This document shows, piece after piece, positions 1 through 64,000 of a DNA stretch of 64,000 bases. Numbering within the stretch: position 1 is the first letter of the stretch; each line of letters starts with the position of its first letter. A model generated the notes under the pieces. It saw only the letters and a list, made by a program, of their open reading frames with translations, was not told where the DNA came from and made no database searches. Origin of the DNA: Rubrobacter calidifluminis (GTDB lineage Bacteria; Actinomycetota; Rubrobacteria; Rubrobacterales; Rubrobacteraceae); contig NZ_JAQKGV010000001.1 of the NCBI RefSeq assembly GCF_028617075.1, forward strand, positions 248,001 through 312,000, read 5' to 3'. The position numbers were made by a program, and so were the translations under genes.

Positions 1-1035
1 CTGGCGCTCGAGGCGGTCCTCAGTGGCTACGGACTCTTCTTCCCGCCCGACCCGGGATGGGACGCGACCATCGGCGGGATGGCGGCGACCAACGCGAGCG
101 GGACCAACGCGCTGCGCTACGGCGCGATGCGCGAGCGGGTGCTCGGGCTCGAGGTGGTGCTGGCCGACGGGAGGGTGATCAGGACCGGCGGGCTCGCGGT
201 GAAGTCCTCCGCCGGCTACAACCTGACGCCGCTCTTCGTCGGCTCGGAGGGGACCCTGGGCGTCTTCACCGAGATCACGCTCAGGCTCCAGCCCCTCCTG
301 GAGAGCGCGGTCGCCGCACGGGTGACCTTCCACGGGGTAGAGGACGCCGGGGAGGCCGCCGTCGCCGTGGTCCGCTCCGTGGTGGGGGCGACGCGGGTGG
401 AGCTGGTCGACGCCCGCACCGTGGAGGCGGTCAACGTCTACAAGGGGACCTCCTACGAGGTCGCACCGACGCTCTTTCTGGAGTTTGCGGGCAGCGTCGA
501 GGGGGCTGAGGCCGACGCCCGGCGTGCGGAGGAGATCTGCCGCCGGGCGGGATGTCTGGCCTTCGAGGCCGAGCGTGACGAGGCGGCGCGCGGGCGGCTG
601 TGGGAGGCGCGGCACGAGGCGGCGCTCGCGGTGGCGGAGCTCTATCCCGGCAGGCTCCCGATGACCACGGATGTGTGCGTACCCATCTCCGAGCTTGCTG
701 GTGCTCTGCGCCACGCCCGACAGGCCATCGCCTCACGGGGGATGGACGGCGTGATCCTGGGGCACGTCGGCGACGGGAACTACCACGCCATCTTCCCCGT
801 CGACCCCTCCGATCCGGAGGAGAAGGAGCGGGCCCGCCGGGTCGTCGGGGAGATCGTGGATTACGCCCTCGAGCGCGGCGGCACCTGCACCGGCGAGCAC
901 GGCGTCGGGTACGGCAAGATCGACCACCTGCGACGCGAGCACCCCGACACCGTGCCGCTCATGGCGCAGATCAAACGCCTGCTCGACCCCGCGGGAATCC
1001 TCAACCCCGGGAAAGTCGTCCCGCCGGCGGGGTAG
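1..1035 (+). CDS. FAD-linked oxidase, GlcD / D-lactate dehydrogenase type (5' truncated)
   Basis: The reading frame is open from base 1, so the N-terminus lies outside the window. About 344 residues of the FAD-linked 2-hydroxyacid oxidase family (glycolate oxidase GlcD or cytochrome-type D-lactate dehydrogenase) are visible. The visible start contains the family's PPDPG...TIGGMAATN stretch, part of the FAD-binding PCMH fold. The C-terminal cap ends with GEHGVGYGKI and DPAGILNPGKV, the normal family ending. These enzymes oxidise a 2-hydroxyacid to the 2-oxoacid and pass electrons to a quinone or cytochrome. Substrate cannot be told from sequence. The stop codon overlaps the -10-like hexamer of the next gene. 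Confidence 0.88.
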   Translation: MALEAVLSGYGLFFPPDPGWDATIGGMAATNASGTNALRYGAMRERVLGLEVVLADGRVIRTGGLAVKSSAGYNLTPLFVGSEGTLGVFTEITLRLQPLLESAVAARVTFHGVEDAGEAAVAVVRSVVGATRVELVDARTVEAVNVYKGTSYEVAPTLFLEFAGSVEGAEADARRAEEICRRAGCLAFEAERDEAARGRLWEARHEAALAVAELYPGRLPMTTDVCVPISELAGALRHARQAIASRGMDGVILGHVGDGNYHAIFPVDPSDPEEKERARRVVGEIVDYALERGGTCTGEHGVGYGKIDHLRREHPDTVPLMAQIKRLLDPAGILNPGKVVPPAG

Positions 1036-1044
1036 AATAGAAGC

Positions 1045-1446
1045 ATGGAACGCACGATAAGGGTGGTGGTGGCGAAAGTCGGCCTCGACGGGCACGACCG
1101 GGGCGCCAAGATCATAGCCCGCGCCCTGCGCGACGCCGGGATGGAGGTCATCTACACGGGATTGCACCAGACCCCCGAGCAGGTGGTCGAGACCGCCATA
1201 CAGGAGGACGTGGACGCGATAGGAATCTCGATCCTCTCCGGGGCGCATATGACGCTCGTCCCGCGGGTGGTGGAGCTCCTGCGCGAGCAGGGCGCCGACG
1301 ACATCCTGGTCTTCTGCGGCGGCACCATACCCAAAGACGACATCCCCAGGCTCAAGGAGCTCGGGGTGGGCGAGGTCTTCACCCCCGGCACCCCGACGTC
1401 GAAGGCCGTGGAGTACGTCCGGCGAGCCGTCCCGGCGCGGGACTAG
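1045..1446 (+). CDS. Cobalamin-binding domain protein, methylmalonyl-CoA mutase C-terminal subunit
   Basis: This 133-residue protein consists only of the B12-binding Rossmann domain of acyl-CoA mutases. The cobalt-coordinating signature D-x-H-x-x-G is at residues 15-20 (DGHDRG), followed by the usual GxS and GG...P segments ([14 protein letters not shown]). Such stand-alone small subunits pair with a separate catalytic subunit in methylmalonyl-CoA, isobutyryl-CoA or ethylmalonyl-CoA mutases; no catalytic subunit is in this window. No Shine-Dalgarno sequence precedes the ATG, but TAGAAT lies six bases upstream, so the mRNA may be leaderless. The gene fits with the B12 importer near 38-42 kb. 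Confidence 0.9.
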
Positions 1447-1485
1447 GGTTTTCCTGCAGGCAAGATACCCGGAGGAGGGAAGCTT

Positions 1486-2259
1486 TTGGACTACGTCAGG
1501 GTGGAGGAGGAGGGTGGTATCGCCGTTCTTACCGTGGACCGGCAGGACAAACTCAACGCCCTCAACCCGCAGGTCGTGGAGGAGATAGGGCAGGCGCTGC
1601 TCGACCTCGGGAACAAGGAGGTGCGGGCGATAATCGTGACGGGGGCGGGGGAGAGGGCTTTCGTCGCCGGGGCGGACATCGCCGCGATGAGCGAGATGGA
1701 CCCGATCGAGGCGAAGCATTTCGCGGAGACGAGCAACGCCGCGATGGCGCTTTTGGACCGCAGCCCGATCCCGACGATCGCCGCCGTGAACGGATTTGCG
1801 CTCGGCGGCGGGTGCGAGATAGCGCTCGCCTGCGACATCCGCGTCGCCTCGGAGAACGCCGTCTTCGGCTTCCCGGAGGTCTCTTTGGGCATCATCCCCG
1901 GCATGGGCGGCACCCAGCGCCTGCCGCGCCTCATCGGACCCGGCCTGGCCAAGGAGCTCATCCTCACCGGACGACGCATAAGCGCCGCCGGGGCGAAGAA
2001 GATCGGGCTCGTGAACAGGGTCGTGCCGCAGGGAGAGGCACTGGATGCTGCCCGCTCCATCGCCTCCGAGATCGCCGGCAACGGCCCGCTCGCCGTCCGG
2101 CACGCGAAGGCCGCGGCGAACAAGGCGCAGGAGGTGGACCTCATAAGCGGGCTCGACTACGAGTCCGACCAGTTCGCGCTCCTCTTCTCCACCCGGGACG
2201 CGAAGGAGGGGATGAAGGCCTTCGTCGAGAAGCGCGAGGCCTCCTTCGAGGGCCGGTGA
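1486..2259 (+). CDS. Enoyl-CoA hydratase / isomerase family protein
   Basis: This 257-residue crotonase-fold protein has the expected family length. The oxyanion-hole loop FALGGGCEIALA and the acidic catalytic region (PEVSLGIIPGMGGTQRLPR, residues about 126-144) both look intact, so hydration of 2-enoyl-CoA is likely. The start is TTG at 1486, preceded by a strong GGAGGAGGG. Its stop overlaps the GTG of the following thioesterase, so the two are probably translationally coupled. It likely acts in fatty acid or branched-chain acyl-CoA breakdown; the precise substrate is not visible. Confidence 0.93.
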   Translation: MDYVRVEEEGGIAVLTVDRQDKLNALNPQVVEEIGQALLDLGNKEVRAIIVTGAGERAFVAGADIAAMSEMDPIEAKHFAETSNAAMALLDRSPIPTIAAVNGFALGGGCEIALACDIRVASENAVFGFPEVSLGIIPGMGGTQRLPRLIGPGLAKELILTGRRISAAGAKKIGLVNRVVPQGEALDAARSIASEIAGNGPLAVRHAKAAANKAQEVDLISGLDYESDQFALLFSTRDAKEGMKAFVEKREASFEGR

Positions 2260-2705
2260 TAAAGGAGGTCATCCTCCGGGCCCGCTACTCGGAGACCGAC
2301 GCCCAGGGAATAGTCAACAACGCCTCCTACCTCTCGTACTTCGAGGTCGGCCGGGTGGAGTGGCTGCGCTCCGCAGGTGTTTCCTACCGGGAGATAGAAC
2401 GCTCCGGGTACGGCTTCGTCGTGGTCGAGGCGCACGTAAACTACAGGAGGCCCGCCTTCTTCGACGACGAGCTTACGCTGCGCACCGGTCTCTCGGAGGT
2501 CGGCAGGGCTTCGATGCGCTTCGACTACACCCTGCTGCGCGACGGTGAGACGCTCGTCACCGGCTACACCCGCCATGGGTGTATAGACCTCACCACCGGC
2601 CGGCCGGTGCGGGTGCCGAAGGAGATCGCCCGGCTCGCAGCGCTCCGGGAGGATGGCGCAGGGGCCCGCCGGCGAAGGGAAAGGTCCGGTGGTTCGAAAG
2701 GGTGA
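2256..2705 (+). CDS. Acyl-CoA thioesterase, 4HBT / YbgC type
   Basis: This 149-residue single hot-dog protein starts at a GTG whose last two bases belong to the previous gene's TGA (GTGA overlap). It carries the 4-hydroxybenzoyl-CoA thioesterase-like motif ETDAQGIVNNASYLSYFE, in which the Asp is the usual catalytic residue. Members hydrolyse acyl-CoA or aryl-CoA thioesters. Coupling to the enoyl-CoA hydratase suggests removal of CoA from a pathway intermediate. The Arg-rich C-terminal 20 residues are poorly conserved in style and may be an extension. Confidence 0.9.
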   Translation: MIKEVILRARYSETDAQGIVNNASYLSYFEVGRVEWLRSAGVSYREIERSGYGFVVVEAHVNYRRPAFFDDELTLRTGLSEVGRASMRFDYTLLRDGETLVTGYTRHGCIDLTTGRPVRVPKEIARLAALREDGAGARRRRERSGGSKG

Positions 2706-2772
2706 CGGGCGTCGGAGCCAGTCCGATGGTCCACACGGCCGCGAGGGAATCCGGGTCCGGTGCAGGAGGGGG

Positions 2773-3036
2773 TTGTCCATAACCGCCATACAGCTCGTTT
2801 CCGTGGTCGGGTCCCTTCTCATCCTCGCCGCCTACGCGGCGAACCTGCTCGGGGTGCTGTCGGCGAGCGGGGTGAAGTACTCGCTGCTCAACCTGATCGG
2901 CTCGGGCATCCTCTCCGCCATAGCGGTGATCGAAGACCAGTGGGGCTTTTTGCTCCTGGAGGGGGCCTGGACCCTGATCAGCGCGGGAGCGCTCGCGCGC
3001 CTGACCTTCCGCCGCATCCGCGGGGAGGACGGCTGA
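2773..3036 (+). CDS. Small integral membrane protein, CBU_0592-like
   Basis: From the TTG at 2773, with AGGAGG three bases upstream, an 87-residue protein is read with three predicted membrane helices and a short basic tail (RLTFRRIRGEDG). The middle part (YSLLNLIGSGILSAIA...GAWTLIS) resembles the CBU_0592-like family of small bacterial membrane proteins, whose function is not established. A longer frame extends upstream to 2653, but its extra 40 residues are hydrophilic and low in quality, so the TTG is preferred. It follows the thioesterase by 67 bases and may be in the same transcript. Confidence 0.75.
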   Translation: MSITAIQLVSVVGSLLILAAYAANLLGVLSASGVKYSLLNLIGSGILSAIAVIEDQWGFLLLEGAWTLISAGALARLTFRRIRGEDG

Positions 3037-3050
3037 ACCCATCCCGGACG

Positions 3051-3077
3051 TGTCACGGAGCGGACTGCTGGCTCGTC
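3051..3077 (+). promoter_or_regulatory. ECF41-type promoter (autoregulation of sigma factor)
   Basis: TGTCACG (3051-3057), 16 bases, then CGTC (3074-3077). As I recall the published work on ECF41 sigma factors, their promoters have TGTCACA at -35 and CGTC at -10. The same pair with the same 16-base gap recurs at 4132 and 5857. This copy precedes the sigma factor gene, giving a leader of about 120 bases and implying autoregulation. Confidence 0.8.
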
Positions 3078-3121
3078 TTCTCGTGTGGAGGCACCTTCGG
3101 AGGAATACGAGGGAGGCTGGC

Positions 3122-3214
3122 ATGAGGGTGTCGGCTTCGACGCGGGTGCAGTACGCCTGTACCATCACGAGCGGGAAGGGCAGCGTCCGGGCGGGAGGCC
3201 GCGGTGAAGGGTGA
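3122..3214 (+). CDS. Possible 30-residue leader peptide overlapping the sigma factor start
   Basis: A short frame starts at ATG 3122 behind a good ribosome-binding site (GGGAGG, spacing about five) and stops at 3214, 11 bases inside the sigma factor gene, whose GTG is at 3204. No family is recognised. The position suggests translational coupling or attenuation of the sigma factor. The only support is the ribosome-binding site and the overlap, so it may not be a real product. Confidence 0.35.
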   Translation: MRVSASTRVQYACTITSGKGSVRAGGRGEG

Positions 3215-4118
3215 CGAGACATCCGTCGCGAAGGGCTTCGAGGAGCATCGGCCCCTGCTGTTTTCCATCGCCTACCGGATGCTCGGCAGCGCGACGGACG
3301 CCGAGGACGTCCTGCAGGAGGCCTACCTGCGCTGGCGAGAGGCCTCGACCGGTGAGATTCGCTCCCCGCAGGCTTATCTCTCGACGGTGGTCACCCGGCT
3401 GTGCATCGACCACCTCAGGCGCCTCAAGGCGCGACGCGAGGACTACACCGGCCCCTGGCTGCCCGAGCCGATAGCGACCGAGGCGGACGCCGCCGGGGAT
3501 GCGGAGCTCGCCGAGTCGCTCTCGATGGCGATGCTCGTCGTCCTGGAGACGCTCTCGCCGCTGGAGAGGGCGGTGTTCGTGCTGCGCGAGGCGTTCGGAT
3601 TTCCCTACGCCGAGATCGCCGGGATGGTCGACCGCAGCGAGGCGGCGGTCAGGCAGCTCGCCCGCCGGGCGCGCGAGCACGTCCGCGCGCGCCGCCCCCG
3701 CTTCGAGGCGGACCCGGAGGCGCGGCTCCGGGCGACAGAGCGTTTTCTCGAGGCGGTGGCGGGTGGGGATCTGGAGGCCCTCATGGAGGTACTCGCCCCC
3801 GACGTGGTGCTGATCGCCGACGGGGGTGGGAAGGCCCGCGCCCCCAGACGCCCCCTCTACGGGGCGGGGAAGGTGGCCCGCTTCCTGCGCTCCATCTCCA
3901 CGCGGGAGAAGATGGCCCTCTTCCTGCGCTCGGTCTCCGGGGAGCCTGCCTCCGGGGTCGAGGTCGGGATCGCGTGGATCAACGGAGCCCCGGGAGTCGT
4001 CGCGACCTCGGGAGGACGGACGGTCTCGGCCGTGGTCCTCGACGTGTCGGGCGGCAGGATCCGGACCATCCACCTGGTGGCGAATCCGGACAAGCTGGCC
4101 CGCGTGCGCGGGACCTGA
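3204..4118 (+). CDS. ECF41-family RNA polymerase sigma factor with SnoaL-like C-terminal domain
   Basis: This 304-residue ECF sigma factor has sigma region 2 at about residues 10-75, region 4 at about 105-165, and a fused SnoaL-like domain at about 175-300. The three hallmark motifs of group ECF41 are present: WLPEP (85-89) in the linker, DGGGK (206-210), and NPDKL (294-298) at the C-terminus. In studied members the fused domain modulates activity in place of an anti-sigma factor. ECF41 genes usually sit beside carboxymuconolactone decarboxylase, oxidoreductase or epimerase genes; here an oxidoreductase and two epimerase-like genes follow. The GTG start is preceded by GGGAGG. Confidence 0.94.
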   Translation: MKGDETSVAKGFEEHRPLLFSIAYRMLGSATDAEDVLQEAYLRWREASTGEIRSPQAYLSTVVTRLCIDHLRRLKARREDYTGPWLPEPIATEADAAGDAELAESLSMAMLVVLETLSPLERAVFVLREAFGFPYAEIAGMVDRSEAAVRQLARRAREHVRARRPRFEADPEARLRATERFLEAVAGGDLEALMEVLAPDVVLIADGGGKARAPRRPLYGAGKVARFLRSISTREKMALFLRSVSGEPASGVEVGIAWINGAPGVVATSGGRTVSAVVLDVSGGRIRTIHLVANPDKLARVRGT

Positions 4119-4131
4119 AGATCCCTCCCCA

Positions 4132-4158
4132 TGTCACGCCCGCGCGGGGCTGTGCGTC
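4132..4158 (+). promoter_or_regulatory. ECF41-type promoter for the FAD oxidoreductase
   Basis: TGTCACG (4132-4138), 16 bases, CGTC (4155-4158): the same elements and gap as at 3051 and 5857. Transcription would start near 4165, about 40 bases before the oxidoreductase ATG. Confidence 0.8.
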
Positions 4159-4205
4159 TCTGGAGATGTAGAGGTTCGAGATCCACGCAAGGAGCGTACG
4201 TAGAC

Positions 4206-5540
4206 ATGGAAAAGAGAACCGATCGGACAGACGTCGTGGTGGTCGGCGGAGGCATGGCGGGCCTTGCCGCCGCCTGCTATCTGGCACGAGAAGGGGTGGG
4301 GGTGACGCTTGTCGAGAAGGCCTCCGCGCCGGGAGGTCGGGCCGCCACCCGGAGCTTCGACGGCTTCTATTTGAACCGCGGCATACACGCCATCTACACC
4401 GGCGGGGCGGCCTCCCGGGTCCTGGCGGAGCTCGGCGTCACCTACGCCTACGGCACTCCGCCCAAAGAGACCTTTGTGCGGCGGGAGGGGGTACTGCACA
4501 CATTCCCCGCCGACCCTCTGGGGATCTTGCGTACCAGCCTCTTCGGCGCGAGAGACAGGGTGGACCTCGTCCGCTTCTTCGCAACGCTCTCCCTGGCCAG
4601 GCCGGGTGAGGCGGCGCACGTGAGCGTGCAGGAGTGGCTCGACCGCCGCGTTCGCCGCCCGCGGGTGCGCCGGCTGTTGGAGGGGCTCGCCCGCACGCTG
4701 GTCTACAGCAGCGCGCTGGACCTCGTGAGCGCCGAGGTTTTCGTTGACAGGCTCCGGCGCTCGCTCAGGCACCCCGTGCACTACGTCGAGGGTGGCTGGC
4801 AGACCCTGGTGGACGGGCTGCGGGAGGTCGCTGAGAGGAACGGGGCGTGCATCCTGGTCGGCACCCGTGCCCTGGGCGTCGAGCACCACGAGGGGCTCGT
4901 GCGCGGCGTGCGCCTGAAGGACGGGAGCCTCATCCCCGCCTCCGCCGTCATCGTCGCCACCAGGCCCCACGACGCCCTCGGGCTGGTAGACGGAGACACT
5001 AATCCAGCCCTGCGCCGAATCGTGGATGGTTTGCTTCCGGGCCGGCTCGCCTGCCTCGACGTCGCCCTGAGCCGCCTGCCCTCCTCCCGCTACACGGTGG
5101 TCCAGGACCTCGACCGTCCGCAGTTCATGAGCGTCCAGTCGGCCTACGCACAGCTCGCCCCCGAGGGAGGGGCCGTGATCCACGCTTTCAAGCAGCTCGA
5201 TCCAAGGGGCCTCGACGACCCGCGCCAGGACGAGCGTGATCTCGAAGGTCTTCTCGACGCGGCGCAACCCGGATGGCGCGAGGTGCTCGTGAGGCGCCAG
5301 TACCTGCCGCGCATAGAGGCCGTGGGCGCGCTCCCCACCGCCGCCCGGGGCGGCTTCGCCGGCAGGCCGGGAACGGAAGTGCCGGGCTTCACCAACCTCT
5401 ACCTGGCCGGCGACTGGGTGGGCCCGGAGGGCTTTCTGCTGGACGCCAGCATGGCCAGCGCCCGCCGGGCGGCGGAGCTGGTGCTCCGGAGGGCACCGTC
5501 TTCCGGAAAGTCGACCGCAGGCTCCCGGGTTTCGGGGTGA
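4206..5540 (+). CDS. FAD-dependent amine oxidase / phytoene-desaturase-like oxidoreductase
   Basis: This 444-residue flavoprotein opens with a Rossmann FAD motif, VVVVGGGMAGLAAA, and the EKASAPGGRAAT stretch typical of phytoene desaturases, protoporphyrinogen oxidases and amine oxidases. The C-terminal FAD motif NLYLAGDWVGPEGFLLDASMASA is also intact. The substrate is unknown. The start is ATG 4206, with AAGGAG upstream; an upstream extension to 4131 would run through the ECF41 promoter and is rejected. It fills the oxidoreductase position of the classic ECF41 neighbourhood. Its stop overlaps the GTG of the nitroreductase-like remnant. Confidence 0.9.
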   Translation: MEKRTDRTDVVVVGGGMAGLAAACYLAREGVGVTLVEKASAPGGRAATRSFDGFYLNRGIHAIYTGGAASRVLAELGVTYAYGTPPKETFVRREGVLHTFPADPLGILRTSLFGARDRVDLVRFFATLSLARPGEAAHVSVQEWLDRRVRRPRVRRLLEGLARTLVYSSALDLVSAEVFVDRLRRSLRHPVHYVEGGWQTLVDGLREVAERNGACILVGTRALGVEHHEGLVRGVRLKDGSLIPASAVIVATRPHDALGLVDGDTNPALRRIVDGLLPGRLACLDVALSRLPSSRYTVVQDLDRPQFMSVQSAYAQLAPEGGAVIHAFKQLDPRGLDDPRQDERDLEGLLDAAQPGWREVLVRRQYLPRIEAVGALPTAARGGFAGRPGTEVPGFTNLYLAGDWVGPEGFLLDASMASARRAAELVLRRAPSSGKSTAGSRVSG

Positions 5541-5825
5541 TCTGGAAGAGGTTACACCGCGGTAGGAGGGCCGGCTGGTACAGGAACATCGAGGTACGCC
5601 CGGCGCTCGAGGTGAGTACCGGACGGGAGCGCTACGCGCCGGAGCACCGGGTTCTCTCCGCCGAGGAAGGGTACGTTGGCTCTCACGGAATACACCGTCC
5701 GTCATCCGCTGGCGGCGAGGGTGCTGGCCGCAGCGCTCGGCTCTCGGGCGATCCACCCGGTCAAGGCGCGACGAAGGCTCGCCCGCTCTGCGACGCTGGT
5801 CGCCTTCCGGCCTCAGGACCGATAA
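5537..5825 (+). pseudogene. Remnant of a deazaflavin-dependent nitroreductase-like protein, truncated and frameshifted
   Basis: From GTG 5537, overlapping the preceding stop, one frame gives RAGWYRNIEVRP...VSTGRERY...RVLSAEE, which resembles the middle of the small F420-binding nitroreductase/quinone reductase family. At about 5665-5676 the similarity moves to another frame, which gives LTEYTVRHPLAARVLAAALG and ends VAFRP before TAA at 5823-5825, like the family's C-terminus. The usual N-terminal TGRRSG region is missing. I infer an N-terminally truncated, frameshifted relic; a sequencing error could explain the shift but not the missing start. Confidence 0.5.
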
Positions 5826-5856
5826 GGAGACTGGGGTGGGCGGCATGGAGCCCCGA

Positions 5857-5883
5857 TGTCACAGGAGCCGGGGTAATCTCGTC
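5857..5883 (+). promoter_or_regulatory. ECF41-type promoter for the epimerase-GAF-epimerase operon
   Basis: TGTCACA (5857-5863), 16 bases, CGTC (5880-5883). This is the best match of the three ECF41-type sites. Transcription would begin near 5890, 36 bases before the GTG at 5926. Its position also shows that the reading frame extending upstream to 5836 is not the true protein start. Confidence 0.82.
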
Positions 5884-5925
5884 TTCAGGCTGAGAGTTGA
5901 TACTGGAGTCAGGGAGGTGACGGTC

Positions 5926-6846
5926 GTGCGGGTGTTCGTGGCAGGCGGGAGCGGGGTCATCGGAAGGCGGCTGGTTGAGCAGCTCGTGGTCCGGGGCCAC
6001 CAGGTGACGGCCACGACGACGGATCCGGACAAGTTGGCCCTGCTGGAGCGGCTGGGCGCGGAGGCGGTCGTGATGGATGGGCTGGATGCGGCGTCGGTGG
6101 GCGAGGCGGTGGCCACGGCCCGTCCGGATGCAATCGTGCACCAGATGACCTCGATCTCCGCCAGGCCCGATATGAAGCACTTCGACCGCTGGTTCGCCAC
6201 CACCAACCGGCTGCGCACCGCAGGGACCGACCACCTGCTGGCCGCGGCCGAGGCGACCGGCGTATCCAGCTTCGTCGCGCAGAGCTACGCCGGCTGGAAC
6301 GGCATCCGCGAGGGTGGATGGGTCAAGACCGAGGAGGACCCGCTGGAGCTGATGAAGGGGACGGCGGCGCAGGCGGGGATGGAGGCGATCCGCTACCTCG
6401 AGGACGCGGTCGTCGAGGCCGGTGGCGCGGTCCTGCGGTACGGCTGGCTCTACGGGCCGGGCGCCAGCGACACCCTGGTCGAGGCCGTGCGCAGGCGGCA
6501 GTTCCCGCTCATCGGGGGCGGCACCGGCTACAACTCTTGGGTGCATCTCGACGACGCGGCGAGCGCCACCGTCCTGGCCGTGGAGCAGCAGGCGAAGGGG
6601 GTGTTCAACGTCGTGGACGACGAGCCCGCTCCGGCCAGCGAGTGGCTGCCCTATCTGGCGGCGTGCGCGGGCGCGAAGCCGCCGCTTCGGATCCCCGGAT
6701 GGCTGGCCCGCCCGCTGGCCGGTGAGGTGGCGGTGACGATAATGACCGAGGGGCGCGGCTTCTCCAACGCCAGGGTCAGACGGGAGCTCGGCTGGGAGCC
6801 GCGTTACCCCTCGTGGCGGCAGGGCTTCAGGGAGGGGTTGGCGTGA
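5926..6846 (+). CDS. NAD(P)-dependent epimerase/dehydratase family protein
   Basis: This 306-residue extended SDR protein has the N-terminal nucleotide motif VAGGSGVIGRR and a central AQSYAGWNG region; the usual catalytic YxxxK is not evident at the expected place, so function may be atypical. GTG 5926 is chosen because AGGGAGG lies eight bases upstream and the ECF41 promoter ends at 5883. The gene overlaps the GAF gene by four bases. Its place under an ECF41-type promoter matches the epimerase class of ECF41 target genes. The substrate is unknown. Confidence 0.87.
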   Translation: MRVFVAGGSGVIGRRLVEQLVVRGHQVTATTTDPDKLALLERLGAEAVVMDGLDAASVGEAVATARPDAIVHQMTSISARPDMKHFDRWFATTNRLRTAGTDHLLAAAEATGVSSFVAQSYAGWNGIREGGWVKTEEDPLELMKGTAAQAGMEAIRYLEDAVVEAGGAVLRYGWLYGPGASDTLVEAVRRRQFPLIGGGTGYNSWVHLDDAASATVLAVEQQAKGVFNVVDDEPAPASEWLPYLAACAGAKPPLRIPGWLARPLAGEVAVTIMTEGRGFSNARVRRELGWEPRYPSWRQGFREGLA

Positions 6847-7328
6847 GTCGGCCGGGGGGTTCGAGCGGGATCCTGGAGCGGATGTGCGACGCCGTCCCGG
6901 CTGGGGCGGGGATCGAAGACGTGGCCGCCGGGCTCGCGGACCTCGTCCGCCGCGAGAGTGGGCGCCGGTGGGTCGGCGTCTACCGCGTCGGCGGCGGCGA
7001 GGTGGTGAACCTCGCCTGGAGCGGCCCCGCCGCACCCGCGCACCCGAGTTTCCCGAGCGGCCAGGGGCTCACCGGCGCCGCCCTCGCCTCGCGCGACACC
7101 GTCTGCTCGAACGACGCTGCAGCCGACCCGCGCTGCCTGACCAACCAGCCGACGACGGGCTCCGGGCTCGTCGTCCCCGTGATCATTGCCGGCGAGGTAG
7201 TCGGGACGCTGGATGTCGAGGATCCGCAGACCAGCGCCTTCGGCGCTACGGATGAGGCGTTCTTCGAGGAGATCGCCACGGCCCTGAGCCCGCTCTATCG
7301 CCGCGCCGGGTCGGAAGCCGGGCGATGA
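6843..7328 (+). CDS. GAF domain protein
   Basis: This 161-residue protein begins at a GTG overlapping the previous TGA. Residues about 20-155 form a single GAF domain with the usual pattern SGQGLTGAA, a short central loop, then LVVPVIIAGEVVGTLDVE. It has two cysteines (VCSN and DPRC), but they are not in the positions I expect for free-methionine-sulfoxide reductase, so that activity is not assigned. It may sense a small ligand or redox state for the adjacent NAD(P)-dependent enzymes. It is cotranscribed with both neighbours. Confidence 0.8.
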   Translation: MSRPGGSSGILERMCDAVPAGAGIEDVAAGLADLVRRESGRRWVGVYRVGGGEVVNLAWSGPAAPAHPSFPSGQGLTGAALASRDTVCSNDAAADPRCLTNQPTTGSGLVVPVIIAGEVVGTLDVEDPQTSAFGATDEAFFEEIATALSPLYRRAGSEAGR

Positions 7329-8074
7329 GGATCGCGGTGGCCGGTGGGACGGGCCTGGTCGGGCGCCACGTGGTGGAGCACGCCGGGCGGCGGGGCCACG
7401 AGGTCGTCGTGCTGAGCCGCTCCCGCGGCGTCGACGTCTGCACCGGAGAGGGGCTCGCGAGCGCGCTGGAGGACGTCGAGGCCGTCGTCGACGTCACGAA
7501 CGCCGGCACCACCGGGGAGCGTGCGGCGACCGCCTTCTTCACCGCAGTGGCAGCCAACCTTCAGCGCATCGGCGCTGAGAGTGGGGTTCGACACATCGTC
7601 ACCCTCTCGATCGTGGGCATCGACCGGGTCCGGACCGACTACTACGCGGCGAAGCTCGCCCACGAGCGGGTGGCCACAGAAGGGCCTGTTCCGAGTACGA
7701 TCCTCCGCGCGACCCAGTTCCACGAGTTCGCGGGGCAGATGATCTCACGGACGCGCGAGGGCTCGCACGCCTGGGTGCCCGACCTGCGCGTGCAGACTGT
7801 CGCCGCCCGCACGGTCGCCCGCGTCCTCGTCGAGCACGCGGAGGGCGCTCCGGCCGGCCGCGCTGCTGACCTTGCAGGTCCGGAGCAGGCGGATCTCGTC
7901 ACGCTCGCCCGCAGGCTCGTCGAGCGCCGGGGCGAGGCGATCGAGATCCACCCGGCCGGGAGCACCACCGGTGCGCCCCCGGGAGCGCTCCTGCCCGGAG
8001 ACGGCGCACGCATCGAGGGGCCGACGTTCGAGGAGTGGCTCGAGAGCGAGGACGCGGCGGCGCTGCCGCTCTGA
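7325..8074 (+). CDS. NAD(P)-binding SDR / NmrA-like protein
   Basis: This 249-residue protein starts with ATG overlapping the GAF stop (ATGA). The N-terminal motif IAVAGGTGLVGRHVVEHA is a clear dinucleotide-binding Rossmann site. Later segments (VTLSIVGIDR, YYAAKLAHERV, ILRATQFHEF) are typical of atypical SDRs of the NmrA/TMR type, with a Y-x-x-K style YAAK. Members are NADPH-binding oxidoreductases or redox sensors. It is the last gene of the ECF41-controlled operon and ends convergent to the thiolase, 71 bases away. Confidence 0.88.
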   Translation: MRIAVAGGTGLVGRHVVEHAGRRGHEVVVLSRSRGVDVCTGEGLASALEDVEAVVDVTNAGTTGERAATAFFTAVAANLQRIGAESGVRHIVTLSIVGIDRVRTDYYAAKLAHERVATEGPVPSTILRATQFHEFAGQMISRTREGSHAWVPDLRVQTVAARTVARVLVEHAEGAPAGRAADLAGPEQADLVTLARRLVERRGEAIEIHPAGSTTGAPPGALLPGDGARIEGPTFEEWLESEDAAALPL

Positions 8075-8145
8075 TCCACATCCGCCCCTGCGTCTGGCAG
8101 GTGCGACGGTCGCCTCACCCGGTCGATGTGGTGCTCAGGATTGGT

Positions 8146-9288
8146 TTAGAGCCGCTCGATGACGGTCGCGGTGGACATGCCGTGCCCGATGCACATCACC
8201 TGCAGACCGAGCTGCCCGTCGGTGGCCTCGAGCCCGTAGAGCAGCTTCGCCAGGAGCCCGCCGCCGGTCGCGCCGAGCGGGTGGCCGTGGGCGATCGCGC
8301 CGCCCCACGGGTTGACCTTCTCCATGTCCGGCTCGAGCTCGGCGGCCCAGGCGAGTACCACGGTGGCGAAGGCCTCGTTTATCTCGATCCAGTCGAGGTC
8401 TAGGATCGAGATACCGGCCTTCTTGAGCGCGAGCCGCGTCGCCGGGATGACCCCGGTGAGTTGCATGGTGGGATCGCTCCCGACCGCGACCCGCGCCAGG
8501 AAGCGCGCCCGGGGCTTGAGCTCCGCCGCCTCAGCGGTCTCGCGGGCGGCGACGAGCACGGCGGAGGCTCCGTCGGAGATCTGGGAGGAGTTCCCCGCCG
8601 TGACGATCCCGTCCTCGCGGAAGACCGGCGCAAGCTGCGCCATCTTCTGCGGGTCCACGCTGTGGCGGACGCCCTCGTCGGCGGTGAGCTCGACCTCGTT
8701 CCCCTCCGCATCGAGGCCTCTGGTGGGCAGGATCTCGGGATGCTCGCCCCTCGCTGCGGCCCGCCGGTGGCTCTCGGCGGACAAAGAGTCGGCGTCGTTG
8801 CGGGTTATGCCCCACGCCTCCGCGATCCTCTCTGCGCTCTCGCCCTGGTGGACGAGTTCCTTCCTGGACAGAAGTTCCGGGTCGAGCTTCTCGAAGCCGC
8901 CGCCGATGTCGCTGAACATCGGGACGCGGGTCATGCTCTCGACGCCGCAGGCGACGACGAAGCGGGCGTCACCGGCGGCGATGGCCTGGGCGGCGAAGTG
9001 GACGGCCTGCTGGCTCGAGCCGCACATGCGGTTGAGGGTCACGGCGGGTACCTCGTCCGGAAGTCCGGCGAGCATCACCGCGAGACGGCCCACGTTCGCT
9101 CCCTGCTCGCCGGCCTGGGTGACGCAGCCGCAGATCACGTCGTCGATCTCCTCCGGCGCGAGCCCGGAGCGCCTGACGAGGCCTCTCAGGGCGTGGGCCA
9201 GGAGCGAGGTGGGCCTCGTCTCCCGTAAGGTCCCGTCGCGCCTTCCGAACGGGGTGCGTACCGCCTCGACTATCACCGGCTCTGGCAT
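8146..9288 (-). CDS. Acetyl-CoA acetyltransferase (thiolase family)
   Basis: This 380-residue thiolase contains the acyl-accepting cysteine in [29 protein letters not shown] and the second active-site cysteine in MCIGHGMS. It joins or cleaves 3-ketoacyl-CoA and acetyl-CoA. ATG 9288 is preferred to ATG 9294 because GGAGGG (9295-9300 on this strand) is six bases away. It overlaps the stop of the upstream hydrolase region and is read in one run with the hydrolase and acyl-CoA ligase. It may degrade or make acetoacetyl-CoA together with the ketone-body genes at 17-21 kb. Confidence 0.95.
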
Positions 9289-9290
9289 TC

Positions 9291-11042
9291 TCATCCCTCC
9301 ACCGTGGTGAGCGTAAGGCTGCTCGGGTGATCGGGGTCGTGGAAGATCCTCTGGTGGGCCACCTCGGTGCGCGAGGAGCGGGCGCCGCTCTCGCCGGTGT
9401 TCAGGTTGCGGTCCCAGCGCGGGAAGCTGCTGGAGGTCACCTCGAGCCGGATCCTGTGCCCGGCCCGGAAGGTGTTGCCGGTCGCCCAGAGGTCTATCCT
9501 GTACTCGTAGACCTCGCCGGGTTTTATGGGCGAGGGGGCGGTGGGGGAGATCACACCCGGCTCCGGGTAGCTCTCGCGGGCGCTCGCCCGGATGATGCCG
9601 TCGGCTATCCCGATCGCACGCCCGTCGGGGTGCACGTCCACCAGCCGGGCGACGAAGTCGGTGTCCGGGGCCGAGGAGGCGGCGAAGAGCCTCACCCAGA
9701 CCGGCCCGAGCACGGTGTAATCGTGCTCCAGCGGCCGGCTCGTGTAGCACAGGACGTCCGGGCGCTCCTCGTTGGGGGACTGGTCGCGGGCCCCGGCCCG
9801 GTAGATCTGGGGCATGAGTATGCTCCCGCCGAGGGTGGGGACCGGGTCTTTGGGGTCGTAGTCGTAGGCGTCGGGCTCCCCGGAGGGCGCCTCCCGGGTG
9901 AGCGAGCCGCCGCCCGAGAGGTGCCAGACCTCCTCACGCGCCCCTGGCGGGGGCCACTCCTCGTAGCCGCGCCAGCGGTTCTCGCCCATCACGAAGACCT
10001 CGACCGGCGGGCGGTCGGCGAGAGCTTCTTCCCTGCCTTTCAGCGTCGCGTCGAAGAAGCGCAGGTGGTAGTCGGCGAGGTCCCCCCGGTAGTTGAGAAG
10101 GATACCCGAGCTCCCGATGCCGAAGTCCAGCTCCCCGAGTGTGCTCCCGAAGTTGCCGTGCGTCCAGGGACCGACGAGCAGGCGCGGCGGCGCCGTGCCG
10201 CGCCGCTCCGCCACCTCCTTCATCGCCGCGTACTGGCGCAGAGTCTCGCCGAGGAAGATGTCGTACCAGCCGCCGATGTGCAGCGTGACCGCCGAGACGT
10301 TACCGTACCTGCCGTCGATGTTCAGCTGCTCCCACCACCCGTCGTCCACGCCACGCTCGAAGCCCTCCCGGACGAACGGGGTGAGGCCGTCCGGGTCCGG
10401 CAGCTTCGTGAGCGGCAGCACGTCGTATCCGCCGCCGGCCTGGAGGGTGTCTATCGCGGCGACGAGCTCCGGGAGCTTACGCCCGAGCTGCTGCGGGTCG
10501 TCGCGGTAGCGCCGGAAGAGGATGTCCGGGGCTATGGTCGTGACGGCCCAGGAGTAGATGGTCCCGAGCTCGTAGGCCCCGCCGCGCATCTGGGCGCCGT
10601 TGAGGTGGTTCCCCCAGGTGATACCGGGGACCATGCTCAGGAGGGAGGGCGGCTTCGTCACCGCGGCCTGCCACTGGGTCTTGCCGTAGTAGGAGAGCCC
10701 GAACATCCCGACCCGGCCGTCTGCGCCCGGGAGCCGCGCGGCCCACTCGACGGTGTCGTGGCCGTCCTCGTACTCGCTGGCGAAAGGCTCGAATTCCCCG
10801 CCGGAGGCGAAGCGCCCCCGCACGTCCTGCACGACGACGATGTAGCCGCTCCCGTCGGCGCGTACCGGGTCGAGGAAGGTGGTGTAGGAGGGGATGTCCT
10901 TCCCGTAGGGCAGACGGGTCAGGAGGACCGGGTAGGGCCCGCCTTCGGCCGGACGGTAGACGTTTGAGAAGAGCGTCGTCCCGTCGCGCATCGTGGCCGG
11001 GACGTTCTTCTGAACGACGACTTCCCGGGTCTGCGGTGGCAT
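9291..11042 (-). CDS. CocE/NonD family hydrolase (X-Pro dipeptidyl-peptidase S15 fold)
   Basis: This 583-residue alpha/beta hydrolase resembles cocaine esterase and acyl-peptidase relatives. The nucleophile motif [10 protein letters not shown] (G-x-S-Y-x-G) sits at about residue 120, and the likely catalytic His is in GPWTHGNFG. The C-terminal half is the jelly-roll domain typical of the family ([10 protein letters not shown]...[15 protein letters not shown]). Members hydrolyse esters or amides; the natural substrate is not predictable. The ATG at 11042 has AAGGAGGGG five bases upstream. No signal peptide is visible, so it is probably cytoplasmic. Confidence 0.92.
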
Positions 11043-11116
11043 GGATCCCCTCCTTCTCAAGGAGCGCGCGGCTCCGTTCTTCCTCGGGGATATCTTACGC
11101 CCGGATGGAGCGTTTT

Positions 11117-12742
11117 CTACTGGCTCTTCGCCACCGAGTAGTCCTTGAACTGCTCGCGCAGCGCCATCTTCAGGAACTTGCCGGTCGCCGTGTGCGGTAT
11201 CGCCTCGACGAACTCCACCGCGTCCGGGAGCTGCCACTTCGGGAAATGCGGTGCGATGTGGGAGATTATCTCCTCCGCGGTCGCGCTCCGGCCCTCCTTG
11301 AGGACGACCACCGCGAGCGGGCGCTCCTGCCACTTCGGGTCCGGGATGGCGATCACGGCGGCCTCCGCGACGGCGTCGTGCGACATGATCGCGTTCTCGA
11401 GCGCCACCGAGCTGATCCACTCGCCACCGCTCTTTATCAGGTCTTTGGAGCGGTCCTGGATCTCGATGTAGCCGTTCTCGTCTATGGTGACGATGTCGCC
11501 GGTGCGGAACCAGCCATCCTCGGTGAACTTGTCTTTCCCCTCTTCGGTGTTGAAGTAGCTGCTCGCGACCCACGGCCCCCTGACCTCGAGCTCGCCCATG
11601 GTCTTCCCGTCCCAGGGGACGAGGTCCACCGCCCCACGCGCCCGGAACTCGATGAACGCCGCCGGAGGGCCCTGCTTCGCCCTGATCCGGTACTTCTCGT
11701 CCTCGGACAGGTCGTCCATCCAGCTGCGCAGGTTGCACACCGAGCCGACCGGGTCCATCTCGGTCATCCCCCAGGCGTGCACGACGTTGAGGCCGTGACG
11801 CTCCTGATAAGCCCGGATCATGCCCTCCGGCGCCGCCGAGCCGCCGATGACGATGGCGCGCATCGCCGAGAGGTCGTGGGCCCCGGGGCTCGCGTCCAGC
11901 TCGCGCAGGACCCCGAGGAAGACCGTGGGCACCCCGGCGGTGATCGTCACCCGCTCCTGCTCGAAATCCTCCAGCAGGCTCTTCGGGTCGAGGTGCGGCC
12001 CCGGCAGGACCTGCTTGGCCCCGACGAGCGTCGAGACGAACGGGATGCCCCAGGCGTTGACGTGGAACATCGGGACGACCGGGAGCACCGAGTCGCGCTC
12101 GGCTATCCCGAGCATGTCGCTCATCCCGAGCGAGATGGAGTGCAGGCAGATGGAGCGGTGCGAGTAGAGCACCCCCTTGGGCCTCCCGGTGGTCCCCGAG
12201 GTGTAGCACATCGCCGCCGCATCCCACTCGTCCGGCTCGGGGTAGGAGAAGGCACCCTCGTCGGCCTCCTCGACGAGCCGCTCGTAGTCGAGCATGCCCT
12301 CCGGAGCCCCGCCGCCGTGGGTGAAGACGATCGTGTGGTCCAGCTCGACCCGGTCCCTGAAGCCGTCGAGGAGGTCCAGTAGCGTCTCGTCGACCATGAG
12401 CACCCGGTCTTCCGCGTGCTTGATTATGTAGGCGATGTCGTCCGCCGAGAGGCGCGGGTTTATCGTGTGCAGGACACCCTCCGCGCACGGGATGCCGAAG
12501 TAGGCCTCCAGGTGCTGGTAGGTGTTCCACCCGAGCGTCGCCACCCGGTCACCGGGACGCACCCCGAGCGCTCTGAGCGCCACGGAGAGCTTCTTCGTCC
12601 GCCGGACGAAATCCCGGTAGGTGTAGCGGTGGAAGCTTTTGTCCGGACACCGGGTGACTATTTCCTTCGGGCCGTAGAGGGCTTCGGCCCGCCGGAGCAT
12701 GGCCGGGAGCGTGAGCTGGTACTCCATCGTGAGGCCTCTCAC
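11117..12742 (-). CDS. Long-chain fatty-acid--CoA ligase (AMP-binding)
   Basis: This 541-residue acyl-adenylate-forming enzyme has the ATP motif CYTSGTTGRPKGV at about residues 185-197, the GMTEMDP adenine loop, GWFRTGDIVTIDENGY and the C-terminal lysine region ATGKFLKMALRE. It activates a carboxylic acid to its CoA thioester. GTG 12742 is chosen because AGGAGG lies eight bases upstream; ATG 12727 is a weaker alternative. A promoter with TTGTCC and TAACAT, identical in hexamers to one in front of another acyl-CoA ligase gene, lies at 12819-12847. Confidence 0.94.
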   Translation of the reverse strand: MRGLTMEYQLTLPAMLRRAEALYGPKEIVTRCPDKSFHRYTYRDFVRRTKKLSVALRALGVRPGDRVATLGWNTYQHLEAYFGIPCAEGVLHTINPRLSADDIAYIIKHAEDRVLMVDETLLDLLDGFRDRVELDHTIVFTHGGGAPEGMLDYERLVEEADEGAFSYPEPDEWDAAAMCYTSGTTGRPKGVLYSHRSICLHSISLGMSDMLGIAERDSVLPVVPMFHVNAWGIPFVSTLVGAKQVLPGPHLDPKSLLEDFEQERVTITAGVPTVFLGVLRELDASPGAHDLSAMRAIVIGGSAAPEGMIRAYQERHGLNVVHAWGMTEMDPVGSVCNLRSWMDDLSEDEKYRIRAKQGPPAAFIEFRARGAVDLVPWDGKTMGELEVRGPWVASSYFNTEEGKDKFTEDGWFRTGDIVTIDENGYIEIQDRSKDLIKSGGEWISSVALENAIMSHDAVAEAAVIAIPDPKWQERPLAVVVLKEGRSATAEEIISHIAPHFPKWQLPDAVEFVEAIPHTATGKFLKMALREQFKDYSVAKSQ

Positions 12743-12818
12743 CGCATCTTCCTCCTGATCCTTGCGTGCCGGTCCCGCCGTGGGACGGCCCCTTTCCCTC
12801 ACAAAACGGTCGTGTTCG

Positions 12819-12847
12819 ATGTTAACATTCACCATGATCCGGGACAA
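12819..12847 (-). promoter_or_regulatory. Putative sigma-A promoter TTGTCC-N17-TAACAT
   Basis: On the minus strand, TTGTCC (12847-12842) and TAACAT (12824-12819) are 17 bases apart, upstream of the acyl-CoA ligase. TAACAT is half of a 10-base palindrome (ATGTTAACAT, 12819-12828). The same hexamers and spacing occur at 24461-24489. Confidence 0.55.
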
Positions 12848-12907
12848 CGTATGGGATGCTCGAAGCCCGTGCTGCCCGGGTGAGATCTGCCACGGAGAGG
12901 AAGGGCG

Positions 12908-13024
12908 ATGGAGTCGGAGCTCGTACAGTTCATTGTGCTTCTGGTGTTGTTCGCGGTGATCCTCGTCGGGGCCTACTGGTTCGTGTACCTCCCCGGAGGG
13001 AACAACCACCGGCGCGGTAGTTAG
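12908..13024 (+). CDS. 38-residue single-pass membrane peptide
   Basis: ATG 12908 follows GAGAGGAAGG and opens a 38-codon frame. The product has an acidic N-terminus (MESELVQ), about 17 hydrophobic residues forming one membrane helix (residues 8-27), and a short polar, basic tail ending HRRGS. It stops eight bases before the Rrf2 regulator gene, so the two are probably cotranscribed. No family is recognised. The ribosome-binding site, the hydrophobic pattern and the tight spacing make it credible despite its size. Confidence 0.6.
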   Translation: MESELVQFIVLLVLFAVILVGAYWFVYLPGGNNHRRGS

Positions 13025-13032
13025 GGGGGAGG

Positions 13033-13497
13033 GTGCAGGTCTCGGCGAAGACGGACTACGCGCTGCGGGCCGCCGTCGAGCTGGCGCGGGCCGCGATGTC
13101 CTCCGAGGGCCCGGTCAAGGGCGAGCGGCTCGCGGAGGAACAGGACATCCCGCGCAAGTTTCTGGAAAATATCCTGCTCGACCTCAAGCGCGCCGGGATA
13201 GTGAGAACCCAGCGCGGAGCCTCCGGGGGCTACTGGCTCGCCGTGCCACCCGAAGAGGTGCGGCTTGCCGACGTGATCCGGGCGGTCGAGGGGCCTCTGG
13301 CCAACGTGCGGGGTGAGTGGCCGGAGGAGGTCGAGTACGGCGGGGCAGCCCGGCCGTTGCAGCGGGTCTGGATCGCGGTGCGCGCCAACCTGCGCGCCGT
13401 GCTCGAGAAGGTGACGCTCGCGGACGTGGTAAGAGGGGAGCTGCCCGAGCACGTCGTCAGTCTTACCGAGGACCCGGAGGCCTGGGTCCACCACTGA
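13033..13497 (+). CDS. Rrf2-family transcriptional regulator, CymR-like
   Basis: This 154-residue Rrf2 protein opens with VSAKTDYALRAAVELA and has the winged-helix stretch IPRKFLENILLDLKRAGIVRTQRGASGGYWLA at about residues 43-75. It has no cysteine, so it cannot hold the Fe-S cluster of IscR or NsrR; this favours a CymR-type regulator of sulfur metabolism, though partners are not shown. Its convergent neighbours make PAPS (sat, cysC), which supports that role. The start is GTG 13033, with a G-rich ribosome-binding site directly upstream. Confidence 0.88.
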   Translation: MQVSAKTDYALRAAVELARAAMSSEGPVKGERLAEEQDIPRKFLENILLDLKRAGIVRTQRGASGGYWLAVPPEEVRLADVIRAVEGPLANVRGEWPEEVEYGGAARPLQRVWIAVRANLRAVLEKVTLADVVRGELPEHVVSLTEDPEAWVHH

Positions 13498-13503
13498 GCC
13501 CCC

Positions 13504-14085
13504 TTACCTGAGGCTGTCCTCCTCGATCTCCGCCGGGGTCTTCAGATAACCCAGGAACTCCAGCTTCTCGATGACCTTCCGCGCGCTCTCCTGCGGGCTC
13601 TCCTGGTCGGTCCTGAGGTGCAGCTCCGGGGCGGCCGGCGGCTCGTAGGGGTCCGAAACGCCGGTGAACTGCTCGATCTCGCCGTTGAAAGCCTTCTTGT
13701 AGAGGCCCTTGACGTCGCGTTCGGCGCAGACCTCCAGCGGAGCATCCACGAAGACCTCGACGAAGTCGATGATCCTGCGCCGCACCTGGTCGCGCGCCTC
13801 CTTGTACGGCGAGATGGCGCTCACGATCACCGCCACCCCGTTGCGCGTCAGCAGGTTCGCCACGAACCCGATCCTGAGCACGTTCACGTTGCGGTCCTCG
13901 CGGCTGAAGCCGAGCCCTTTGGAGAGGTTGGTCCGGACGATGTCGCCGTCCAGAACCTCGACTTTGCGTCCCCTCTCCCTGAGCTCGCGCTCGACTATCT
14001 CGGAGATGGTGGTCTTCCCGGCCCCCGAGAGCCCGGTGAACCAGAGCGTGAACCCGCGCTCCTCGCCCGGCAGGTACCTGTACAT
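13504..14085 (-). CDS. cysC: Adenylylsulfate kinase (APS kinase)
   Basis: This 193-residue enzyme phosphorylates APS to PAPS. The P-loop [11 protein letters not shown] is at about residues 18-28, and [20 protein letters not shown] and [20 protein letters not shown] are the signature APS-binding and lid segments. Its length is normal. It lies nine bases after ATP sulfurylase, and together they make PAPS. No PAPS reductase or sulfite reductase is nearby, while a sulfotransferase precedes sat, so the PAPS may be used for sulfation. Confidence 0.97.
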
Positions 14086-14094
14086 GTTCCCTCC

Positions 14095-15276
14095 TCAGCT
14101 CTCTCTGCGTTCTCTCATGCCTTCTATCAGAACCTCGACGACCTCGGGTCTGGAGAACTCCGGCGGCGGGTACTCCCCGCGCCCGAGCATCTCGCGCACC
14201 CTGGTGCCGGAGAAGAAGACGTGTGATTCGGCGTCGTGCGGGCAGGTCTTGGTGGTGGCCATCCCGCCGCAGTTGAGGCAGAAGAAGGCGTGCTCGAAGA
14301 AGAGCGGCGTGATCCCGAGCTCGTCCTCCTCGAATTCGTCGAAGATGGCCTGCGCGTCGTAGGTGCCGTAGTAGCTTCCGACCCCGGCGTGGTCGCGCCC
14401 GACGATGAAGTGGGTGCAGCCGTAGTTCTTGCGGCAGATGGCATGGAAGATGGCCTCCCTCGGGCCGGCGTAGCGCATCGCCGCCGGGAAGACCGCGAGC
14501 ACCGTGCGGTCTTTGGGGTAGTAGCGCTCGAGCAGCACCTCGTAGGAGCGCATCCGCACGTCCGCCGGGATGTCGTCCGACTTGGTCTCGCCCACCAGCG
14601 GGTTCAGGAGCAACCCGTCGACGGTCTCGAGTGCGCTCTTCTGGATGTACTCGTGCGCCCGGTGGACGGGGTTTCTGGTCTGGAAACCGACGATGCGCCG
14701 CCAGCCTTTCTCGCGGAAGATCTCCCTGAGCTCCGCGGGTTCGTGGTAGTAACCGGGGAAAGGCCGCGGCGTGGGCTCTTCGACGAGCAGCGTGACCTGA
14801 CCCCCCACCAGCAGCTCCCCCTGCCGGAAGAGGCTGGCCACTCCGGGGTGCTTCTCTTCGGTGGTCTTGTAGACCTCTTTCGCCTCCCGCTCCCTGTCGT
14901 AGGGGTATACCTCCTCGACCGCCATAGTGGCCACGACGTGGCCGTCCTGGGCGGTGAGGGCGATCTCCCCGCCCTCGCGCACGCCTTCGAGCTCCTCACG
15001 GTCCGCCGCGAGCGTCACCGGCATGCTCCACGCGAGCCCACCGGCGAGGCGCATGCCCTCGACGACGCTCTCGTAGTCCTCGCGGTTCATGAAGCCCTCG
15101 AGGGGCGAGAAGACGCCCGTCGAGATCATCTCCAGGTCGGAGAGCGCTCTCGGCCCGAGCCTGAGGCGGGGCAGCCGTCGCGCCTCCTCCAGCCGCTCCT
15201 CCCGCTCGTCCTCTGTCGCCCGTCGGTCGACGAGCATCCCGCCGTGTGGCGCGATGGGATCCTTTTCGGTCAGCAA
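14095..15276 (-). CDS. sat: Sulfate adenylyltransferase (ATP sulfurylase)
   Basis: This 393-residue homo-oligomeric type ATP sulfurylase forms APS from sulfate and ATP. The active-site motif [11 protein letters not shown] (with the HxxH) and the GRDHAGVG loop are intact. A C-terminal Cys cluster (C-x2-C...C) precedes the family ending SGTRVREML. The start is TTG 15276, with GGAGGAAG upstream. It is transcribed leftward, 66 bases after the sulfotransferase gene and directly before cysC. Confidence 0.97.
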
Positions 15277-15342
15277 ACTATTCTTCCTCCATCGGAAATC
15301 GATGCATGAGAGGTCAAACTTACCATGTATCCGCGGCCGGTT

Positions 15343-16068
15343 CTACGCCGCGCTCCTTATGACGTTTGCGGCGAGCTGGTAGTAATAGGGCAGGCAGTGC
15401 TCGTAGACCTCCTGCAGACCGGCGGATAGCTCCGGGTCGCGGCGTTCTACGGGCTCTATCCCGGTGCTTTTCTGCGCCCGCTCGTGCCACTCCTCCCACC
15501 GCTCCCACTCCGGGACTTCCGCGGGCCGCCACGAGAGGGCGCCGGGGTCGAAGGGGACGCCTACCCGCTCGCAGTAGGCGGCGAGGATCCCCTCCGGATC
15601 CTCGCTGAAGCTCATCGCGTCGACGACGACGGGGCTCTGTCCGGTGCGCTCGACGAGCCTGAAGAGCCGGTAGGCCTGCTCGTAGCCGGTCTCCTCCAGC
15701 GTGAAGTCCGGCCACATCTTCCTCAGCGAGGAGATCACGTACTTCGGCTCCCGCACTATGAAGGTGTTGACGAAACGCGAGACGAACTCCTCGTCCATGA
15801 ACCCCCGTAAGTGGTAGGCCATGTCCTTCACGAAGACCCGCCTCTCGCGCGGGCGCAGGATCTCCTCCAGCACCCTCCCGTAGTTGTACTCGGGCCTGGG
15901 GGGCTCGTCTTTGTAGCGGTCGCTGCGACGCTCCTCGCTGTAGTAGTAGGAGGCGGAGAAGGGTTCGTGGAAGACCTCGAAGTCCTCCCTCTCCACGAAG
16001 ACCCTCTCGAAGGCGGTGGATATGGACCTCGGCACCGCCCACAGCGCTATCGGTTTTTGATCTTCCAT
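15343..16068 (-). CDS. Sulfotransferase family protein
   Basis: This 241-residue protein has an N-terminal PAPS phosphosulfate-loop motif, WAVPRSISTAFERV (canonical PRSGST), and a downstream 3'-phosphate-binding style segment, FIVREPKYVISSLRKMW. Both support a PAPS-dependent sulfotransferase. ATG 16068 is preceded by AGGAGG with six-base spacing; an upstream extension to 16245 runs into the divergent promoter region and is rejected. Its place upstream of sat-cysC suggests a dedicated unit that makes PAPS and transfers sulfate to an unknown acceptor (lipid, sugar or small molecule). Confidence 0.8.
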   Translation of the reverse strand: MEDQKPIALWAVPRSISTAFERVFVEREDFEVFHEPFSASYYYSEERRSDRYKDEPPRPEYNYGRVLEEILRPRERRVFVKDMAYHLRGFMDEEFVSRFVNTFIVREPKYVISSLRKMWPDFTLEETGYEQAYRLFRLVERTGQSPVVVDAMSFSEDPEGILAAYCERVGVPFDPGALSWRPAEVPEWERWEEWHERAQKSTGIEPVERRDPELSAGLQEVYEHCLPYYYQLAANVIRSAA

Positions 16069-16219
16069 TCGTAACCTCCTGACTCTCTCGCTATATATTC
16101 CCATCCCTCCCGCCGGATGTCGGCCACCCGGCCCCTTGACGCCCGTCCCGGAACCACTTAAGATTTTTCCACTTTGTAAGTTAAAAAAGTAATACAGGCA
16201 GAGAAAGGAGAGATATTTC
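16069..16219. promoter_or_regulatory. Divergent intergenic region between sulfotransferase and TSUP exporter
   Basis: This 151-base gap contains an unusually AT-rich stretch at about 16155-16195, unlike its high-GC surroundings. It must hold both divergent promoters; TTAAGA-N17-TTAAAA on the plus strand is one weak candidate for the exporter. An ACTT-TGT-AAGT repeat within it could be part of a regulator site, but it is short. Confidence 0.35.
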
Positions 16220-17101
16220 GTGAGGAGGCTGCTGCTGCTCGGCATAGCGGGTTTGTTCGCGCAGCTCGTGGACGGGTCGTTGGGGATGTCCTACGGGGTC
16301 TCTTCGACGACCTTGCTGCTCGCCTTCGGGGTGGCGCCGGCTCTGGCTTCAGCGAGCGTACACATCTCGGAGGTGGCGACGACGTTCGCCTCGGGGGTCT
16401 CGCACACGCGTTTCGGCAACGTGGACTGGTCGAAGGTGATCTGGATGGCCTTACCCGGGGCGGTCGGGGCGTTTCTCGGGGCCGTTGCGATCAGCTACAT
16501 CGCGGTTGAGGTGGCCGAGCCCGTGGTGGCGGTCTTCCTTTTCCTGCTCGGGGTCTACATTCTGGCGCGCTTCGGTTTCAGGAGGAAGGACCGGGTGGTC
16601 GAGGTGAGGCCCATAGCGAGGAGGTTTCTGGTTCCGCTCGGGTTCGTCGCCGGGTTTCTGGATGCGGCCGGGGGTGGGGGATGGGGTCCTATCGGCTCCT
16701 CGACGCTGCTCTCCTCGGGTCGGATGGAGCCGCGCAAGGTCGTCGGGACGGTCGACACGAGCGAGTTCATCGTGACGGTAGCCGGCGCCTTCGGGTTTTT
16801 GCTCTCGCTGAGCCTCTCCGAGATCCCCTGGCAGGTGGTCGGGGCGCTGCTCGTCGGTGGGATCGTGGCGGCCCCGATCGCGGCGTGGCTGGTGCGGCTT
16901 TTGCCGGCGCGGGTGATGGGGGTTCTGGTCGCCGGGATCATACTGGTCACCAACGCCCAGACGTTCCTCGATGCGGTCGGGCTCGGAAGCCTGGTATCGA
17001 ACGTCATCTACGCCGCGATCGTCGTCGTGTGCCTCGCGGCGATAGGCTTCGCCATCTGGACGCTGCGGGAGCAGAAGAAGGCAGAGGGCGAGCCGGCCTG
17101 A
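16220..17101 (+). CDS. TauE/SafE (TSUP) family sulfite or sulfonate transporter
   Basis: This 293-residue membrane protein has about eight predicted helices. The N-terminal half has the family pattern AQLVDGSLGMSYGV, and the second half has the DAAGGGGWGP repeat, matching TSUP permeases that move sulfite, organosulfonates or related anions. GTG 16220 follows AAGGAGA. It is divergent from the sulfotransferase-sat-cysC operon, which supports a role in moving a sulfur anion. A strong terminator follows. Confidence 0.92.
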   Translation: MRRLLLLGIAGLFAQLVDGSLGMSYGVSSTTLLLAFGVAPALASASVHISEVATTFASGVSHTRFGNVDWSKVIWMALPGAVGAFLGAVAISYIAVEVAEPVVAVFLFLLGVYILARFGFRRKDRVVEVRPIARRFLVPLGFVAGFLDAAGGGGWGPIGSSTLLSSGRMEPRKVVGTVDTSEFIVTVAGAFGFLLSLSLSEIPWQVVGALLVGGIVAAPIAAWLVRLLPARVMGVLVAGIILVTNAQTFLDAVGLGSLVSNVIYAAIVVVCLAAIGFAIWTLREQKKAEGEPA

Positions 17102-17120
17102 GGGCGGGAGATCACCGTCC

Positions 17121-17149
17121 GGGGCCGCGTCGAGCGGCCCCTTTCTTTT
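17121..17149 (+). terminator. Rho-independent terminator after TSUP gene
   Basis: GGGGCCGC (17121-17128), five-base loop, GCGGCCCC (17134-17141), then TTTCTTTT. The eight-pair stem is perfect and lies 20 bases after the exporter's stop. Confidence 0.9.
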
Positions 17150-17217
17150 GCTTTTTGACGGCGCTCTGTGCCCTGGTGTAACTTTGAGCCAGAAGTCTCC
17201 GGCGGAAAGGGGATGCT

Positions 17218-17826
17218 TTGGCGCACGGCAGGGTGGAGTTCTACTACGACCTCGTGAGCCCGTACTCCTACCTGGCGTACGGTCGGGTGGGGCGCATCTG
17301 CGAGAAACACGGGGCGGATCTCGTCTTGAAGCCGGTGCTGCTCGGGGCTCTGCACAAGGCCGCCGGGATAAAGGCCCCGGTGGAGAGCCCGATGAAGGCC
17401 CGCTACCAGGAGCGGGACATCCGGCGCTGGGCCCGCCGCTACGGGCTGCCGCTGCGGTTCCCGGACCCCTTCCCGTTCCGCACGCTCAAGACGATGCGCG
17501 CGGCGGTCTACTGCGAGAGCCTCGGGAAACTTCCGGATTTCACCCGCGAGGCGTTCACGCTCTACTGGGAGGAGGGTGGGGCCCCCAAAGGGTTCGAGGA
17601 GGCCTGCGAGGACGGCCCGCTCGCGGAGGTGGCGCGCAGGATCGGGGTAGAGCCGGAGGAGCTTCTCGCCGGGGCCTCCGCGCAGGAGGCGAAGGACGCC
17701 CTCCGGGCGGCGACCGAAAAGGCGCTCGGGCGCGGGGTCTTCGCCGCCCCGACCTTCTTCGTCGGGGACGAGATGTTCTGGGGCAACGACCGGCTGGATT
17801 TCGTCGAGGAGGCGCTGGATGGCTGA
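17218..17826 (+). CDS. 2-hydroxychromene-2-carboxylate isomerase / DsbA-like protein
   Basis: This 202-residue thioredoxin-fold protein of the NahD/kappa-GST group carries EFYYDLVSPYSYLAYG at the N-terminus and GVFAAPTFFVGDEMFWGNDRL near the C-terminus. The CxxC of true DsbA is replaced by SPYS, as in the isomerases and GST-kappa. It may act on aromatic or glutathione-like thiol adducts. The start is TTG 17218 behind GGAAAGGGG. It overlaps the start of the dehydrogenase gene by eight bases. Confidence 0.88.
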   Translation: MAHGRVEFYYDLVSPYSYLAYGRVGRICEKHGADLVLKPVLLGALHKAAGIKAPVESPMKARYQERDIRRWARRYGLPLRFPDPFPFRTLKTMRAAVYCESLGKLPDFTREAFTLYWEEGGAPKGFEEACEDGPLAEVARRIGVEPEELLAGASAQEAKDALRAATEKALGRGVFAAPTFFVGDEMFWGNDRLDFVEEALDG

Positions 17827-18595
17827 GGAGTTCGGGGTTCGTTCGGTCGAGGTGGATCTCGGCGGGAAGAGGGCGCTCGTCACGGGGGGTGCGAGCGGGA
17901 TCGGGAGGGCGTGCGCCGGCCGGCTCGCTCAGGCCGGGGCGAGGGTCGCGGTGCTGGACCTCGACGGCGAGGGGGCGCGGAAGGTCGCGCGCGAGATCGG
18001 CGGGGAGGCCATCGAGGCCGACCTCTCGGACCTCGAGGCCGTCGGAGAGCTCGGTATATCCGCCGACATCGTCGTCAACAACGCCGGGCTGCAGCACGTC
18101 GCTCCGGTCGAGGAGTTCCCGCCGGAGATGTTCACGAAGATCATCCGGATCATGCTCGAGGCACCGTTTCTGCTCGTCAGGCAGGCGCTGCCCGGGATGT
18201 ACGAGCGGGGGTGGGGCAGGGTCGTAAACATCTCCAGCGTCCACGGGCTCGTCGCTTCCGAGTACAAGAGCGCCTACGTCGCGGCCAAGCACGGGCTGGA
18301 GGGTTTCTCGAAGGTGCTCGCGCTCGAGGGCGGCCCGAAGGGCGTGACCTCCAACTGCATCTGCCCGGCGTACGTCAGGACGCCGCTGGTGGAGGGTCAG
18401 ATCTCGGACCAGGCCCGCCGCCACGGGATCCCGGAGAGCGAGGTGATAGAGAAGATAATGCTCGCCGAGCCCGCGATAAAGCGCCTCGTCGAGCCCGAGG
18501 AGGTCGCCGAGATGGTCCTCTACCTCTGCTCACCCGCCGCCTCTTTCATAAACGGCGCCTCGCTCACGATAGACGGCGGCTCGACCGCCCGCTAG
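17819..18595 (+). CDS. bdhA: 3-hydroxybutyrate dehydrogenase (SDR)
   Basis: This 258-residue classical SDR has an NAD site, VTGGASGIGRA, VNNAG, a catalytic Ser in NISSVHG and YVAAK. The C-terminal half matches bacterial D-3-hydroxybutyrate dehydrogenases closely in style (CPAYVRTPLVEGQI, EPAIKRLVEPEEVAEM, INGASLTIDGG). It interconverts 3-hydroxybutyrate and acetoacetate with NAD. Acetoacetyl-CoA synthetase follows, consistent with ketone-body or polyhydroxybutyrate monomer use. Confidence 0.92.
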   Translation: MAEEFGVRSVEVDLGGKRALVTGGASGIGRACAGRLAQAGARVAVLDLDGEGARKVAREIGGEAIEADLSDLEAVGELGISADIVVNNAGLQHVAPVEEFPPEMFTKIIRIMLEAPFLLVRQALPGMYERGWGRVVNISSVHGLVASEYKSAYVAAKHGLEGFSKVLALEGGPKGVTSNCICPAYVRTPLVEGQISDQARRHGIPESEVIEKIMLAEPAIKRLVEPEEVAEMVLYLCSPAASFINGASLTIDGGSTAR

Positions 18596-18645
18596 GCTGG
18601 TAGGATAGCCGCAGAGAGAGGAGAGCCGAGGGAAAGGAACGTCCG

Positions 18646-20628
18646 ATGCAGACCGTCACCGAGGGCACGCTGCTCTGGGAGCCTTCCGAAGAGTTCAGAG
18701 AGAGGGCCAACCTGACCCGCTACATGCGCTGGCTGCGAGAGGAACGCGGGCTCTCTTTCGAGGATTACCACGAGCTGTGGAGGTGGTCGGTGGAGAGCCT
18801 GGAGGATTTCTGGGGGAGCCTGTGGGAGTACTGCGGGGTCCTCCACGACGGCTCCTACGAGAAGGTCCTCGCCGAACGCACCATGCCCGGCGCCCGCTGG
18901 TTCGAGGGGACCCGACTCAACTACGCCGAGCACATCTTCCGCAAGGGCTCTCCGCAGAGGAGCGCGCTGGTCCATGCTTCGGAGCTCAGGCCCCTCGGCC
19001 AGGAGAGCTGGGGGGAGCTCGAGAGCCGGGTCGCCTCCCTCGCCGCGGGCCTGAGGGAGCTCGGGGTCGGGCGGGGGGATAGGGTCGTCGCCTACCTCCC
19101 GAACATCCCCGAGGCGATCGAGGCGTTCCTCGCGTGTGCTTCGATCGGGGCGATCTGGTCCAGCTGCTCGCCGGACTTCGGTGTCGGGAGCGTCGTGGAC
19201 CGCTTCCGGCAGATAGAGCCGAAGGTGCTCCTGGCGGTCGACGGCTACCGCTACGGCGGGCGCGACTACGACCGGATGGAGGTCGTGGCGAGGATAGAGC
19301 GTGAGATCCCGAGCCTCGAGAAGACCGTCCTTCTACCCTACCTGAGCGAGAGGCCGGACGTCGCCCTTCTCGGGAACGCGATGGGCTGGGAGGAGCTCCT
19401 CGCCTCCGGCGAGGGCGCCCCGCTCACCTTCGAGCGCGTCCCGTTCGACCACCCCCTGTGGGTACTCTACTCCTCCGGGACGACGGGGCTGCCGAAGGCG
19501 ATCGTGCAGGGACACGGCGGGATACTGCTGGAGCATCTCAAGCAGATCGAACTGCAGATGGACCTCGGAGAGGACGATCGCTTCTTCTGGTTCACGACGA
19601 CCGGATGGATGATGTGGAACATCGTCGTGGCGGGCCTCCTCTCCGGGGCGGCGGCGCTCCTGTACGACGGCAACCCCGGATACCCGGACATGTACGCCCT
19701 CTGGCGCTTCGCCGGGGAGACCGGGATGACCCACTTCGGGACCAGCGCCGCGTACATCACCGCGTGCATGAAGGCGGGGATAGAGCCGGGACGCGAGCTC
19801 GGGCTCCCGCGCCTGAGGGCGATAGGCTCGACCGGCTCGCCGCTGCCGCCCGAGGGGTTCGCCTGGGCCTACGAGCACGTCAGGCGCGACCACTGGCTCT
19901 TCTCGACCAGCGGCGGCACCGATTTGTGCACCGCGTTCGTCGGGGGCTGCCCGCTCCTTCCCGTGCGGGCCGGCGAGCTGCAGTGCCGCGCTTTGGGGGC
20001 GAAGGTCGAGGCCTTCGACGAGGAGGGCAACCCGCTCGTGGACGAGGTGGGGGAGCTCGTCATCACCGAGCCGATGCCCTCGATGCCGCTGTATCTTTGG
20101 GGGGACGAGAGCGGCGAGCGTTACCGGGAGAGCTACTTCTCGATGTACCCCGGGGTGTGGCGGCACGGCGACTGGATCAAGATAAAGAAGAGCGGCTCGT
20201 GCGTCATCTACGGCAGGAGCGACTCCACGATAAACCGCGGCGGCGTCAGGATGGGGACCGCCGAGATCTACTCGGCCGTCGAGAGTGTCCCGGAGGTTCT
20301 CGACTCGCTCGTCGTCGACGTCCAGCGTCCCGACGGGACCGCCTACATGCCGCTCTTCGTGGTGCTCCGCGAGGGTGTGGACCTCACCGCGGAGATCGAA
20401 GCCGAGATAAAGCGGCGCATAAGGGAGTACTGCTCGCCCCGGCACGTCCCGGACGAGATCCTCTCGGTCCCCGAGATCCCGAAGACCCTCAACGGCAAGC
20501 GGCTCGAGGTGCCGGTCAAGAGGATCCTCTCCGGGACCCCGCCGGAGAAGGCGGCGAGCCGCGACGCCCTGGCGAACCCGCGCTCTCTGGACGTGTTCGT
20601 GGAGCTCGCGAGGAGGGAGGAGAGTTGA
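18646..20628 (+). CDS. aacS: Acetoacetate--CoA ligase (acetoacetyl-CoA synthetase)
   Basis: This 660-residue acyl-adenylate ligase has the length and N-terminal ACAS extension typical of acetoacetyl-CoA synthetases. Motifs include LYSSGTTGLPKAIVQGHGG, FWFTTTGWMMWN, STSGGTD and GRSDSTINRGGVRMGTAEIY. It activates acetoacetate to acetoacetyl-CoA, which the thiolase at 8146-9288 could split. ATG 18646 is 50 bases after bdhA. The last bases overlap the TTG of the enoyl-CoA hydratase gene. Confidence 0.95.
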   Translation: MQTVTEGTLLWEPSEEFRERANLTRYMRWLREERGLSFEDYHELWRWSVESLEDFWGSLWEYCGVLHDGSYEKVLAERTMPGARWFEGTRLNYAEHIFRKGSPQRSALVHASELRPLGQESWGELESRVASLAAGLRELGVGRGDRVVAYLPNIPEAIEAFLACASIGAIWSSCSPDFGVGSVVDRFRQIEPKVLLAVDGYRYGGRDYDRMEVVARIEREIPSLEKTVLLPYLSERPDVALLGNAMGWEELLASGEGAPLTFERVPFDHPLWVLYSSGTTGLPKAIVQGHGGILLEHLKQIELQMDLGEDDRFFWFTTTGWMMWNIVVAGLLSGAAALLYDGNPGYPDMYALWRFAGETGMTHFGTSAAYITACMKAGIEPGRELGLPRLRAIGSTGSPLPPEGFAWAYEHVRRDHWLFSTSGGTDLCTAFVGGCPLLPVRAGELQCRALGAKVEAFDEEGNPLVDEVGELVITEPMPSMPLYLWGDESGERYRESYFSMYPGVWRHGDWIKIKKSGSCVIYGRSDSTINRGGVRMGTAEIYSAVESVPEVLDSLVVDVQRPDGTAYMPLFVVLREGVDLTAEIEAEIKRRIREYCSPRHVPDEILSVPEIPKTLNGKRLEVPVKRILSGTPPEKAASRDALANPRSLDVFVELARREES

Positions 20629-21419
20629 GCTACGAGACGGTCATCTTCGAGAGGCGGGGTGCGGTCGCCGAGATCGCGCTGAACCGCCCCCGGGCGCTGA
20701 ACGCCTTCGACGCCACCATGCACCGCGAGCTCTACGACGCGCTCGGCCGTGCCGCGGAGGACGAGGAGGCGCGGGCCCTGCTCCTGCGCGGGGAGGGGCG
20801 GGCCTTCTCCTCCGGCGCCGACCTGAAGGACGAGGGCGTGCGCGGCGAGGACGGCTCGCTCGCGGACCTCGGGGACTACCTGCGACGCACCTACTCCCGC
20901 ACCGTTCTGCTACTTGCCTCGATGGAGAAGCCGGTCGTCGCGGCGCTCGGCGGCGTCGTCTACGGGGCGGGCGTCGGGATCGCGCTCTCCTGCGACCTGA
21001 GGGTCGCCGCCGAGGACGCCCGCATCTCGGTCGCCTTCGTCAACATCGGGCTCATGCCCGACGCCGGGACGACCTTCTTCCTGCCGCGGGTCGTGGGGCT
21101 GGGGCGGGCTATGGAGCTGAGCCTGCTCGGCGACGAGATCGGGGCGGAGGAGGCGGCCCGCATCGGGCTCGTCAACCGCGTCGTCCCGGCGGAGAGGCTG
21201 CTCGAGGAAGCCCGCTCCCTCTCGGAGAGGCTCGCCGCGATGCCGACCCGCGCCCTCGGCGAGACCCGCCGGGCGCTTCGGCGGAGCTTCGAGAGCGGCC
21301 TGGAGGAGGCGCTGGAGCGGGAGGCGGAGGGACAGTCGCGCTGCGGGCGTACCCGCGACTTCGAGGAGGGCGTGCAGGCGTTCTTCGAGAGACGGGATCC
21401 CCGCTTCACCGGGCGCTAG
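20625..21419 (+). CDS. Enoyl-CoA hydratase/isomerase family protein (PaaG-like active site)
   Basis: This 264-residue crotonase-fold protein starts at TTG 20625, overlapping the previous TGA and preceded by AGGAGGGAGGAG. The oxyanion loop VYGAGVGIALSCDLRV is intact. The usual first catalytic Glu is absent, and NIGLMPDAGTTFFLPR has Asp as in PaaG-type isomerases, so isomerisation rather than simple hydration is possible. Its 3' end overlaps trmO, read on the other strand, by 14 bases. Confidence 0.9.
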   Translation: MSYETVIFERRGAVAEIALNRPRALNAFDATMHRELYDALGRAAEDEEARALLLRGEGRAFSSGADLKDEGVRGEDGSLADLGDYLRRTYSRTVLLLASMEKPVVAALGGVVYGAGVGIALSCDLRVAAEDARISVAFVNIGLMPDAGTTFFLPRVVGLGRAMELSLLGDEIGAEEAARIGLVNRVVPAERLLEEARSLSERLAAMPTRALGETRRALRRSFESGLEEALEREAEGQSRCGRTRDFEEGVQAFFERRDPRFTGR

Positions 21420-21855
21420 AGTCGGAGTTGTCGGCCGGGACGCCCCTCTCCGAGCACCTCCTCGCCGGCTTGATGTCCAGGATCGGGGTGCCGTCCAGCG
21501 CCTCGAGGTCGCGCACGAGGATCCTTCCGCCCTGGATCTCGACAACTTCGACCGGGTGCAGCCCGATAGGGTTCGGCCTGTCCGGGGAGCGGGTGCAGAA
21601 CACACCGCGCTCGCCCCCGGAAGGATCCCCGCGGGGTCGCACCCGCAGCACGTCCCGGCTGGCGCGGTCGAGCCAGCTGAGAACGAGGATCTCGTCCCCC
21701 TCCCTGATTCCTTCGAGCCCCGGCACCGCCCACCCCTCGAGCAAGATCCAGGCGTCCGGCGCCCCCTCGCAGCCCTGCTTCGGCGCCGACGCCCTGTCGG
21801 TGAGCGGCGACTTTACCCACCCGATCGGGACCGGGTCTATCTCCTTACCGTCCAT
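21406..21855 (-). CDS. trmO: tRNA (N6-threonylcarbamoyladenosine37-N6)-methyltransferase TrmO / TsaA family
   Basis: This 149-residue TsaA-fold protein methylates t6A37 of certain tRNAs using SAM in known members. Typical segments are IGWVKSPLTDR near the start, LVLSWLDRASRD, GVFCTRSPDRPNPIGLH in the middle and LDGTPILDIKPA near the end. Length fits a minimal version. It overlaps the upstream FMN oxidase by 11 bases and is therefore probably cotranscribed with it, an unexpected partner. Confidence 0.88.
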   Translation of the reverse strand: MDGKEIDPVPIGWVKSPLTDRASAPKQGCEGAPDAWILLEGWAVPGLEGIREGDEILVLSWLDRASRDVLRVRPRGDPSGGERGVFCTRSPDRPNPIGLHPVEVVEIQGGRILVRDLEALDGTPILDIKPARRCSERGVPADNSDSSAR

Positions 21856-23155
21856 CCATGCCCTCCATCGTCTCCTGCCCGGTCCTCTCCTCCAGGAGGA
21901 TGTCCGGGCCCACCTCCTCCAGGCCCGCCACCCCCGAGAGGGCCAGCGTGAGTTCGAGCTCGGCCATCATGTGGTCGATGACCGCCCCGACACCCTCGGC
22001 CCCGGCCAGCGCCAGGCCGTAGACGTAAGGACGTCCTATCCCGACCGCCCGGGCGCCGAGCGCGAGGGCCTTGACCACGTCTGCTCCGGTGCGTACCCCG
22101 CCGTCCATGAGGACCGGCACCCTGCCGCCCACCGCCCGGGCCACCTGCGGGAGCGCCTCCAGGGAGGAGATCGCCCCGTCCACCTGCCTCCCGCCGTGGT
22201 TGGAGACGACGATCCCGTCGACCCCCAGCTCTACGGCCCTCGCGGCGTCTTCGGGGTGGAGGATGCCTTTGAGGAGCAGCGGCAGCGCCGTCGCCTCCCG
22301 CACCCGCCGCACATCGTCCCAGGAGAGCTCGGGGAAGGAGTAGGTCGCGACGAAGCGCTGCACCGCCCGTCGCCCTCGCCCCAGGCTCCCACCGCCCAGC
22401 CGGCGCAGGGCGAGCATGGTCTTCAGCAGCGAGGGGGAAGGCCGTATCCGGGGTGATGGGCCCTCCTGGGAGTCCTCCAGCGAACCCATGAACTCCGGGT
22501 CCGTCACGTACTGGGCCAGCCCCCGCCCCTCGAGGAACGGCAGGTGACCGAGGTCCAGATCCCGGGGCCGCCAGCCGAGCTGGACCGTGTCCACCGTCAG
22601 GACCACGCCGGCGCATCCCGCGGATTCCGCCCGGCGCAGGAAGCTCTCCACCACCCGCCGCTCCGTGGGGTGGTAGAGCTGGAAGAAACGCGGGGTGTCG
22701 GGGCCCACCGCGTCCATCACCCCCGCCGCGGCCTCGATAGGACGGGAGCTCTGGTTCGAGAAGATCACCGGGACGCCACGCCCGGCGGCGGCCCGGGCGA
22801 CGGCGAGGTCGGCGTCGGGGTGCGCCAGCTCCAGCACCCCGATCGGGCAGAGGAACAGCGGCGCGGCCCACCGCCGCCCGAAGAGCCCCACCTCCAGAGA
22901 TGGGGGCCCGGCCCCGCGCAGCATCCGGGGACGCAGCGCGTAGCGGTCGAAGGCCGCCCGGTTGCGGGCCATCGTCCTCTCGAGCCCCGCCCCGCCCGCC
23001 ACGTACGCCCACGCCCTGCGCGACATCCTCCGCCTCGCCGCCCGCTCCAGAGCATCCGGGTGGGTGGGGACCACGGGCTTCTTCCCGAGGAGACCCTCCA
23101 GGTAGATCTTCTGCTGGATCCTGCGTCCGATCATGGCTTTCCACCCGGGAGGCAT
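21845..23155 (-). CDS. FMN-dependent alpha-hydroxyacid oxidase (lactate 2-monooxygenase-like)
   Basis: About 436 residues of the (S)-2-hydroxyacid oxidase/lactate monooxygenase family. Motifs: AWAYVAGGAGLERTM near the N-terminus, FFQLYHPT, LLLKGILHPEDA with the FMN lysine, VVSNHGGRQVDG with the catalytic His, LMDGGVRTGADVVKALALGA and GIGRPYVYGLA. It oxidises a 2-hydroxyacid at the expense of oxygen. The start is uncertain: ATG 23155 is chosen, with ATG 23134 possible; both have weak ribosome-binding sites. The 260 bases upstream (23156-23415) hold no gene I can support. Confidence 0.88.
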   Translation of the reverse strand: MPPGWKAMIGRRIQQKIYLEGLLGKKPVVPTHPDALERAARRRMSRRAWAYVAGGAGLERTMARNRAAFDRYALRPRMLRGAGPPSLEVGLFGRRWAAPLFLCPIGVLELAHPDADLAVARAAAGRGVPVIFSNQSSRPIEAAAGVMDAVGPDTPRFFQLYHPTERRVVESFLRRAESAGCAGVVLTVDTVQLGWRPRDLDLGHLPFLEGRGLAQYVTDPEFMGSLEDSQEGPSPRIRPSPSLLKTMLALRRLGGGSLGRGRRAVQRFVATYSFPELSWDDVRRVREATALPLLLKGILHPEDAARAVELGVDGIVVSNHGGRQVDGAISSLEALPQVARAVGGRVPVLMDGGVRTGADVVKALALGARAVGIGRPYVYGLALAGAEGVGAVIDHMMAELELTLALSGVAGLEEVGPDILLEERTGQETMEGMDGR

Positions 23156-23415
23156 TCTAAACCCCGCGGCGGGTATGATGTCTCCCCATCGAGACACCAC
23201 ATGCGGCACCCGGTCTTTGCCCCCGTTCACCTCGATTTGTAGGATTCCGGTGATCACCTCGCGGCCGCTGTGCGCGTCTGCACGAAACGTTCGTCCCGGG
23301 CGGATCTTTTCCTTTTACGGTTGTGGGAGGTCGGCTCGTGTCCCATCCCGAACTGAGGGTGGCGGACCGTGCGACGAGTGAGGGCGGGGCTCGAAACCGG
23401 CCGGGCGGCCTTTTC

Positions 23416-24399
23416 TTACTCGGGATCGAAGAGCCGCCTCGGGTTCTCCTCGAAGATGGTCTTTATCTGTTCGTCGGTTATGCCGGCCTTCTTCATGCGG
23501 GGGACGATGTTCTCGAAGAGGTGGGTGATGTGCCAGTTCGCGACGAGCTCCTGCACCTCCTCGGGGAAGCTCAGGGGGCGTCCGAGCCAGTGGTTGACGG
23601 TGTCGTGGGAGAGGAGGATGCTGTCGGTGTGGCCGAGGCCCAAAAGCCCCACGACGCACGCCAGGCGCATCTCGTCCGGCGGCATCCCTACGAGCCCCTG
23701 CAGCCCGAAGCGGTCGAAGGCGATGTTGACCCCGTGTTCGAGGGTGGCGAGGTGGTAGGAGATGTCGGTGTTGCCGTCCATGTGTCCGATCTGGATGCGC
23801 CGGGGGTCCGCCCCTTCGGAGACGAGCAACTCTGCCTGATCCGGGGCGGCGGTCCCCTCCTGGGTGTGGGTTATGATCGGCACCCCCGTCTCCCGCTGCA
23901 CCCGGGCCCCGGCGCGGAAGAACATAGCCTCGTAGTCGGTGATGCGGTCTTTGCTCGAGGCGAGCTTGATGACCCCGGCCTTTATCCCGGTGTCTGCGAT
24001 GCCCCCGGTGACCTCGCGCAGCATCATCTCGTAGATCTCGCCCTCGGCCACGCCGAACGACTGGCGGAACTTGAAGTACGCCGGGGCTCCCTCGCCCTCG
24101 TAGTAGTAGCCGGTGGAGCAGACGATGTTGATGCCGCTCCTCTCCGAGATCTCGCGCAGGAGCTCCGGGTCCCGCCCGCAGTCGTTGGGGGTGGCGTCTA
24201 TCACGGTGGAGACGCCGTGGGATTTGACCCTCTCAGCGACCTCGAGACCGACCCTGAGCGCCTCCTCCCGGTCGTAGGGGCCGAAGGTGACGTCCCCCTG
24301 GTAACCCGGGTAGCCGAAGACGAAATGCTCGTGCACGAGCGTCCTCCCGAGGTCGTCGGACGAGACGGGGCCGGTGACGGTGTTGACGGTCGCTGCCAA
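23416..24399 (-). CDS. Phosphotriesterase-family metal hydrolase (lactonase-like)
   Basis: This 327-residue TIM-barrel amidohydrolase has the HxH metal pair in VHEHFVFG, the bridging Lys in GVIKLAS, metal His residues in IITHTQEG and IGHMDGN, and the catalytic Asp in LLSHDTVNHW. All binuclear-site residues seem present. Family members hydrolyse lactones or organophosphates. TTG 24399 is preceded by AGGAGGAAC; the longer frame to 24498 has a non-homologous N-terminus. It is divergent from the acyl-CoA ligase. Confidence 0.9.
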   Translation of the reverse strand: MAATVNTVTGPVSSDDLGRTLVHEHFVFGYPGYQGDVTFGPYDREEALRVGLEVAERVKSHGVSTVIDATPNDCGRDPELLREISERSGINIVCSTGYYYEGEGAPAYFKFRQSFGVAEGEIYEMMLREVTGGIADTGIKAGVIKLASSKDRITDYEAMFFRAGARVQRETGVPIITHTQEGTAAPDQAELLVSEGADPRRIQIGHMDGNTDISYHLATLEHGVNIAFDRFGLQGLVGMPPDEMRLACVVGLLGLGHTDSILLSHDTVNHWLGRPLSFPEEVQELVANWHITHLFENIVPRMKKAGITDEQIKTIFEENPRRLFDPE

Positions 24400-24460
24400 G
24401 GTTCCTCCTCTCCTCTTCCCTCGCCGGTCATTGTTGCACCGGGAGCCGGGATGCGGCAAG

Positions 24461-24489
24461 TTGTCCCCGGACCGCCCGGGGGCTAACAT
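24461..24489 (+). promoter_or_regulatory. Putative sigma-A promoter TTGTCC-N17-TAACAT
   Basis: TTGTCC (24461-24466), 17 bases, TAACAT (24484-24489), 42 bases before the acyl-CoA ligase ATG. The hexamers and spacing are identical to the promoter at 12819-12847. Confidence 0.58.
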
Positions 24490-24530
24490 CCCTTGCACAG
24501 GGGAATCCTGCGGGGAAAGGGAGGTTTGCG

Positions 24531-26198
24531 ATGATCGAGAGGCACTACGAGTTCTGGCCGAGGCGGCTGCCGCGCTCGCTCTCGCTGCCCGAGACGGGCG
24601 TCTTCCACAACCTCGCGGTCTCCGCCGCCCGCTACCCGGAGAAGCCGGCGATCGTCTACTACGGCACGGAGATCCCCTACCGGCGCCTGCTCGCCGAGGC
24701 GGAGGGGGTGGCCTCGTTCCTGCAGCGCGAGGCGGGGGTGGCCAGGGGCGATCGGGTGATGCTCTACCTGCAGAACAGCCCGCAGTTCTTCGCGGCTTTC
24801 TACGGGGCTCTGCGCGCCGGGGCCGCGGTCGTGCCGGTAAACCCGATGCTCACGACCGGCGAGCTCGAGCACTACGTCGCCGACAGCGGGGCGAAGGTCG
24901 CCTTCTGCGGGCAGGAGCTCTACGGGCGGCTCGCCCCACTCCTCGGGCGGGAGAACCTCGAACACGCCGTCGTCGCGGCCTACTCGGACTACCTGCAGGA
25001 GGAGACGGACCTGCCGCTCCCGCCGGAGGTCGAGGCGGGGTGTGAGGTGCCGGAGGGGGCCGTGCCATGGGGCGAGGTTCTCGCCGCGGGTGGATCTCCC
25101 GGGCCGCTCGAGACCGGGCCGGAGGACATGGCGCTCCTGCCGTACACCTCCGGGACGACGGGCGCGCCGAAGGGGTGTATCCACACCAACCGCACGCTGC
25201 AGGCGACGCTCGTGGGGGCGGCGGTATGGAACACCGTGACGCAGGAGGCGGTCGCGCTGTGCACGCTGCCGCTCTTCCACGTCACCGGGATGCAGCACAG
25301 CATGAACGCCCCGGTCTACGCCGGGGGTACGGTCGTGCTCATGACCCGGTGGGACAGGGAGGTCGCCGCCGGGCTCATCGAGCGCCACCGGGTGACCCAC
25401 TGGACGAACATCTCGACGATGGTCGTGGACTTCCTGGCGAGCCCCCGCATCGCCGAACGCGACCTCTCCTCGCTCGTGTTGGTCGGGGGCGGAGGGGCGG
25501 CGCTCCCGGAGGCGGTGGGGGAGAGGCTCTACGAGCTCACCGGGCTGCGCTACGCCGAGGGCTACGGGCTCTCCGAGACCATCTCCCAGACCCACATAAA
25601 CCCGCCGGACAGGCCCAAGCTGCAGTGCCTCGGCATCCCGTCCTTCGACGTGGACGCCCGGGTGGTCGACCCGGAGACCCTGGAGGAGCTCGGGCCCGGG
25701 AAGGAGGGCGAGATCGTGGTCTGTGGTCCGCAGGTCTTCCGGGGTTACTGGAGGAGGCCCGAGGAGGACGAGAAGGTCTTCTTCTGGCGGGAGGGCAAGC
25801 GCTTCTTCCGCACCGGCGACCTCGGATACTACGACGAAGAGGGCTACTTCTTCATGGTCGACCGGATCAAGCGCATGATCAACGCCGGCGGCTACAAGGT
25901 GTGGCCCGCCGAGGTGGAGTCGGTCCTCTACCGGCATCCCGCGGTGCAGGAAGTCTGCGTCATCCGCTCTCCCGACCCCCGGCGCGGCGAGACGGTCAAG
26001 GCCGTCGTCGTGCCGAAGGAGGAGGCGCGCGCCGGCATCACCGCCGAAGAGATAATAGAGTGGGCGAAGGAGAGGATGGCCGCCTACAAATACCCGCGGC
26101 TGGTCGAGTTCGCCGACGAGCTGCCCAAGAGCGGCTCCGGCAAGATCCTCTGGCGCGTCTTGCAGGAGCGGGAGGAGAAGGCGGCCGGAGGCCGGTAG
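24531..26198 (+). CDS. Acyl-CoA synthetase (AMP-binding)
   Basis: This 555-residue ligase has the ATP motif LPYTSGTTGAPKGCIH at about residues 203-218, EGYGLSETISQ, FRTGDLGYYDEEGY and the C-terminal KSGSGKILWR lysine. It forms an acyl-CoA from an unknown carboxylate. ATG 24531 is preceded by GGAAAGGGAGG. The Zn-dependent alcohol dehydrogenase follows 23 bases later in the same direction, so they form a two-gene unit. Confidence 0.94.
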   Translation: MIERHYEFWPRRLPRSLSLPETGVFHNLAVSAARYPEKPAIVYYGTEIPYRRLLAEAEGVASFLQREAGVARGDRVMLYLQNSPQFFAAFYGALRAGAAVVPVNPMLTTGELEHYVADSGAKVAFCGQELYGRLAPLLGRENLEHAVVAAYSDYLQEETDLPLPPEVEAGCEVPEGAVPWGEVLAAGGSPGPLETGPEDMALLPYTSGTTGAPKGCIHTNRTLQATLVGAAVWNTVTQEAVALCTLPLFHVTGMQHSMNAPVYAGGTVVLMTRWDREVAAGLIERHRVTHWTNISTMVVDFLASPRIAERDLSSLVLVGGGGAALPEAVGERLYELTGLRYAEGYGLSETISQTHINPPDRPKLQCLGIPSFDVDARVVDPETLEELGPGKEGEIVVCGPQVFRGYWRRPEEDEKVFFWREGKRFFRTGDLGYYDEEGYFFMVDRIKRMINAGGYKVWPAEVESVLYRHPAVQEVCVIRSPDPRRGETVKAVVVPKEEARAGITAEEIIEWAKERMAAYKYPRLVEFADELPKSGSGKILWRVLQEREEKAAGGR

Positions 26199-26221
26199 AG
26201 TAAGAGGGGAGGATGGTGAGG

Positions 26222-27277
26222 ATGGATCTTCCGTCCACGATGAAGGCGGCGCGCTTCTACGAAGTCGGGAGGCCGCTCGAGGTCGAGGAGGTTCCGGTGC
26301 CAGAGATCCGGGAGGACGAGGTGCTGGTGCGGGTGCGGGCCGCCGGGATCTGCGGCTCGGACGTGCACATCGTCTTCGAGGGCATCACGCCGACCGCCTT
26401 CACCCCGATAACCCTGGGGCACGAGCCCGCCGGGGTCGTCGCCGCGGTGGGCTCGCGGGTCGAAGGCTGGGAGCCGGGGGAGAGGGTCTCGGTCACGCCG
26501 TTCTATTTCTGCGGCGCCTGTCCCAACTGTCTCGCCGGGCACGCCGAGGTCTGCAGGGAGAGGAAGGTCGTCGGGATACACGCCGACGGGGCCCTGGCCG
26601 AGTACATGGCCGTCCCGGCGCGCAACCTGATCCCGCTGCCCGACGGCGTCCCGTTCGAGGTCGGGGCGATCGTCACCGACGCGGTCGCGACCCCCTTCCA
26701 CGCGCTCGCCGACCGGGCCGCGCTCTCACCCGGCGAGACCGTCGCGATCTTCGGAGCCGGAGGGCTCGGGCTGCACGCCGTACAGCTCGCCAGGCTCTGC
26801 GGGGCGCGGAAGATCTTCGTCGTCGACGTGCGCGAGGAGCAGCTCGAGCGCGCCCGCCGGGCCGGGGCGGACGTGACCGTGAACCCCGGCGAGACCTCCC
26901 CCGTCGAGGAGATCCTGGATGAGACCGGAGGTGTCGGGGTCGACGTCGCGGCCGAGTTCATCGGGCTCGGGGAGACGATCGCGCAGGCCGTAGAGTGCGT
27001 CGTCTCCGGGGGGAGGGTCGTGGTCTGCGGGCTCGGGGCCGAGCCCATCAAGATCCTCCCCCCGACGGTCTTCGTGCGGAAGCAGATCTCCTTCCTCGGC
27101 TCCTACGGGTTCACCAAGCGCAACATCGGGCGGCTGCTCGAGCTCGTCTCGGCCGGGAGGCTCGACCTGGAGCGCTCCATCACCCACACCTTCCCGCTCG
27201 AGGAGGTGAACACCGCGCTCAGGTACCTGCACGAGAAGATAGAGGATCCGATCCGGATAGCCGTAACCCTACCCTGA
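26222..27277 (+). CDS. Zinc-dependent alcohol dehydrogenase (threonine/sorbitol dehydrogenase-like)
   Basis: This 351-residue MDR enzyme contains the catalytic zinc ligands in ICGSDVH and LGHEPAG, four structural-zinc cysteines in CGACPNCLAGHAEVC, and the NAD site AIFGAGGLGLHAVQLA. ATG 26222 is chosen because GGGAGG is nine bases upstream; ATG 26213 would abut the ribosome-binding site. It oxidises an alcohol to a ketone or aldehyde with NAD(P). The 3' end overlaps the APC permease gene, read on the other strand, by nine bases. Confidence 0.93.
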   Translation: MDLPSTMKAARFYEVGRPLEVEEVPVPEIREDEVLVRVRAAGICGSDVHIVFEGITPTAFTPITLGHEPAGVVAAVGSRVEGWEPGERVSVTPFYFCGACPNCLAGHAEVCRERKVVGIHADGALAEYMAVPARNLIPLPDGVPFEVGAIVTDAVATPFHALADRAALSPGETVAIFGAGGLGLHAVQLARLCGARKIFVVDVREEQLERARRAGADVTVNPGETSPVEEILDETGGVGVDVAAEFIGLGETIAQAVECVVSGGRVVVCGLGAEPIKILPPTVFVRKQISFLGSYGFTKRNIGRLLELVSAGRLDLERSITHTFPLEEVNTALRYLHEKIEDPIRIAVTLP

Positions 27278-28819
27278 CACCTGACCCTGCGGCACCGCCT
27301 CCTCGCTCTCGGGCTCCATCGGCCCTGCTCCCTCGCCGATCCCGGCGTAGACGTCCGGGCGGCGCGAGCGGAGGAACGCGCCCACCAGGAGCCCCGCCAG
27401 GCCGCCGCCGAAGAGGATCACCGGCAGGATCACGGTGAGCGGGCTGAGCGGCGCCGTCGTGGAGCTGGTGATGAGCACGTTGAAGTTCGCGACGCCGAGG
27501 ACGAGCAGCGCGACGAGCAGCACGCCCGCGACGGTGGGTGCTATCGTGGTGGTCCAGCGGCCGAGTTCGGCCTCCGGGTTGCGCCGGAAGTAGCTCGCGA
27601 CCGCGAACGAGGTCACGGACATCAGCAGCAGCACCCCCAGGGCCCCGAGGTTGGTCAGCCAGGTGAAGAGGGTGAGCAGCGGGTTGAGCCCGAGGATGGC
27701 GAAGATCCCGAAGACCACCACCGCGAGCAGCGACTGGGAGATCGAGGCGATCCAGGGCGATCCCGTCCGCGGGTGCACCCGCCCGAAGAGGCGCGGCAGG
27801 ACCCCCTCGCGCCCGAGCGCGAAGATGTAGCGGGCGACCGCGTTGTGGAACGAGAGGTTGGCGGCGAAGATGCTGGTGATGAAGAGCAGCGAGGCCGCAT
27901 CGCCCCACGCCACCCCGAGCCGCTCCTGCCCGGCGATGAAGAGCACGGTCGTCGGATCCGGGGTCCCGGCGGTCGCGTAGCCGGCCTTGAGCATCGCCTT
28001 CGGGTCTACCATCGTGTCCGGGCCGGCGGCGACCCCGACCATCCAGCTCGAGAGGGCGTAGAAAAGGGCGATGAAGCTCACCCCGATCAGGGTCGCCCGC
28101 GCGACGGTCTTGCGCGGGTTGCGGCACTCCTCGGAGTAGATCGCCGCCGACTCGAAACCCATGAACGAGGCGACGCTGAAGGTGAGCGTCGCCCCGGCCG
28201 CCGCGCCGAAGGCGACGAGCGGGTTGAAGCCGATCGTGGTGAGGCCCTCGGGGCCCGGCTTGGCCAGGACCGCGAGGTCGAAGAGCGCCACGGCGAGCAC
28301 CTCGAGGGTGAGCAGCACCGCGAGCACCCGGGCGTTGAGGTCTATCTGCAGCACCCCGAGGACGGCGATTACGGCCCATCCCACCAGGACCCAGACCCAC
28401 CACGGCTCGTTTATCCCGAGCCGGCCGGACATGAACGCCCCGAAGGCAACCCCGAAGAGACCGTAGATCCCGATCTGCATCGCGTTGTACGCGATGAGCG
28501 CGACGAAGGCCGCACCCACGCCCCCGACCTTGCCGAGCCCGCGCGAGACGTAGGAGTAGAACGCCCCGGCGTTGGCGACGTGGCGGCTCATCGCTGCGTA
28601 GCCTATCGAGAAGATGCCGAGCACGATGCCCAGGGGTATGAACATGAACGGGACGGCCTTGTTGCCGGTCACCAGGTAGGTCGTGGCCTGACCCCCGGCG
28701 ACCGCCGTGAGCGGGGCCGAGGCCGCCACGATCATGAACACCAGATGCCCGACCCCGAGCGAGCGTCGCTGGAGCCGCGTTCCTCCGGAGGGGGCGGACC
28801 CCCCTGTCGTCTGCGCCAT
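27269..28819 (-). CDS. APC-family amino acid / amine permease
   Basis: This 516-residue membrane protein has 12 predicted helices. The N-terminal part has the APC pattern GHLVFMIVAASAPLTAVAGG, and helix 5-6 residues SFMGFESAAIYSEECRNPRKTVARAT are classic. It is the last gene of the leftward catabolic operon, 16 bases after the aldehyde dehydrogenase, with a good GAGGAGG ribosome-binding site. The context suggests import of an amine or amino-acid-like substrate for the gamma-glutamylation pathway. Confidence 0.93.
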   Translation of the reverse strand: MAQTTGGSAPSGGTRLQRRSLGVGHLVFMIVAASAPLTAVAGGQATTYLVTGNKAVPFMFIPLGIVLGIFSIGYAAMSRHVANAGAFYSYVSRGLGKVGGVGAAFVALIAYNAMQIGIYGLFGVAFGAFMSGRLGINEPWWVWVLVGWAVIAVLGVLQIDLNARVLAVLLTLEVLAVALFDLAVLAKPGPEGLTTIGFNPLVAFGAAAGATLTFSVASFMGFESAAIYSEECRNPRKTVARATLIGVSFIALFYALSSWMVGVAAGPDTMVDPKAMLKAGYATAGTPDPTTVLFIAGQERLGVAWGDAASLLFITSIFAANLSFHNAVARYIFALGREGVLPRLFGRVHPRTGSPWIASISQSLLAVVVFGIFAILGLNPLLTLFTWLTNLGALGVLLLMSVTSFAVASYFRRNPEAELGRWTTTIAPTVAGVLLVALLVLGVANFNVLITSSTTAPLSPLTVILPVILFGGGLAGLLVGAFLRSRRPDVYAGIGEGAGPMEPESEEAVPQGQVSG

Positions 28820-28835
28820 CAGCTTTCTCCTCCTC

Positions 28836-30308
28836 TCACCTTGTGCTCCCTTCCTGGATCTGCAGCGTCTTCAGGTCCGAGTAGAAGTCGAGGGCGTAGT
28901 CGCCACCCTCGCGTCCGATGCCGGAGATGCCCATCCCCCCGAACGGGGCGGTCAGGTCGCGCACCAGGAAGGTGTTGACCCACACGACCCCGGCCCGGAC
29001 CATCCGGCCCACCCTGTCGGCCCGCCCGAGCGAGGAGGTGTAGATCACGGCGGAGAGCCCGTACTCGGTGGAGTTGGCGAGCGAGACCGCCTCTGCCTCG
29101 TCCTCGAACTCCTGTATCGTGAGCACGGGGCCGAAGACCTCCCGCTGGACGATCTCGGCGTCGTTGGATTTCGGGCGGATGAGGGTCGGCTCGTAGAAGA
29201 GCGGTCCCACCTCCGAGCGGCGCCCGCCGCGCAGCACCTCGTGCCCCTCGGCGCGGGCGCGTTCGACGAAGCCCTCGACCCGTTTCAGGTGGTCGGGGTG
29301 GATGAGCGGCGAGATGGTCGTCCTCTCGTCGCGCGGGTCTCCGAGGACGTGCTCGTCGGCGAAGCGGTCGAACAGCTCCAGGAACTCCCGGGCGACCGAG
29401 CGCTGCACCAGGAGCCTGGTCCCGGCCAGGCAGACCTGCCCGGCGTCGTCGTACTGCCCGGCGGCCTTCCTGGCCGCGGCCTCGAGGTCGGCGTCTTCGA
29501 AGACGATGAGCGGTCCCTTGCCGCCCATCTCGGCGGTGAACGGCACCAGGTTCCTGGCGGCGGCCTGCCCGATGAGGCGCCCGGTCTCCGGAGAGCCGGT
29601 GAACGAGACGCGCCGCACCATCGGGTGCGCCACCAGCGCCGCCCCGGCCTCCTCGCCCATCCCCTGCAGGACGTTGAAGACGCCGGGCGGGAAGCCGGCC
29701 TCCTCGGTGAGGTCCGCGAGGAGGCTGGCCGAGAGCGGGGCCCACTCGGCGGGCTTGAGGATCACGGTGCAGCCGGCGGCGAGCGCCGGGGCGACCTTCC
29801 AGGTCGAGAGCATGAACGGTGCGTTCCAGGGGGTTATCGTCGCCGCGGGCCCGGCGGGCATCCTCTGCACCCGGTTCCAGGTCCCCTGCGAGCGCCAGTC
29901 GCGCTCCTCGTAGGAGGCGGCGAGCCCGGCGTAGGCGCGGAAGTTGCGCGCCCCGCGGTGGATGACCCGCGCCCGCAGCGAGCGCAACAGCATCGCCATG
30001 TCCTCGCACTCGACCGCCGCGAGGGACTCGACGTTCTCGTCTATGAGGTCGGCGAGGCGCCTCATGTAGGTGCCCCGCCCCTCGGGCCCCAGGGAAGCCC
30101 ACCGCGGGAAGGCTTCTTTCGCCGCGCGTACAGCCCGGTCGGCCTCCTCCTCGCCGCCGCGGGAGACGTAGGCGATGGGCTCGCAGCTCATCGGCGAGAT
30201 CACCTCGAAGCGCTCCCGGCTCGGCACCCTCTCGCCGCCGATGTAGTGGTCGGTCGAGACCTCGACCCCGGCCACCTTCGCGGTGTTCTCGTGCGTTCCT
30301 GCGCTCAT
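28836..30308 (-). CDS. NAD(P)-dependent aldehyde dehydrogenase (HpaE-like)
   Basis: This 490-residue aldehyde dehydrogenase has TPWNAPFMLSTWKVAPALAAG, the NAD motif FTGSPETGR, the general-base Glu in FTAEMGGKGP and the catalytic Cys in DDAGQVCLAG. It resembles 5-carboxymethyl-2-hydroxymuconic-semialdehyde and betaine-type dehydrogenases. In an operon with an extradiol dioxygenase and an FAH-family enzyme, oxidation of a ring-cleavage semialdehyde is likely. ATG 30308 overlaps the preceding stop (ATGA). A longer frame to 30941 reads antiparallel material in another gene and is not used. Confidence 0.93.
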   Translation of the reverse strand: MSAGTHENTAKVAGVEVSTDHYIGGERVPSRERFEVISPMSCEPIAYVSRGGEEEADRAVRAAKEAFPRWASLGPEGRGTYMRRLADLIDENVESLAAVECEDMAMLLRSLRARVIHRGARNFRAYAGLAASYEERDWRSQGTWNRVQRMPAGPAATITPWNAPFMLSTWKVAPALAAGCTVILKPAEWAPLSASLLADLTEEAGFPPGVFNVLQGMGEEAGAALVAHPMVRRVSFTGSPETGRLIGQAAARNLVPFTAEMGGKGPLIVFEDADLEAAARKAAGQYDDAGQVCLAGTRLLVQRSVAREFLELFDRFADEHVLGDPRDERTTISPLIHPDHLKRVEGFVERARAEGHEVLRGGRRSEVGPLFYEPTLIRPKSNDAEIVQREVFGPVLTIQEFEDEAEAVSLANSTEYGLSAVIYTSSLGRADRVGRMVRAGVVWVNTFLVRDLTAPFGGMGISGIGREGGDYALDFYSDLKTLQIQEGSTR

Positions 30309-31114
30309 CTCTGCTGGATCTCCTTGACGGTCTCGAGGTCGTCCACGGTGTAGCCGAGCGTCATCCGGTATCCCCGCCCGACTTTCACCGGGGCGAGGAT
30401 GTGGTGCTCCTCGCCCTCGGCCGGGTAGAGCTCGAGCGTGGCCTCGCCCTCGACGGCCGTAGAGGAGGCCCGGTCCCGGCTCAGGAGCTTCACCAGCTCG
30501 TGCACCTGCGGGTCGTCGTGGCGGCCGCGGGCGAGGCGGGGGAAGTGCCGGACGTTGACGATGGGGGGCGCGTTGTGGCGCGGGCCCTCCTCCGAGGGGC
30601 CCTCCACCGTGAGGGTCATGCGTGAGATCATGCGTCCCCGCGCCGAGCAGGTCGCTCCGTAGCGGGCGCCCTCCCCGAGTCCCGGGTCGGCGGCCACCCC
30701 CCCGAGCCCGAAGGTGCGGGTCATCCAGATCGACCCGAGCTTCTTGGGGAACCCCTGGATCCAACCGCGCACGAGCGCGAAGTCCTGGTCCACCCAGATG
30801 AAGGGGCAGGTGGTGACCTCCTCGCCGTCGAGCAGGGCGTTCACGACGAGGAAGAACTCCCTGTACTGGGCGCGCACCGGGTCCAGAAGCTCCTCGCCCT
30901 CCCCGGAGCACGACTGCCAGTCGGCGAAGACCGCCGCGCACCGGCCCGCGTCGGGGTGTGGATCGAGGCCCTCCGGGAGGACCGAGCGGGCGGCGTCGGG
31001 GTCGGCCCAGTAGTCCACGACGAGGAGGTCTCCGACGTAGTGCCAGGGCGGGTGGGGGACGAGGCTCGCCCTGCCGGTGCTGGTGCGGGGGATCGAGTAA
31101 CCTTTCAGGCTCAA
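30305..31114 (-). CDS. Acetoacetate decarboxylase family protein
   Basis: This 269-residue protein of the acetoacetate-decarboxylase-like fold has segments such as WHYVGDLLVVDYWADP, EFFLVVNALLDGEEVTTCPF and GFPKKLGSIWMTR, the last resembling the active-site Lys region of the family. Activity within the fold ranges from decarboxylation to hydration or aldol reactions, so the reaction is not assigned. The start is TTG 31114, with GAGGAGG upstream and overlap with the dioxygenase stop. In this operon it could act on a keto-acid product of ring cleavage. Confidence 0.82.
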   Translation of the reverse strand: MSLKGYSIPRTSTGRASLVPHPPWHYVGDLLVVDYWADPDAARSVLPEGLDPHPDAGRCAAVFADWQSCSGEGEELLDPVRAQYREFFLVVNALLDGEEVTTCPFIWVDQDFALVRGWIQGFPKKLGSIWMTRTFGLGGVAADPGLGEGARYGATCSARGRMISRMTLTVEGPSEEGPRHNAPPIVNVRHFPRLARGRHDDPQVHELVKLLSRDRASSTAVEGEATLELYPAEGEEHHILAPVKVGRGYRMTLGYTVDDLETVKEIQQR

Positions 31115-32040
31115 GTGGAGACCTCCTCGGGTAGCGGATATCCCAACATCTCCAGGCTCTCGCGCTCGGAGGCTATCGCGGCCTCGTCGAAGCGGAAGTA
31201 CGAGCGGGGTGGGAGCTGGCCCCAGGTGTTGGACGAGAAGCGGTCGTCGGGCCAGCGGCGGACCTCGTGGTCGTCCTCGAGCTGCTCCATGTCGCAGTAG
31301 AGCTCGACGAAGCACTCCTCCTCGACGATGCGCACGTAGGAGGCGATGTTGCCCCCGATGCCGTGCCGGACGGGGCCCCAGGCCACCCACCTGCCGCGGC
31401 GGCCCAGGTGGTCGAGCGCGGCGCGCATCTGCCCGATGTCGACGACGTCGAAGGCGAGGTGGTGGAAGTGGGAGTACCCCTTGTCCACGAGCGCCATCAC
31501 GTGGTGGTCGCGCCCTATGTGCAGCCAGACCCCGCCGTCGCCGAGCCAGTCGGTCACCTTCATCCCGAGCACCCGCGTGTAGAACTCGAGCTGCTCCCGG
31601 ATGTTCGCGGTGAGGAAGTTGACGTGCCCGAGCCGGCGCGGGTGGCCGGGGGCGGGGTTGGCGAGCGGCCGGGCCTGCGGGGTGAAGCGCATCCTCTCGT
31701 CCTCCCGCCGGTATCCGAGGAGCCGCACCCGGTTGCCCTCGGCATCTTCGACCTCGAGCGCGCCCTCCTTCTCCTCCCAGCCGACGCCGCACTCCTCGAG
31801 GTGGCGTCGGGCGTCGTCGAGGGTGCACGAGCGGGAGAGCTCGTAGGCGACGTGCCCGAGGCCGCCCTTCTCCGAGTAGACGAGCTCGACGGAGAAGGGC
31901 TCGTCGTCGCAGGCCAGGCGTACCCTGTCCGCGCTCCTCTCGCGCTCGGCGAGCCCGAACTCCACGCTCCAGCGCGGGGCGGCCTCGGCGACGTCCCGGG
32001 TCAGGAGGCTGACGTGGGCTATGCGGCGCAGCGAGATCAT
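31111..32040 (-). CDS. Extradiol ring-cleavage dioxygenase, VOC superfamily (type I)
   Basis: This 309-residue two-domain vicinal-oxygen-chelate protein has its iron ligands in the C-terminal domain: His139 (LGHVNF), His194 (FHHLAF) and Glu246 (VELYCD). A further His at about 226 in GPVRHGIGG fits the catalytic acid/base position of catechol 2,3-dioxygenases and homoprotocatechuate dioxygenase. It likely cleaves a catechol next to the hydroxyls. ATG 32040 overlaps the P450 stop, so translation is coupled. Confidence 0.88.
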   Translation of the reverse strand: MISLRRIAHVSLLTRDVAEAAPRWSVEFGLAERERSADRVRLACDDEPFSVELVYSEKGGLGHVAYELSRSCTLDDARRHLEECGVGWEEKEGALEVEDAEGNRVRLLGYRREDERMRFTPQARPLANPAPGHPRRLGHVNFLTANIREQLEFYTRVLGMKVTDWLGDGGVWLHIGRDHHVMALVDKGYSHFHHLAFDVVDIGQMRAALDHLGRRGRWVAWGPVRHGIGGNIASYVRIVEEECFVELYCDMEQLEDDHEVRRWPDDRFSSNTWGQLPPRSYFRFDEAAIASERESLEMLGYPLPEEVST

Positions 32041-33272
32041 GCGGCCTCCACCCGGACGGGCATGCGCTTTATGCCGTTGAAGAAGTTGGAGCGCAGCCGG
32101 TCGACCTTCCCGGCGAGCTCGACCGAGCGCAGCCGCGGGATGAGTTCCTCGAAGGTCACCCGGACCTCCATCCGGGCCAGGTGCGCCCCCAGGCAGAAGT
32201 GGACGCCCCCGGGGCCGAAGGTCATGTGCCGGTTGGGGTTTCGCCCGACGTCGAAGGTGTTCGGGTTCTCGAAGACGGCCTCGTCGCGGTTGCCGGAGGT
32301 GAACCAGGTCGTCACCTTCGCCCCGGCGGGGATCCTCGTCCCGGCGAGCTCGGTCTCCCGGGTCGTGGTCCTGCGGAAGTGGTGCACCGGGGTCGCCCAG
32401 CGCAGCATCTCCTCGGCCGCCGAGGGGTAGAGCGAGGGGTCGCGCCTGAGGCGCTCGAGCTGGTCGGGGTTCTCGATCAGGGCCAGCAGGCCGTGGGTTA
32501 TCGTGTGGCGGGTCGTCTCGTTGCCGGCGGTGGCCAGAAGCACGAAGTTGACGTCGTACTCGCGTGGGGTGAGCCCGCCGAAGGCCATCTGGGTGATGAT
32601 GTCGTCCTTGGGGTTCCTGCGGCGCTCGGCGGCGAGGGCGCGTCCGATCCTGAAGAGCTCGAGCGCGGCCGGGCTCGAGAACGGCAGCAGCCGGTGCTCG
32701 GGCCTCTCCGGCGGCCGGGCGAACTCCGGGTCCTGGTTGCCGAGCAGGTGGTCGCCGATCTCGATGATGTAGCGCCGCTCCTCCTGCGGGACCCCGAGGA
32801 TGTCCGCGAAGACGCGCATCGGGATCTCCGAGGAGATCTCGCGCACGAAGTCGAACTCGCCCTTCGGCAGCGCGCCCTCTATCACCTCGCGGGCGACCTG
32901 GCGTACCTGATCCTCCCACCCCCGAACCGACTTCGGGGTGAACTTGCCCTTGATGAGCGCCCGGATCTCGTTGTGCCGGGGCGGGTCGAGGTCGATCATG
33001 GACTTGCGGGCTTCGATCTGGTCTGGTTCCAGGTCTTCGAGGGAGGTGCCGCCTATCTCCGAGGAGTAGACGTCCCAGCGGCGGTGGACCTCCCGGATGT
33101 CCCAGTAGCGGGTCACGGCCCAGAAGCCGGGGCCGTCGGGTTCGGGGTTGAAGTGCACCGGGTCCTCCCGGCGCAGGATCTCGAACCACTCGTGGGGCAC
33201 CCGCTCGACGAAGGCGTCCGGGTTGGAGAGGTCTATTTCCTCCAGGCTTGCGGTCCTGGTGGCGTCGGTCAT
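32037..33272 (-). CDS. Cytochrome P450
   Basis: This 411-residue soluble bacterial P450 has the I-helix oxygen-activation motif AGNETTR (249-255), ExxR as EMLR (288-291) and the haem loop FGPGGVHFCLG with Cys360. Its overall style is like CYP124/125/142 and linalool-hydroxylase relatives. A small ferredoxin is encoded in the same operon; no reductase is. It sits ten bases after the glutamine-synthetase-like gene. Hydroxylation of the amine-bearing substrate or its product is inferred. Confidence 0.95.
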   Translation of the reverse strand: MTDATRTASLEEIDLSNPDAFVERVPHEWFEILRREDPVHFNPEPDGPGFWAVTRYWDIREVHRRWDVYSSEIGGTSLEDLEPDQIEARKSMIDLDPPRHNEIRALIKGKFTPKSVRGWEDQVRQVAREVIEGALPKGEFDFVREISSEIPMRVFADILGVPQEERRYIIEIGDHLLGNQDPEFARPPERPEHRLLPFSSPAALELFRIGRALAAERRRNPKDDIITQMAFGGLTPREYDVNFVLLATAGNETTRHTITHGLLALIENPDQLERLRRDPSLYPSAAEEMLRWATPVHHFRRTTTRETELAGTRIPAGAKVTTWFTSGNRDEAVFENPNTFDVGRNPNRHMTFGPGGVHFCLGAHLARMEVRVTFEELIPRLRSVELAGKVDRLRSNFFNGIKRMPVRVEAA

Positions 33273-33282
33273 CTCCTCCTCC

Positions 33283-34635
33283 TTAGAGATGGTGCAGGTA
33301 CTCGTCTATCTCCCAGTCCGAGACCCAGGTGCGGTGACGTTCGGCCTCGAAACGCTTGACCGCGAGGAAGGTCTCGACGATCTCCGTGCCGAGCCCCTCC
33401 ACCAGCACCTCGTCTCTCTCCAGCGCCTCGAGCGCTTCTTCCAGCGTCTCCGGCAGTGGGTCTCCGGCCTCCGGTCCCGCGGCGTGGTAGGCGTCGCCGC
33501 CGACCGGCGGCGGGGGCTCGAGGCCCCTGCGCACGCCGTCGAGGCCCGAGAAGAGCACCGCGGCTATCGCCAGGTAGGGGTTGGCGCTCCCGTCCCCGAC
33601 CCTCACCTCGACCCGGGTCGCCCGGCCGCGCTCGGCCGGGATGCGGACGAAGGCGGTGCGGTTGTCCCAGCCCCAGTTGGCGTGGGTGGGGGCGAGCGAG
33701 TCGGGCACCAGCCTGCGGTAGGCGTTCACCGTTGGGTTCAGAAACGCCATCGCGCCGCAGGCGTGGGCGAGGATGCCGGCGACGAAGCTCCGCATCACGC
33801 CGGAGACCCCGTCCGGGTCGTCCTCCTGCGCGAAGGCGTTCTCGCCCTCCCGCTCGGCCGAGAGGTGCAGGTGGAACCCCGAGCCACCCTGGTCGTTGAA
33901 AGGCTTGCCCATGAAGGTCGCGACGAGCCCGCAGGAGGCGGCGACGTCCTTCACGGCGCTCTTCAGCCGGAAGGCCCGGTCCGCGGCGGCGAGCGCCGGG
34001 CCGTGGTGCAGGTTGATCTCGTACTGTGAGTTCATGAATTCGTGGTTGGCGGCGAAGGCGCCGAGGCCCATCTTCGAGAGGTCTTCGGCGAGCCGGCGGA
34101 CGACGCCCCTCGGGTCGGCCTGCGGGCCCGCGGTGTAGACCATGCTCAGGTTGTCCACGTAGCGGCGCACTCCGTTCTTCGCCTGAGGGTCGGGCACGCA
34201 CAGGAAGAACTCGAGCTCGGGCCCGACCACCGGGGAGAGCCCTATCTCCTCGAAGGCGGCCACGGCCCGGCGCAGCGCCCCCCGCGGGTCGGCCGGACGC
34301 CGCGAGTTCTGGCTCACGGGCTCGAGGTCGGCGATGCAGCAGGCCACACCGGGCTCCCAGGGCAGTGGGGTGAGCGTCGAGAGGTCGGGGTAGGCAATCA
34401 TGTCCGGATAGCCCTCCTCGCCGCCCACGACCGGTACGTGGCGCAGGTCGGTGCCCATGACCGCCGAGCAGAAGGCGAGCCCGTGCTCGGTCGCCCGACC
34501 GAACTCCGCGACCGGTACGTCCTTGCCCCGCGCCACCCCGTGCAGGTCCGGGTAGATCACCCGCACGGAGGTGACCGATCCGTCGAGGAGTATCTCGGTG
34601 GTCTTCTCTTCCGTCCTCTGCTCCTGAGGTGTCAT
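33283..34635 (-). CDS. Glutamine-synthetase-like gamma-glutamyl ligase
   Basis: This 450-residue type I glutamine synthetase homologue has GPELEFFL, the NSQYEINLHHG segment, the GSGFHLHLS metal and ATP segment, NPTVNAYRRLVP and VEVRVGDGSANPYLA. Catalytic residues appear present. Its place among P450, amidotransferase and permease genes argues against housekeeping nitrogen assimilation and for ATP-dependent gamma-glutamylation of an amine, as in PuuA, IpuC and the aniline ligases TdnQ/AtdA1. ATG 34635 follows AAGGAG. Confidence 0.9.
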   Translation of the reverse strand: MTPQEQRTEEKTTEILLDGSVTSVRVIYPDLHGVARGKDVPVAEFGRATEHGLAFCSAVMGTDLRHVPVVGGEEGYPDMIAYPDLSTLTPLPWEPGVACCIADLEPVSQNSRRPADPRGALRRAVAAFEEIGLSPVVGPELEFFLCVPDPQAKNGVRRYVDNLSMVYTAGPQADPRGVVRRLAEDLSKMGLGAFAANHEFMNSQYEINLHHGPALAAADRAFRLKSAVKDVAASCGLVATFMGKPFNDQGGSGFHLHLSAEREGENAFAQEDDPDGVSGVMRSFVAGILAHACGAMAFLNPTVNAYRRLVPDSLAPTHANWGWDNRTAFVRIPAERGRATRVEVRVGDGSANPYLAIAAVLFSGLDGVRRGLEPPPPVGGDAYHAAGPEAGDPLPETLEEALEALERDEVLVEGLGTEIVETFLAVKRFEAERHRTWVSDWEIDEYLHHL

Positions 34636-35330
34636 GCTCTGTGGCTCCTTTCTCTCACCGCCCGCTCGAAGAACGCGTCGAAGAGCCTGAAGGCGGCTTC
34701 TTTGGCGGCGTGTTCTTTCTCCGGCGGGGCTTCGAGCAGCGCGAGAGGGTCTTCCACCCCGTAGCGGGAGAGCCTGCCGGAGGAGAGGTCCTTGCGGGCC
34801 CATCCTGCGACCACCTCGACGGTGCTCTCCGGGTGGAACTGGACCCCGAGGTGGGGACCGAACCTGAAAGCCTGCACCGAGCGTCTGGTGCGCGCCAGCT
34901 CCTCTGCCCCGGGCGGGGTCTCGAAGCCTTCGAAATGCCACTCGAGCCAGGGGCCCGGCGGGATCTCTTCGGGGTCTTTGGTCTCTACCTCGCACCAGCC
35001 GAGCTCGGGCTCGGGCAGGGGACCGACCTCGCCGCCGAGGACGCTCGCGAGCACCTGACCGCCGAAGCACAGCCCGAGGACCGGTACCTCCTCCTCGACG
35101 CACCTGCGGACGAGATCGAGTTCTGCGGCCACGGCGGGTTGTTCTTCTGCGTCGCGTGGGCTGTACTGCGAGCCCAGCGAGGCGACGAAGAGGTGGCGCC
35201 GGGGGTCGGGGGGCTCGCCGTCGAGCCAGGAGCGGCTCACCTCGAAGGGGATGCCCCTCTCGTGCAGCCACCCGGCGAGGAGCGCCGGCGGGGTTCTCTC
35301 GGCGTGCTGCCTTATGAGAACGGGCTTCAC
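34632..35330 (-). CDS. Class I glutamine amidotransferase-like protein
   Basis: This 232-residue protein has the catalytic triad of class I amidotransferases: Cys88 in GLCFGGQ, and His/Glu in VQFHPEST. It stands alone, without a synthase domain. Beside a GS-like ligase it recalls PuuD (gamma-glutamyl amide hydrolase) and TdnT/AtdA2 of aniline pathways. GTG 35330 overlaps the ferredoxin stop, and its own 3' end overlaps the GS-like ATG. Confidence 0.88.
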   Translation of the reverse strand: MKPVLIRQHAERTPPALLAGWLHERGIPFEVSRSWLDGEPPDPRRHLFVASLGSQYSPRDAEEQPAVAAELDLVRRCVEEEVPVLGLCFGGQVLASVLGGEVGPLPEPELGWCEVETKDPEEIPPGPWLEWHFEGFETPPGAEELARTRRSVQAFRFGPHLGVQFHPESTVEVVAGWARKDLSSGRLSRYGVEDPLALLEAPPEKEHAAKEAAFRLFDAFFERAVRERSHRA

Positions 35331-35533
35331 CGCACCACCTCGACCTTTATCGCGGTGGTGGGGCATGCCTCCTCGGCCTCGCGGGCCTTCTCTTCCAGCG
35401 AGATCTCCGCCTCCGGCCTCCAGCGCAGCACGTCGTCCTCGCCGAGGGTGAAGATCTCCGGCGCGATCCTGGCGCACTCGCCGCAGCTCTGGCACAGGTC
35501 GAGATCCACCTCTACTTCGAGCTTCCCGTCCAT
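35327..35533 (-). CDS. Ferredoxin, four-cysteine P450-partner type
   Basis: This 68-residue ferredoxin has cysteines at 14, 17, 20 and 57 (CQSCGEC...ACP). P450-partner ferredoxins of this size usually lack the second cysteine and carry a [3Fe-4S] cluster; here all four are present, allowing [4Fe-4S]. It probably delivers electrons to the P450 encoded three genes later. ATG 35533 overlaps the FAH gene by 22 bases. Confidence 0.92.
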   Translation of the reverse strand: MDGKLEVEVDLDLCQSCGECARIAPEIFTLGEDDVLRWRPEAEISLEEKAREAEEACPTTAIKVEVVR

Positions 35534-36405
35534 CCCCGCTCTCCTTCCCGCACCATACGTTCGGCGTCTTCCTCGGGGACCGCGAGCGCGACGTGCAGCG
35601 TCTGGGCGGAGACCTGCGGCCGCTCGCCGGGGCCGTGGGAGAGGTCGACGTCCCACTCCTCGACCGTGCTGGAGAGCCTCCCTATGCCCTCTATCTCGAC
35701 CTCGACGACGTCCCCGGGCTGCATGGGGCGCGAGTTGGCCGGGGTGCCGGTGAGGACGACGTCCCCGGGCTCGAGCGTGATGAGCCGGCACAGGTCGGCG
35801 AGCTGGTAGGCGACGCCGAAGATCATGTCGTCCGAGGTGGCTTCCTGCACGACCTCGCCGTTGAGGTACGTCCTGAGCGTGAAGTCCTCCGGGTCGAACT
35901 CCCCGGCCGGAACGACCGCGGGCCCGAGCGGCAGGAATCCGTCCTGCCCCTTGACCCGCAGCATCGAGCCGCGGTCGGCGTGCCGGAAGTCGTGCAGGCT
36001 GACGTCGTTGGCGCAGGTGTACCCCGCCACGTACGAGAGAGCCTCCTCTTCGGGGACGCCGTGCATCCTGCGCCCGACGACGACCGCGAGCTCCCCCTCG
36101 TAGTTGAGAAACCCCGTCCCCTTCGGACGCCTCAATACACCCCGGTGCCCGCCGAGGGAGCTGGGGGGCTTGAGGAAGTACGAGGGATGATCCGGCACCC
36201 TGGCCCCGTACTCCTCGACCCGGCTGCGGTAGGTGAGGTGCGGCGCGATTATCTTCGAGGGCTCGGCAGGCGCGAGATAGATAGCCTCCTCCTCGGAGAT
36301 CCTGCCGCCGTCCTCCAGCGCGATCACACCTCCAGGCTCCAAAAGACCCCAGACGGGCCCGCCCTCGACCAGAACCCTCACCCTCGGTCCCCGCGAAAGA
36401 TCCAA
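35512..36405 (-). CDS. Fumarylacetoacetate hydrolase (FAH) family protein
   Basis: This 297-residue protein has the C-terminal FAH fold with metal ligands in NYEGELAVVVG (two Glu) and TCANDVSLHD (Asp). LTGTPANSRPMQPGDVVEVEIEGIG is the family's ending. FAH-family enzymes in meta-cleavage pathways act as hydratases or decarboxylases on 2-oxo acids (HpaG, DmpE/H types). TTG 36405 follows AAGGAGGAAGG. It is the first gene of the operon. Confidence 0.9.
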   Translation of the reverse strand: MDLSRGPRVRVLVEGGPVWGLLEPGGVIALEDGGRISEEEAIYLAPAEPSKIIAPHLTYRSRVEEYGARVPDHPSYFLKPPSSLGGHRGVLRRPKGTGFLNYEGELAVVVGRRMHGVPEEEALSYVAGYTCANDVSLHDFRHADRGSMLRVKGQDGFLPLGPAVVPAGEFDPEDFTLRTYLNGEVVQEATSDDMIFGVAYQLADLCRLITLEPGDVVLTGTPANSRPMQPGDVVEVEIEGIGRLSSTVEEWDVDLSHGPGERPQVSAQTLHVALAVPEEDAERMVREGERGWTGSSK

Positions 36406-36426
36406 ACCTTCCTCCTTCCTGAATCA

Positions 36427-36441
36427 TGGATAATGTATCCA
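36427..36441. promoter_or_regulatory. GntR operator 1 (over catabolic operon -10)
   Basis: TGGATA-ATG-TATCCA: a perfect six-base inverted repeat with three-base spacer. It covers the minus-strand -10 hexamer (36432-36437) of the FAH-to-APC operon. It matches a second site at 36475-36489 in 11 of 12 arm positions. Confidence 0.75.
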
Positions 36442-36460
36442 AAAGAAGGGAGATTGTCAA
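36432..36460 (-). promoter_or_regulatory. Promoter of the catabolic operon
   Basis: On the minus strand TTGACA (36460-36455), 17 bases, TACATT (36437-36432). The -35 is consensus. Transcription would start near 36425, 20 bases before the TTG of the FAH gene. Confidence 0.75.
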
Positions 36461-36474
36461 TGGAGTTTTCAGCT

Positions 36475-36489
36475 TGAATAAAATATCCA
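36475..36489. promoter_or_regulatory. GntR operator 2 (over gntR -10)
   Basis: TGAATA-AAA-TATCCA has the same architecture as operator 1, with one arm mismatch, 48 bases away centre to centre. It overlaps a plausible plus-strand -10 for gntR (AATAAA or TAAAAT, downstream of TTGTCA at 36454-36459), consistent with autorepression. Confidence 0.65.
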
Positions 36490-36509
36490 CACAATTTAAG
36501 ATCGCATGC

Positions 36510-37187
36510 ATGTCGAACGTGAGGAGTGCTGCGGGTGGAGGGCCCATAGACGCGTCTTCGGTCGCGGACCGGGCGTACGAGCGGATCAGGGAGTACGTGC
36601 TCGGGGGGGAGGCCGAGCCGGGGACGAGGCTGGGTCAGGTCGAGCTGGCGGAGAGGTTCGGCATCTCGCGGACGCCGGTGAGGGAGGCGTTGAGGAGGCT
36701 GGCGGACGAGGGGCTGGTGGAGTTTCAGCCGAACCGGGGATATCGGGTGGCGGATCTCGGGCTCGAGGCGGTTTTGCGGCGGCTGGAGGTGAGGACGCTG
36801 CTCGAGCCGGGGATAGCACGGCTCGCGGCCGGTCGCAGGAACGGCAGGGACATAGACCTCCTGTACGGGGCTATAGAGCGGGAGGCGGACGCCGCCGACG
36901 GGGTGGAGGCGCACGACGCGAGCCGCCAGTTCCACATGCATCTCGCGCGGGCGACAGGCAACGAGGAGCTGGTAAGGGTTTTGGGTTCGCTCTGGATCGT
37001 GGAGGTGGGGCGCAGGCTCCTCTCGCGGCGGATGCTCACCTCTGACTGGAAGGAAGAGGACGTCGCGGAGCACCGCCAGATAGCCTCCGCCGTCGCCGAG
37101 GGGCGTGCGGAGGACGCCGGGAGGCTCATGCTCGAGCACATAGAGCGGGCGGTGGGCCACTGGAAGTACGAGTGGCAGAAGGGGTGA
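36510..37187 (+). CDS. GntR-family transcriptional regulator (FadR subfamily, FCD domain)
   Basis: About 225 residues: winged helix at 20-85 (RAYERIREYVLGG...LAERFGISRTPVREALRRLADEGLVE) and a C-terminal FCD ligand-binding domain with possible metal ligands in the DASRQFHMHLARATGN region and later EHRQI. It is divergent from the nine-gene operon, and two 15-bp inverted repeats lie between. The likely role is repression relieved by a pathway intermediate. The start is uncertain: ATG 36510 lacks a ribosome-binding site; the frame extends upstream through operator 2, which is implausible. Confidence 0.9.
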   Translation: MSNVRSAAGGGPIDASSVADRAYERIREYVLGGEAEPGTRLGQVELAERFGISRTPVREALRRLADEGLVEFQPNRGYRVADLGLEAVLRRLEVRTLLEPGIARLAAGRRNGRDIDLLYGAIEREADAADGVEAHDASRQFHMHLARATGNEELVRVLGSLWIVEVGRRLLSRRMLTSDWKEEDVAEHRQIASAVAEGRAEDAGRLMLEHIERAVGHWKYEWQKG

Positions 37188-37211
37188 GCGGGCAGCGGCG
37201 CGGCCCGGACG

Positions 37212-37826
37212 CTATGGCTTGCCCGCCGGAACCGCCGAGACCACGGGGAGGCCGAGGGGACCTTTGAGGACCGTATCCCGGCGGCCGGGAGTAAGGCCGG
37301 CCGGGCGTAGCATGCGAGAGGCCGCGGCGGGCGTACGGAACTTACCGTGCAGCTTCATCGGGAGGAGCATCACCCGCAGCCAGGAAGCGGCGAAGATGTC
37401 CACCAGGACGAGAGAGCCTCCCGGCGCCAGGACCCTTCCTATCTCCTGGAGCCCTTTCTGCTGGTCCTCCCAGTGGTGGAACGAGACGGTGCTGAGGACG
37501 AGGTCGAACTCTCCATCATCGAACGGCAGGTGCTCGACCGGAGCGCAGACGAGGCTCGCCGGTGTCCCACCCTCCCTGGCCGCCTCGATCATGCCGGCCG
37601 CGGCGTCCACCCCGACGAGCCGGGCGTCGGGGAAGCGCCCCGACGCCCGGCGCAGCAGGGCCCCCGTTCCGCAGCCCACGTCGAGCACGCGGTGTGGCCG
37701 CGGCGCCATACGGGAGGCGAGCCGCAGGGTCGCCTCGTGTACCGGCTCGAAGAAGCTGGCCTGCAGCCCGCTCTTTTCGTAGGTCGGCGCCCACCGGTCG
37801 AAACGCCCGACGTCCCGGTCTCTCAC
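37212..37826 (-). CDS. Class I SAM-dependent methyltransferase (UbiE-like)
   Basis: This 204-residue methyltransferase has the SAM motif VLDVGCGTGALLRRA, GVDAAAGMIEAAR, LPFDDGEFDLVLSTVSFHHW and VLAPGGSLVLVDIF. It may methylate a small molecule or provide self-protection; the acceptor is unknown. GTG 37826 overlaps the TGA of padR, so its expression is tied to the regulator. Confidence 0.9.
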   Translation of the reverse strand: MRDRDVGRFDRWAPTYEKSGLQASFFEPVHEATLRLASRMAPRPHRVLDVGCGTGALLRRASGRFPDARLVGVDAAAGMIEAAREGGTPASLVCAPVEHLPFDDGEFDLVLSTVSFHHWEDQQKGLQEIGRVLAPGGSLVLVDIFAASWLRVMLLPMKLHGKFRTPAAASRMLRPAGLTPGRRDTVLKGPLGLPVVSAVPAGKP

Positions 37827-38344
37827 GCGCCCTCCACCTCCCTCTCCAGCTCCGAGATCCAGGCCAGCTCGTGCTCGATGGTGCTGCGGTGGAACGAGAC
37901 CACCTTCGCCGCGTAAGGACTGCGCCCGTCCCCGATGCGCGACTCCATCTCGACGGAGCGTTCCAGATGCTCCTCGAGGAACTCCCGCCTCGCCCGCAGG
38001 ATGCTCCTCCTCTCTTCGGGCTCCAGCAGCTCGAAGAGCGCCACCCTCACCATGAACTCCGCGTCGTTTCGCGCCAGCTCGGGCGGAAACTCCCGGAGCA
38101 TCTCGCCCAGAGCCTCCCGCCCCAGCCCCGTCGCCCGGTAGACGTGCCTGTCCGGCCTGCCCTCCTGACGCACGACCTCCTTCTCCACCGCCCCCATCTC
38201 CTCCAGCCGCCGCAACGCCGGGTAGAGCTGGTTGTTGTTGAGCGCGAACTCCCGCCCCAGCACCCGGCCCACCCCCCGCTTTATCTCGTACCCGTGCAGC
38301 GGTCGTTCGATCACGCTGCTCAGGATCAGGATATCCGTGTACAC
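37823..38344 (-). CDS. PadR-family transcriptional regulator
   Basis: This 173-residue protein has the PadR winged helix at residues 1-85 (ILILSSVIERPLHGYEIKR...LYPALRRLEEMGAVEKEVV) and a C-terminal helical dimerisation region typical of subfamily-1/2 members. GTG 38344 follows AAGGAG with seven-base spacing. It leads a two-gene unit with the methyltransferase. A set of palindromic TAGGTTA repeats lies directly upstream and probably mediates autoregulation. Confidence 0.93.
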   Translation of the reverse strand: MYTDILILSSVIERPLHGYEIKRGVGRVLGREFALNNNQLYPALRRLEEMGAVEKEVVRQEGRPDRHVYRATGLGREALGEMLREFPPELARNDAEFMVRVALFELLEPEERRSILRARREFLEEHLERSVEMESRIGDGRSPYAAKVVSFHRSTIEHELAWISELEREVEGA

Positions 38345-38368
38345 CGCTCACTCCTTTATGGATTAATC

Positions 38369-38390
38369 TAACCTAGGTTAATGTAACCTA
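38369..38390. promoter_or_regulatory. Putative PadR operator: three alternating TAGGTTA copies
   Basis: TAACCTA (38369-38375) overlaps TAGGTTA (38374-38380) to give the perfect palindrome TAACCTAGGTTA; after ATG comes TAACCTA (38384-38390), forming a seven-base inverted repeat with a three-base gap. It starts 25 bases upstream of padR. Confidence 0.6.
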
Positions 38391-38451
38391 TTGGACTGGA
38401 CCGGTCAATGGACGTGCGCGGTGGGGTGGTTTCGGTTATGCTTTTCGAAAG

Positions 38452-38624
38452 AGGGTGCGTCTGGTGCGAGGGAAGCCGGTGAGAATCCGGCGCGGTCCCG
38501 CCACTGTGAGCGGCGATGCGACACTCCGCCTGGGGGCTCTGCCCGGTCACTGGGTCCTTTTCGGGGCCTGGGAAGGCTGCGGGGGAGGCGCTTTGGAGCC
38601 GCGAGCCAGGAGACCTGCCGGGCG
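38452..38624 (+). promoter_or_regulatory. Cobalamin riboswitch
   Basis: The plus strand shows the conserved core of B12 riboswitches: GGTGC near the start, GGAAGCCGGTGAGAATCCGG (38471-38490), GCGGTCCCGCCACTGTGAGC, an internal CACTGG...GGGAAGG, and the B12 box AGCCAGGAGACCTGCC at 38604-38619. It precedes btuFCD. With the 135 bases before btuF it forms the leader, which should shut off the importer when adenosylcobalamin is plentiful. I see no clear terminator after the box, so control may act on translation. Confidence 0.95.
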
Positions 38625-38758
38625 CTTAGGTCGCAGGCTCTTCGAGGAAGGAGTTCGGGCGTGGTGATTTTCTGGTCGCTTCCCGCCGGGCCCTAGAGGG
38701 CTTCTCTCTCGGGCTGGATTTCCGAGTTCGTTTCGAGGTGGGGAGGTGATTCTCTGGC

Positions 38759-39736
38759 ATGTTCGTTAGGATGGGTTACGTCCTGCGCGTCGTGGTGGCG
38801 TTCGCCGTGGTGGTTTTCGCGCTCGCCGGGTGCGGGGCGGGCGGGGTTTCTGGAGGGGGTTCTTCCGGGGGCGCCACGCAGGCCCGCGGCGGTGCTTCGG
38901 GGTACCCGGTCACGGTGACCGACTCGCTCGGGAGGAAGGTCACGATAGAGAAGAAGCCCGAGCGTATCGCCTCGATGGCCCCGAGCATCACCGAGACGCT
39001 CTTCGCGATCGGGGCGGGGAAGAGGGTCGTGGGGGTGACCACCGCCGACGACTACCCGCCGCAGGTCGAGCACATCGCGAAGATCGGGGACTACAAAGGG
39101 GTCAACGCCGAGAAGGTCGCCTCGCTCAAGACCGACGTGCTCTTCATGTCGTTTGCGACGACCAGGCAGCAGGCGGCCGACCTGGAGAAGAAGACCGGGG
39201 CGAAGGTCGTCGTGATCAACCCGGAGAGCGTCCGGGGGGCGATAGCCTCGATCGGGACGGTCGGGGAGGTCGTCGGGGACGAGAAGAAGGCCCGCGAGGT
39301 CCAGCGGCACATGCGCCGCGAGCTCTCGCAGGTGAGGAAGGAGGTCAGGGGGCTGTCTCATCCCACGGTCTTCTACGAGGTCTACCCCAAGCCACTCCAG
39401 ACGGCCGGTCCGGGCAGCTTCATAGACGACGAGATAAAGCTCGCCGGCGGGAAGAACGTCGCCGCCGGGGCGAAGAGCGCCTACCCGCAGTACTCGCTCG
39501 AGGAGCTCGTGAAGCAGAACCCGGACTACTACCTGATCGGCAGCTCCTCCGGCGATACGCCCAAGAAGGTCGCGAGCCGTCCCGGTTTCGAGGCGCTCAA
39601 GGCCGTGCGTGAGGGGCACGTCGAAGTCATAAACGACAACCTCACGACCCGTCCGGGGCCGAGGATAGTCGAGGGGGTGAAGCAGATCGCGGAGGCGATA
39701 CACCCCGGTGCCTTCAAAGTCCACAGCAAGAGATAG
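38759..39736 (+). CDS. btuF: Cobalamin ABC transporter, substrate-binding lipoprotein
   Basis: This 325-residue class III solute-binding protein has a lipoprotein signal peptide with lipobox LAGC (Cys25). Conserved features include RKVTIEKKPERIASMAPSITETLFAIGAG and a C-terminal NDNLTTRPGPRIVEGV. The riboswitch upstream makes B12 or a corrinoid the likely ligand rather than iron siderophores. ATG 38759 is downstream of GGGAGGTGAT. The 3' end overlaps btuC by 29 bases. Confidence 0.92.
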   Translation: MFVRMGYVLRVVVAFAVVVFALAGCGAGGVSGGGSSGGATQARGGASGYPVTVTDSLGRKVTIEKKPERIASMAPSITETLFAIGAGKRVVGVTTADDYPPQVEHIAKIGDYKGVNAEKVASLKTDVLFMSFATTRQQAADLEKKTGAKVVVINPESVRGAIASIGTVGEVVGDEKKAREVQRHMRRELSQVRKEVRGLSHPTVFYEVYPKPLQTAGPGSFIDDEIKLAGGKNVAAGAKSAYPQYSLEELVKQNPDYYLIGSSSGDTPKKVASRPGFEALKAVREGHVEVINDNLTTRPGPRIVEGVKQIAEAIHPGAFKVHSKR

Positions 39737-40713
39737 CCTCTGGGTGGGGGCCTCCGCCGCCGCGCTGGTGTTGGTGGCGGTGCTCTCGCTCGGCGTGGGA
39801 CCGGCCTGGCTCTCCCCCGGCGAGGTCGTGCGGACGCTCCTCGGGGGCGGGGACGAAGTCTCGCGGGCGATAGTCCTGCAGATCCGGCTGCCCCGCATAG
39901 CCCTCGGGATGCTCGTCGGAGGGGCGCTCGGGGTGAGCGGGGCCGCGATGCAGGGGCTCTTCCGCAACCCCATGGCCGACCCGTACGTGGTGGGGGTCTC
40001 GCCGGGGGCCGCGCTCGGGGCGGTGCTCGCGATAGCCTCCGGGGCCTCCTTCGGGGCGGCCGGGCTCTCCGCGGTCCCGCCCGCCGCCTTCTGCGGGGGG
40101 CTCGCGGCGGCGTTCGCCGTGGTCGGGCTCTCGCGGCGCGGCGGGCGGTTTCCCATCGCCGATCTGCTGCTCGTCGGGCTCGCGGTCGGGGCCTTCGCCG
40201 CTGCGGTCTACTCGTTCGTCATCCTGACCTTCGCCGACCAGAGGATCTCCTCGGTGCTGTTCTGGCTGCTGGGGTCTCTGGCGCCTGCCGACTGGCGGAG
40301 GGTGGTGGACGCGCTGCCGTACCTCGTCGTCTCTTCGGCTGGGCTCCTGGCCCTCTCGCGCAGGCTCGACATACTGTCGCTCGGGGAGGAGCAGGCCACC
40401 TACCTCGGGGTCGGGGTCGAGCGGGTGAAGCTGCTCGCGATAGGGTTCGCCGCGCTCGGCGCCTCGGCGGCGGTCGCGGTCAGCGGCGTGATCGGCTTCA
40501 TCGGGCTCATCGTGCCGCACGCCGGCAGGATACTGGCCGGCCCGCGTCACGCCCTGCTGTTGCCGGTCTCGGGGCTGTGGGGGGCGGCTTTCCTCGTCGC
40601 CGCCGACGACGCGGCGCGCACCGCGATCCCCGCGATCGAGATCCCGGTCGGGATCATAACCGCCCTGTGCGGGGCGCCTTTCTTCGTGTATCTGCTCTCC
40701 AGGAGCCGCAGGC

Positions 40714-40730
<17 letters not shown>
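39708..40730 (+). CDS. btuC: Cobalamin ABC transporter permease (FecCD family)
   Basis: This 340-residue membrane protein has about ten helices and the FecCD motifs RLPRIALGMLVGGALGVSGAAMQGLFRNPMADP, split by the usual glycine-rich spacing, and VSGVIGFIGLIVPHAGR, which contains the ATPase-contact region. GTG 39708 lies inside the btuF gene, in a different frame. It forms the membrane channel of the importer. Confidence 0.94.
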
Positions 40731-41970
<1,240 letters not shown>

Positions 41971-42018
41971 TAGAATGTCTTGGGTGGTGAGTTCGAAGCA
42001 GAGAGCGAGGAACGCACC

Positions 42019-42780
42019 TTGAGGCGGCTCGGCGTGCTGATGAGCCGCAAGGAGATCGTACCCGAGCGTCTGCCGGGGAGGGTGGCGGTCGTCATAGACG
42101 TCTTCATGGCGACTACCACGCTGCTCACCATCCTCGAGAACGGTGCCCGGCGCGTCTTCCCGGTCGGGAGCCTGCAGGAGGGCGAGGAGGTCTACGCCCG
42201 GGTGGGACCGGAGGCTCTGCGCGGCGGGGAGCAGGGCGCCGAGCGGGTCGAGGGGTACGACTTCGGCCCGCTGCCCGAGGAGTACTCGCCGGAGAAGGTC
42301 GCCGGCAGGGACGTCGTCTTCCTCACGACCAACGGGACGAGGGCCATCTCCGAGGTCGCCGCCGCGGATATCGTCCTCGTCTCCTGCCTGCGCAACGCGC
42401 CCGCCACGGCGCGCTACCTCGAATCCTCGGGGGCGGAGGCGGTGTACCTGGTGTGCGCCGGCTCCGGGGGACGGTTCGACCTCGAAGATTTCCTCGGGGC
42501 CTCGGCGATAGTCTCGCGGCTCGGCGTGGAGGAATGGAACCTCAACGACGCCGCGATCCTGGCGCGGGAATGGGCCGGCAGGCTCGAAGACCCGGTGGAG
42601 GTGCTCGCCCGCTCGCGCGCCGGCCGGTGGTTCGTCGAGCACGACCGGATCGAGACGCTGCGCTTCGCGGCGGACGTCGGGGCGAGCGAGGCCGTCCTCG
42701 AGGTGAGGGACGGCACGCTGCGCAGGGTCGAGGAGCTGGGCGGAGGTTCCCGGGCGGCTGAGGACGAGCAGGGGGTCTGA
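42019..42780 (+). CDS. 2-phosphosulfolactate phosphatase (ComB) family protein
   Basis: From TTG 42019 (GAGG eight bases upstream) a 253-residue ComB-like protein is read. Typical segments are VAVVIDVFMATTTLLTILENGA at about residues 20-42, VVFLTTNGTRAI and FDLEDFLGASAIVSRL. ComB removes phosphate from 2-phosphosulfolactate in coenzyme M and sulfolactate synthesis; bacterial homologues are common but often of unproven role. Nothing else of coenzyme M synthesis is present. TAGAAT at 41971-41976 may be its -10. Confidence 0.85.
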   Translation: MRRLGVLMSRKEIVPERLPGRVAVVIDVFMATTTLLTILENGARRVFPVGSLQEGEEVYARVGPEALRGGEQGAERVEGYDFGPLPEEYSPEKVAGRDVVFLTTNGTRAISEVAAADIVLVSCLRNAPATARYLESSGAEAVYLVCAGSGGRFDLEDFLGASAIVSRLGVEEWNLNDAAILAREWAGRLEDPVEVLARSRAGRWFVEHDRIETLRFAADVGASEAVLEVRDGTLRRVEELGGGSRAAEDEQGV

Positions 42781-42782
42781 AA

Positions 42783-43835
42783 TTGGTTGAAACCATAAAA
42801 GTGCGCGAGGGCGAGGATTTCGACAGGAAGGCCGTCGAGGAGTACCTGCGGCGGCACATCGAGGGGCTGCCGGAGGGCAGCCTCGAGGTCGAGCAGTTCC
42901 CCTCCGGGGCCTCGAATTTGACGTATCTTCTCAGGATAGGCTCCTGGGAGGGCGTGCTCAGGCGGCCGCCTCTCGGTCCCGTACCGCCCAAGGCGCACGA
43001 CATGGAGCGCGAGTCGAGGCTGCTCATGCGCCTCAACCCCGTCTATCCCCTTGCCCCGAAGCCCTACTTCTACTGTGAGGACCGATCCGTCATCGGCGCG
43101 CCCTTCTACGTAATGGAGCGCAGGCGCGGCATCGTCATAGACGACTCCTTCCCGGAAGGGATGGAGCCCACGCCGGAGCTCTGCCGGGGCATCTCCGAGA
43201 CGCTCTGCGACACGCTGGTCGGGCTGCACGCCGTCGACTACCAGGCGGCGGGGCTCGGAGACCTCGGGCACCCGGAGGGCTTCCTGGAGCGGCAGGTGAA
43301 GGGTTGGATCTCCCGCTACGAGCGGGCGAAGACCGGGGAGATACCCGAGGTCGAGCCCCTGACCCGCTGGATAGCCTCCGACATCCCCGAGAGCCCCCCG
43401 CCGACGATCATCCACAACGACTACAAGCTCAACAACCTCATCCTGGACCCCGAAGATCCCACCGAAGTCCGCGCCGTGCTCGACTGGGAGATGGCCACGG
43501 TGGGGGACCCACTCTTCGACCTCGCCGTCTCCCTCTCCTACTACGTCGAGAAGGACGATCCGCCCGAGATGAAGCGGGTCCTCCCGACGGTGACCGACGC
43601 GCCCGGCTTCATGACCCGGGAGGAGTTCATGCAGCGCTACGCCGAGAAGAGCGGGCGCGACCTCTCCCGGATGCACTGGTACCGGGTCTTCGGCTACTTC
43701 AAGCTCGCGGTCATCCTGCAGCAGATCTACGTCCGCTGGGTCCGCGGCCAGACGAAGGACGAGCGGTTCGCAACCTTCGGCGAACGGGTCGAGAACCTCG
43801 TCCGCTACGCCTACTCGCTCTCACGCTCCTCCTAG
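42783..43835 (+). CDS. Phosphotransferase family protein (APH / ACAD10-like kinase fold)
   Basis: This 350-residue protein has the aminoglycoside-phosphotransferase fold. The catalytic loop IIHNDYKLNNLIL (HxDxxxxN) and metal-binding VLDWEMATVGDPLFDLA are complete, so kinase activity is plausible. It resembles the phosphotransferase domain of ACAD10/11 proteins, which phosphorylate hydroxyacyl-CoA compounds; that would suit a region rich in CoA-thioester genes. TTG 42783 is two bases after the ComB-like stop, implying an operon. Confidence 0.88.
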   Translation: MVETIKVREGEDFDRKAVEEYLRRHIEGLPEGSLEVEQFPSGASNLTYLLRIGSWEGVLRRPPLGPVPPKAHDMERESRLLMRLNPVYPLAPKPYFYCEDRSVIGAPFYVMERRRGIVIDDSFPEGMEPTPELCRGISETLCDTLVGLHAVDYQAAGLGDLGHPEGFLERQVKGWISRYERAKTGEIPEVEPLTRWIASDIPESPPPTIIHNDYKLNNLILDPEDPTEVRAVLDWEMATVGDPLFDLAVSLSYYVEKDDPPEMKRVLPTVTDAPGFMTREEFMQRYAEKSGRDLSRMHWYRVFGYFKLAVILQQIYVRWVRGQTKDERFATFGERVENLVRYAYSLSRSS

Positions 43836-46573
43836 TCCTGCGCCGGACCGGGAGCCGGGGTCACCCTGCCGTCCAGGAGCAGGGTAGAGACGGCGTCGGC
43901 CGAAAGCGGCCTGGAGAGGTGGTTGCCCTGCACCAGCTCGCATCCCATGCCGCGCAGCCGTGCGAGCTGGTGCGGGGTCTCCACGCCTTCCGCTACGAGA
44001 TTCCTGCCTAGCGCCTGCACCAGCCCGATGATGCCGGAGATCAGGATGGCATCCTCCGGGTTCCATTCGAGCCCCTCGACGAACGTATGGTCTACCTTGA
44101 TCGTGTCTATGGGGAAGCGCCTCAGGTGGGAGAGCGGGGAGTGGCCGGTGCCGAAGTCGTCCAGGGCGAGACCGACACCCAGGGCCCTGATCTTGCTGAT
44201 TCTGTCTATCATCTCCGGGGAGTCTTCGACCAGGACTTTCTCCGTGATCTCTAACACGATGCCACCTCCCTCCAGCCCGTTACGCTCCAGCAGATCCTCC
44301 AGGTATCCGACGAAGCCTCTCGAGCGGATCTGTGCCCCCGAGACGTTGATGAAGACCGGTGCGGGATGCTCTTCGCCGCGCATTCTCTGCCACGCGGCGG
44401 CCTGCTGGCACGCCTCCTCCAGGACCCGTCGGTCGATCTCCAGGATCAGGCCGGATTCTTCGGCCGCCGGCAGGAAATACCCGGGTAGCAGGGTGCCGCG
44501 CTCGGGATGATCCCAGCGCAAGAGGGCTTCGATGCCCCGGATCCGGCCGTCTCTAAGGTCGATGATCGGCTGGTAGAGCAGCCTGAACTCCTCCAGCTCG
44601 ACCGCCCGCTTCAGCTCCTCACAGAGGTGCAGGAGCTCGAGCGCCCTGCGGTTCATCTCCGGTTCGAAGATCGCATAGTCCCTGCCCTCCTTCTTCGCCC
44701 GGTACATCGCGGTGTCCGCCTCCCTCAGCAGGTCGGGGGGTGCGTCCTCCGGGGAGGAACTCAGCGTTATGCCGATGCTTGCCCCGACGAAGACCTCGCG
44801 CCCGGCGATGATGAACGGGTCGCGCATCTCCCGGGAGATCCTCTCCGCGACCTGCACCGCCTGTTCCTCGTTCTCTATGCTCTCCAGCAGCACCGCGAAT
44901 TCGTCCCCGCCGAGCCGGGCCACTGTGTCCGAGGGGCGTATGCAGCCGGCCAGGCGGGTCGCCGAGGCGACCAGGAGTTTGTCCCCTTCCTCGTGCCCCA
45001 GGGTGTCGTTGATCAGCTTGAAGCCGTCGAGGTCGAGGAAGAGGATGCCCAGGTGCTCTCCCTTCCTCCTGGATCTGGAGAGCGCCCTCTCGAGGCGTTC
45101 CAGGAACCGGGTCCGGTTCGGCAGGGAGGTGAGGATGTCGTGGTAGGCGAGGTGGGTGAGACGATCCTCTAGCACCTTGCGCTCGGTGACGTCGCGCAGC
45201 ACCAGCTGTATGGCTGCCTTTCCCTTGTAGGAGACGCTCATCGCGGCGGCTTCGACCTCGAGGGTCTTGCCGTCGAGCCGGAGGATGCGGTAGGTATAGA
45301 GCCCTCTCCGGTTCCGGTCACGATATCCCTGGGCCATCCGGGCCGCGGCGACCTCCCGGTAGTCCGGGTGGACGAACTCCAGTACCTCGTGTCCCACGAT
45401 CTGGTTCGGGCTGGAGGCGTGCATGAGCCTGAGACCCGCCCCGTTCACGTACTCCACTTTGCCCTCGCTGTGCACGACGACGGCGTCCGGGCAGAGCTCG
45501 ACGAGCCGCCGGTAGCGCTCTTCGCTCTCGGCGAGCCGCTGCTCCGCCAACCGGTGCTCGGTTATATCCCGGGCGACGAGCAGGCTGCCCGAAGGTTCTA
45601 GGCCGCGCTCCGGCAGGGGCCACCGGGAGACCGCGTAGTGACCGCCCTGTGTCTCCACCTCCCGGCTCTCCCCCGGTTCCACTTCCGCCCATTCCGGCAG
45701 ACTCTCCCACAGCGACTTGCCGAAGGTGTTCGCCCCGGCCAGAGCTGGCAGCTTCCTGGCCGCGGGATTCGTGTCGACGATGCGACCCTGTGGGTCGAGG
45801 ACTATCACGGCCTCCCCCATGTTTTCGAGGATCACCTCACGGGCGACCGGGATGACGTCGAGGAAGCGGAAGCGCGAGACGGCCCAGGACAGGAACAGAC
45901 CGCCGGCCGAGAAGGCAACCGGCGTGGTGTCGAAGTTGCGCAGCAGACCCGAACCGGCGACATAGAGCAGGTTGCCGGCCCACGGGCACAGGAAGCCGAG
46001 CAGCAGGGTGACGCTCTGCTTGCGGTAGAGGCCACCGCGCAGGAGTGGGAAGAACGAGACGAAGCCGAGGAGGATCAGGACGTAGGAGTAGATCCAGTAC
46101 ACCCAGAAGGCGGCCCCGTGCTCGACCACGAGCATCCTGACCCCGTCGAGGTTGCCGATGCGGAGGCTGCGCCAGATGAGGTGGTGCTGCTCGTTGGTCA
46201 CGACGAGGCCGAAGGTCACGAGCGGTGGGATGGAGAGCAGTGACCAGGACGAAAAAGACGACCGTGCTGTCCGCCCGGTGTATCGGGCGGCGAACACGTA
46301 CATCGCGAGTGGGATCGTGCAGATCGAGAGATATTCCAGCTTGGCCCAGAAGATCTTGGCCTCGAGCGAGTAGGAGGCTATCTCCATCGCGTAGCTCAGT
46401 CCCCACCAGACTGCGGCGATCATCATGAGAGTGAGCGCCTTCACCCCCGGCACCCGGCGTCTGGGCAGCACGTAGAGCGCCGCCGCGGCGGAGATACACG
46501 AGGAGAGGAAGAGTACGGTCTCGAAGGGGGAGTACTGCAATGCAAGCAGAGGCAAAAGTTCGTTTTCAGACAT
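43832..46573 (-). CDS. Membrane GGDEF-EAL protein with 7TM sensor and two PAS domains
   Basis: This 913-residue protein has an N-terminal seven-helix sensor (about 12-240, histidine-kinase 7TM type), PAS domains at about 245-340 and 350-465, GGDEF (555-559) and EAL (682-684). In the EAL domain Glu682, Asn743, Glu775, DDFGTG (805-810) and the AEGVE Glu are present, so both cyclic-di-GMP synthesis and breakdown are possible. The QGY-type loop reads QGNHLSRPL. TATACT lies five bases before the ATG and no ribosome-binding site is evident, suggesting a leaderless mRNA. Confidence 0.95.
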   Translation of the reverse strand: MSENELLPLLALQYSPFETVLFLSSCISAAAALYVLPRRRVPGVKALTLMMIAAVWWGLSYAMEIASYSLEAKIFWAKLEYLSICTIPLAMYVFAARYTGRTARSSFSSWSLLSIPPLVTFGLVVTNEQHHLIWRSLRIGNLDGVRMLVVEHGAAFWVYWIYSYVLILLGFVSFFPLLRGGLYRKQSVTLLLGFLCPWAGNLLYVAGSGLLRNFDTTPVAFSAGGLFLSWAVSRFRFLDVIPVAREVILENMGEAVIVLDPQGRIVDTNPAARKLPALAGANTFGKSLWESLPEWAEVEPGESREVETQGGHYAVSRWPLPERGLEPSGSLLVARDITEHRLAEQRLAESEERYRRLVELCPDAVVVHSEGKVEYVNGAGLRLMHASSPNQIVGHEVLEFVHPDYREVAAARMAQGYRDRNRRGLYTYRILRLDGKTLEVEAAAMSVSYKGKAAIQLVLRDVTERKVLEDRLTHLAYHDILTSLPNRTRFLERLERALSRSRRKGEHLGILFLDLDGFKLINDTLGHEEGDKLLVASATRLAGCIRPSDTVARLGGDEFAVLLESIENEEQAVQVAERISREMRDPFIIAGREVFVGASIGITLSSSPEDAPPDLLREADTAMYRAKKEGRDYAIFEPEMNRRALELLHLCEELKRAVELEEFRLLYQPIIDLRDGRIRGIEALLRWDHPERGTLLPGYFLPAAEESGLILEIDRRVLEEACQQAAAWQRMRGEEHPAPVFINVSGAQIRSRGFVGYLEDLLERNGLEGGGIVLEITEKVLVEDSPEMIDRISKIRALGVGLALDDFGTGHSPLSHLRRFPIDTIKVDHTFVEGLEWNPEDAILISGIIGLVQALGRNLVAEGVETPHQLARLRGMGCELVQGNHLSRPLSADAVSTLLLDGRVTPAPGPAQD

Positions 46574-46709
46574 GCCACAGTATATCTCCGGCCGGAACCA
46601 GCGGCCACCGCGAGGGCGCTGCTCGGAAGAAATATAATGAACCCTCCGGCGCGATGCCGCCGGTGTGAGAGAACAGAGGTTCTGCCGTCTCGTCTGCGGG
46701 AGGATAACA

Positions 46710-47156
46710 TTGGAAGAGGTCGGTCACGCTCTGGAAGGTGAGCAGCTCTCGCAGCTCGCCCGCTACTTCGAGGAGGGTGTTACCTTCTCGAGATATATGG
46801 GGTGCAGAGTCGAGTCGGTGGAGCCGGGCCGCTCGGTGATATACCTCGACGTGAAAGACATCCATCTCAACGGCAATGGCACGCTGCACGGCGGGGTCTA
46901 CTCCTCGCTCATGGACAACGCGATGGGGCTTGCGGTCTCGGCTCTGGCCGGCTTCAGGACCGCGACGATCGCGCTGAACGTCAGCTTCCTCGGCGCGGTG
47001 CGCGAGGGGCGCATAACCTGCAGCTGCGAGGTGGTGCACCGTTCGCGCCGGCTGGCTACCGCCGAGGCTAAGGTCTACGACGGGGGCGGGGAGCTGGTCG
47101 CCCTGGGCACCGGCACCTTCCGGATCTTCGAGAAGCGCGGCAACCCCATCGTCTAA
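46710..47156 (+). CDS. PaaI-type hot-dog thioesterase
   Basis: This 148-residue protein starts at TTG 46710 behind GGGAGG. The motif LNGNGTLHGGVYSSLMDNAMGLA (His-Gly-Gly with downstream Asp-Asn) is typical of PaaI/YigI-type acyl-CoA thioesterases, and ALNVSFLGAVREG follows. It probably hydrolyses aryl- or acyl-CoA thioesters. A perfect TATAAT at 46633-46638 is a candidate -10 with no clear -35. An SDR gene follows after 19 bases. Confidence 0.9.
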   Translation: MEEVGHALEGEQLSQLARYFEEGVTFSRYMGCRVESVEPGRSVIYLDVKDIHLNGNGTLHGGVYSSLMDNAMGLAVSALAGFRTATIALNVSFLGAVREGRITCSCEVVHRSRRLATAEAKVYDGGGELVALGTGTFRIFEKRGNPIV

Positions 47157-47175
47157 AGAGAGGAGGAGGTGCTCT

Positions 47176-47952
47176 GTGGGTGCTCTGGATCTCTTCCGCC
47201 TGGACGGGAAGACCGCCCTCGTCACCGGAGGGGGACGGGGGCTCGGGCGCCAGATGGCCGAGGCCCTCTCCGAGGCGGGAGCGAACGTCGTGATCTGCTC
47301 GCGCAGGATGGAGCAGCTCGAGGAGGCCCGGCGGGAGATGGAGAAGGCCGGGGGCAGGGTGCTCGCCCTCGCCTGCGACGTGACCGAGCCGGAGGACGTG
47401 GAGAGGGTGGTCTCGGCGGCCTTCGAGGAGTTCGGCGGCGTGGACGTCCTGGTCAACAACTCCGGGGCGACCTGGGGGGCGCCGGCGGTCGAGATGCCGC
47501 TGGAGAAGTTCGACCACGTCCTGCGGGTCAACGTGCGGGGGACGTTCCTGATGTCTCAGGCGGTCGGGCGGCGCATGATCGAACGCGGGAGCGGGGGCGT
47601 GATCGTCAACGTCTCCTCGGTCGCGGGACTCGTCGGCGGAAACCCCGAGTACATGCATACCGTCGGCTACAGCTCCTCCAAGGGCGCGGTCATCTCGATG
47701 ACCCGCGATCTCGCGACCGCCTGGGCACGCCACGGCATCCGGGTCAACGCCGTAGCCCCCGGCTGGTTCCCGACGAAGATGTCCCGCGGGCTGATGGAGA
47801 TGTTCGGAGAGCGGATGCTCGCCGACATCCCGATGGGGCGCTTCGGAGAGCCGGACGACATAAAGGGCGTGGTCGTGTTCCTGGCCTCCTCGGCCTCCTC
47901 GTACATGACGGGCCAGACGGTCGTCGTGGACGGCGGGGCTACGGCCTGGTAA
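47176..47952 (+). CDS. SDR family oxidoreductase (gluconate 5-dehydrogenase-like)
   Basis: This 258-residue classical SDR has [29 protein letters not shown] and the catalytic VGYSSSKGA (YxxxK), ending [20 protein letters not shown] 47176 has GAGGAGG upstream. The substrate is unknown; it resembles gluconate 5-dehydrogenases and 3-oxoacyl-ACP reductases. It is in one run with the PaaI-type thioesterase and the membrane protein. Confidence 0.92.
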
Positions 47953-47960
47953 GGGGTGCC

Positions 47961-48371
47961 TTGAGGGATCGCTACATAAACAACCTGCGGGTCGCGGTCG
48001 GTTCGAGCGGCGTGCCCTACGGCTACACCGTCACGATCTGGACCTCGGGGGGACTCCTGATCCACGCGCACCACCTGCCGGGTCTGATCGATGCGCTGCT
48101 CTTCATGGCCGGGGCGGTGCTCGGCTACGTCTTGGCTGGGTTGGTGGCCTTCGGGAGGCTCGGGGCGTGGCCCAGGCAGGAACCTGGGACGCTGGCGGTG
48201 TGGGGGAACATGCACCTCCTCTCCATCGGAGCCGCGATCGTACTCTCGTACCCGGTATCGCACGGCATCCACGACGTCTTCGCATGGCCCGCGACCGGTT
48301 TCGTCGCCACCGCCGTCTACCTCCTGGTGCTGGGGCTGGAGTACAGCGCGGCAGAGGTGCGGGAGCGCTAG
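47961..48371 (+). CDS. Small membrane protein of unknown function
   Basis: This 136-residue protein, from TTG 47961 (AAGGGG just upstream), has four likely membrane helices with His/Pro-rich connections ([21 protein letters not shown]). I do not recognise the family. It starts eight bases after the SDR stop, so it belongs to that operon. Confidence 0.75.
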
Positions 48372-48442
48372 AGCCGGTAGACGGAGACCTCTCCGGGCGT
48401 AGAATATCCTCTCGTGGTGGCTTTCTGGCTGGAGGTGGTTTG

Positions 48443-49759
48443 GTGCCCGATGTAACGGTCATAGGCGGCGGGCTCGCCGGGAGCGAGGCGGCCTGGCAGG
48501 CGGCCGAGGCCGGCTGCCGGGTGGAGCTCTGGGAGATGCGCCCCGTGAAGCAGACCCCGGCCCACCACACCGGCCTCTTCGCCGAGCTGGTCTGCTCCAA
48601 CTCGATGGGCAACCTCTCTTTGAGCACGGCCTCCGGCCTCCTGAAGGAGGAACTCCGCAGGCTCGGCTCGGTGGTGCTGCGCTGCGCCGACGCCAGCAGC
48701 GTCCCGGCCGGCGGTGCACTCGGGCTCGCCCGGGAGGACTTCTCCCGGGCCGTCACCGAGGCCGTCGAGGGGCACCCGAACATAGAGGTGGTGCGCGAGG
48801 AGGCCACCGAAATACCCGATGGACCCGCCGTGATAGCGACCGGGCCCCTCACCTCCGACGCGCTGGCAGAGAAGATCACCGCGCTCTCCGGCGAGAGGCT
48901 CTACTTCTACGACGCGGCGAGCCCGATCCTCTTCCGCGACTCTCTGGACGACGAGAAGATCTACCTGGCCTCCCGCTACGGCAAGGGGGAGGCGGCCTAT
49001 CTCAACTGCCCGATGGACGAGGAGGAGTACTACGCCTTCGTCGAGGCCCTGACCACCGCCGAGCTCGCCCCGATAAAGGACTTCGAGGAGAACATGTACT
49101 TCGAGGGGTGCCTGCCGGTGGAGGTGATCGCCTCCCGCGGCCCGGACACTCTGCGCTTCGGCCCGATGAAGCCGGTGGGGCTGCCGGACCCGAGGACCGG
49201 AGAGGAGCCCTTCGCGGTGGTGCAGCTGCGGCAGGACGACGCCGAAGGGCACCTGTTCAACATGGTCGGCTTCCAGACGCGCCTGAAGTGGGGAGAGCAG
49301 AAGCGGGTCTTCCGCATGATCCCGGGCCTCGAGAACGCGGAGTTCGCCCGGATGGGCGTGATGCACCGCAACACCTACATAAAGGCGAACCACACGCTGG
49401 AGGCCACCATGCGCCTCCGCACCGGGGAGCCGCTGTTCTTCGCCGGGCAGCTCACCGGGGTCGAAGGCTACGTGGAGTCGACCGCGATGGGCTACATCGC
49501 CGGCGTGAACGCCGCCCGGGTGGCCCGCGGTGAGGAGCCGATAGAGCTGCCCCGGGAGACCATGATAGGGGCGCTGGCCCACTACATCACGACCAAGGAC
49601 GGGACGCTGCAGCCGATAAACTCCAACTGGGGGCTCGTCCCCCCGGCCCCGAAGAAGGAGAACGGGCGCCGCCTCGGCAGGCAGGAGCGCCGGGAGCGGC
49701 AGGCCCAAATGGCGCTCGCGGCCCTCGACGAGTTCCTCGGCGTCAGGGCGGCCGGGTAG
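48443..49759 (+). CDS. trmFO: Methylenetetrahydrofolate--tRNA-(uracil-54-C5)-methyltransferase
   Basis: This 438-residue TrmFO has the N-terminal FAD motif [16 protein letters not shown], the [16 protein letters not shown] segment, [13 protein letters not shown] with the catalytic-region Cys, [27 protein letters not shown] and [16 protein letters not shown]. It makes 5-methyluridine 54 in tRNA using folate. GTG 48443 is chosen behind GGAGGTGG. TAGAAT at about 48400 may be the -10. Its end overlaps the LuxR-family gene on the other strand by 17 bases. Confidence 0.97.
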
Positions 49760-50897
49760 GAGAGGCGTTCTCTTCCGGCGGGAAGCTGCTGAAGAAGAGC
49801 CGCTTGAGCAGCTCCCGCCGGCTCCTCACGCCGACCTTCTCGAAGATATGGGAGAGGTGCCCCTGCACCGTCGACTCTGAGATGTAGAGCGCGCGGGAGA
49901 TCTGACGCGTCGAGTAGGCGCGCAGCACGAGGTTGGCTATCTCCCTCTCCCTTCCGCTCAGCCCGTAGGCGGCGACGTTGATCCTGGAGAGCTCCCTCGG
50001 CCCGCTCGGGGCGGCCACCACTACCGTCTGGGCCACGGCCCCGTCTTGATCCTCGCCGATCGAAGCCTGCAGCGAGATCCACCGCCCCGAACGCCCCCGC
50101 ACGTGTAGATGCGGAATCGTAACCTCGTCCTCCCCGGTGCGCGGGGCAAGCGTGCGGCGGAGCATGCCGGTGAGTATCCAGACCGCCTCCGGCAGGTTGC
50201 TGCCATCTTCTCTGCAAGGCTGAGGCATCCCCAGCTCTTCCAGCCACCGGTCCATCCCCCCTGCTCTCTGCACCACTCGGCCGCGATGGTCCAGGACGAG
50301 AACCCCGATGGGCTCCCCTCCCGATGTCCTGCCTGCCTCGGAACGCAGCGCCGCCACGCGCAGACCGGCAGTGAGATGCGGCAGGACACGCTCTATGAAG
50401 GTGACCTCCTTCCCCGAGAAATCAGGATCACCCTCTTCCCGCACCAGACACAACCCACCCCAGGACTCGCCATCCTTCGCCATCACGGCCCGTATCTCGT
50501 AGCCGAACCCCCGGGGCTGGTTGAACTCCCGGTGTCTGAGTGACCTCTCCAGCCTTCCCTCCGTGCCGTCGGAGAGGCGGGCCGTGGTGAGTCCGTTTCT
50601 CGCCATCCAGCCATACTCGTTCACGTCGTCCTCGAAGTAGATGTACTCGAAGAAGAAGCGCGCATCCTCTCTGCTGCCCATCTCCTTGTTGAAGACCATC
50701 GGGCCAGCAGGCAACCCGCTCAGCGGGTCTATCATGCTCGTCGCATAACCCTCGAAGGGCACCACCTCTCGCAGCAAACCGACCGTCTCCCGGAGGAGCT
50801 CCTCCGGCGCCCTCTGCGTGTGTGCCACGCGCTTTATCCCGGCGAGGACCCGCTCCCTGACGAGGCCGTTCGCCATGGTCTGTGCCCCGATGCTCAT
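49743..50897 (-). CDS. LuxR-family transcriptional regulator
   Basis: This 384-residue protein has a C-terminal LuxR helix-turn-helix at about 315-372 ([36 protein letters not shown], split by normal helix turns). The N-terminal 300 residues look like a GAF/PAS-type sensory region with [17 protein letters not shown]. No receiver domain is seen. ATG 50897 with GGGGGTAAG upstream is preferred; ATG 50912 is possible. It lies divergent from the DUF1326/DUF2182 genes across a 419-base gap and may control them. Confidence 0.88.
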
Positions 50898-50947
50898 CTT
50901 ACCCCCGGTCATCCTGGGAAACGACAGGACCGATCTCCTCCGGGAGA

Positions 50948-50976
50948 TTGATACTTGTGTTGTGAGGCATTCTAAC
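50948..50976 (+). promoter_or_regulatory. Putative promoter TTGATA-N17-TCTAAC
   Basis: TTGATA (50948-50953) and TCTAAC (50971-50976) are 17 bases apart. Transcription would begin just before the hairpin at 50996. Confidence 0.35.
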
Positions 50977-50995
50977 AGGATATTAGTGCGGGGAG

Positions 50996-51015
50996 AATCC
51001 CCCGAATGGGGGATT
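50996..51015 (+). terminator. Terminator-like hairpin in a leader region
   Basis: AATCCCCC, loop GAAT, GGGGGATT, followed by AATTTTTG. The eight-pair stem is perfect and ends in a T run. It stands about 300 bases before any plus-strand gene, so it may be an attenuator, the end of a very short RNA, or an operator palindrome. Confidence 0.6.
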
Positions 51016-51316
51016 AATTTTTGTTCGTGGCCTGAAAACAGCAGGTTTCTGCTATGTTCCCGGTCCTCTCCGGCGGTTAGATTGGAAGTCGGGTGGCCGG
51101 AAGAAAAGAGCGTCCAGTGATCGGATGGATGGGGTGTAGTCACCTGGGACCTGACCACAGCCGACTGCGCGGAGGCTTTCGGATGGAGCTTCGAATGAGA
51201 TGGCAAGCCCGGCGAGCACACCTCCTTTGACCGGAACGATCCGGGATAGGAGGTAGAGAAGAGGAGCATCGATGGGAGGGAAAACCGGTGGAATTCGAGA
51301 GTGAAAGGAGGAGAAA

Positions 51317-51937
51317 GTGGCTTATCAACTAGAAGGACGATTGCTTGAGGTCTGCAACTGCAACGTGCTCTGTCCCTGCTGGATCGGTGAGGACCCCGAC
51401 AACGGCACCTGCGACTCGGTGTTGGCTTATCACTTCGATAAAGGGACGATAGACGGCGTGGACGTCTCGGGACGGACCTTCGCCGCGCTTGCCTACCTCC
51501 CCGGCAACGTGCTCGATGGCAATTGGAGGGTTGTCGCATTCGTAGACGATGAGGCTACAGACGAGCAGCAGGAGGCTCTTCTGAACGTCTTCACCGGCAG
51601 GCTCGGCGGACCGCTGGCCGATCTCGTGCAGCTGATCGGTGAGGTGGTCGCGGTGGAGCGGGCACCCATCACCTTCACCGTCGAAAAAGGGAGGGGGACG
51701 CTCAGGGTTGGTTCGGGGGTGAACCTCATAGTTGAGGCGGAGATGGCTTCCTACATGGGAGCCACCGAGAAGCCGACCACCCTGCAGGAGACGATCTTCT
51801 CCACCATCCCCGGCTCTCCCGCCTACGTGAGCAAGGCCACCAGGTACCGGCGCAACTCCTCCGCCTACGGCCTGCAGGACATAGACATCCAGGACAACAA
51901 CGCCATCCAGGGTCACTTCCATTTCGAGGCGGCCTGA
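51317..51937 (+). CDS. DUF1326 domain protein with N-terminal cysteine cluster
   Basis: This 206-residue DUF1326 protein starts at GTG 51317 behind GAAAGGAGG. Cysteines cluster at the N-terminus (13, 15, 19, 21 and 32; CNCNVLCPCW then GTCDS), and the C-terminus ends with a HFHFEAA pattern; metal or redox binding is plausible but unproven. DUF1326 genes are often paired with DUF2182 genes, and one follows here, 67 bases later. Function is unknown. Confidence 0.93.
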   Translation: MAYQLEGRLLEVCNCNVLCPCWIGEDPDNGTCDSVLAYHFDKGTIDGVDVSGRTFAALAYLPGNVLDGNWRVVAFVDDEATDEQQEALLNVFTGRLGGPLADLVQLIGEVVAVERAPITFTVEKGRGTLRVGSGVNLIVEAEMASYMGATEKPTTLQETIFSTIPGSPAYVSKATRYRRNSSAYGLQDIDIQDNNAIQGHFHFEAA

Positions 51938-51947
51938 GAGGGCATCC

Positions 51948-51977
51948 GGGGCGGAGCTCGAAGGACGGCTCCGCCCC
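51948..51977 (+). other. Intercistronic hairpin between DUF1326 and DUF2182 genes
   Basis: GGGGCGGAGC (51948-51957) and GCTCCGCCCC (51968-51977) form a perfect ten-pair stem with a ten-base loop. There is no T tract, so it is more likely an mRNA stability or processing element than a terminator. Confidence 0.6.
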
Positions 51978-52004
51978 ACTCATCGAGAGAGGTGATCTCC
52001 TGCC

Positions 52005-52808
52005 ATGTGGACAGCACCGCGCGGCTTACATAACCGGGTCTTTACCGTCCTTGTGGCGGCGCTCATCGTACTGGCCTGGCTCGCGCTATGGCTCTGGAGC
52101 GCCTCCCCCTACGCTCCCTACCTGAACCACGAGGAACTGGGCCACCTCGTCCTCGGCGGCATAGGGGGACGATTCGTGCTCGAGTACGCCCTGCTTCTGG
52201 CTCTCTTCGTCTCCGGCTGGATGCTGATGATAGTCGCCATGATGCTCCCCACCAGCCTGCCGCTGGTGCTGCTCTTCGAGCGCTTTACCCACCAGCGTTC
52301 CGACCATCTACTGCTCATCGCCCTGCTCCTCTGTGGCTACATAAGCGTCTGGACGCTCTTCGGTGCTCTGGCCTTCTTCAACGACCTCTTCATCCACGAA
52401 GCGGTCGAGCACACATCCTGGCTCGAAGCCAACTCCTGGGTCATAGGGGCGGGTACCCTGATGCTCGCGGGCGTCTACCAGTTCGCACCCCTGAAGTACA
52501 GATGCCTGGAGAGGTGCCGTTCCCCTCTCAGCTTCATCGCGGAGCACTGGCGGGGCCGGCGCGAGGCGCCCCATGCATTTTTACTCGGGGTCCATCACGG
52601 GCTCTTCTGTCTGGGGTGCTGCTGGTCTTTGATGCTGGTGATGTTCGCGGTAGGCGCAGGAAACCTGTTGTGGATGGTCCTTTTGGGAGCGGTGATGGGA
52701 GTGGAGAAGAACGTGAGTTGGGGCAGGAGGATCAGTGCCCCTGTGGGAGTGGCGCTCATCTGCTGGGCGGCGGCGATCAGCCTGGGTTGGGGCGCGGCAT
52801 TGCAGTGA
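52005..52808 (+). CDS. DUF2182 membrane protein (putative metal-binding)
   Basis: This 267-residue membrane protein has about seven helices. Family-type motifs are GWMLMIVAMMLPTSLPLV, PLKYRCLERCRSP and GVHHGLFCLGCCWSLM, with Met, Cys and His residues placed in or beside helices, consistent with metal binding. ATG 52005 is behind GAGAGG. It forms a unit with the DUF1326 gene; a joint role in membrane metal handling is inferred only. Confidence 0.92.
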   Translation: MWTAPRGLHNRVFTVLVAALIVLAWLALWLWSASPYAPYLNHEELGHLVLGGIGGRFVLEYALLLALFVSGWMLMIVAMMLPTSLPLVLLFERFTHQRSDHLLLIALLLCGYISVWTLFGALAFFNDLFIHEAVEHTSWLEANSWVIGAGTLMLAGVYQFAPLKYRCLERCRSPLSFIAEHWRGRREAPHAFLLGVHHGLFCLGCCWSLMLVMFAVGAGNLLWMVLLGAVMGVEKNVSWGRRISAPVGVALICWAAAISLGWGAALQ

Positions 52809-52849
52809 GCCGGTGGTAAGTGAACGAAAGAGAGAAGGAGAGCGGATCT

Positions 52850-54265
52850 ATGGCGGAACAAGAGAACACCGTGGCCCGGACGCCCGCGGAGGAGGTCGTT
52901 CGGGAATTTGCCGGACGTTTCCGGGGCGAGGTGATCCTGCCGCGCGATGACGGTTACGAGTCGGCCCGAAAAGTCTTCAACGGCATGATCGACCGGCGCC
53001 CGGCCATGGTGGTCCGCTGCACCGGTGTTGCCGACGTGGTTGCCGCCGTCCTCTTCGCCCGGGCGGAAGGGCTCGAGGTGGCGGTCCGCGGCGGCGGACA
53101 CTCGGTCCCCGGCTACGGGACCTGCGACGGCGGCATGGTCATCGACCTCTCGGCGATGAAGGGGATGCGGGTGGACCCGGGGGCCAGGACGGCCCACGCC
53201 CAGGCCGGTCTTACCTGGGGCGAGTTCGACCGCGAGACGCAGCTCTTCGGGCTCGCCGTGACGGGCGGGAGGGTCTCCGGCACCGGGATCGCCGGGCTCA
53301 CCCTGGGCGGTGGAAGCGGCTGGCTGGAGCGCAGCCTCGGCTTCACGGCGGACAACCTCCTCTCGGTGGAGATGGTCACCGCCGAGGGCGCTTTCGTCCG
53401 GGCGAGCGAGACCGAGAACGTGGAGCTCTTCTGGGGCTTGCGCGGAGGCGGGGGCAACTTCGGCATCGCGACCTCCTTCGAGTTCAGGCTGCATCCGGTC
53501 GGGCCGATCGTACTCGGCGGGATGCTGCTCTACCCCGCGGAGCGGGCCCCCGATCTCCTGCGCTTCTACCGCGACTTCGTCGAGACGGCTCCGGAGGAGC
53601 TTGGTGGGGGGTGCGCGTTTATCACCGCCCCTCCGGAGCCGTTCATCCCCGAGCGGGTGCAGGGGACGAAGCTCCTCGCCGTCATCGTCTGCCACGCGGG
53701 ACCCATTGAGGAAGGGGAAGAGGCGATCCGGCCGCTGCGCGAGGCCTTCCCGCCGGCGATGGACATGGTCCAGCCGATGCCCTACACGGTGGTCCAGACG
53801 CTGCTCGACGCTGCCAACCCTCCCGGGATGCAGCACTACTGGAAGGCAGGCTTCATGAACGGGCTGCCGGACGAGGCCATAGACATCGCCGTCGAGAGCG
53901 CGCTGCGGATGACCTCGCCGCTGACGGCGCTGGCGCTCTTCCCGATGGGCGGTGCGATCTCCCGCGTGGCGGAGGAGGATACGCCGCTCGGGCCGCGGAG
54001 TGCCCTCTACAACTACCACGCGCTCGCGCAGTGGGCCGACCCGGCCGGGTTCGAGCAGCATGCGGGCTGGGCCAGGGAGCTCGACGCGGCGCTCCGGCCC
54101 TGGACCGACGAGCGCATCTACCTCAACTTCATCGGCGACGAGGGAGAGGAGCGCGTACGCACCGGCTACGGTCCCGAGAAGTACCGGCGTCTCGCCGCCC
54201 TCAAGCGCGAGTACGACCCGGACAACTTCTTCCACCTCAACCAGAACATAAAACCGATGGCATAA
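52850..54265 (+). CDS. FAD-linked oxidase with BBE domain
   Basis: This 471-residue oxidase has an FAD-binding PCMH domain: VRGGGHSVPGYGTCDGG carries the His used for covalent 8-alpha attachment. In the segment where two-link members have Cys, it reads GTGIAGLTLGGGSGW, so only a single covalent bond is expected. The C-terminal BBE segment ends YNPDNFF-like (YDPDNFFHLNQNI). Members oxidise sugars or alkaloids. ATG 52850 behind AAGGAG is preferred to GTG 52820. Confidence 0.92.
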   Translation: MAEQENTVARTPAEEVVREFAGRFRGEVILPRDDGYESARKVFNGMIDRRPAMVVRCTGVADVVAAVLFARAEGLEVAVRGGGHSVPGYGTCDGGMVIDLSAMKGMRVDPGARTAHAQAGLTWGEFDRETQLFGLAVTGGRVSGTGIAGLTLGGGSGWLERSLGFTADNLLSVEMVTAEGAFVRASETENVELFWGLRGGGGNFGIATSFEFRLHPVGPIVLGGMLLYPAERAPDLLRFYRDFVETAPEELGGGCAFITAPPEPFIPERVQGTKLLAVIVCHAGPIEEGEEAIRPLREAFPPAMDMVQPMPYTVVQTLLDAANPPGMQHYWKAGFMNGLPDEAIDIAVESALRMTSPLTALALFPMGGAISRVAEEDTPLGPRSALYNYHALAQWADPAGFEQHAGWARELDAALRPWTDERIYLNFIGDEGEERVRTGYGPEKYRRLAALKREYDPDNFFHLNQNIKPMA

Positions 54266-54442
54266 GGAGATCGCGGGGGATAGATGGAGAGAAGGTGGGA
54301 AACAGACCATTGCTGGAAACCCACACCCTGCGCGAACCCGGAGAGGAGGCCCCTGGCAGATCGTTCACAGGAGCAGCTCGACCGGAGGATATATCGATCG
54401 TACTGCTTCGACCGCGCGGGTACCTTACGGACAAGGAGGAGT

Positions 54443-54865
54443 ATGAGCCCGCAGAAGAAGCTGATCCTCGCCCTGGCCGCGGCGCTCCTGGCTGCGACGC
54501 TCGTCGCGGGGAGCGCCCTGGCCCTGACGACGAGCACCACCTTCAAGATGGTTCGTTCCAGCGGAGCGGTTACGGCTGGTTGCCTCAAAGGCGCAAACGG
54601 CACCGTCTCCATCCACTCTTTGGGGCCCGTTGAGGTGATGAACGTCTCGCTGAACAGGCTGCCGCCAAACAGGGAGTTCGACCTTTTCGTAACCCAGCTC
54701 CCGAACACACCCTTCGGAGTGTCGTGGTACCAGGGAGACCTCAGGACCAACGCCAGAGGGCACGCCATGGGACGCTTCATCGGGCGCTTCAGCGTGGAGA
54801 CTTTCGCGGTGGCGCCGGGAAGCGGGCCGGCGCCCGGACCACACAAGGCCCGGGCCGTTCCCTGA
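54443..54865 (+). CDS. Secreted protein of unknown function
   Basis: This 140-residue protein has a clear Sec signal peptide (MSPQKKLILALAAALLAATL, cleavage near residue 27 after SALA). The mature part has one Cys and no motif I recognise; it is rich in beta-prone segments and ends in a Pro/Gly tail. ATG 54443 follows AAGGAGG at five bases. It lies alone, 177 bases after the BBE oxidase; bases 54866-55084 hold nothing I can assign. Confidence 0.72.
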   Translation: MSPQKKLILALAAALLAATLVAGSALALTTSTTFKMVRSSGAVTAGCLKGANGTVSIHSLGPVEVMNVSLNRLPPNREFDLFVTQLPNTPFGVSWYQGDLRTNARGHAMGRFIGRFSVETFAVAPGSGPAPGPHKARAVP

Positions 54866-55084
54866 CGCCTCTAGCAATCCGGCTTTTGCCCCGGTACACA
54901 CCTTTCATCTCGGAGTGTGGTTCAACTCGGCGAGGGCGGCGGCCAGAGCGGGCTGTCCGAATACGGTTACGCCATTCAACGGGGTACACCGGGCTGGTGT
55001 ACAGGCGCTCTCTACCCGCAACTTCGGCGATTTGAACGGTCCCCTGCGCAGGATCAACTAGAAAAATGGGGGCTGCCTTCTGCT

Positions 55085-55110
55085 GAGGGCGGGCAAACCT
55101 GCTCGCCCTC
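55085..55110. terminator. Bidirectional terminator-like hairpin
   Basis: An 11-pair stem (GAGGGCGGGCA with TGCTCGCCCTC, one G-T pair) and four-base loop lies between the secreted protein and the convergent ligase gene. T-richness is modest on both sides. Confidence 0.5.
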
Positions 55111-55115
55111 TTCGT

Positions 55116-56075
55116 CTAAAGTTTCGCCGGCGTCTCCCGGTATAGCGCTGCGTCCAGGATCGTCGCGACCAGCTCGTCGAAGTCCAGCCCGGCGGCCTCC
55201 GCCGCCAGCGGCAGCGTCGAGGTCTCGGTGAAGCCAGGGATCGTCTTCACGTCGAGCACCCACGGGATTTCGCCCTCGAGGACCAGATCCACCCGCGCGA
55301 AGGACGAGCATCCCAGCGTCCGGTAGGCCGTTAGCGCCGTCTCCTCCACCCGCGCCGCGTCCTCCGGCGGGATCTCGGCGGGTATCGCGAAGTCGGTCGC
55401 GCCGGGGGTGTACTTCGCCTGGAAGTCGTAGTAGGCGCCCTCGGGCGGTCGGATCTCGACGAGCCCGAGCGCCCGAGGCGGCTCGCCCGGCGGCTCCAGG
55501 ATCGGCACCGCCATCTCCGTCCCCTCCACCCAGCGCTCGAGCAGGATCTTGGTGTCGTAGCCGAACGCCTCGTAGACGGCGTCCGGGAGTGCCTCCGCGC
55601 CCTCGACCCGGCTGAGGCCCAGCCCCGAGCCCTCTCTGCAGGGCTTGACCGCGAGCGGGTAACCCAGGCCGGAGGAGGCGGGCTCCAGCGCCGCCGCCGC
55701 GCCCATCTCGCGCATCGCCCTTCGGGTGAAGGTGCGGAAGGGCGGCGTCGGGAGCCCGGCGGAGAGCAGCAGCCGTTTGGCGTAGTCCTTGTCCGAGCAG
55801 CGGACGCTCGCGTGCGGCCCGCTGCCGGTGTAGGGGATGCCGAGCGCCTCGAGCAGCGCCTGCACCGTCCCATCCTCCCCGCCGATGCCGTGCAGGCACA
55901 CGAAGGCCGCGTCCGGGGCCAGCTCCACGAGCGTCTCGGTCAGGCGCTCTTCGAGGTCCAGCTCGTGCACCTCGTGGCCCAGACGCTCGAGGGCGTGGGC
56001 CACCCGCCTGCCGGTGGCCAAAGAGACGTCGCGCTCCATCGAGCGACCGCCGCGCAGGACTACGAGGCGGGCCAC
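55116..56075 (-). CDS. D-alanine--D-alanine ligase family protein with altered metal site
   Basis: This 319-residue ATP-grasp ligase has VLRGGRSMERDVSL at the N-terminus, LHGIGGEDGTVQ, LAVKPCREGSGLGLSRV and FARVDLVL (Asp263). The usual E-x-N metal pair before TxPG is replaced by Asp275-Val-Lys277 (VLDVKTIPGFTETS). The Asn coordinates Mg in E. coli DdlB, so the change is notable. It could be a D-Ala-D-Ala ligase variant or a ligase of other amino acids. GTG 56075 overlaps the aminotransferase stop by one base. Confidence 0.85.
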   Translation of the reverse strand: MARLVVLRGGRSMERDVSLATGRRVAHALERLGHEVHELDLEERLTETLVELAPDAAFVCLHGIGGEDGTVQALLEALGIPYTGSGPHASVRCSDKDYAKRLLLSAGLPTPPFRTFTRRAMREMGAAAALEPASSGLGYPLAVKPCREGSGLGLSRVEGAEALPDAVYEAFGYDTKILLERWVEGTEMAVPILEPPGEPPRALGLVEIRPPEGAYYDFQAKYTPGATDFAIPAEIPPEDAARVEETALTAYRTLGCSSFARVDLVLEGEIPWVLDVKTIPGFTETSTLPLAAEAAGLDFDELVATILDAALYRETPAKL

Positions 56076-57397
56076 TATCCATCCTCCCGGCCCGCCGCCT
56101 GACGGGAGCGGTCGGCGCTCTTCTCACGGGGCGGGCCCTTCGCGCCCTTCTCGAGCGCGCTTTTGAGATCCATGCGGTCTCTAATGACCTCCGAGAGCAG
56201 CTCTATGCCGCGTCTTATCCTCTCGGGTTCGACGAAGGAGAAGTTGAGCCGCATGCAGTTGCGGCCCGAGCCGTCGGCGTAGAAGCCCTCTCCGGGTACG
56301 TAGGCGACGCCGCCCGCGACCGCCCGCGGCAGCATCGCGCTCGCGTCCAGGTAGGAGGGGAGCGTGACCCACACGAAGAGTCCCCCCTTCGGGTGGGTCC
56401 AGTGGACCTCTTTTGGCATGTATTCCGCCAGGGAGTCGAGCATCGTCCTCAGGCGTTCGCGGTAGATCTCTATCTGCCGCCGAACGTAGCCCTTCCAGTC
56501 GCCCTCCCGGAAGTAAGTCGAGATGAGCATCTGCGAGAGGTTCGAGGAGCACAGGTCCGCGCCCTGCTTACCCACGTTCATCTTGTGGATTATCCCCGGC
56601 TGGGCGTGCACCCATCCGAGCCTCACGCCGGGGGCGAAGATCTTGGAGAAGGTCCCCAGGTAGATGACCCGCCCGACCTCGCCGTCCTCCTCCTGTTCGA
56701 TCGCCGCGAGCGAGGGCAGGGGGTCTCCCTCAAAACGCAGCATGCCGTAGGGGTTGTCCTCGACGATGACCAGGTCAAACTCGCGCGCCAGTTCGAGCAG
56801 CTCCCGGCGCCTCGCCTCGTTCATCGTCACGCCCGCGGGGTTGTGGAAGTTGGGGACCGTATAGATGAACTTCGGCCGGATGCCGCGCCTTCTCGCGTCT
56901 TCCAGGATCTCCCGGGCCTTCGAGACGATCATGCCCGAGCGGTCCATCGGCACGTGCACGACCTGCGGGCCGTAAGAGGCGAAGGCGTTCAGAGCCCCCA
57001 CGTAGGTCGGTCCCTCGCAGAGGATCATGTCCCCCTCGTCGAGGAAGGCCTTGCCGATCAGGTCGAGCGCCTGCTGGGCCCCGGTGGTTACGAAGACGTT
57101 CTCCTGGCGGGCCGGTATGCCCTCCTCGGCCATCACCTCGACGATGACGTCCTTGGTGCTCTCTATCCCGCCGGTCGGGCCATACTGCAGCGCCAGCGCC
57201 GAGTCGTGGCTGATGGAGGAGAAGAGCTCTCGCAGGGCCTCCTCGCCGAAGGCCCTGGTGTCCGGGAAACCTCCGGCGAGCGAGATTATCCCGGGGCGCG
57301 AGGAGCCGTCCATCAGGTCGCGCACCGCGCTGGACTTCATCCCCTTCACCCGCCGGGCGTAGAGGAAATCGAAGCGGTCGAGGTCTACGAGCGGCAC
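56075..57397 (-). CDS. PLP-dependent aminotransferase, class I/II (2-aminoadipate transaminase-like)
   Basis: This 440-residue fold-type I aminotransferase of the LysN/MocR-like group has FVTTGAQQALDLIGKAF, TVPNFHNPAGVTM, VEDNPYGMLRF and the PLP lysine region GTFSKIFAPGVRLGW. There is no DNA-binding domain. A charged tail of 25 residues (KGPPREKSADRS) follows the fold. It likely transfers amino groups between 2-oxo acids and amino acids. GTG 57397 has AAGAAGG upstream. The coupled ligase downstream suggests both act on the same amino acid. Confidence 0.92.
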   Translation of the reverse strand: MPLVDLDRFDFLYARRVKGMKSSAVRDLMDGSSRPGIISLAGGFPDTRAFGEEALRELFSSISHDSALALQYGPTGGIESTKDVIVEVMAEEGIPARQENVFVTTGAQQALDLIGKAFLDEGDMILCEGPTYVGALNAFASYGPQVVHVPMDRSGMIVSKAREILEDARRRGIRPKFIYTVPNFHNPAGVTMNEARRRELLELAREFDLVIVEDNPYGMLRFEGDPLPSLAAIEQEEDGEVGRVIYLGTFSKIFAPGVRLGWVHAQPGIIHKMNVGKQGADLCSSNLSQMLISTYFREGDWKGYVRRQIEIYRERLRTMLDSLAEYMPKEVHWTHPKGGLFVWVTLPSYLDASAMLPRAVAGGVAYVPGEGFYADGSGRNCMRLNFSFVEPERIRRGIELLSEVIRDRMDLKSALEKGAKGPPREKSADRSRQAAGREDG

Positions 57398-57490
57398 CGC
57401 ATCACCTTCTTCCCACTATCGCAGGGACTGACAGCTGCGCACACGGCGCGACTCTACCACAGCGTCCTTCTCAATTGTAGACTTCGGAGC

Positions 57491-58045
57491 ATGGACCCGA
57501 TCTTCGTCACATCCAACCCGGACAAACGCCGGGAGGTGGAGGGCATCCTCGGCAGGAAGCTGCTCTCCGCCTCGCCGGAGGTTCACGAGATCCAACACCT
57601 CGACCTCGCCGAGGTGGCCCGCGCGAAGGCGGTCTCGGCCCGCGATGCCCTCGGCGACCCGCCGGAGCCCGTCATTGTGGAGGACTCCGGCATCGTCTTC
57701 CGCGCCTGGAACGGACTCCCGGGCGCGTTCAGCCGCTGGTTTCTGGAGGCGGTGGGGGTGGAGGGGATGCTCGGGATGCTCTCCGGTGAGCGCGACCGCC
57801 GGGCGCTCGCCGTCTGCGTGGTCGCCGTCTCGATGAGGGGGGAGGGGATCAGGACCTTCCGCGGCGAGGTCCGGGGAGAGGTGGCTGACGCCCCGCGGGG
57901 TGCCGGCGGCTTCGGGTGGGACCCCATCTTCGTCCCCGAAGGTTCCTCCCTGACCTACGCCGAGATGGGGGAGGTGAAGCACGAGGACTCCCACCGCGCG
58001 AGGGCTTTCAGGGAGGCGGGCCGATGGCTCTCCGGAGGCTCGTAG
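57491..58045 (+). CDS. rdgB: Non-canonical purine NTP pyrophosphatase (RdgB/HAM1 family)
   Basis: This 184-residue Ham1 family member begins IFVTSNPDKRREVEGIL and has VEDSGIVFRAWNGLPGAFSRWFLE and GGFGWDPIFVPEG with later VKHEDSHRARAF. It removes dITP/XTP-type nucleotides from pools. ATG 57491 is taken as start; the ribosome-binding site is weak and the frame continues upstream without similarity. It is divergent from the aminotransferase. Confidence 0.9.
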   Translation: MDPIFVTSNPDKRREVEGILGRKLLSASPEVHEIQHLDLAEVARAKAVSARDALGDPPEPVIVEDSGIVFRAWNGLPGAFSRWFLEAVGVEGMLGMLSGERDRRALAVCVVAVSMRGEGIRTFRGEVRGEVADAPRGAGGFGWDPIFVPEGSSLTYAEMGEVKHEDSHRARAFREAGRWLSGGS

Positions 58046-58125
58046 TGCCGCGTATTTCGGGCTTTTGAAGTCTGGTATTCTTTGGTTGGAGAGCAGAGAA
58101 ACCATTCTCAACGGGAAGGGGCCTT

Positions 58126-59175
58126 ATGCCGGCTAAGGACGAACGCTCGGAGAACGGTGAGGTAGGAGCCCGCGGCGAGGGGGCCGTGGCGACAACCCCG
58201 GAGAATCTGGCCGAGCTATACCAGAAGATGGTCCTGATCCGGGCCTTCGAGGACGCCTGTCAGAGGGCCTTCCGTCAGGGCAAGATCGGCGGGTATCTGC
58301 ACGTCTACACGGGCGAGGAGGCCGTGGCGACCGGCTTCCTCGACGCCTACCGCGAGGGCGACAGGGTGATAACCGCCTACCGCGACCACCCGCACGCCCT
58401 GCTCCTGGGGGCTTCGCCCGGCGAGGTCATGGCCGAGCTCTACGGCAGGCGGACCGGGCTCGTGAAGGGCAAGGGCGGGTCGATGCACCTCTTCGACGTC
58501 GAGCGCGGTCTCATGGGCGGCTACGGGATCGTCGGGGGGCACATCCCGGTCGGGGTCGGGCTCGCCTACGCCCTCAGGTACCAGAACACCGACCACATCG
58601 TCCAGCTCTTCCTCGGCGACGGGGCGATCAACCAGGGCGCTTTCCACGAGGCGGCGAACCTGGCCGGTCTCTGGGGCAGGGACGAGATGTGCCCCTGTCT
58701 GTTCATAGTCGAGAACAACCAGTACGGCATGGGCACCTCGGTCGAGCGGGCCACCGCGATGACCGACCTGGCGGCCAAGTTCGACGCCTACGCGATCGAG
58801 CACGAGAAGGTCGACGGGATGGACCTCCTCGCCGTCCTCGAGTGCGCCCACCGGGCCGCCGAGCGGGTGCGCGAGAGCGGAAGGCCCTACGCGGTCGAGG
58901 CCATCACCTACAGGATCGCGCCGCACGGGGCGGCCGACTTCCTCGAGAAGTACCGCACCAAGGAGGAGGTCGAGAAGTGGCGCGAGCGAGACCCGATAGG
59001 CATAGTCGAGAAGCGGCTGCTGGATTCGGGTGATATCGACGAGGAGAGGATAGAGGAGATAAAGCAGGAGGCCAAACGAGAGGTGGAGGAGGCGGTGAGG
59101 TTCGCCGAAGAGAGCGAGGAGCCTCCCGCCGAGGAGCTCTACACCGACGTCTACGCTGGGGAGGGGGAGGAGTAG
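58126..59175 (+). CDS. pdhA: 2-oxoacid (pyruvate/acetoin-type) dehydrogenase E1 alpha
   Basis: This 349-residue ThDP enzyme subunit has HVYTGEEAVATG, the KGKGGSMHLFD phosphorylation-loop region and the ThDP motif GDGAINQGAFHEA...VENNQYGMGT. It decarboxylates pyruvate or a related 2-oxoacid and transfers the acyl group to the E2 lipoyl arm. The gene leads an operon with E1 beta and E2; no E3 is in the window. An acetoin dehydrogenase is an alternative. Confidence 0.93.
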   Translation: MPAKDERSENGEVGARGEGAVATTPENLAELYQKMVLIRAFEDACQRAFRQGKIGGYLHVYTGEEAVATGFLDAYREGDRVITAYRDHPHALLLGASPGEVMAELYGRRTGLVKGKGGSMHLFDVERGLMGGYGIVGGHIPVGVGLAYALRYQNTDHIVQLFLGDGAINQGAFHEAANLAGLWGRDEMCPCLFIVENNQYGMGTSVERATAMTDLAAKFDAYAIEHEKVDGMDLLAVLECAHRAAERVRESGRPYAVEAITYRIAPHGAADFLEKYRTKEEVEKWRERDPIGIVEKRLLDSGDIDEERIEEIKQEAKREVEEAVRFAEESEEPPAEELYTDVYAGEGEE

Positions 59176-60168
59176 ATGGCCGAGACCAAGACCTACCGGG
59201 AGGCCCTCAGGGAGGCGATGGTCCACGAGATGGACCGGGACGAGAGCGTCATCCTGATGGGCGAGGACATCGGCGTCTACGGCGGGACCCACCTCATCAC
59301 CGACGGGCTCTACGACAAGTACGGTCCCCGGCGGGTCATAGACACCCCCATCTCCGAGAACGGCTTCACCGGGGCGGCGGTCGGGATGGCGATGATGGGG
59401 ATGCGGCCCATCGTGGAGATGATGACCTGGAACTTCTCGTTCCTGGCGGCCGATCAGATCATCCAGAACGCCGCCAAGGTGCGCTACTTCTCCGGCGGGC
59501 AGGTCAAGGTGCCGCTCGTGATCCGGGGTCCCAACGGAGGGGGCGTCCAGCTCTCCGCCCAGCACACCCACTCGCTGGAGAGCTTCTACGGGCACTTCCC
59601 GGGCCTGAAGGTCGTCGCCCCGGTGACCCCGAACGACGCCAAGGGGATGATGCTCACCGCCATCCGGGACGACAACTGCGTGATCTTCCTGGAGGCTGGA
59701 GCGCTCTACGGGACCAAGGGCGAGGTCGAGGAGGGCGACAACGCCGTGCCGTTCGGCAAGGCCAGAATCGCCCGCGAGGGCTCGGACGTGACGCTCATCG
59801 CCTACGGGCGGCAGGTCAACCTGTGCCTGCGGGCGGCCGAGACGCTCGAAGAGGAGGACGGCGTGGACGCGGAGGTGATAGACCTCCGCTCGCTACGCCC
59901 CTTCGACGAGGATGCCATAGTCGAGTCGGTTAAGAAAACGCACCGGGCCGTGGCGGTCGAGGAGCAGTGGCGCTGGTTCGGGGTGGCGAGCGAGGTCGCG
60001 GCGATCATCCAGGAGAAGGCCTTCGACTACCTGGACGCCCCCGTGGAGCGGGTGAGCGGGGCCGAGACCCCCGCACCCTACGCGCGCAACCTGGAGCTTC
60101 TGGCCTTCCCGAGCGAGAAGGCAGTCGCGAACGCCGCCCGGCGGGCTCTCTACATGGAGGAGAAGTAA
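59176..60168 (+). CDS. pdhB: 2-oxoacid dehydrogenase E1 beta
   Basis: This 330-residue transketolase-like subunit starts directly after the E1 alpha stop. Motifs: LMGEDIGVYGG, RVIDTPISENGFTGAAVG, HSLESFYGHFPGLKVVAP and DLRSLRPFDEDAIVESVKKT. It completes the heterotetrameric E1 with the upstream alpha subunit. Confidence 0.95.
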   Translation: MAETKTYREALREAMVHEMDRDESVILMGEDIGVYGGTHLITDGLYDKYGPRRVIDTPISENGFTGAAVGMAMMGMRPIVEMMTWNFSFLAADQIIQNAAKVRYFSGGQVKVPLVIRGPNGGGVQLSAQHTHSLESFYGHFPGLKVVAPVTPNDAKGMMLTAIRDDNCVIFLEAGALYGTKGEVEEGDNAVPFGKARIAREGSDVTLIAYGRQVNLCLRAAETLEEEDGVDAEVIDLRSLRPFDEDAIVESVKKTHRAVAVEEQWRWFGVASEVAAIIQEKAFDYLDAPVERVSGAETPAPYARNLELLAFPSEKAVANAARRALYMEEK

Positions 60169-60169
60169 G

Positions 60170-61441
60170 TTGCCGGAAGTGATCATGCCCAAGATGGGCG
60201 ACGCCATGGAGGAAGGCACCCTCCTCCGCTGGCTCAAGAGCCAGGGGGACGAGGTGGAGGCCGGGGAGCCGATAGCCGAGATCGAGACCGACAAGGTCAC
60301 GATGGAGCTCGAGGCCGAGGACTCGGGCACCCTGGCCGAGCTCTACGCCGAGGAGGGGCAGGACGTCCCCGTCGGCGAGGCGATAGCCTTCATCGCCGGC
60401 GAGGGTGAGGAGGTGCCCGAGCGCGGCGGTGGGGAGGAGCGGGAGGAGACCCCGGCCGAGGAGGGTGGATCGGGCGGAGAACCCGAGACCGCCACGGCCA
60501 CCCGCGAGGAGGAGCGCCCCGCCCCCTCCACCCAGCGCACCGACGGGCACTTCCGCGCCTCGCCGATCGTGCGGCGCCTGGCGCGCGAGAACAACCTCGA
60601 CCTCTCCAAGATAAAGGGCACCGGCCCCCAGGGGCGCATCGTCGAGCGCGACGTGCGGGCGGCCCTGGAGAGGGGAGGAGCGGAGGCGGCTGAGGAGCGG
60701 GAGGAGGCCGCTCCACGCCCGGCCCCGGCGCCGGAGCCCACCGGCGAGCCGGGCACCGAGCTCGTGCAGCCGAGCCGGATGCAGAGGATCATCGGCGAGC
60801 GGATGCAGCAGGCCAAGCGCGAGATACCCCACTTCTACGCGACGATCGAGGCGGACGTCGGGGAGCTCGCGCAGCTGCGGCGCGACCTCAACGAGAGGCT
60901 CGCCGACGAGGGGATAAAGCTCTCGGTGAACGACTTCGTGATGAAGGCGTGCGCGCTGGCGCTGAGGAAGTTCCCGACGCTCAACGCCCTGTGGACCAGC
61001 GACGGGATAGAGGTGCACGAGAGGGTCGACCTCGCGATGGCCGTCGCGCTCGAGTCCGGGCTCATCACCCCGGTCATAAGGGATGCGGCGAACAAGACCC
61101 TCTCTGCGATCTCCGCGGAGGCCAAGGACCTGGCCTCCCGGGCGCGCGACGGGAAGCTGAAGCCCGAGGAGTACCAGGGCGGCACCTTCACCGTCTCGAA
61201 CATGGGCATGTTCGGGGTGGAGAGCTTCTCGGCGATCATAAACCCGCCGCAGGCCGCAATCGTCGCGGTCTCGAGCATCATCCGGCGCCCCGGCTTCGAC
61301 GAGGAGGGGAACGTAGTGCCGGTGGACTCCATGAAGCTCACGCTCTCCGCCGACCACCGCATCGTCAACGGGGCCGAGGGGGCACAGTACATGGCCGAGG
61401 TCAAGCGGCTTCTGGAGAACCCGATGCTGCTCGTGGTCTGA
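60170..61441 (+). CDS. pdhC: 2-oxoacid dehydrogenase E2 (dihydrolipoamide acyltransferase)
   Basis: This 423-residue E2 has one lipoyl domain (ETDKVTMELEAE, lipoyl Lys about 44), a Glu/Ala/Pro-rich linker, a peripheral-subunit-binding domain (about 125-160, ASPIVRRLARENNLDLSKI) and a catalytic domain with FTVSNMGMFG and the SADHRIVNGAEGAQ active site. TTG 60170 follows the E1 beta stop by one base. A 34-base palindrome terminates the operon. Confidence 0.95.
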   Translation: MPEVIMPKMGDAMEEGTLLRWLKSQGDEVEAGEPIAEIETDKVTMELEAEDSGTLAELYAEEGQDVPVGEAIAFIAGEGEEVPERGGGEEREETPAEEGGSGGEPETATATREEERPAPSTQRTDGHFRASPIVRRLARENNLDLSKIKGTGPQGRIVERDVRAALERGGAEAAEEREEAAPRPAPAPEPTGEPGTELVQPSRMQRIIGERMQQAKREIPHFYATIEADVGELAQLRRDLNERLADEGIKLSVNDFVMKACALALRKFPTLNALWTSDGIEVHERVDLAMAVALESGLITPVIRDAANKTLSAISAEAKDLASRARDGKLKPEEYQGGTFTVSNMGMFGVESFSAIINPPQAAIVAVSSIIRRPGFDEEGNVVPVDSMKLTLSADHRIVNGAEGAQYMAEVKRLLENPMLLVV

Positions 61442-61463
61442 GGGCGGAAGGCTGGCGGTACGA

Positions 61464-61497
61464 GCGAAGTGGGCCCGGTGCACCGGGCCCACTTCGC
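61464..61497 (+). terminator. Terminator after the E1/E2 operon
   Basis: A perfect 34-base palindrome with 17-base arms (GCGAAGTGGGCCCGGTG and its complement), followed by CTTCTTCTCT, 22 bases after the E2 stop. Confidence 0.85.
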
Positions 61498-61545
61498 CTT
61501 CTTCTCTCTGCGCCATCGCTCCGGCTGGGTTATTCTAAGCACAAG

Positions 61546-61567
61546 CCGCCCGGGAGGTTCCGGGCGG
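61546..61567 (+). other. Hairpin in the leader of the EF-G-like gene
   Basis: CCGCCCGG, loop GAGGTT, CCGGGCGG: a perfect eight-pair stem 30 bases before the GTG, followed by GAGTTTCGGCTCTTTT. It may act as an attenuator or leader structure. Confidence 0.5.
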
Positions 61568-61597
61568 GAGTTTCGGCTCTTTTGGAAAGGAGGAGCT

Positions 61598-63643
<2,046 letters not shown>

Positions 63644-63647
63644 CAGA

Positions 63648-63680
63648 GAGGGGGCCTTCCCGGAACGGGAAGGCCCCCTC
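63648..63680. terminator. Bidirectional terminator between EF-G-like gene and convergent unknown gene
   Basis: A 15-pair perfect stem (63648-63662 with 63666-63680) and three-base loop, four bases after the EF-G-like stop, with a pyrimidine-rich tail ending TCTTTT on the plus strand. Confidence 0.9.
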
Positions 63681-63700
63681 CTCCTGTCTTTTGCGCTCGT

Positions 63701-64000
63701 CTAAACCCGCATCACCTTCGCCATCGGCGGGCGCTCGACCAGCTCCTCGACGTGCTCCTGCAGCCTGAGCCCGTCGGGGGTCGCGACCGCGTGCAGGTAG
63801 TCGGAGAACTGGTAGAGCGATCCGGGCAGGCCCGGGTCCTGCTGCTGCACCAGGCGTCCCTCCTCGCGCAGCCTGCGGGCGACGGCCCGCAGCACGGCGT
63901 AGGACATCCGGGAGAGGTCGCGCAGGGGCTGGTGGCGGTTCTGCCGGGTGCCGAGGTCCACCTGCGCCATCGCACCGAGCCCGACCTGTTTGAAGACGTC
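63701..64000 (-). CDS. Unknown protein, C-terminal part (truncated by window end)
   Basis: The minus-strand frame is open from the window edge to a TAG at 63701, giving at least 99 residues. An internal ATG at 63970 exists, but the frame continues upstream, so the true start is probably outside. The visible part is helical, with LSRMSYAVLRAVARRL, many Arg/Gln and the ending RPPMAKVMRV. I do not recognise the family. Confidence 0.55.
   Translation of the reverse strand, partial: DVFKQVGLGAMAQVDLGTRQNRHQPLRDLSRMSYAVLRAVARRLREEGRLVQQQDPGLPGSLYQFSDYLHAVATPDGLRLQEHVEELVERPPMAKVMRV

Follow-up and report, generated by a model that had tools for sequence, protein, structure and literature searches.

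The window, the whole 64,000-nucleotide stretch of Rubrobacter calidifluminis DNA analysed here, contains two adjacent genes on its forward strand. The first (51317-51937) opens with a GTG start codon and encodes a 206-residue protein of the DUF1326 family (PF07040; E 2.3e-55, 187.9 bits against a cut-off of 25 in the Pfam profile search). The second (52005-52808) encodes a 267-residue membrane protein of the DUF2182 family (PF09948; E 1.1e-66, 224.8 bits against a cut-off of 28.7), which Pfam now names "PpoB2, Copper chaperone" and which is called PpoB2 below. An earlier note on this DNA had described the two genes as neighbors, and both open reading frames (ORFs) are found where it placed them, separated by a 67-nt gap (51938-52004, forward strand) that contains a GC-rich hairpin and the ribosome-binding site of the PpoB2 gene. 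On the same strand, 41 nt 3' of PpoB2, an FAD-linked oxidase gene with FAD_binding_4 and BBE domains starts with an ATG at 52850 and ends at 54265; because of this short distance, the three genes may share one transcript. A divergent LuxR-family regulator gene with a GerE domain lies on the reverse strand (49743 to about 50897). The genome of the window has a single copy each of DUF1326 and PpoB2. PF07040 and PF09948 were the only Pfam matches of the two proteins at E values up to 0.1, with no HMA, SCO1 or Cox17-type domain in either, and profile searches against solved structures gave no significant match for either protein. A motif test of 8486 ORFs revealed no DUF1326-PpoB2 fusion.

The pair had been called recurrent in bacteria, and our survey strongly bears this out. 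Among 296 genomes of the window's phylum, DUF1326 is present in 53 (17.9%, which makes the pair widespread), PpoB2 in 58 and both in 48 (Fisher p 2e-39). When partnerless matches are counted too, including those at contig ends and fragments, 57 of 78 DUF1326 matches and 57 of 72 PpoB2 matches in these genomes lie within 2 kb of the partner; 54 of the 57 adjacent pairs are encoded on the same strand, with DUF1326 first in 38. A wider set of loci, fetched by a PpoB2 motif alone, spans Chloroflexi, Proteobacteria, Acidobacteria, Cyanobacteria and others. DUF1326 lies within 2 kb in 78 of these 80 loci and comes first in 76. The 80 are the best of 576 relatives confirmed for the window protein, so that this sample is biased to near relatives. 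The pair was also found on halophilic archaeal plasmids, and a DUF1326 homologue is encoded on pHG1 of Cupriavidus necator H16. Moreover, the two proteins diverge together: for 103 pairs left after thinning, the DUF1326 and PpoB2 distance matrices gave a Mantel r of 0.81, a value reached in none of 2000 permutations (maximum 0.14), in a test that does not correct for shared species history.

In genomes with several pairs, subfamilies are matched to their partner. G106, a genome of the same genus, has three pairs, in each of which DUF1326 and PpoB2 have common nearest relatives (DUF1326/PpoB2 identities: window pair, 86/86%; G145, 87/78%; G084, 97/100%). The exception is G095, where a third-type PpoB2 adjoins a different DUF1326 type within a three-DUF1326 array (L161:5874-9566) that reads PpoB2 - DUF1326 - DUF1326 - DUF1326 - PpoB2, with two PpoB2 and three DUF1326 types. 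Between two of the pairs of G106, a sulfite-oxidase-type molybdopterin oxidoreductase is encoded (L156:7223-8347).

The pair has been replaced at the window's own site within the genus. G084 shares the flanking genes (TrmFO 98%, oxidase 95.5% and Ddl 96% identical) and carries between LuxR and oxidase (L162 versus window 50898-52850) another pair that is 36-38% identical and in the reverse order, and G106 has a G084-type pair behind the same LuxR gene, at a contig end. At this locus, homology covers the promoter side and breaks off beyond it. With a non-orthologous pair between conserved flanks, both genes of the pair were swapped together while the LuxR and oxidase genes stayed. In its account of a LuxR-family regulator facing the pair, the earlier note was right about the divergent GerE-domain gene; the sensory N-terminus that it proposed has no Pfam domain. 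The sole pointer to such a function is the best NCBIfam match of the gene, to the BagY/FevT regulators of bagremycin/ferroverdin clusters, far below the cut-off (159 versus 700 bits). The gene is at most a weak candidate for the regulator of this pair, because the same LuxR faces a non-orthologous pair in two genomes of the genus. A perfect 20-bp palindrome (50996-51015) followed by a T-rich stretch is situated between LuxR and DUF1326, and the genome contains two matches to its 18-bp core; it was not taken to be an operator, as its palindromy is lost in G084 and G106.

The mRNA hairpin reported for the gap between the two genes is present, with a GC stem about 10 pairs long (GGGGCGGAGC / GGCTCCGCCCC), and a GC-rich hairpin occupies the same gap in all six close-type loci folded. 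A 76-nt stretch with the hairpin folds only modestly better than shuffled versions (z -1.73). RNAalifold found 0 pairs with compensatory change, so we regard the hairpin as a conserved position and not as a proven structure. It is not a typical terminator, because a T-run is absent after the stem.

A further pair-associated cassette was observed in three genomes. In G084 (L162:6830-7460), G011 (L163) and G106 (L183), a TusA-like ORF with a CPGP motif and a DsrE-like ORF lie between the third-type PpoB2 and DUF1326. The DsrE-like ORF contains an in-frame TGA that would yield a UGSC motif, with the same codon in all three genomes; UGSC selenoproteins are mentioned in PMC2398784. A tRNA-Sec passed the gathering cut-off in G000, G084, G011 and G041, but not in G106. 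The TusA-DsrE-DUF1326 cassette is nearly identical between G011, which belongs to another genus, and G084/G106, which suggests recent horizontal transfer.

The DUF1326 protein had been described as soluble with clustered cysteines, and the cluster proved to be invariant. Its five cysteines (C13-x-C15-x3-C19-P-C21 ... C32; codons at about 51350-51415, forward strand) were conserved in 77 of 77 distinct sequences from PpoB2-fetched loci and in 62 of 62 others, 139 of 139 in all, counted on sequences that cover those columns (distinct totals 80 and 64). No N-terminal signal was evident in the first 55 residues of 25 sequences, where the most hydrophobic 15-residue stretch averaged 0.96 and reached 1.88 at the highest. 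The AlphaFold2 model (pLDDT 94.4, pTM 0.90) shows the acetoacetate decarboxylase superfamily fold, matching acetoacetate decarboxylases over the full length (Foldseek E 1.1e-5; Z 11.3, rmsd 4.0, 162 aligned residues). The segment from C13 to C32 runs between strands 1 and 2 of the model: four cysteines are located in the loop that follows strand 1 or next to it, and strand 2 starts with C32. Acetoacetate decarboxylases have a conserved Schiff-base lysine. Among 25 DUF1326 sequences no lysine is invariant or nearly so, and none of the columns with at least 15 Lys/Arg is mostly Lys; DUF1326 is therefore not classed as a decarboxylase. Few polar residues are conserved apart from the cysteines and D77. 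DUF1326 resembles the superfamily members MppR, Swit_4259 and SbAD over its whole length (Z 10-11), but is only 8-14% identical to them and has a five-cysteine loop instead of the conserved lysine.

PpoB2 is, as the earlier note had stated, a Met/Cys/His-rich membrane protein. It is an integral one with conserved Met, Cys and His ligands, and its profile score lies above the curated PF09948 cut-off. Its model is helical (pLDDT 88.5; no Foldseek match at E <= 0.001, best VIA Z 5.0). The mean number of Lys plus Arg per loop alternates strictly in 25 sequences (4.3/0.3/3.9/1.1/5.4/0.04/2.8/0.1), from which the positive-inside rule predicts seven helices with the N-terminus inside, a cytosolic CxxxC motif (C167/C171) and Met/Cys/His residues in the membrane. 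The residues of interest are W72, M75, M79 and M80; C167 and C171; H198, C202, C205, C206 and M210; and E234. Among 127 distinct paired PpoB2 sequences, M80 and C171 are present in 127, M79 and C167 in 126, H198 in 121, M210 in 120 and M75 in 119 (His replaces it in the remaining 8). C202/C205/C206 are present in 125 of 127 (2 gaps), a count that is not independent for L061-L140, because these loci were fetched with the pattern HGxxC[LV]GCC[WA], which includes those three residues; motif-selected sequences also served as seeds of alignments A1 and A2.

Comparison of paired copies with solo copies, defined as PpoB2 matches without DUF1326 within 2 kb, links the family to copper enzymes. Tyrosinase (PF00264) occurs in 26 of the 296 genomes and lies within 4 kb of 6 of 15 solo and 0 of 57 paired copies (p 3e-5), the 15 including fragments, contig-edge matches and two weak matches. 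Five of the six solo copies are at 948-996 bp from tyrosinase; the remaining one, in G135, is a fragment 3.5 kb away. The neighbor in G254 was confirmed as a tyrosinase at E 4e-33. On a Mycobacterium avium plasmid, a solo PpoB2 lies between csoR/copA and a multicopper oxidase; CsoR family matches are found in at least 236 of the 296 genomes. The contrast is not absolute, because a paired copy in Caballeronia lies 2.3 kb from a tyrosinase. The genome of the window has no PF00264 match, so its locus is not a tyrosinase-PpoB2 operon. The two groups also differ at residue 205, counted on whole alignment columns: it is Cys in 50 of 50 paired PpoB2 fetched without a C205-containing pattern (L061-L140 omitted; 2 gaps), and Ser or Ala in all four aligned solos beside tyrosinase or CsoR/CopA/multicopper oxidase (L150, L171, L179 and L180). 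Cys205 is kept by 5 of the 9 aligned solos, namely the five outside those four. Two further sequences, G206 and G236, are too divergent for the profile and read RRCALLCGPLM in this region by eye.

Most of the genes that flank paired copies have no relation to copper. ORFs were clustered around 136 adjacent-pair loci, many of them overlapping or redundant, and Pfam families were tallied for 211 of 220 cluster representatives within 1.6 kb, the 9 very long ones being omitted. No copper family was among the 25 commonest Pfam families listed for each batch (77, 74 and 60 representatives), and the 211 representatives contained no recurrent neighbor beyond the FAD-linked oxidase, a Burkholderiales EamA-type transporter and scattered SnoaL, MFS and TetR proteins. 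On two Roseobacter plasmids (L141 and L147) the pair precedes a DMSP demethylase gene, followed in one by the SBP56 methanethiol oxidase gene. The FAD-linked oxidase (E <= 1e-70, first 5 candidates per genome scored) occurs in 69 of the 296 genomes and lies within 2 kb of DUF1326 or PpoB2 in 12, against about 0.5 expected under a crude placement model. Ten of these 12 genomes belong to the window's family, in which the oxidase is a recurrent third gene. Its best NCBIfam match is BagK/FevA1 of bagremycin/ferroverdin biosynthesis, far below the cut-off (267 versus 800 bits).

Taken together, we lean slightly towards the view that the pair is a copper-transfer module, in which a membrane protein of the PpoB2 type has DUF1326 as its dedicated Cu(I) partner in the cytosol. 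The analysis shows co-occurrence, adjacency, co-divergence, the invariant ligands, a predicted topology and the solo/paired contrast; copper as the metal, contact between DUF1326 and PpoB2, a phenotype and the direction of transfer are inferred. Chaperones of the MelC1, SCO1-SenC and CopZ types are small proteins that deliver copper, with genes that lie next to or close to that of a cuproenzyme. The present pair would be similar in having a small copper-delivery partner, but neither protein matches those families in Pfam; SCO1 is treated as a copper chaperone in PMC5739008. The closest known system is Marinomonas mediterranea PpoB2 (COG5486, PF09948), described in PMC2855505 as handing copper specifically to the tyrosinase PpoB1. 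It belongs to the same Pfam family and is likewise a membrane protein in a two-gene operon with a dedicated partner, which is a tyrosinase there and DUF1326 here. Paired PpoB2 has the extra C205 relative to the aligned solos linked to copper enzymes, the Marinomonas protein being known here by its description. Our literature search, with subscription papers mostly outside it, returned no paper mentioning DUF1326 or its COG5588 and PF07040 identifiers and none naming DUF2182 or PF09948; COG5486 appeared in PMC2855505 only. The earlier note had proposed a metal-handling membrane system whose job is not known. The family name, the invariant Cys, Met and His residues and the copper-related neighbors of solo copies support the former, with copper as the probable metal. 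The latter no longer holds for the membrane half, whose founder has a name and a reported role in copper transfer, and still holds for DUF1326, which is uncharacterized.

In tyrosinase-type operons, PpoB2 would give copper to the enzyme encoded alongside it. At the present locus, DUF1326 would take the place of tyrosinase as the dedicated partner, either as a carrier or as the final acceptor. Helices 2 (M75, M79 and M80) and 5 (H198, C202, C205, C206 and M210) of PpoB2 would carry a Met/Cys/His path through the membrane, and the cytosolic C167/C171 loop would exchange Cu(I) with the five-cysteine loop of DUF1326, in which this soluble cytosolic protein may hold the ion. Transfer from membrane to cytosol is a guess, made because DUF1326 lacks an export signal.

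Other functions have to be weighed against this one. DUF1326 could itself be the copper client, an enzyme whose acetoacetate decarboxylase-like fold bears a Cu-thiolate site, and PpoB2 would load it as it does tyrosinase. Its place in the operon is that of tyrosinase in solo operons, and the full length of its model aligns with a superfamily of enzymes; nevertheless, a common fold shows no function, and the absence of a conserved lysine and the scarcity of conserved polar residues besides the cysteines and D77 make an enzyme improbable. We also consider it quite unlikely that the module serves another metal (Zn, Fe-S, Ni, Co or Hg). Four to five cysteines would suit Zn or Fe-S, and single pairs adjoin cobalamin genes, an iron-chelate ABC transporter or a GDCCVxC protein, but each of these contexts is a single case and the relatives of PpoB2 point to copper. 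Moreover, Met ligands within the membrane are characteristic of Cu(I).

The TusA-like and DsrE-like genes between PpoB2 and DUF1326, together with the DMSP demethylase and, once, SBP56 beside Roseobacter pairs, would fit a persulfide or thiol relay in which the cysteines carry sulfane sulfur instead of a metal. Such a relay seems very unlikely, given that the TusA/DsrE genes of the three genomes are almost the same DNA and thus count as one event, that the window's pair has no TusA/DsrE genes and that SBP56 is itself described as copper-dependent in PMC5739008. Least of all do we expect the pair to be a maturation system for the adjoining FAD-linked oxidase: the adjacency far exceeds the expected number, but 10 of the 12 genomes are of one family, the oxidase is found at 1 of the 80 wider loci (L068; best 80 of 576) and 33 of the 69 genomes with the oxidase lack the pair.

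Returning to copper transfer, a bolder version, which we put forward tentatively and think more likely wrong than right, is that DUF1326 is the founding member of a previously unrecognized class of Cu(I) carriers in the cytosol, with an acetoacetate decarboxylase fold and a CxCxxxCPC...C loop, that dock on a seven-helix copper importer of the PpoB2 type. Lineages of PpoB2 would then have switched client from tyrosinase to DUF1326, a switch marked by C205 in the membrane path. How bacteria import copper and how it is delivered in the cytosol is, to our knowledge, not well understood. The pair is a real and widespread module; its membrane half is a member of a known copper family, and its soluble half is uncharacterized. 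It offers a dedicated soluble partner, an invariant cysteine cluster and a predicted membrane route, with C205 as a marker residue that sets paired PpoB2 apart from tyrosinase-type PpoB2.
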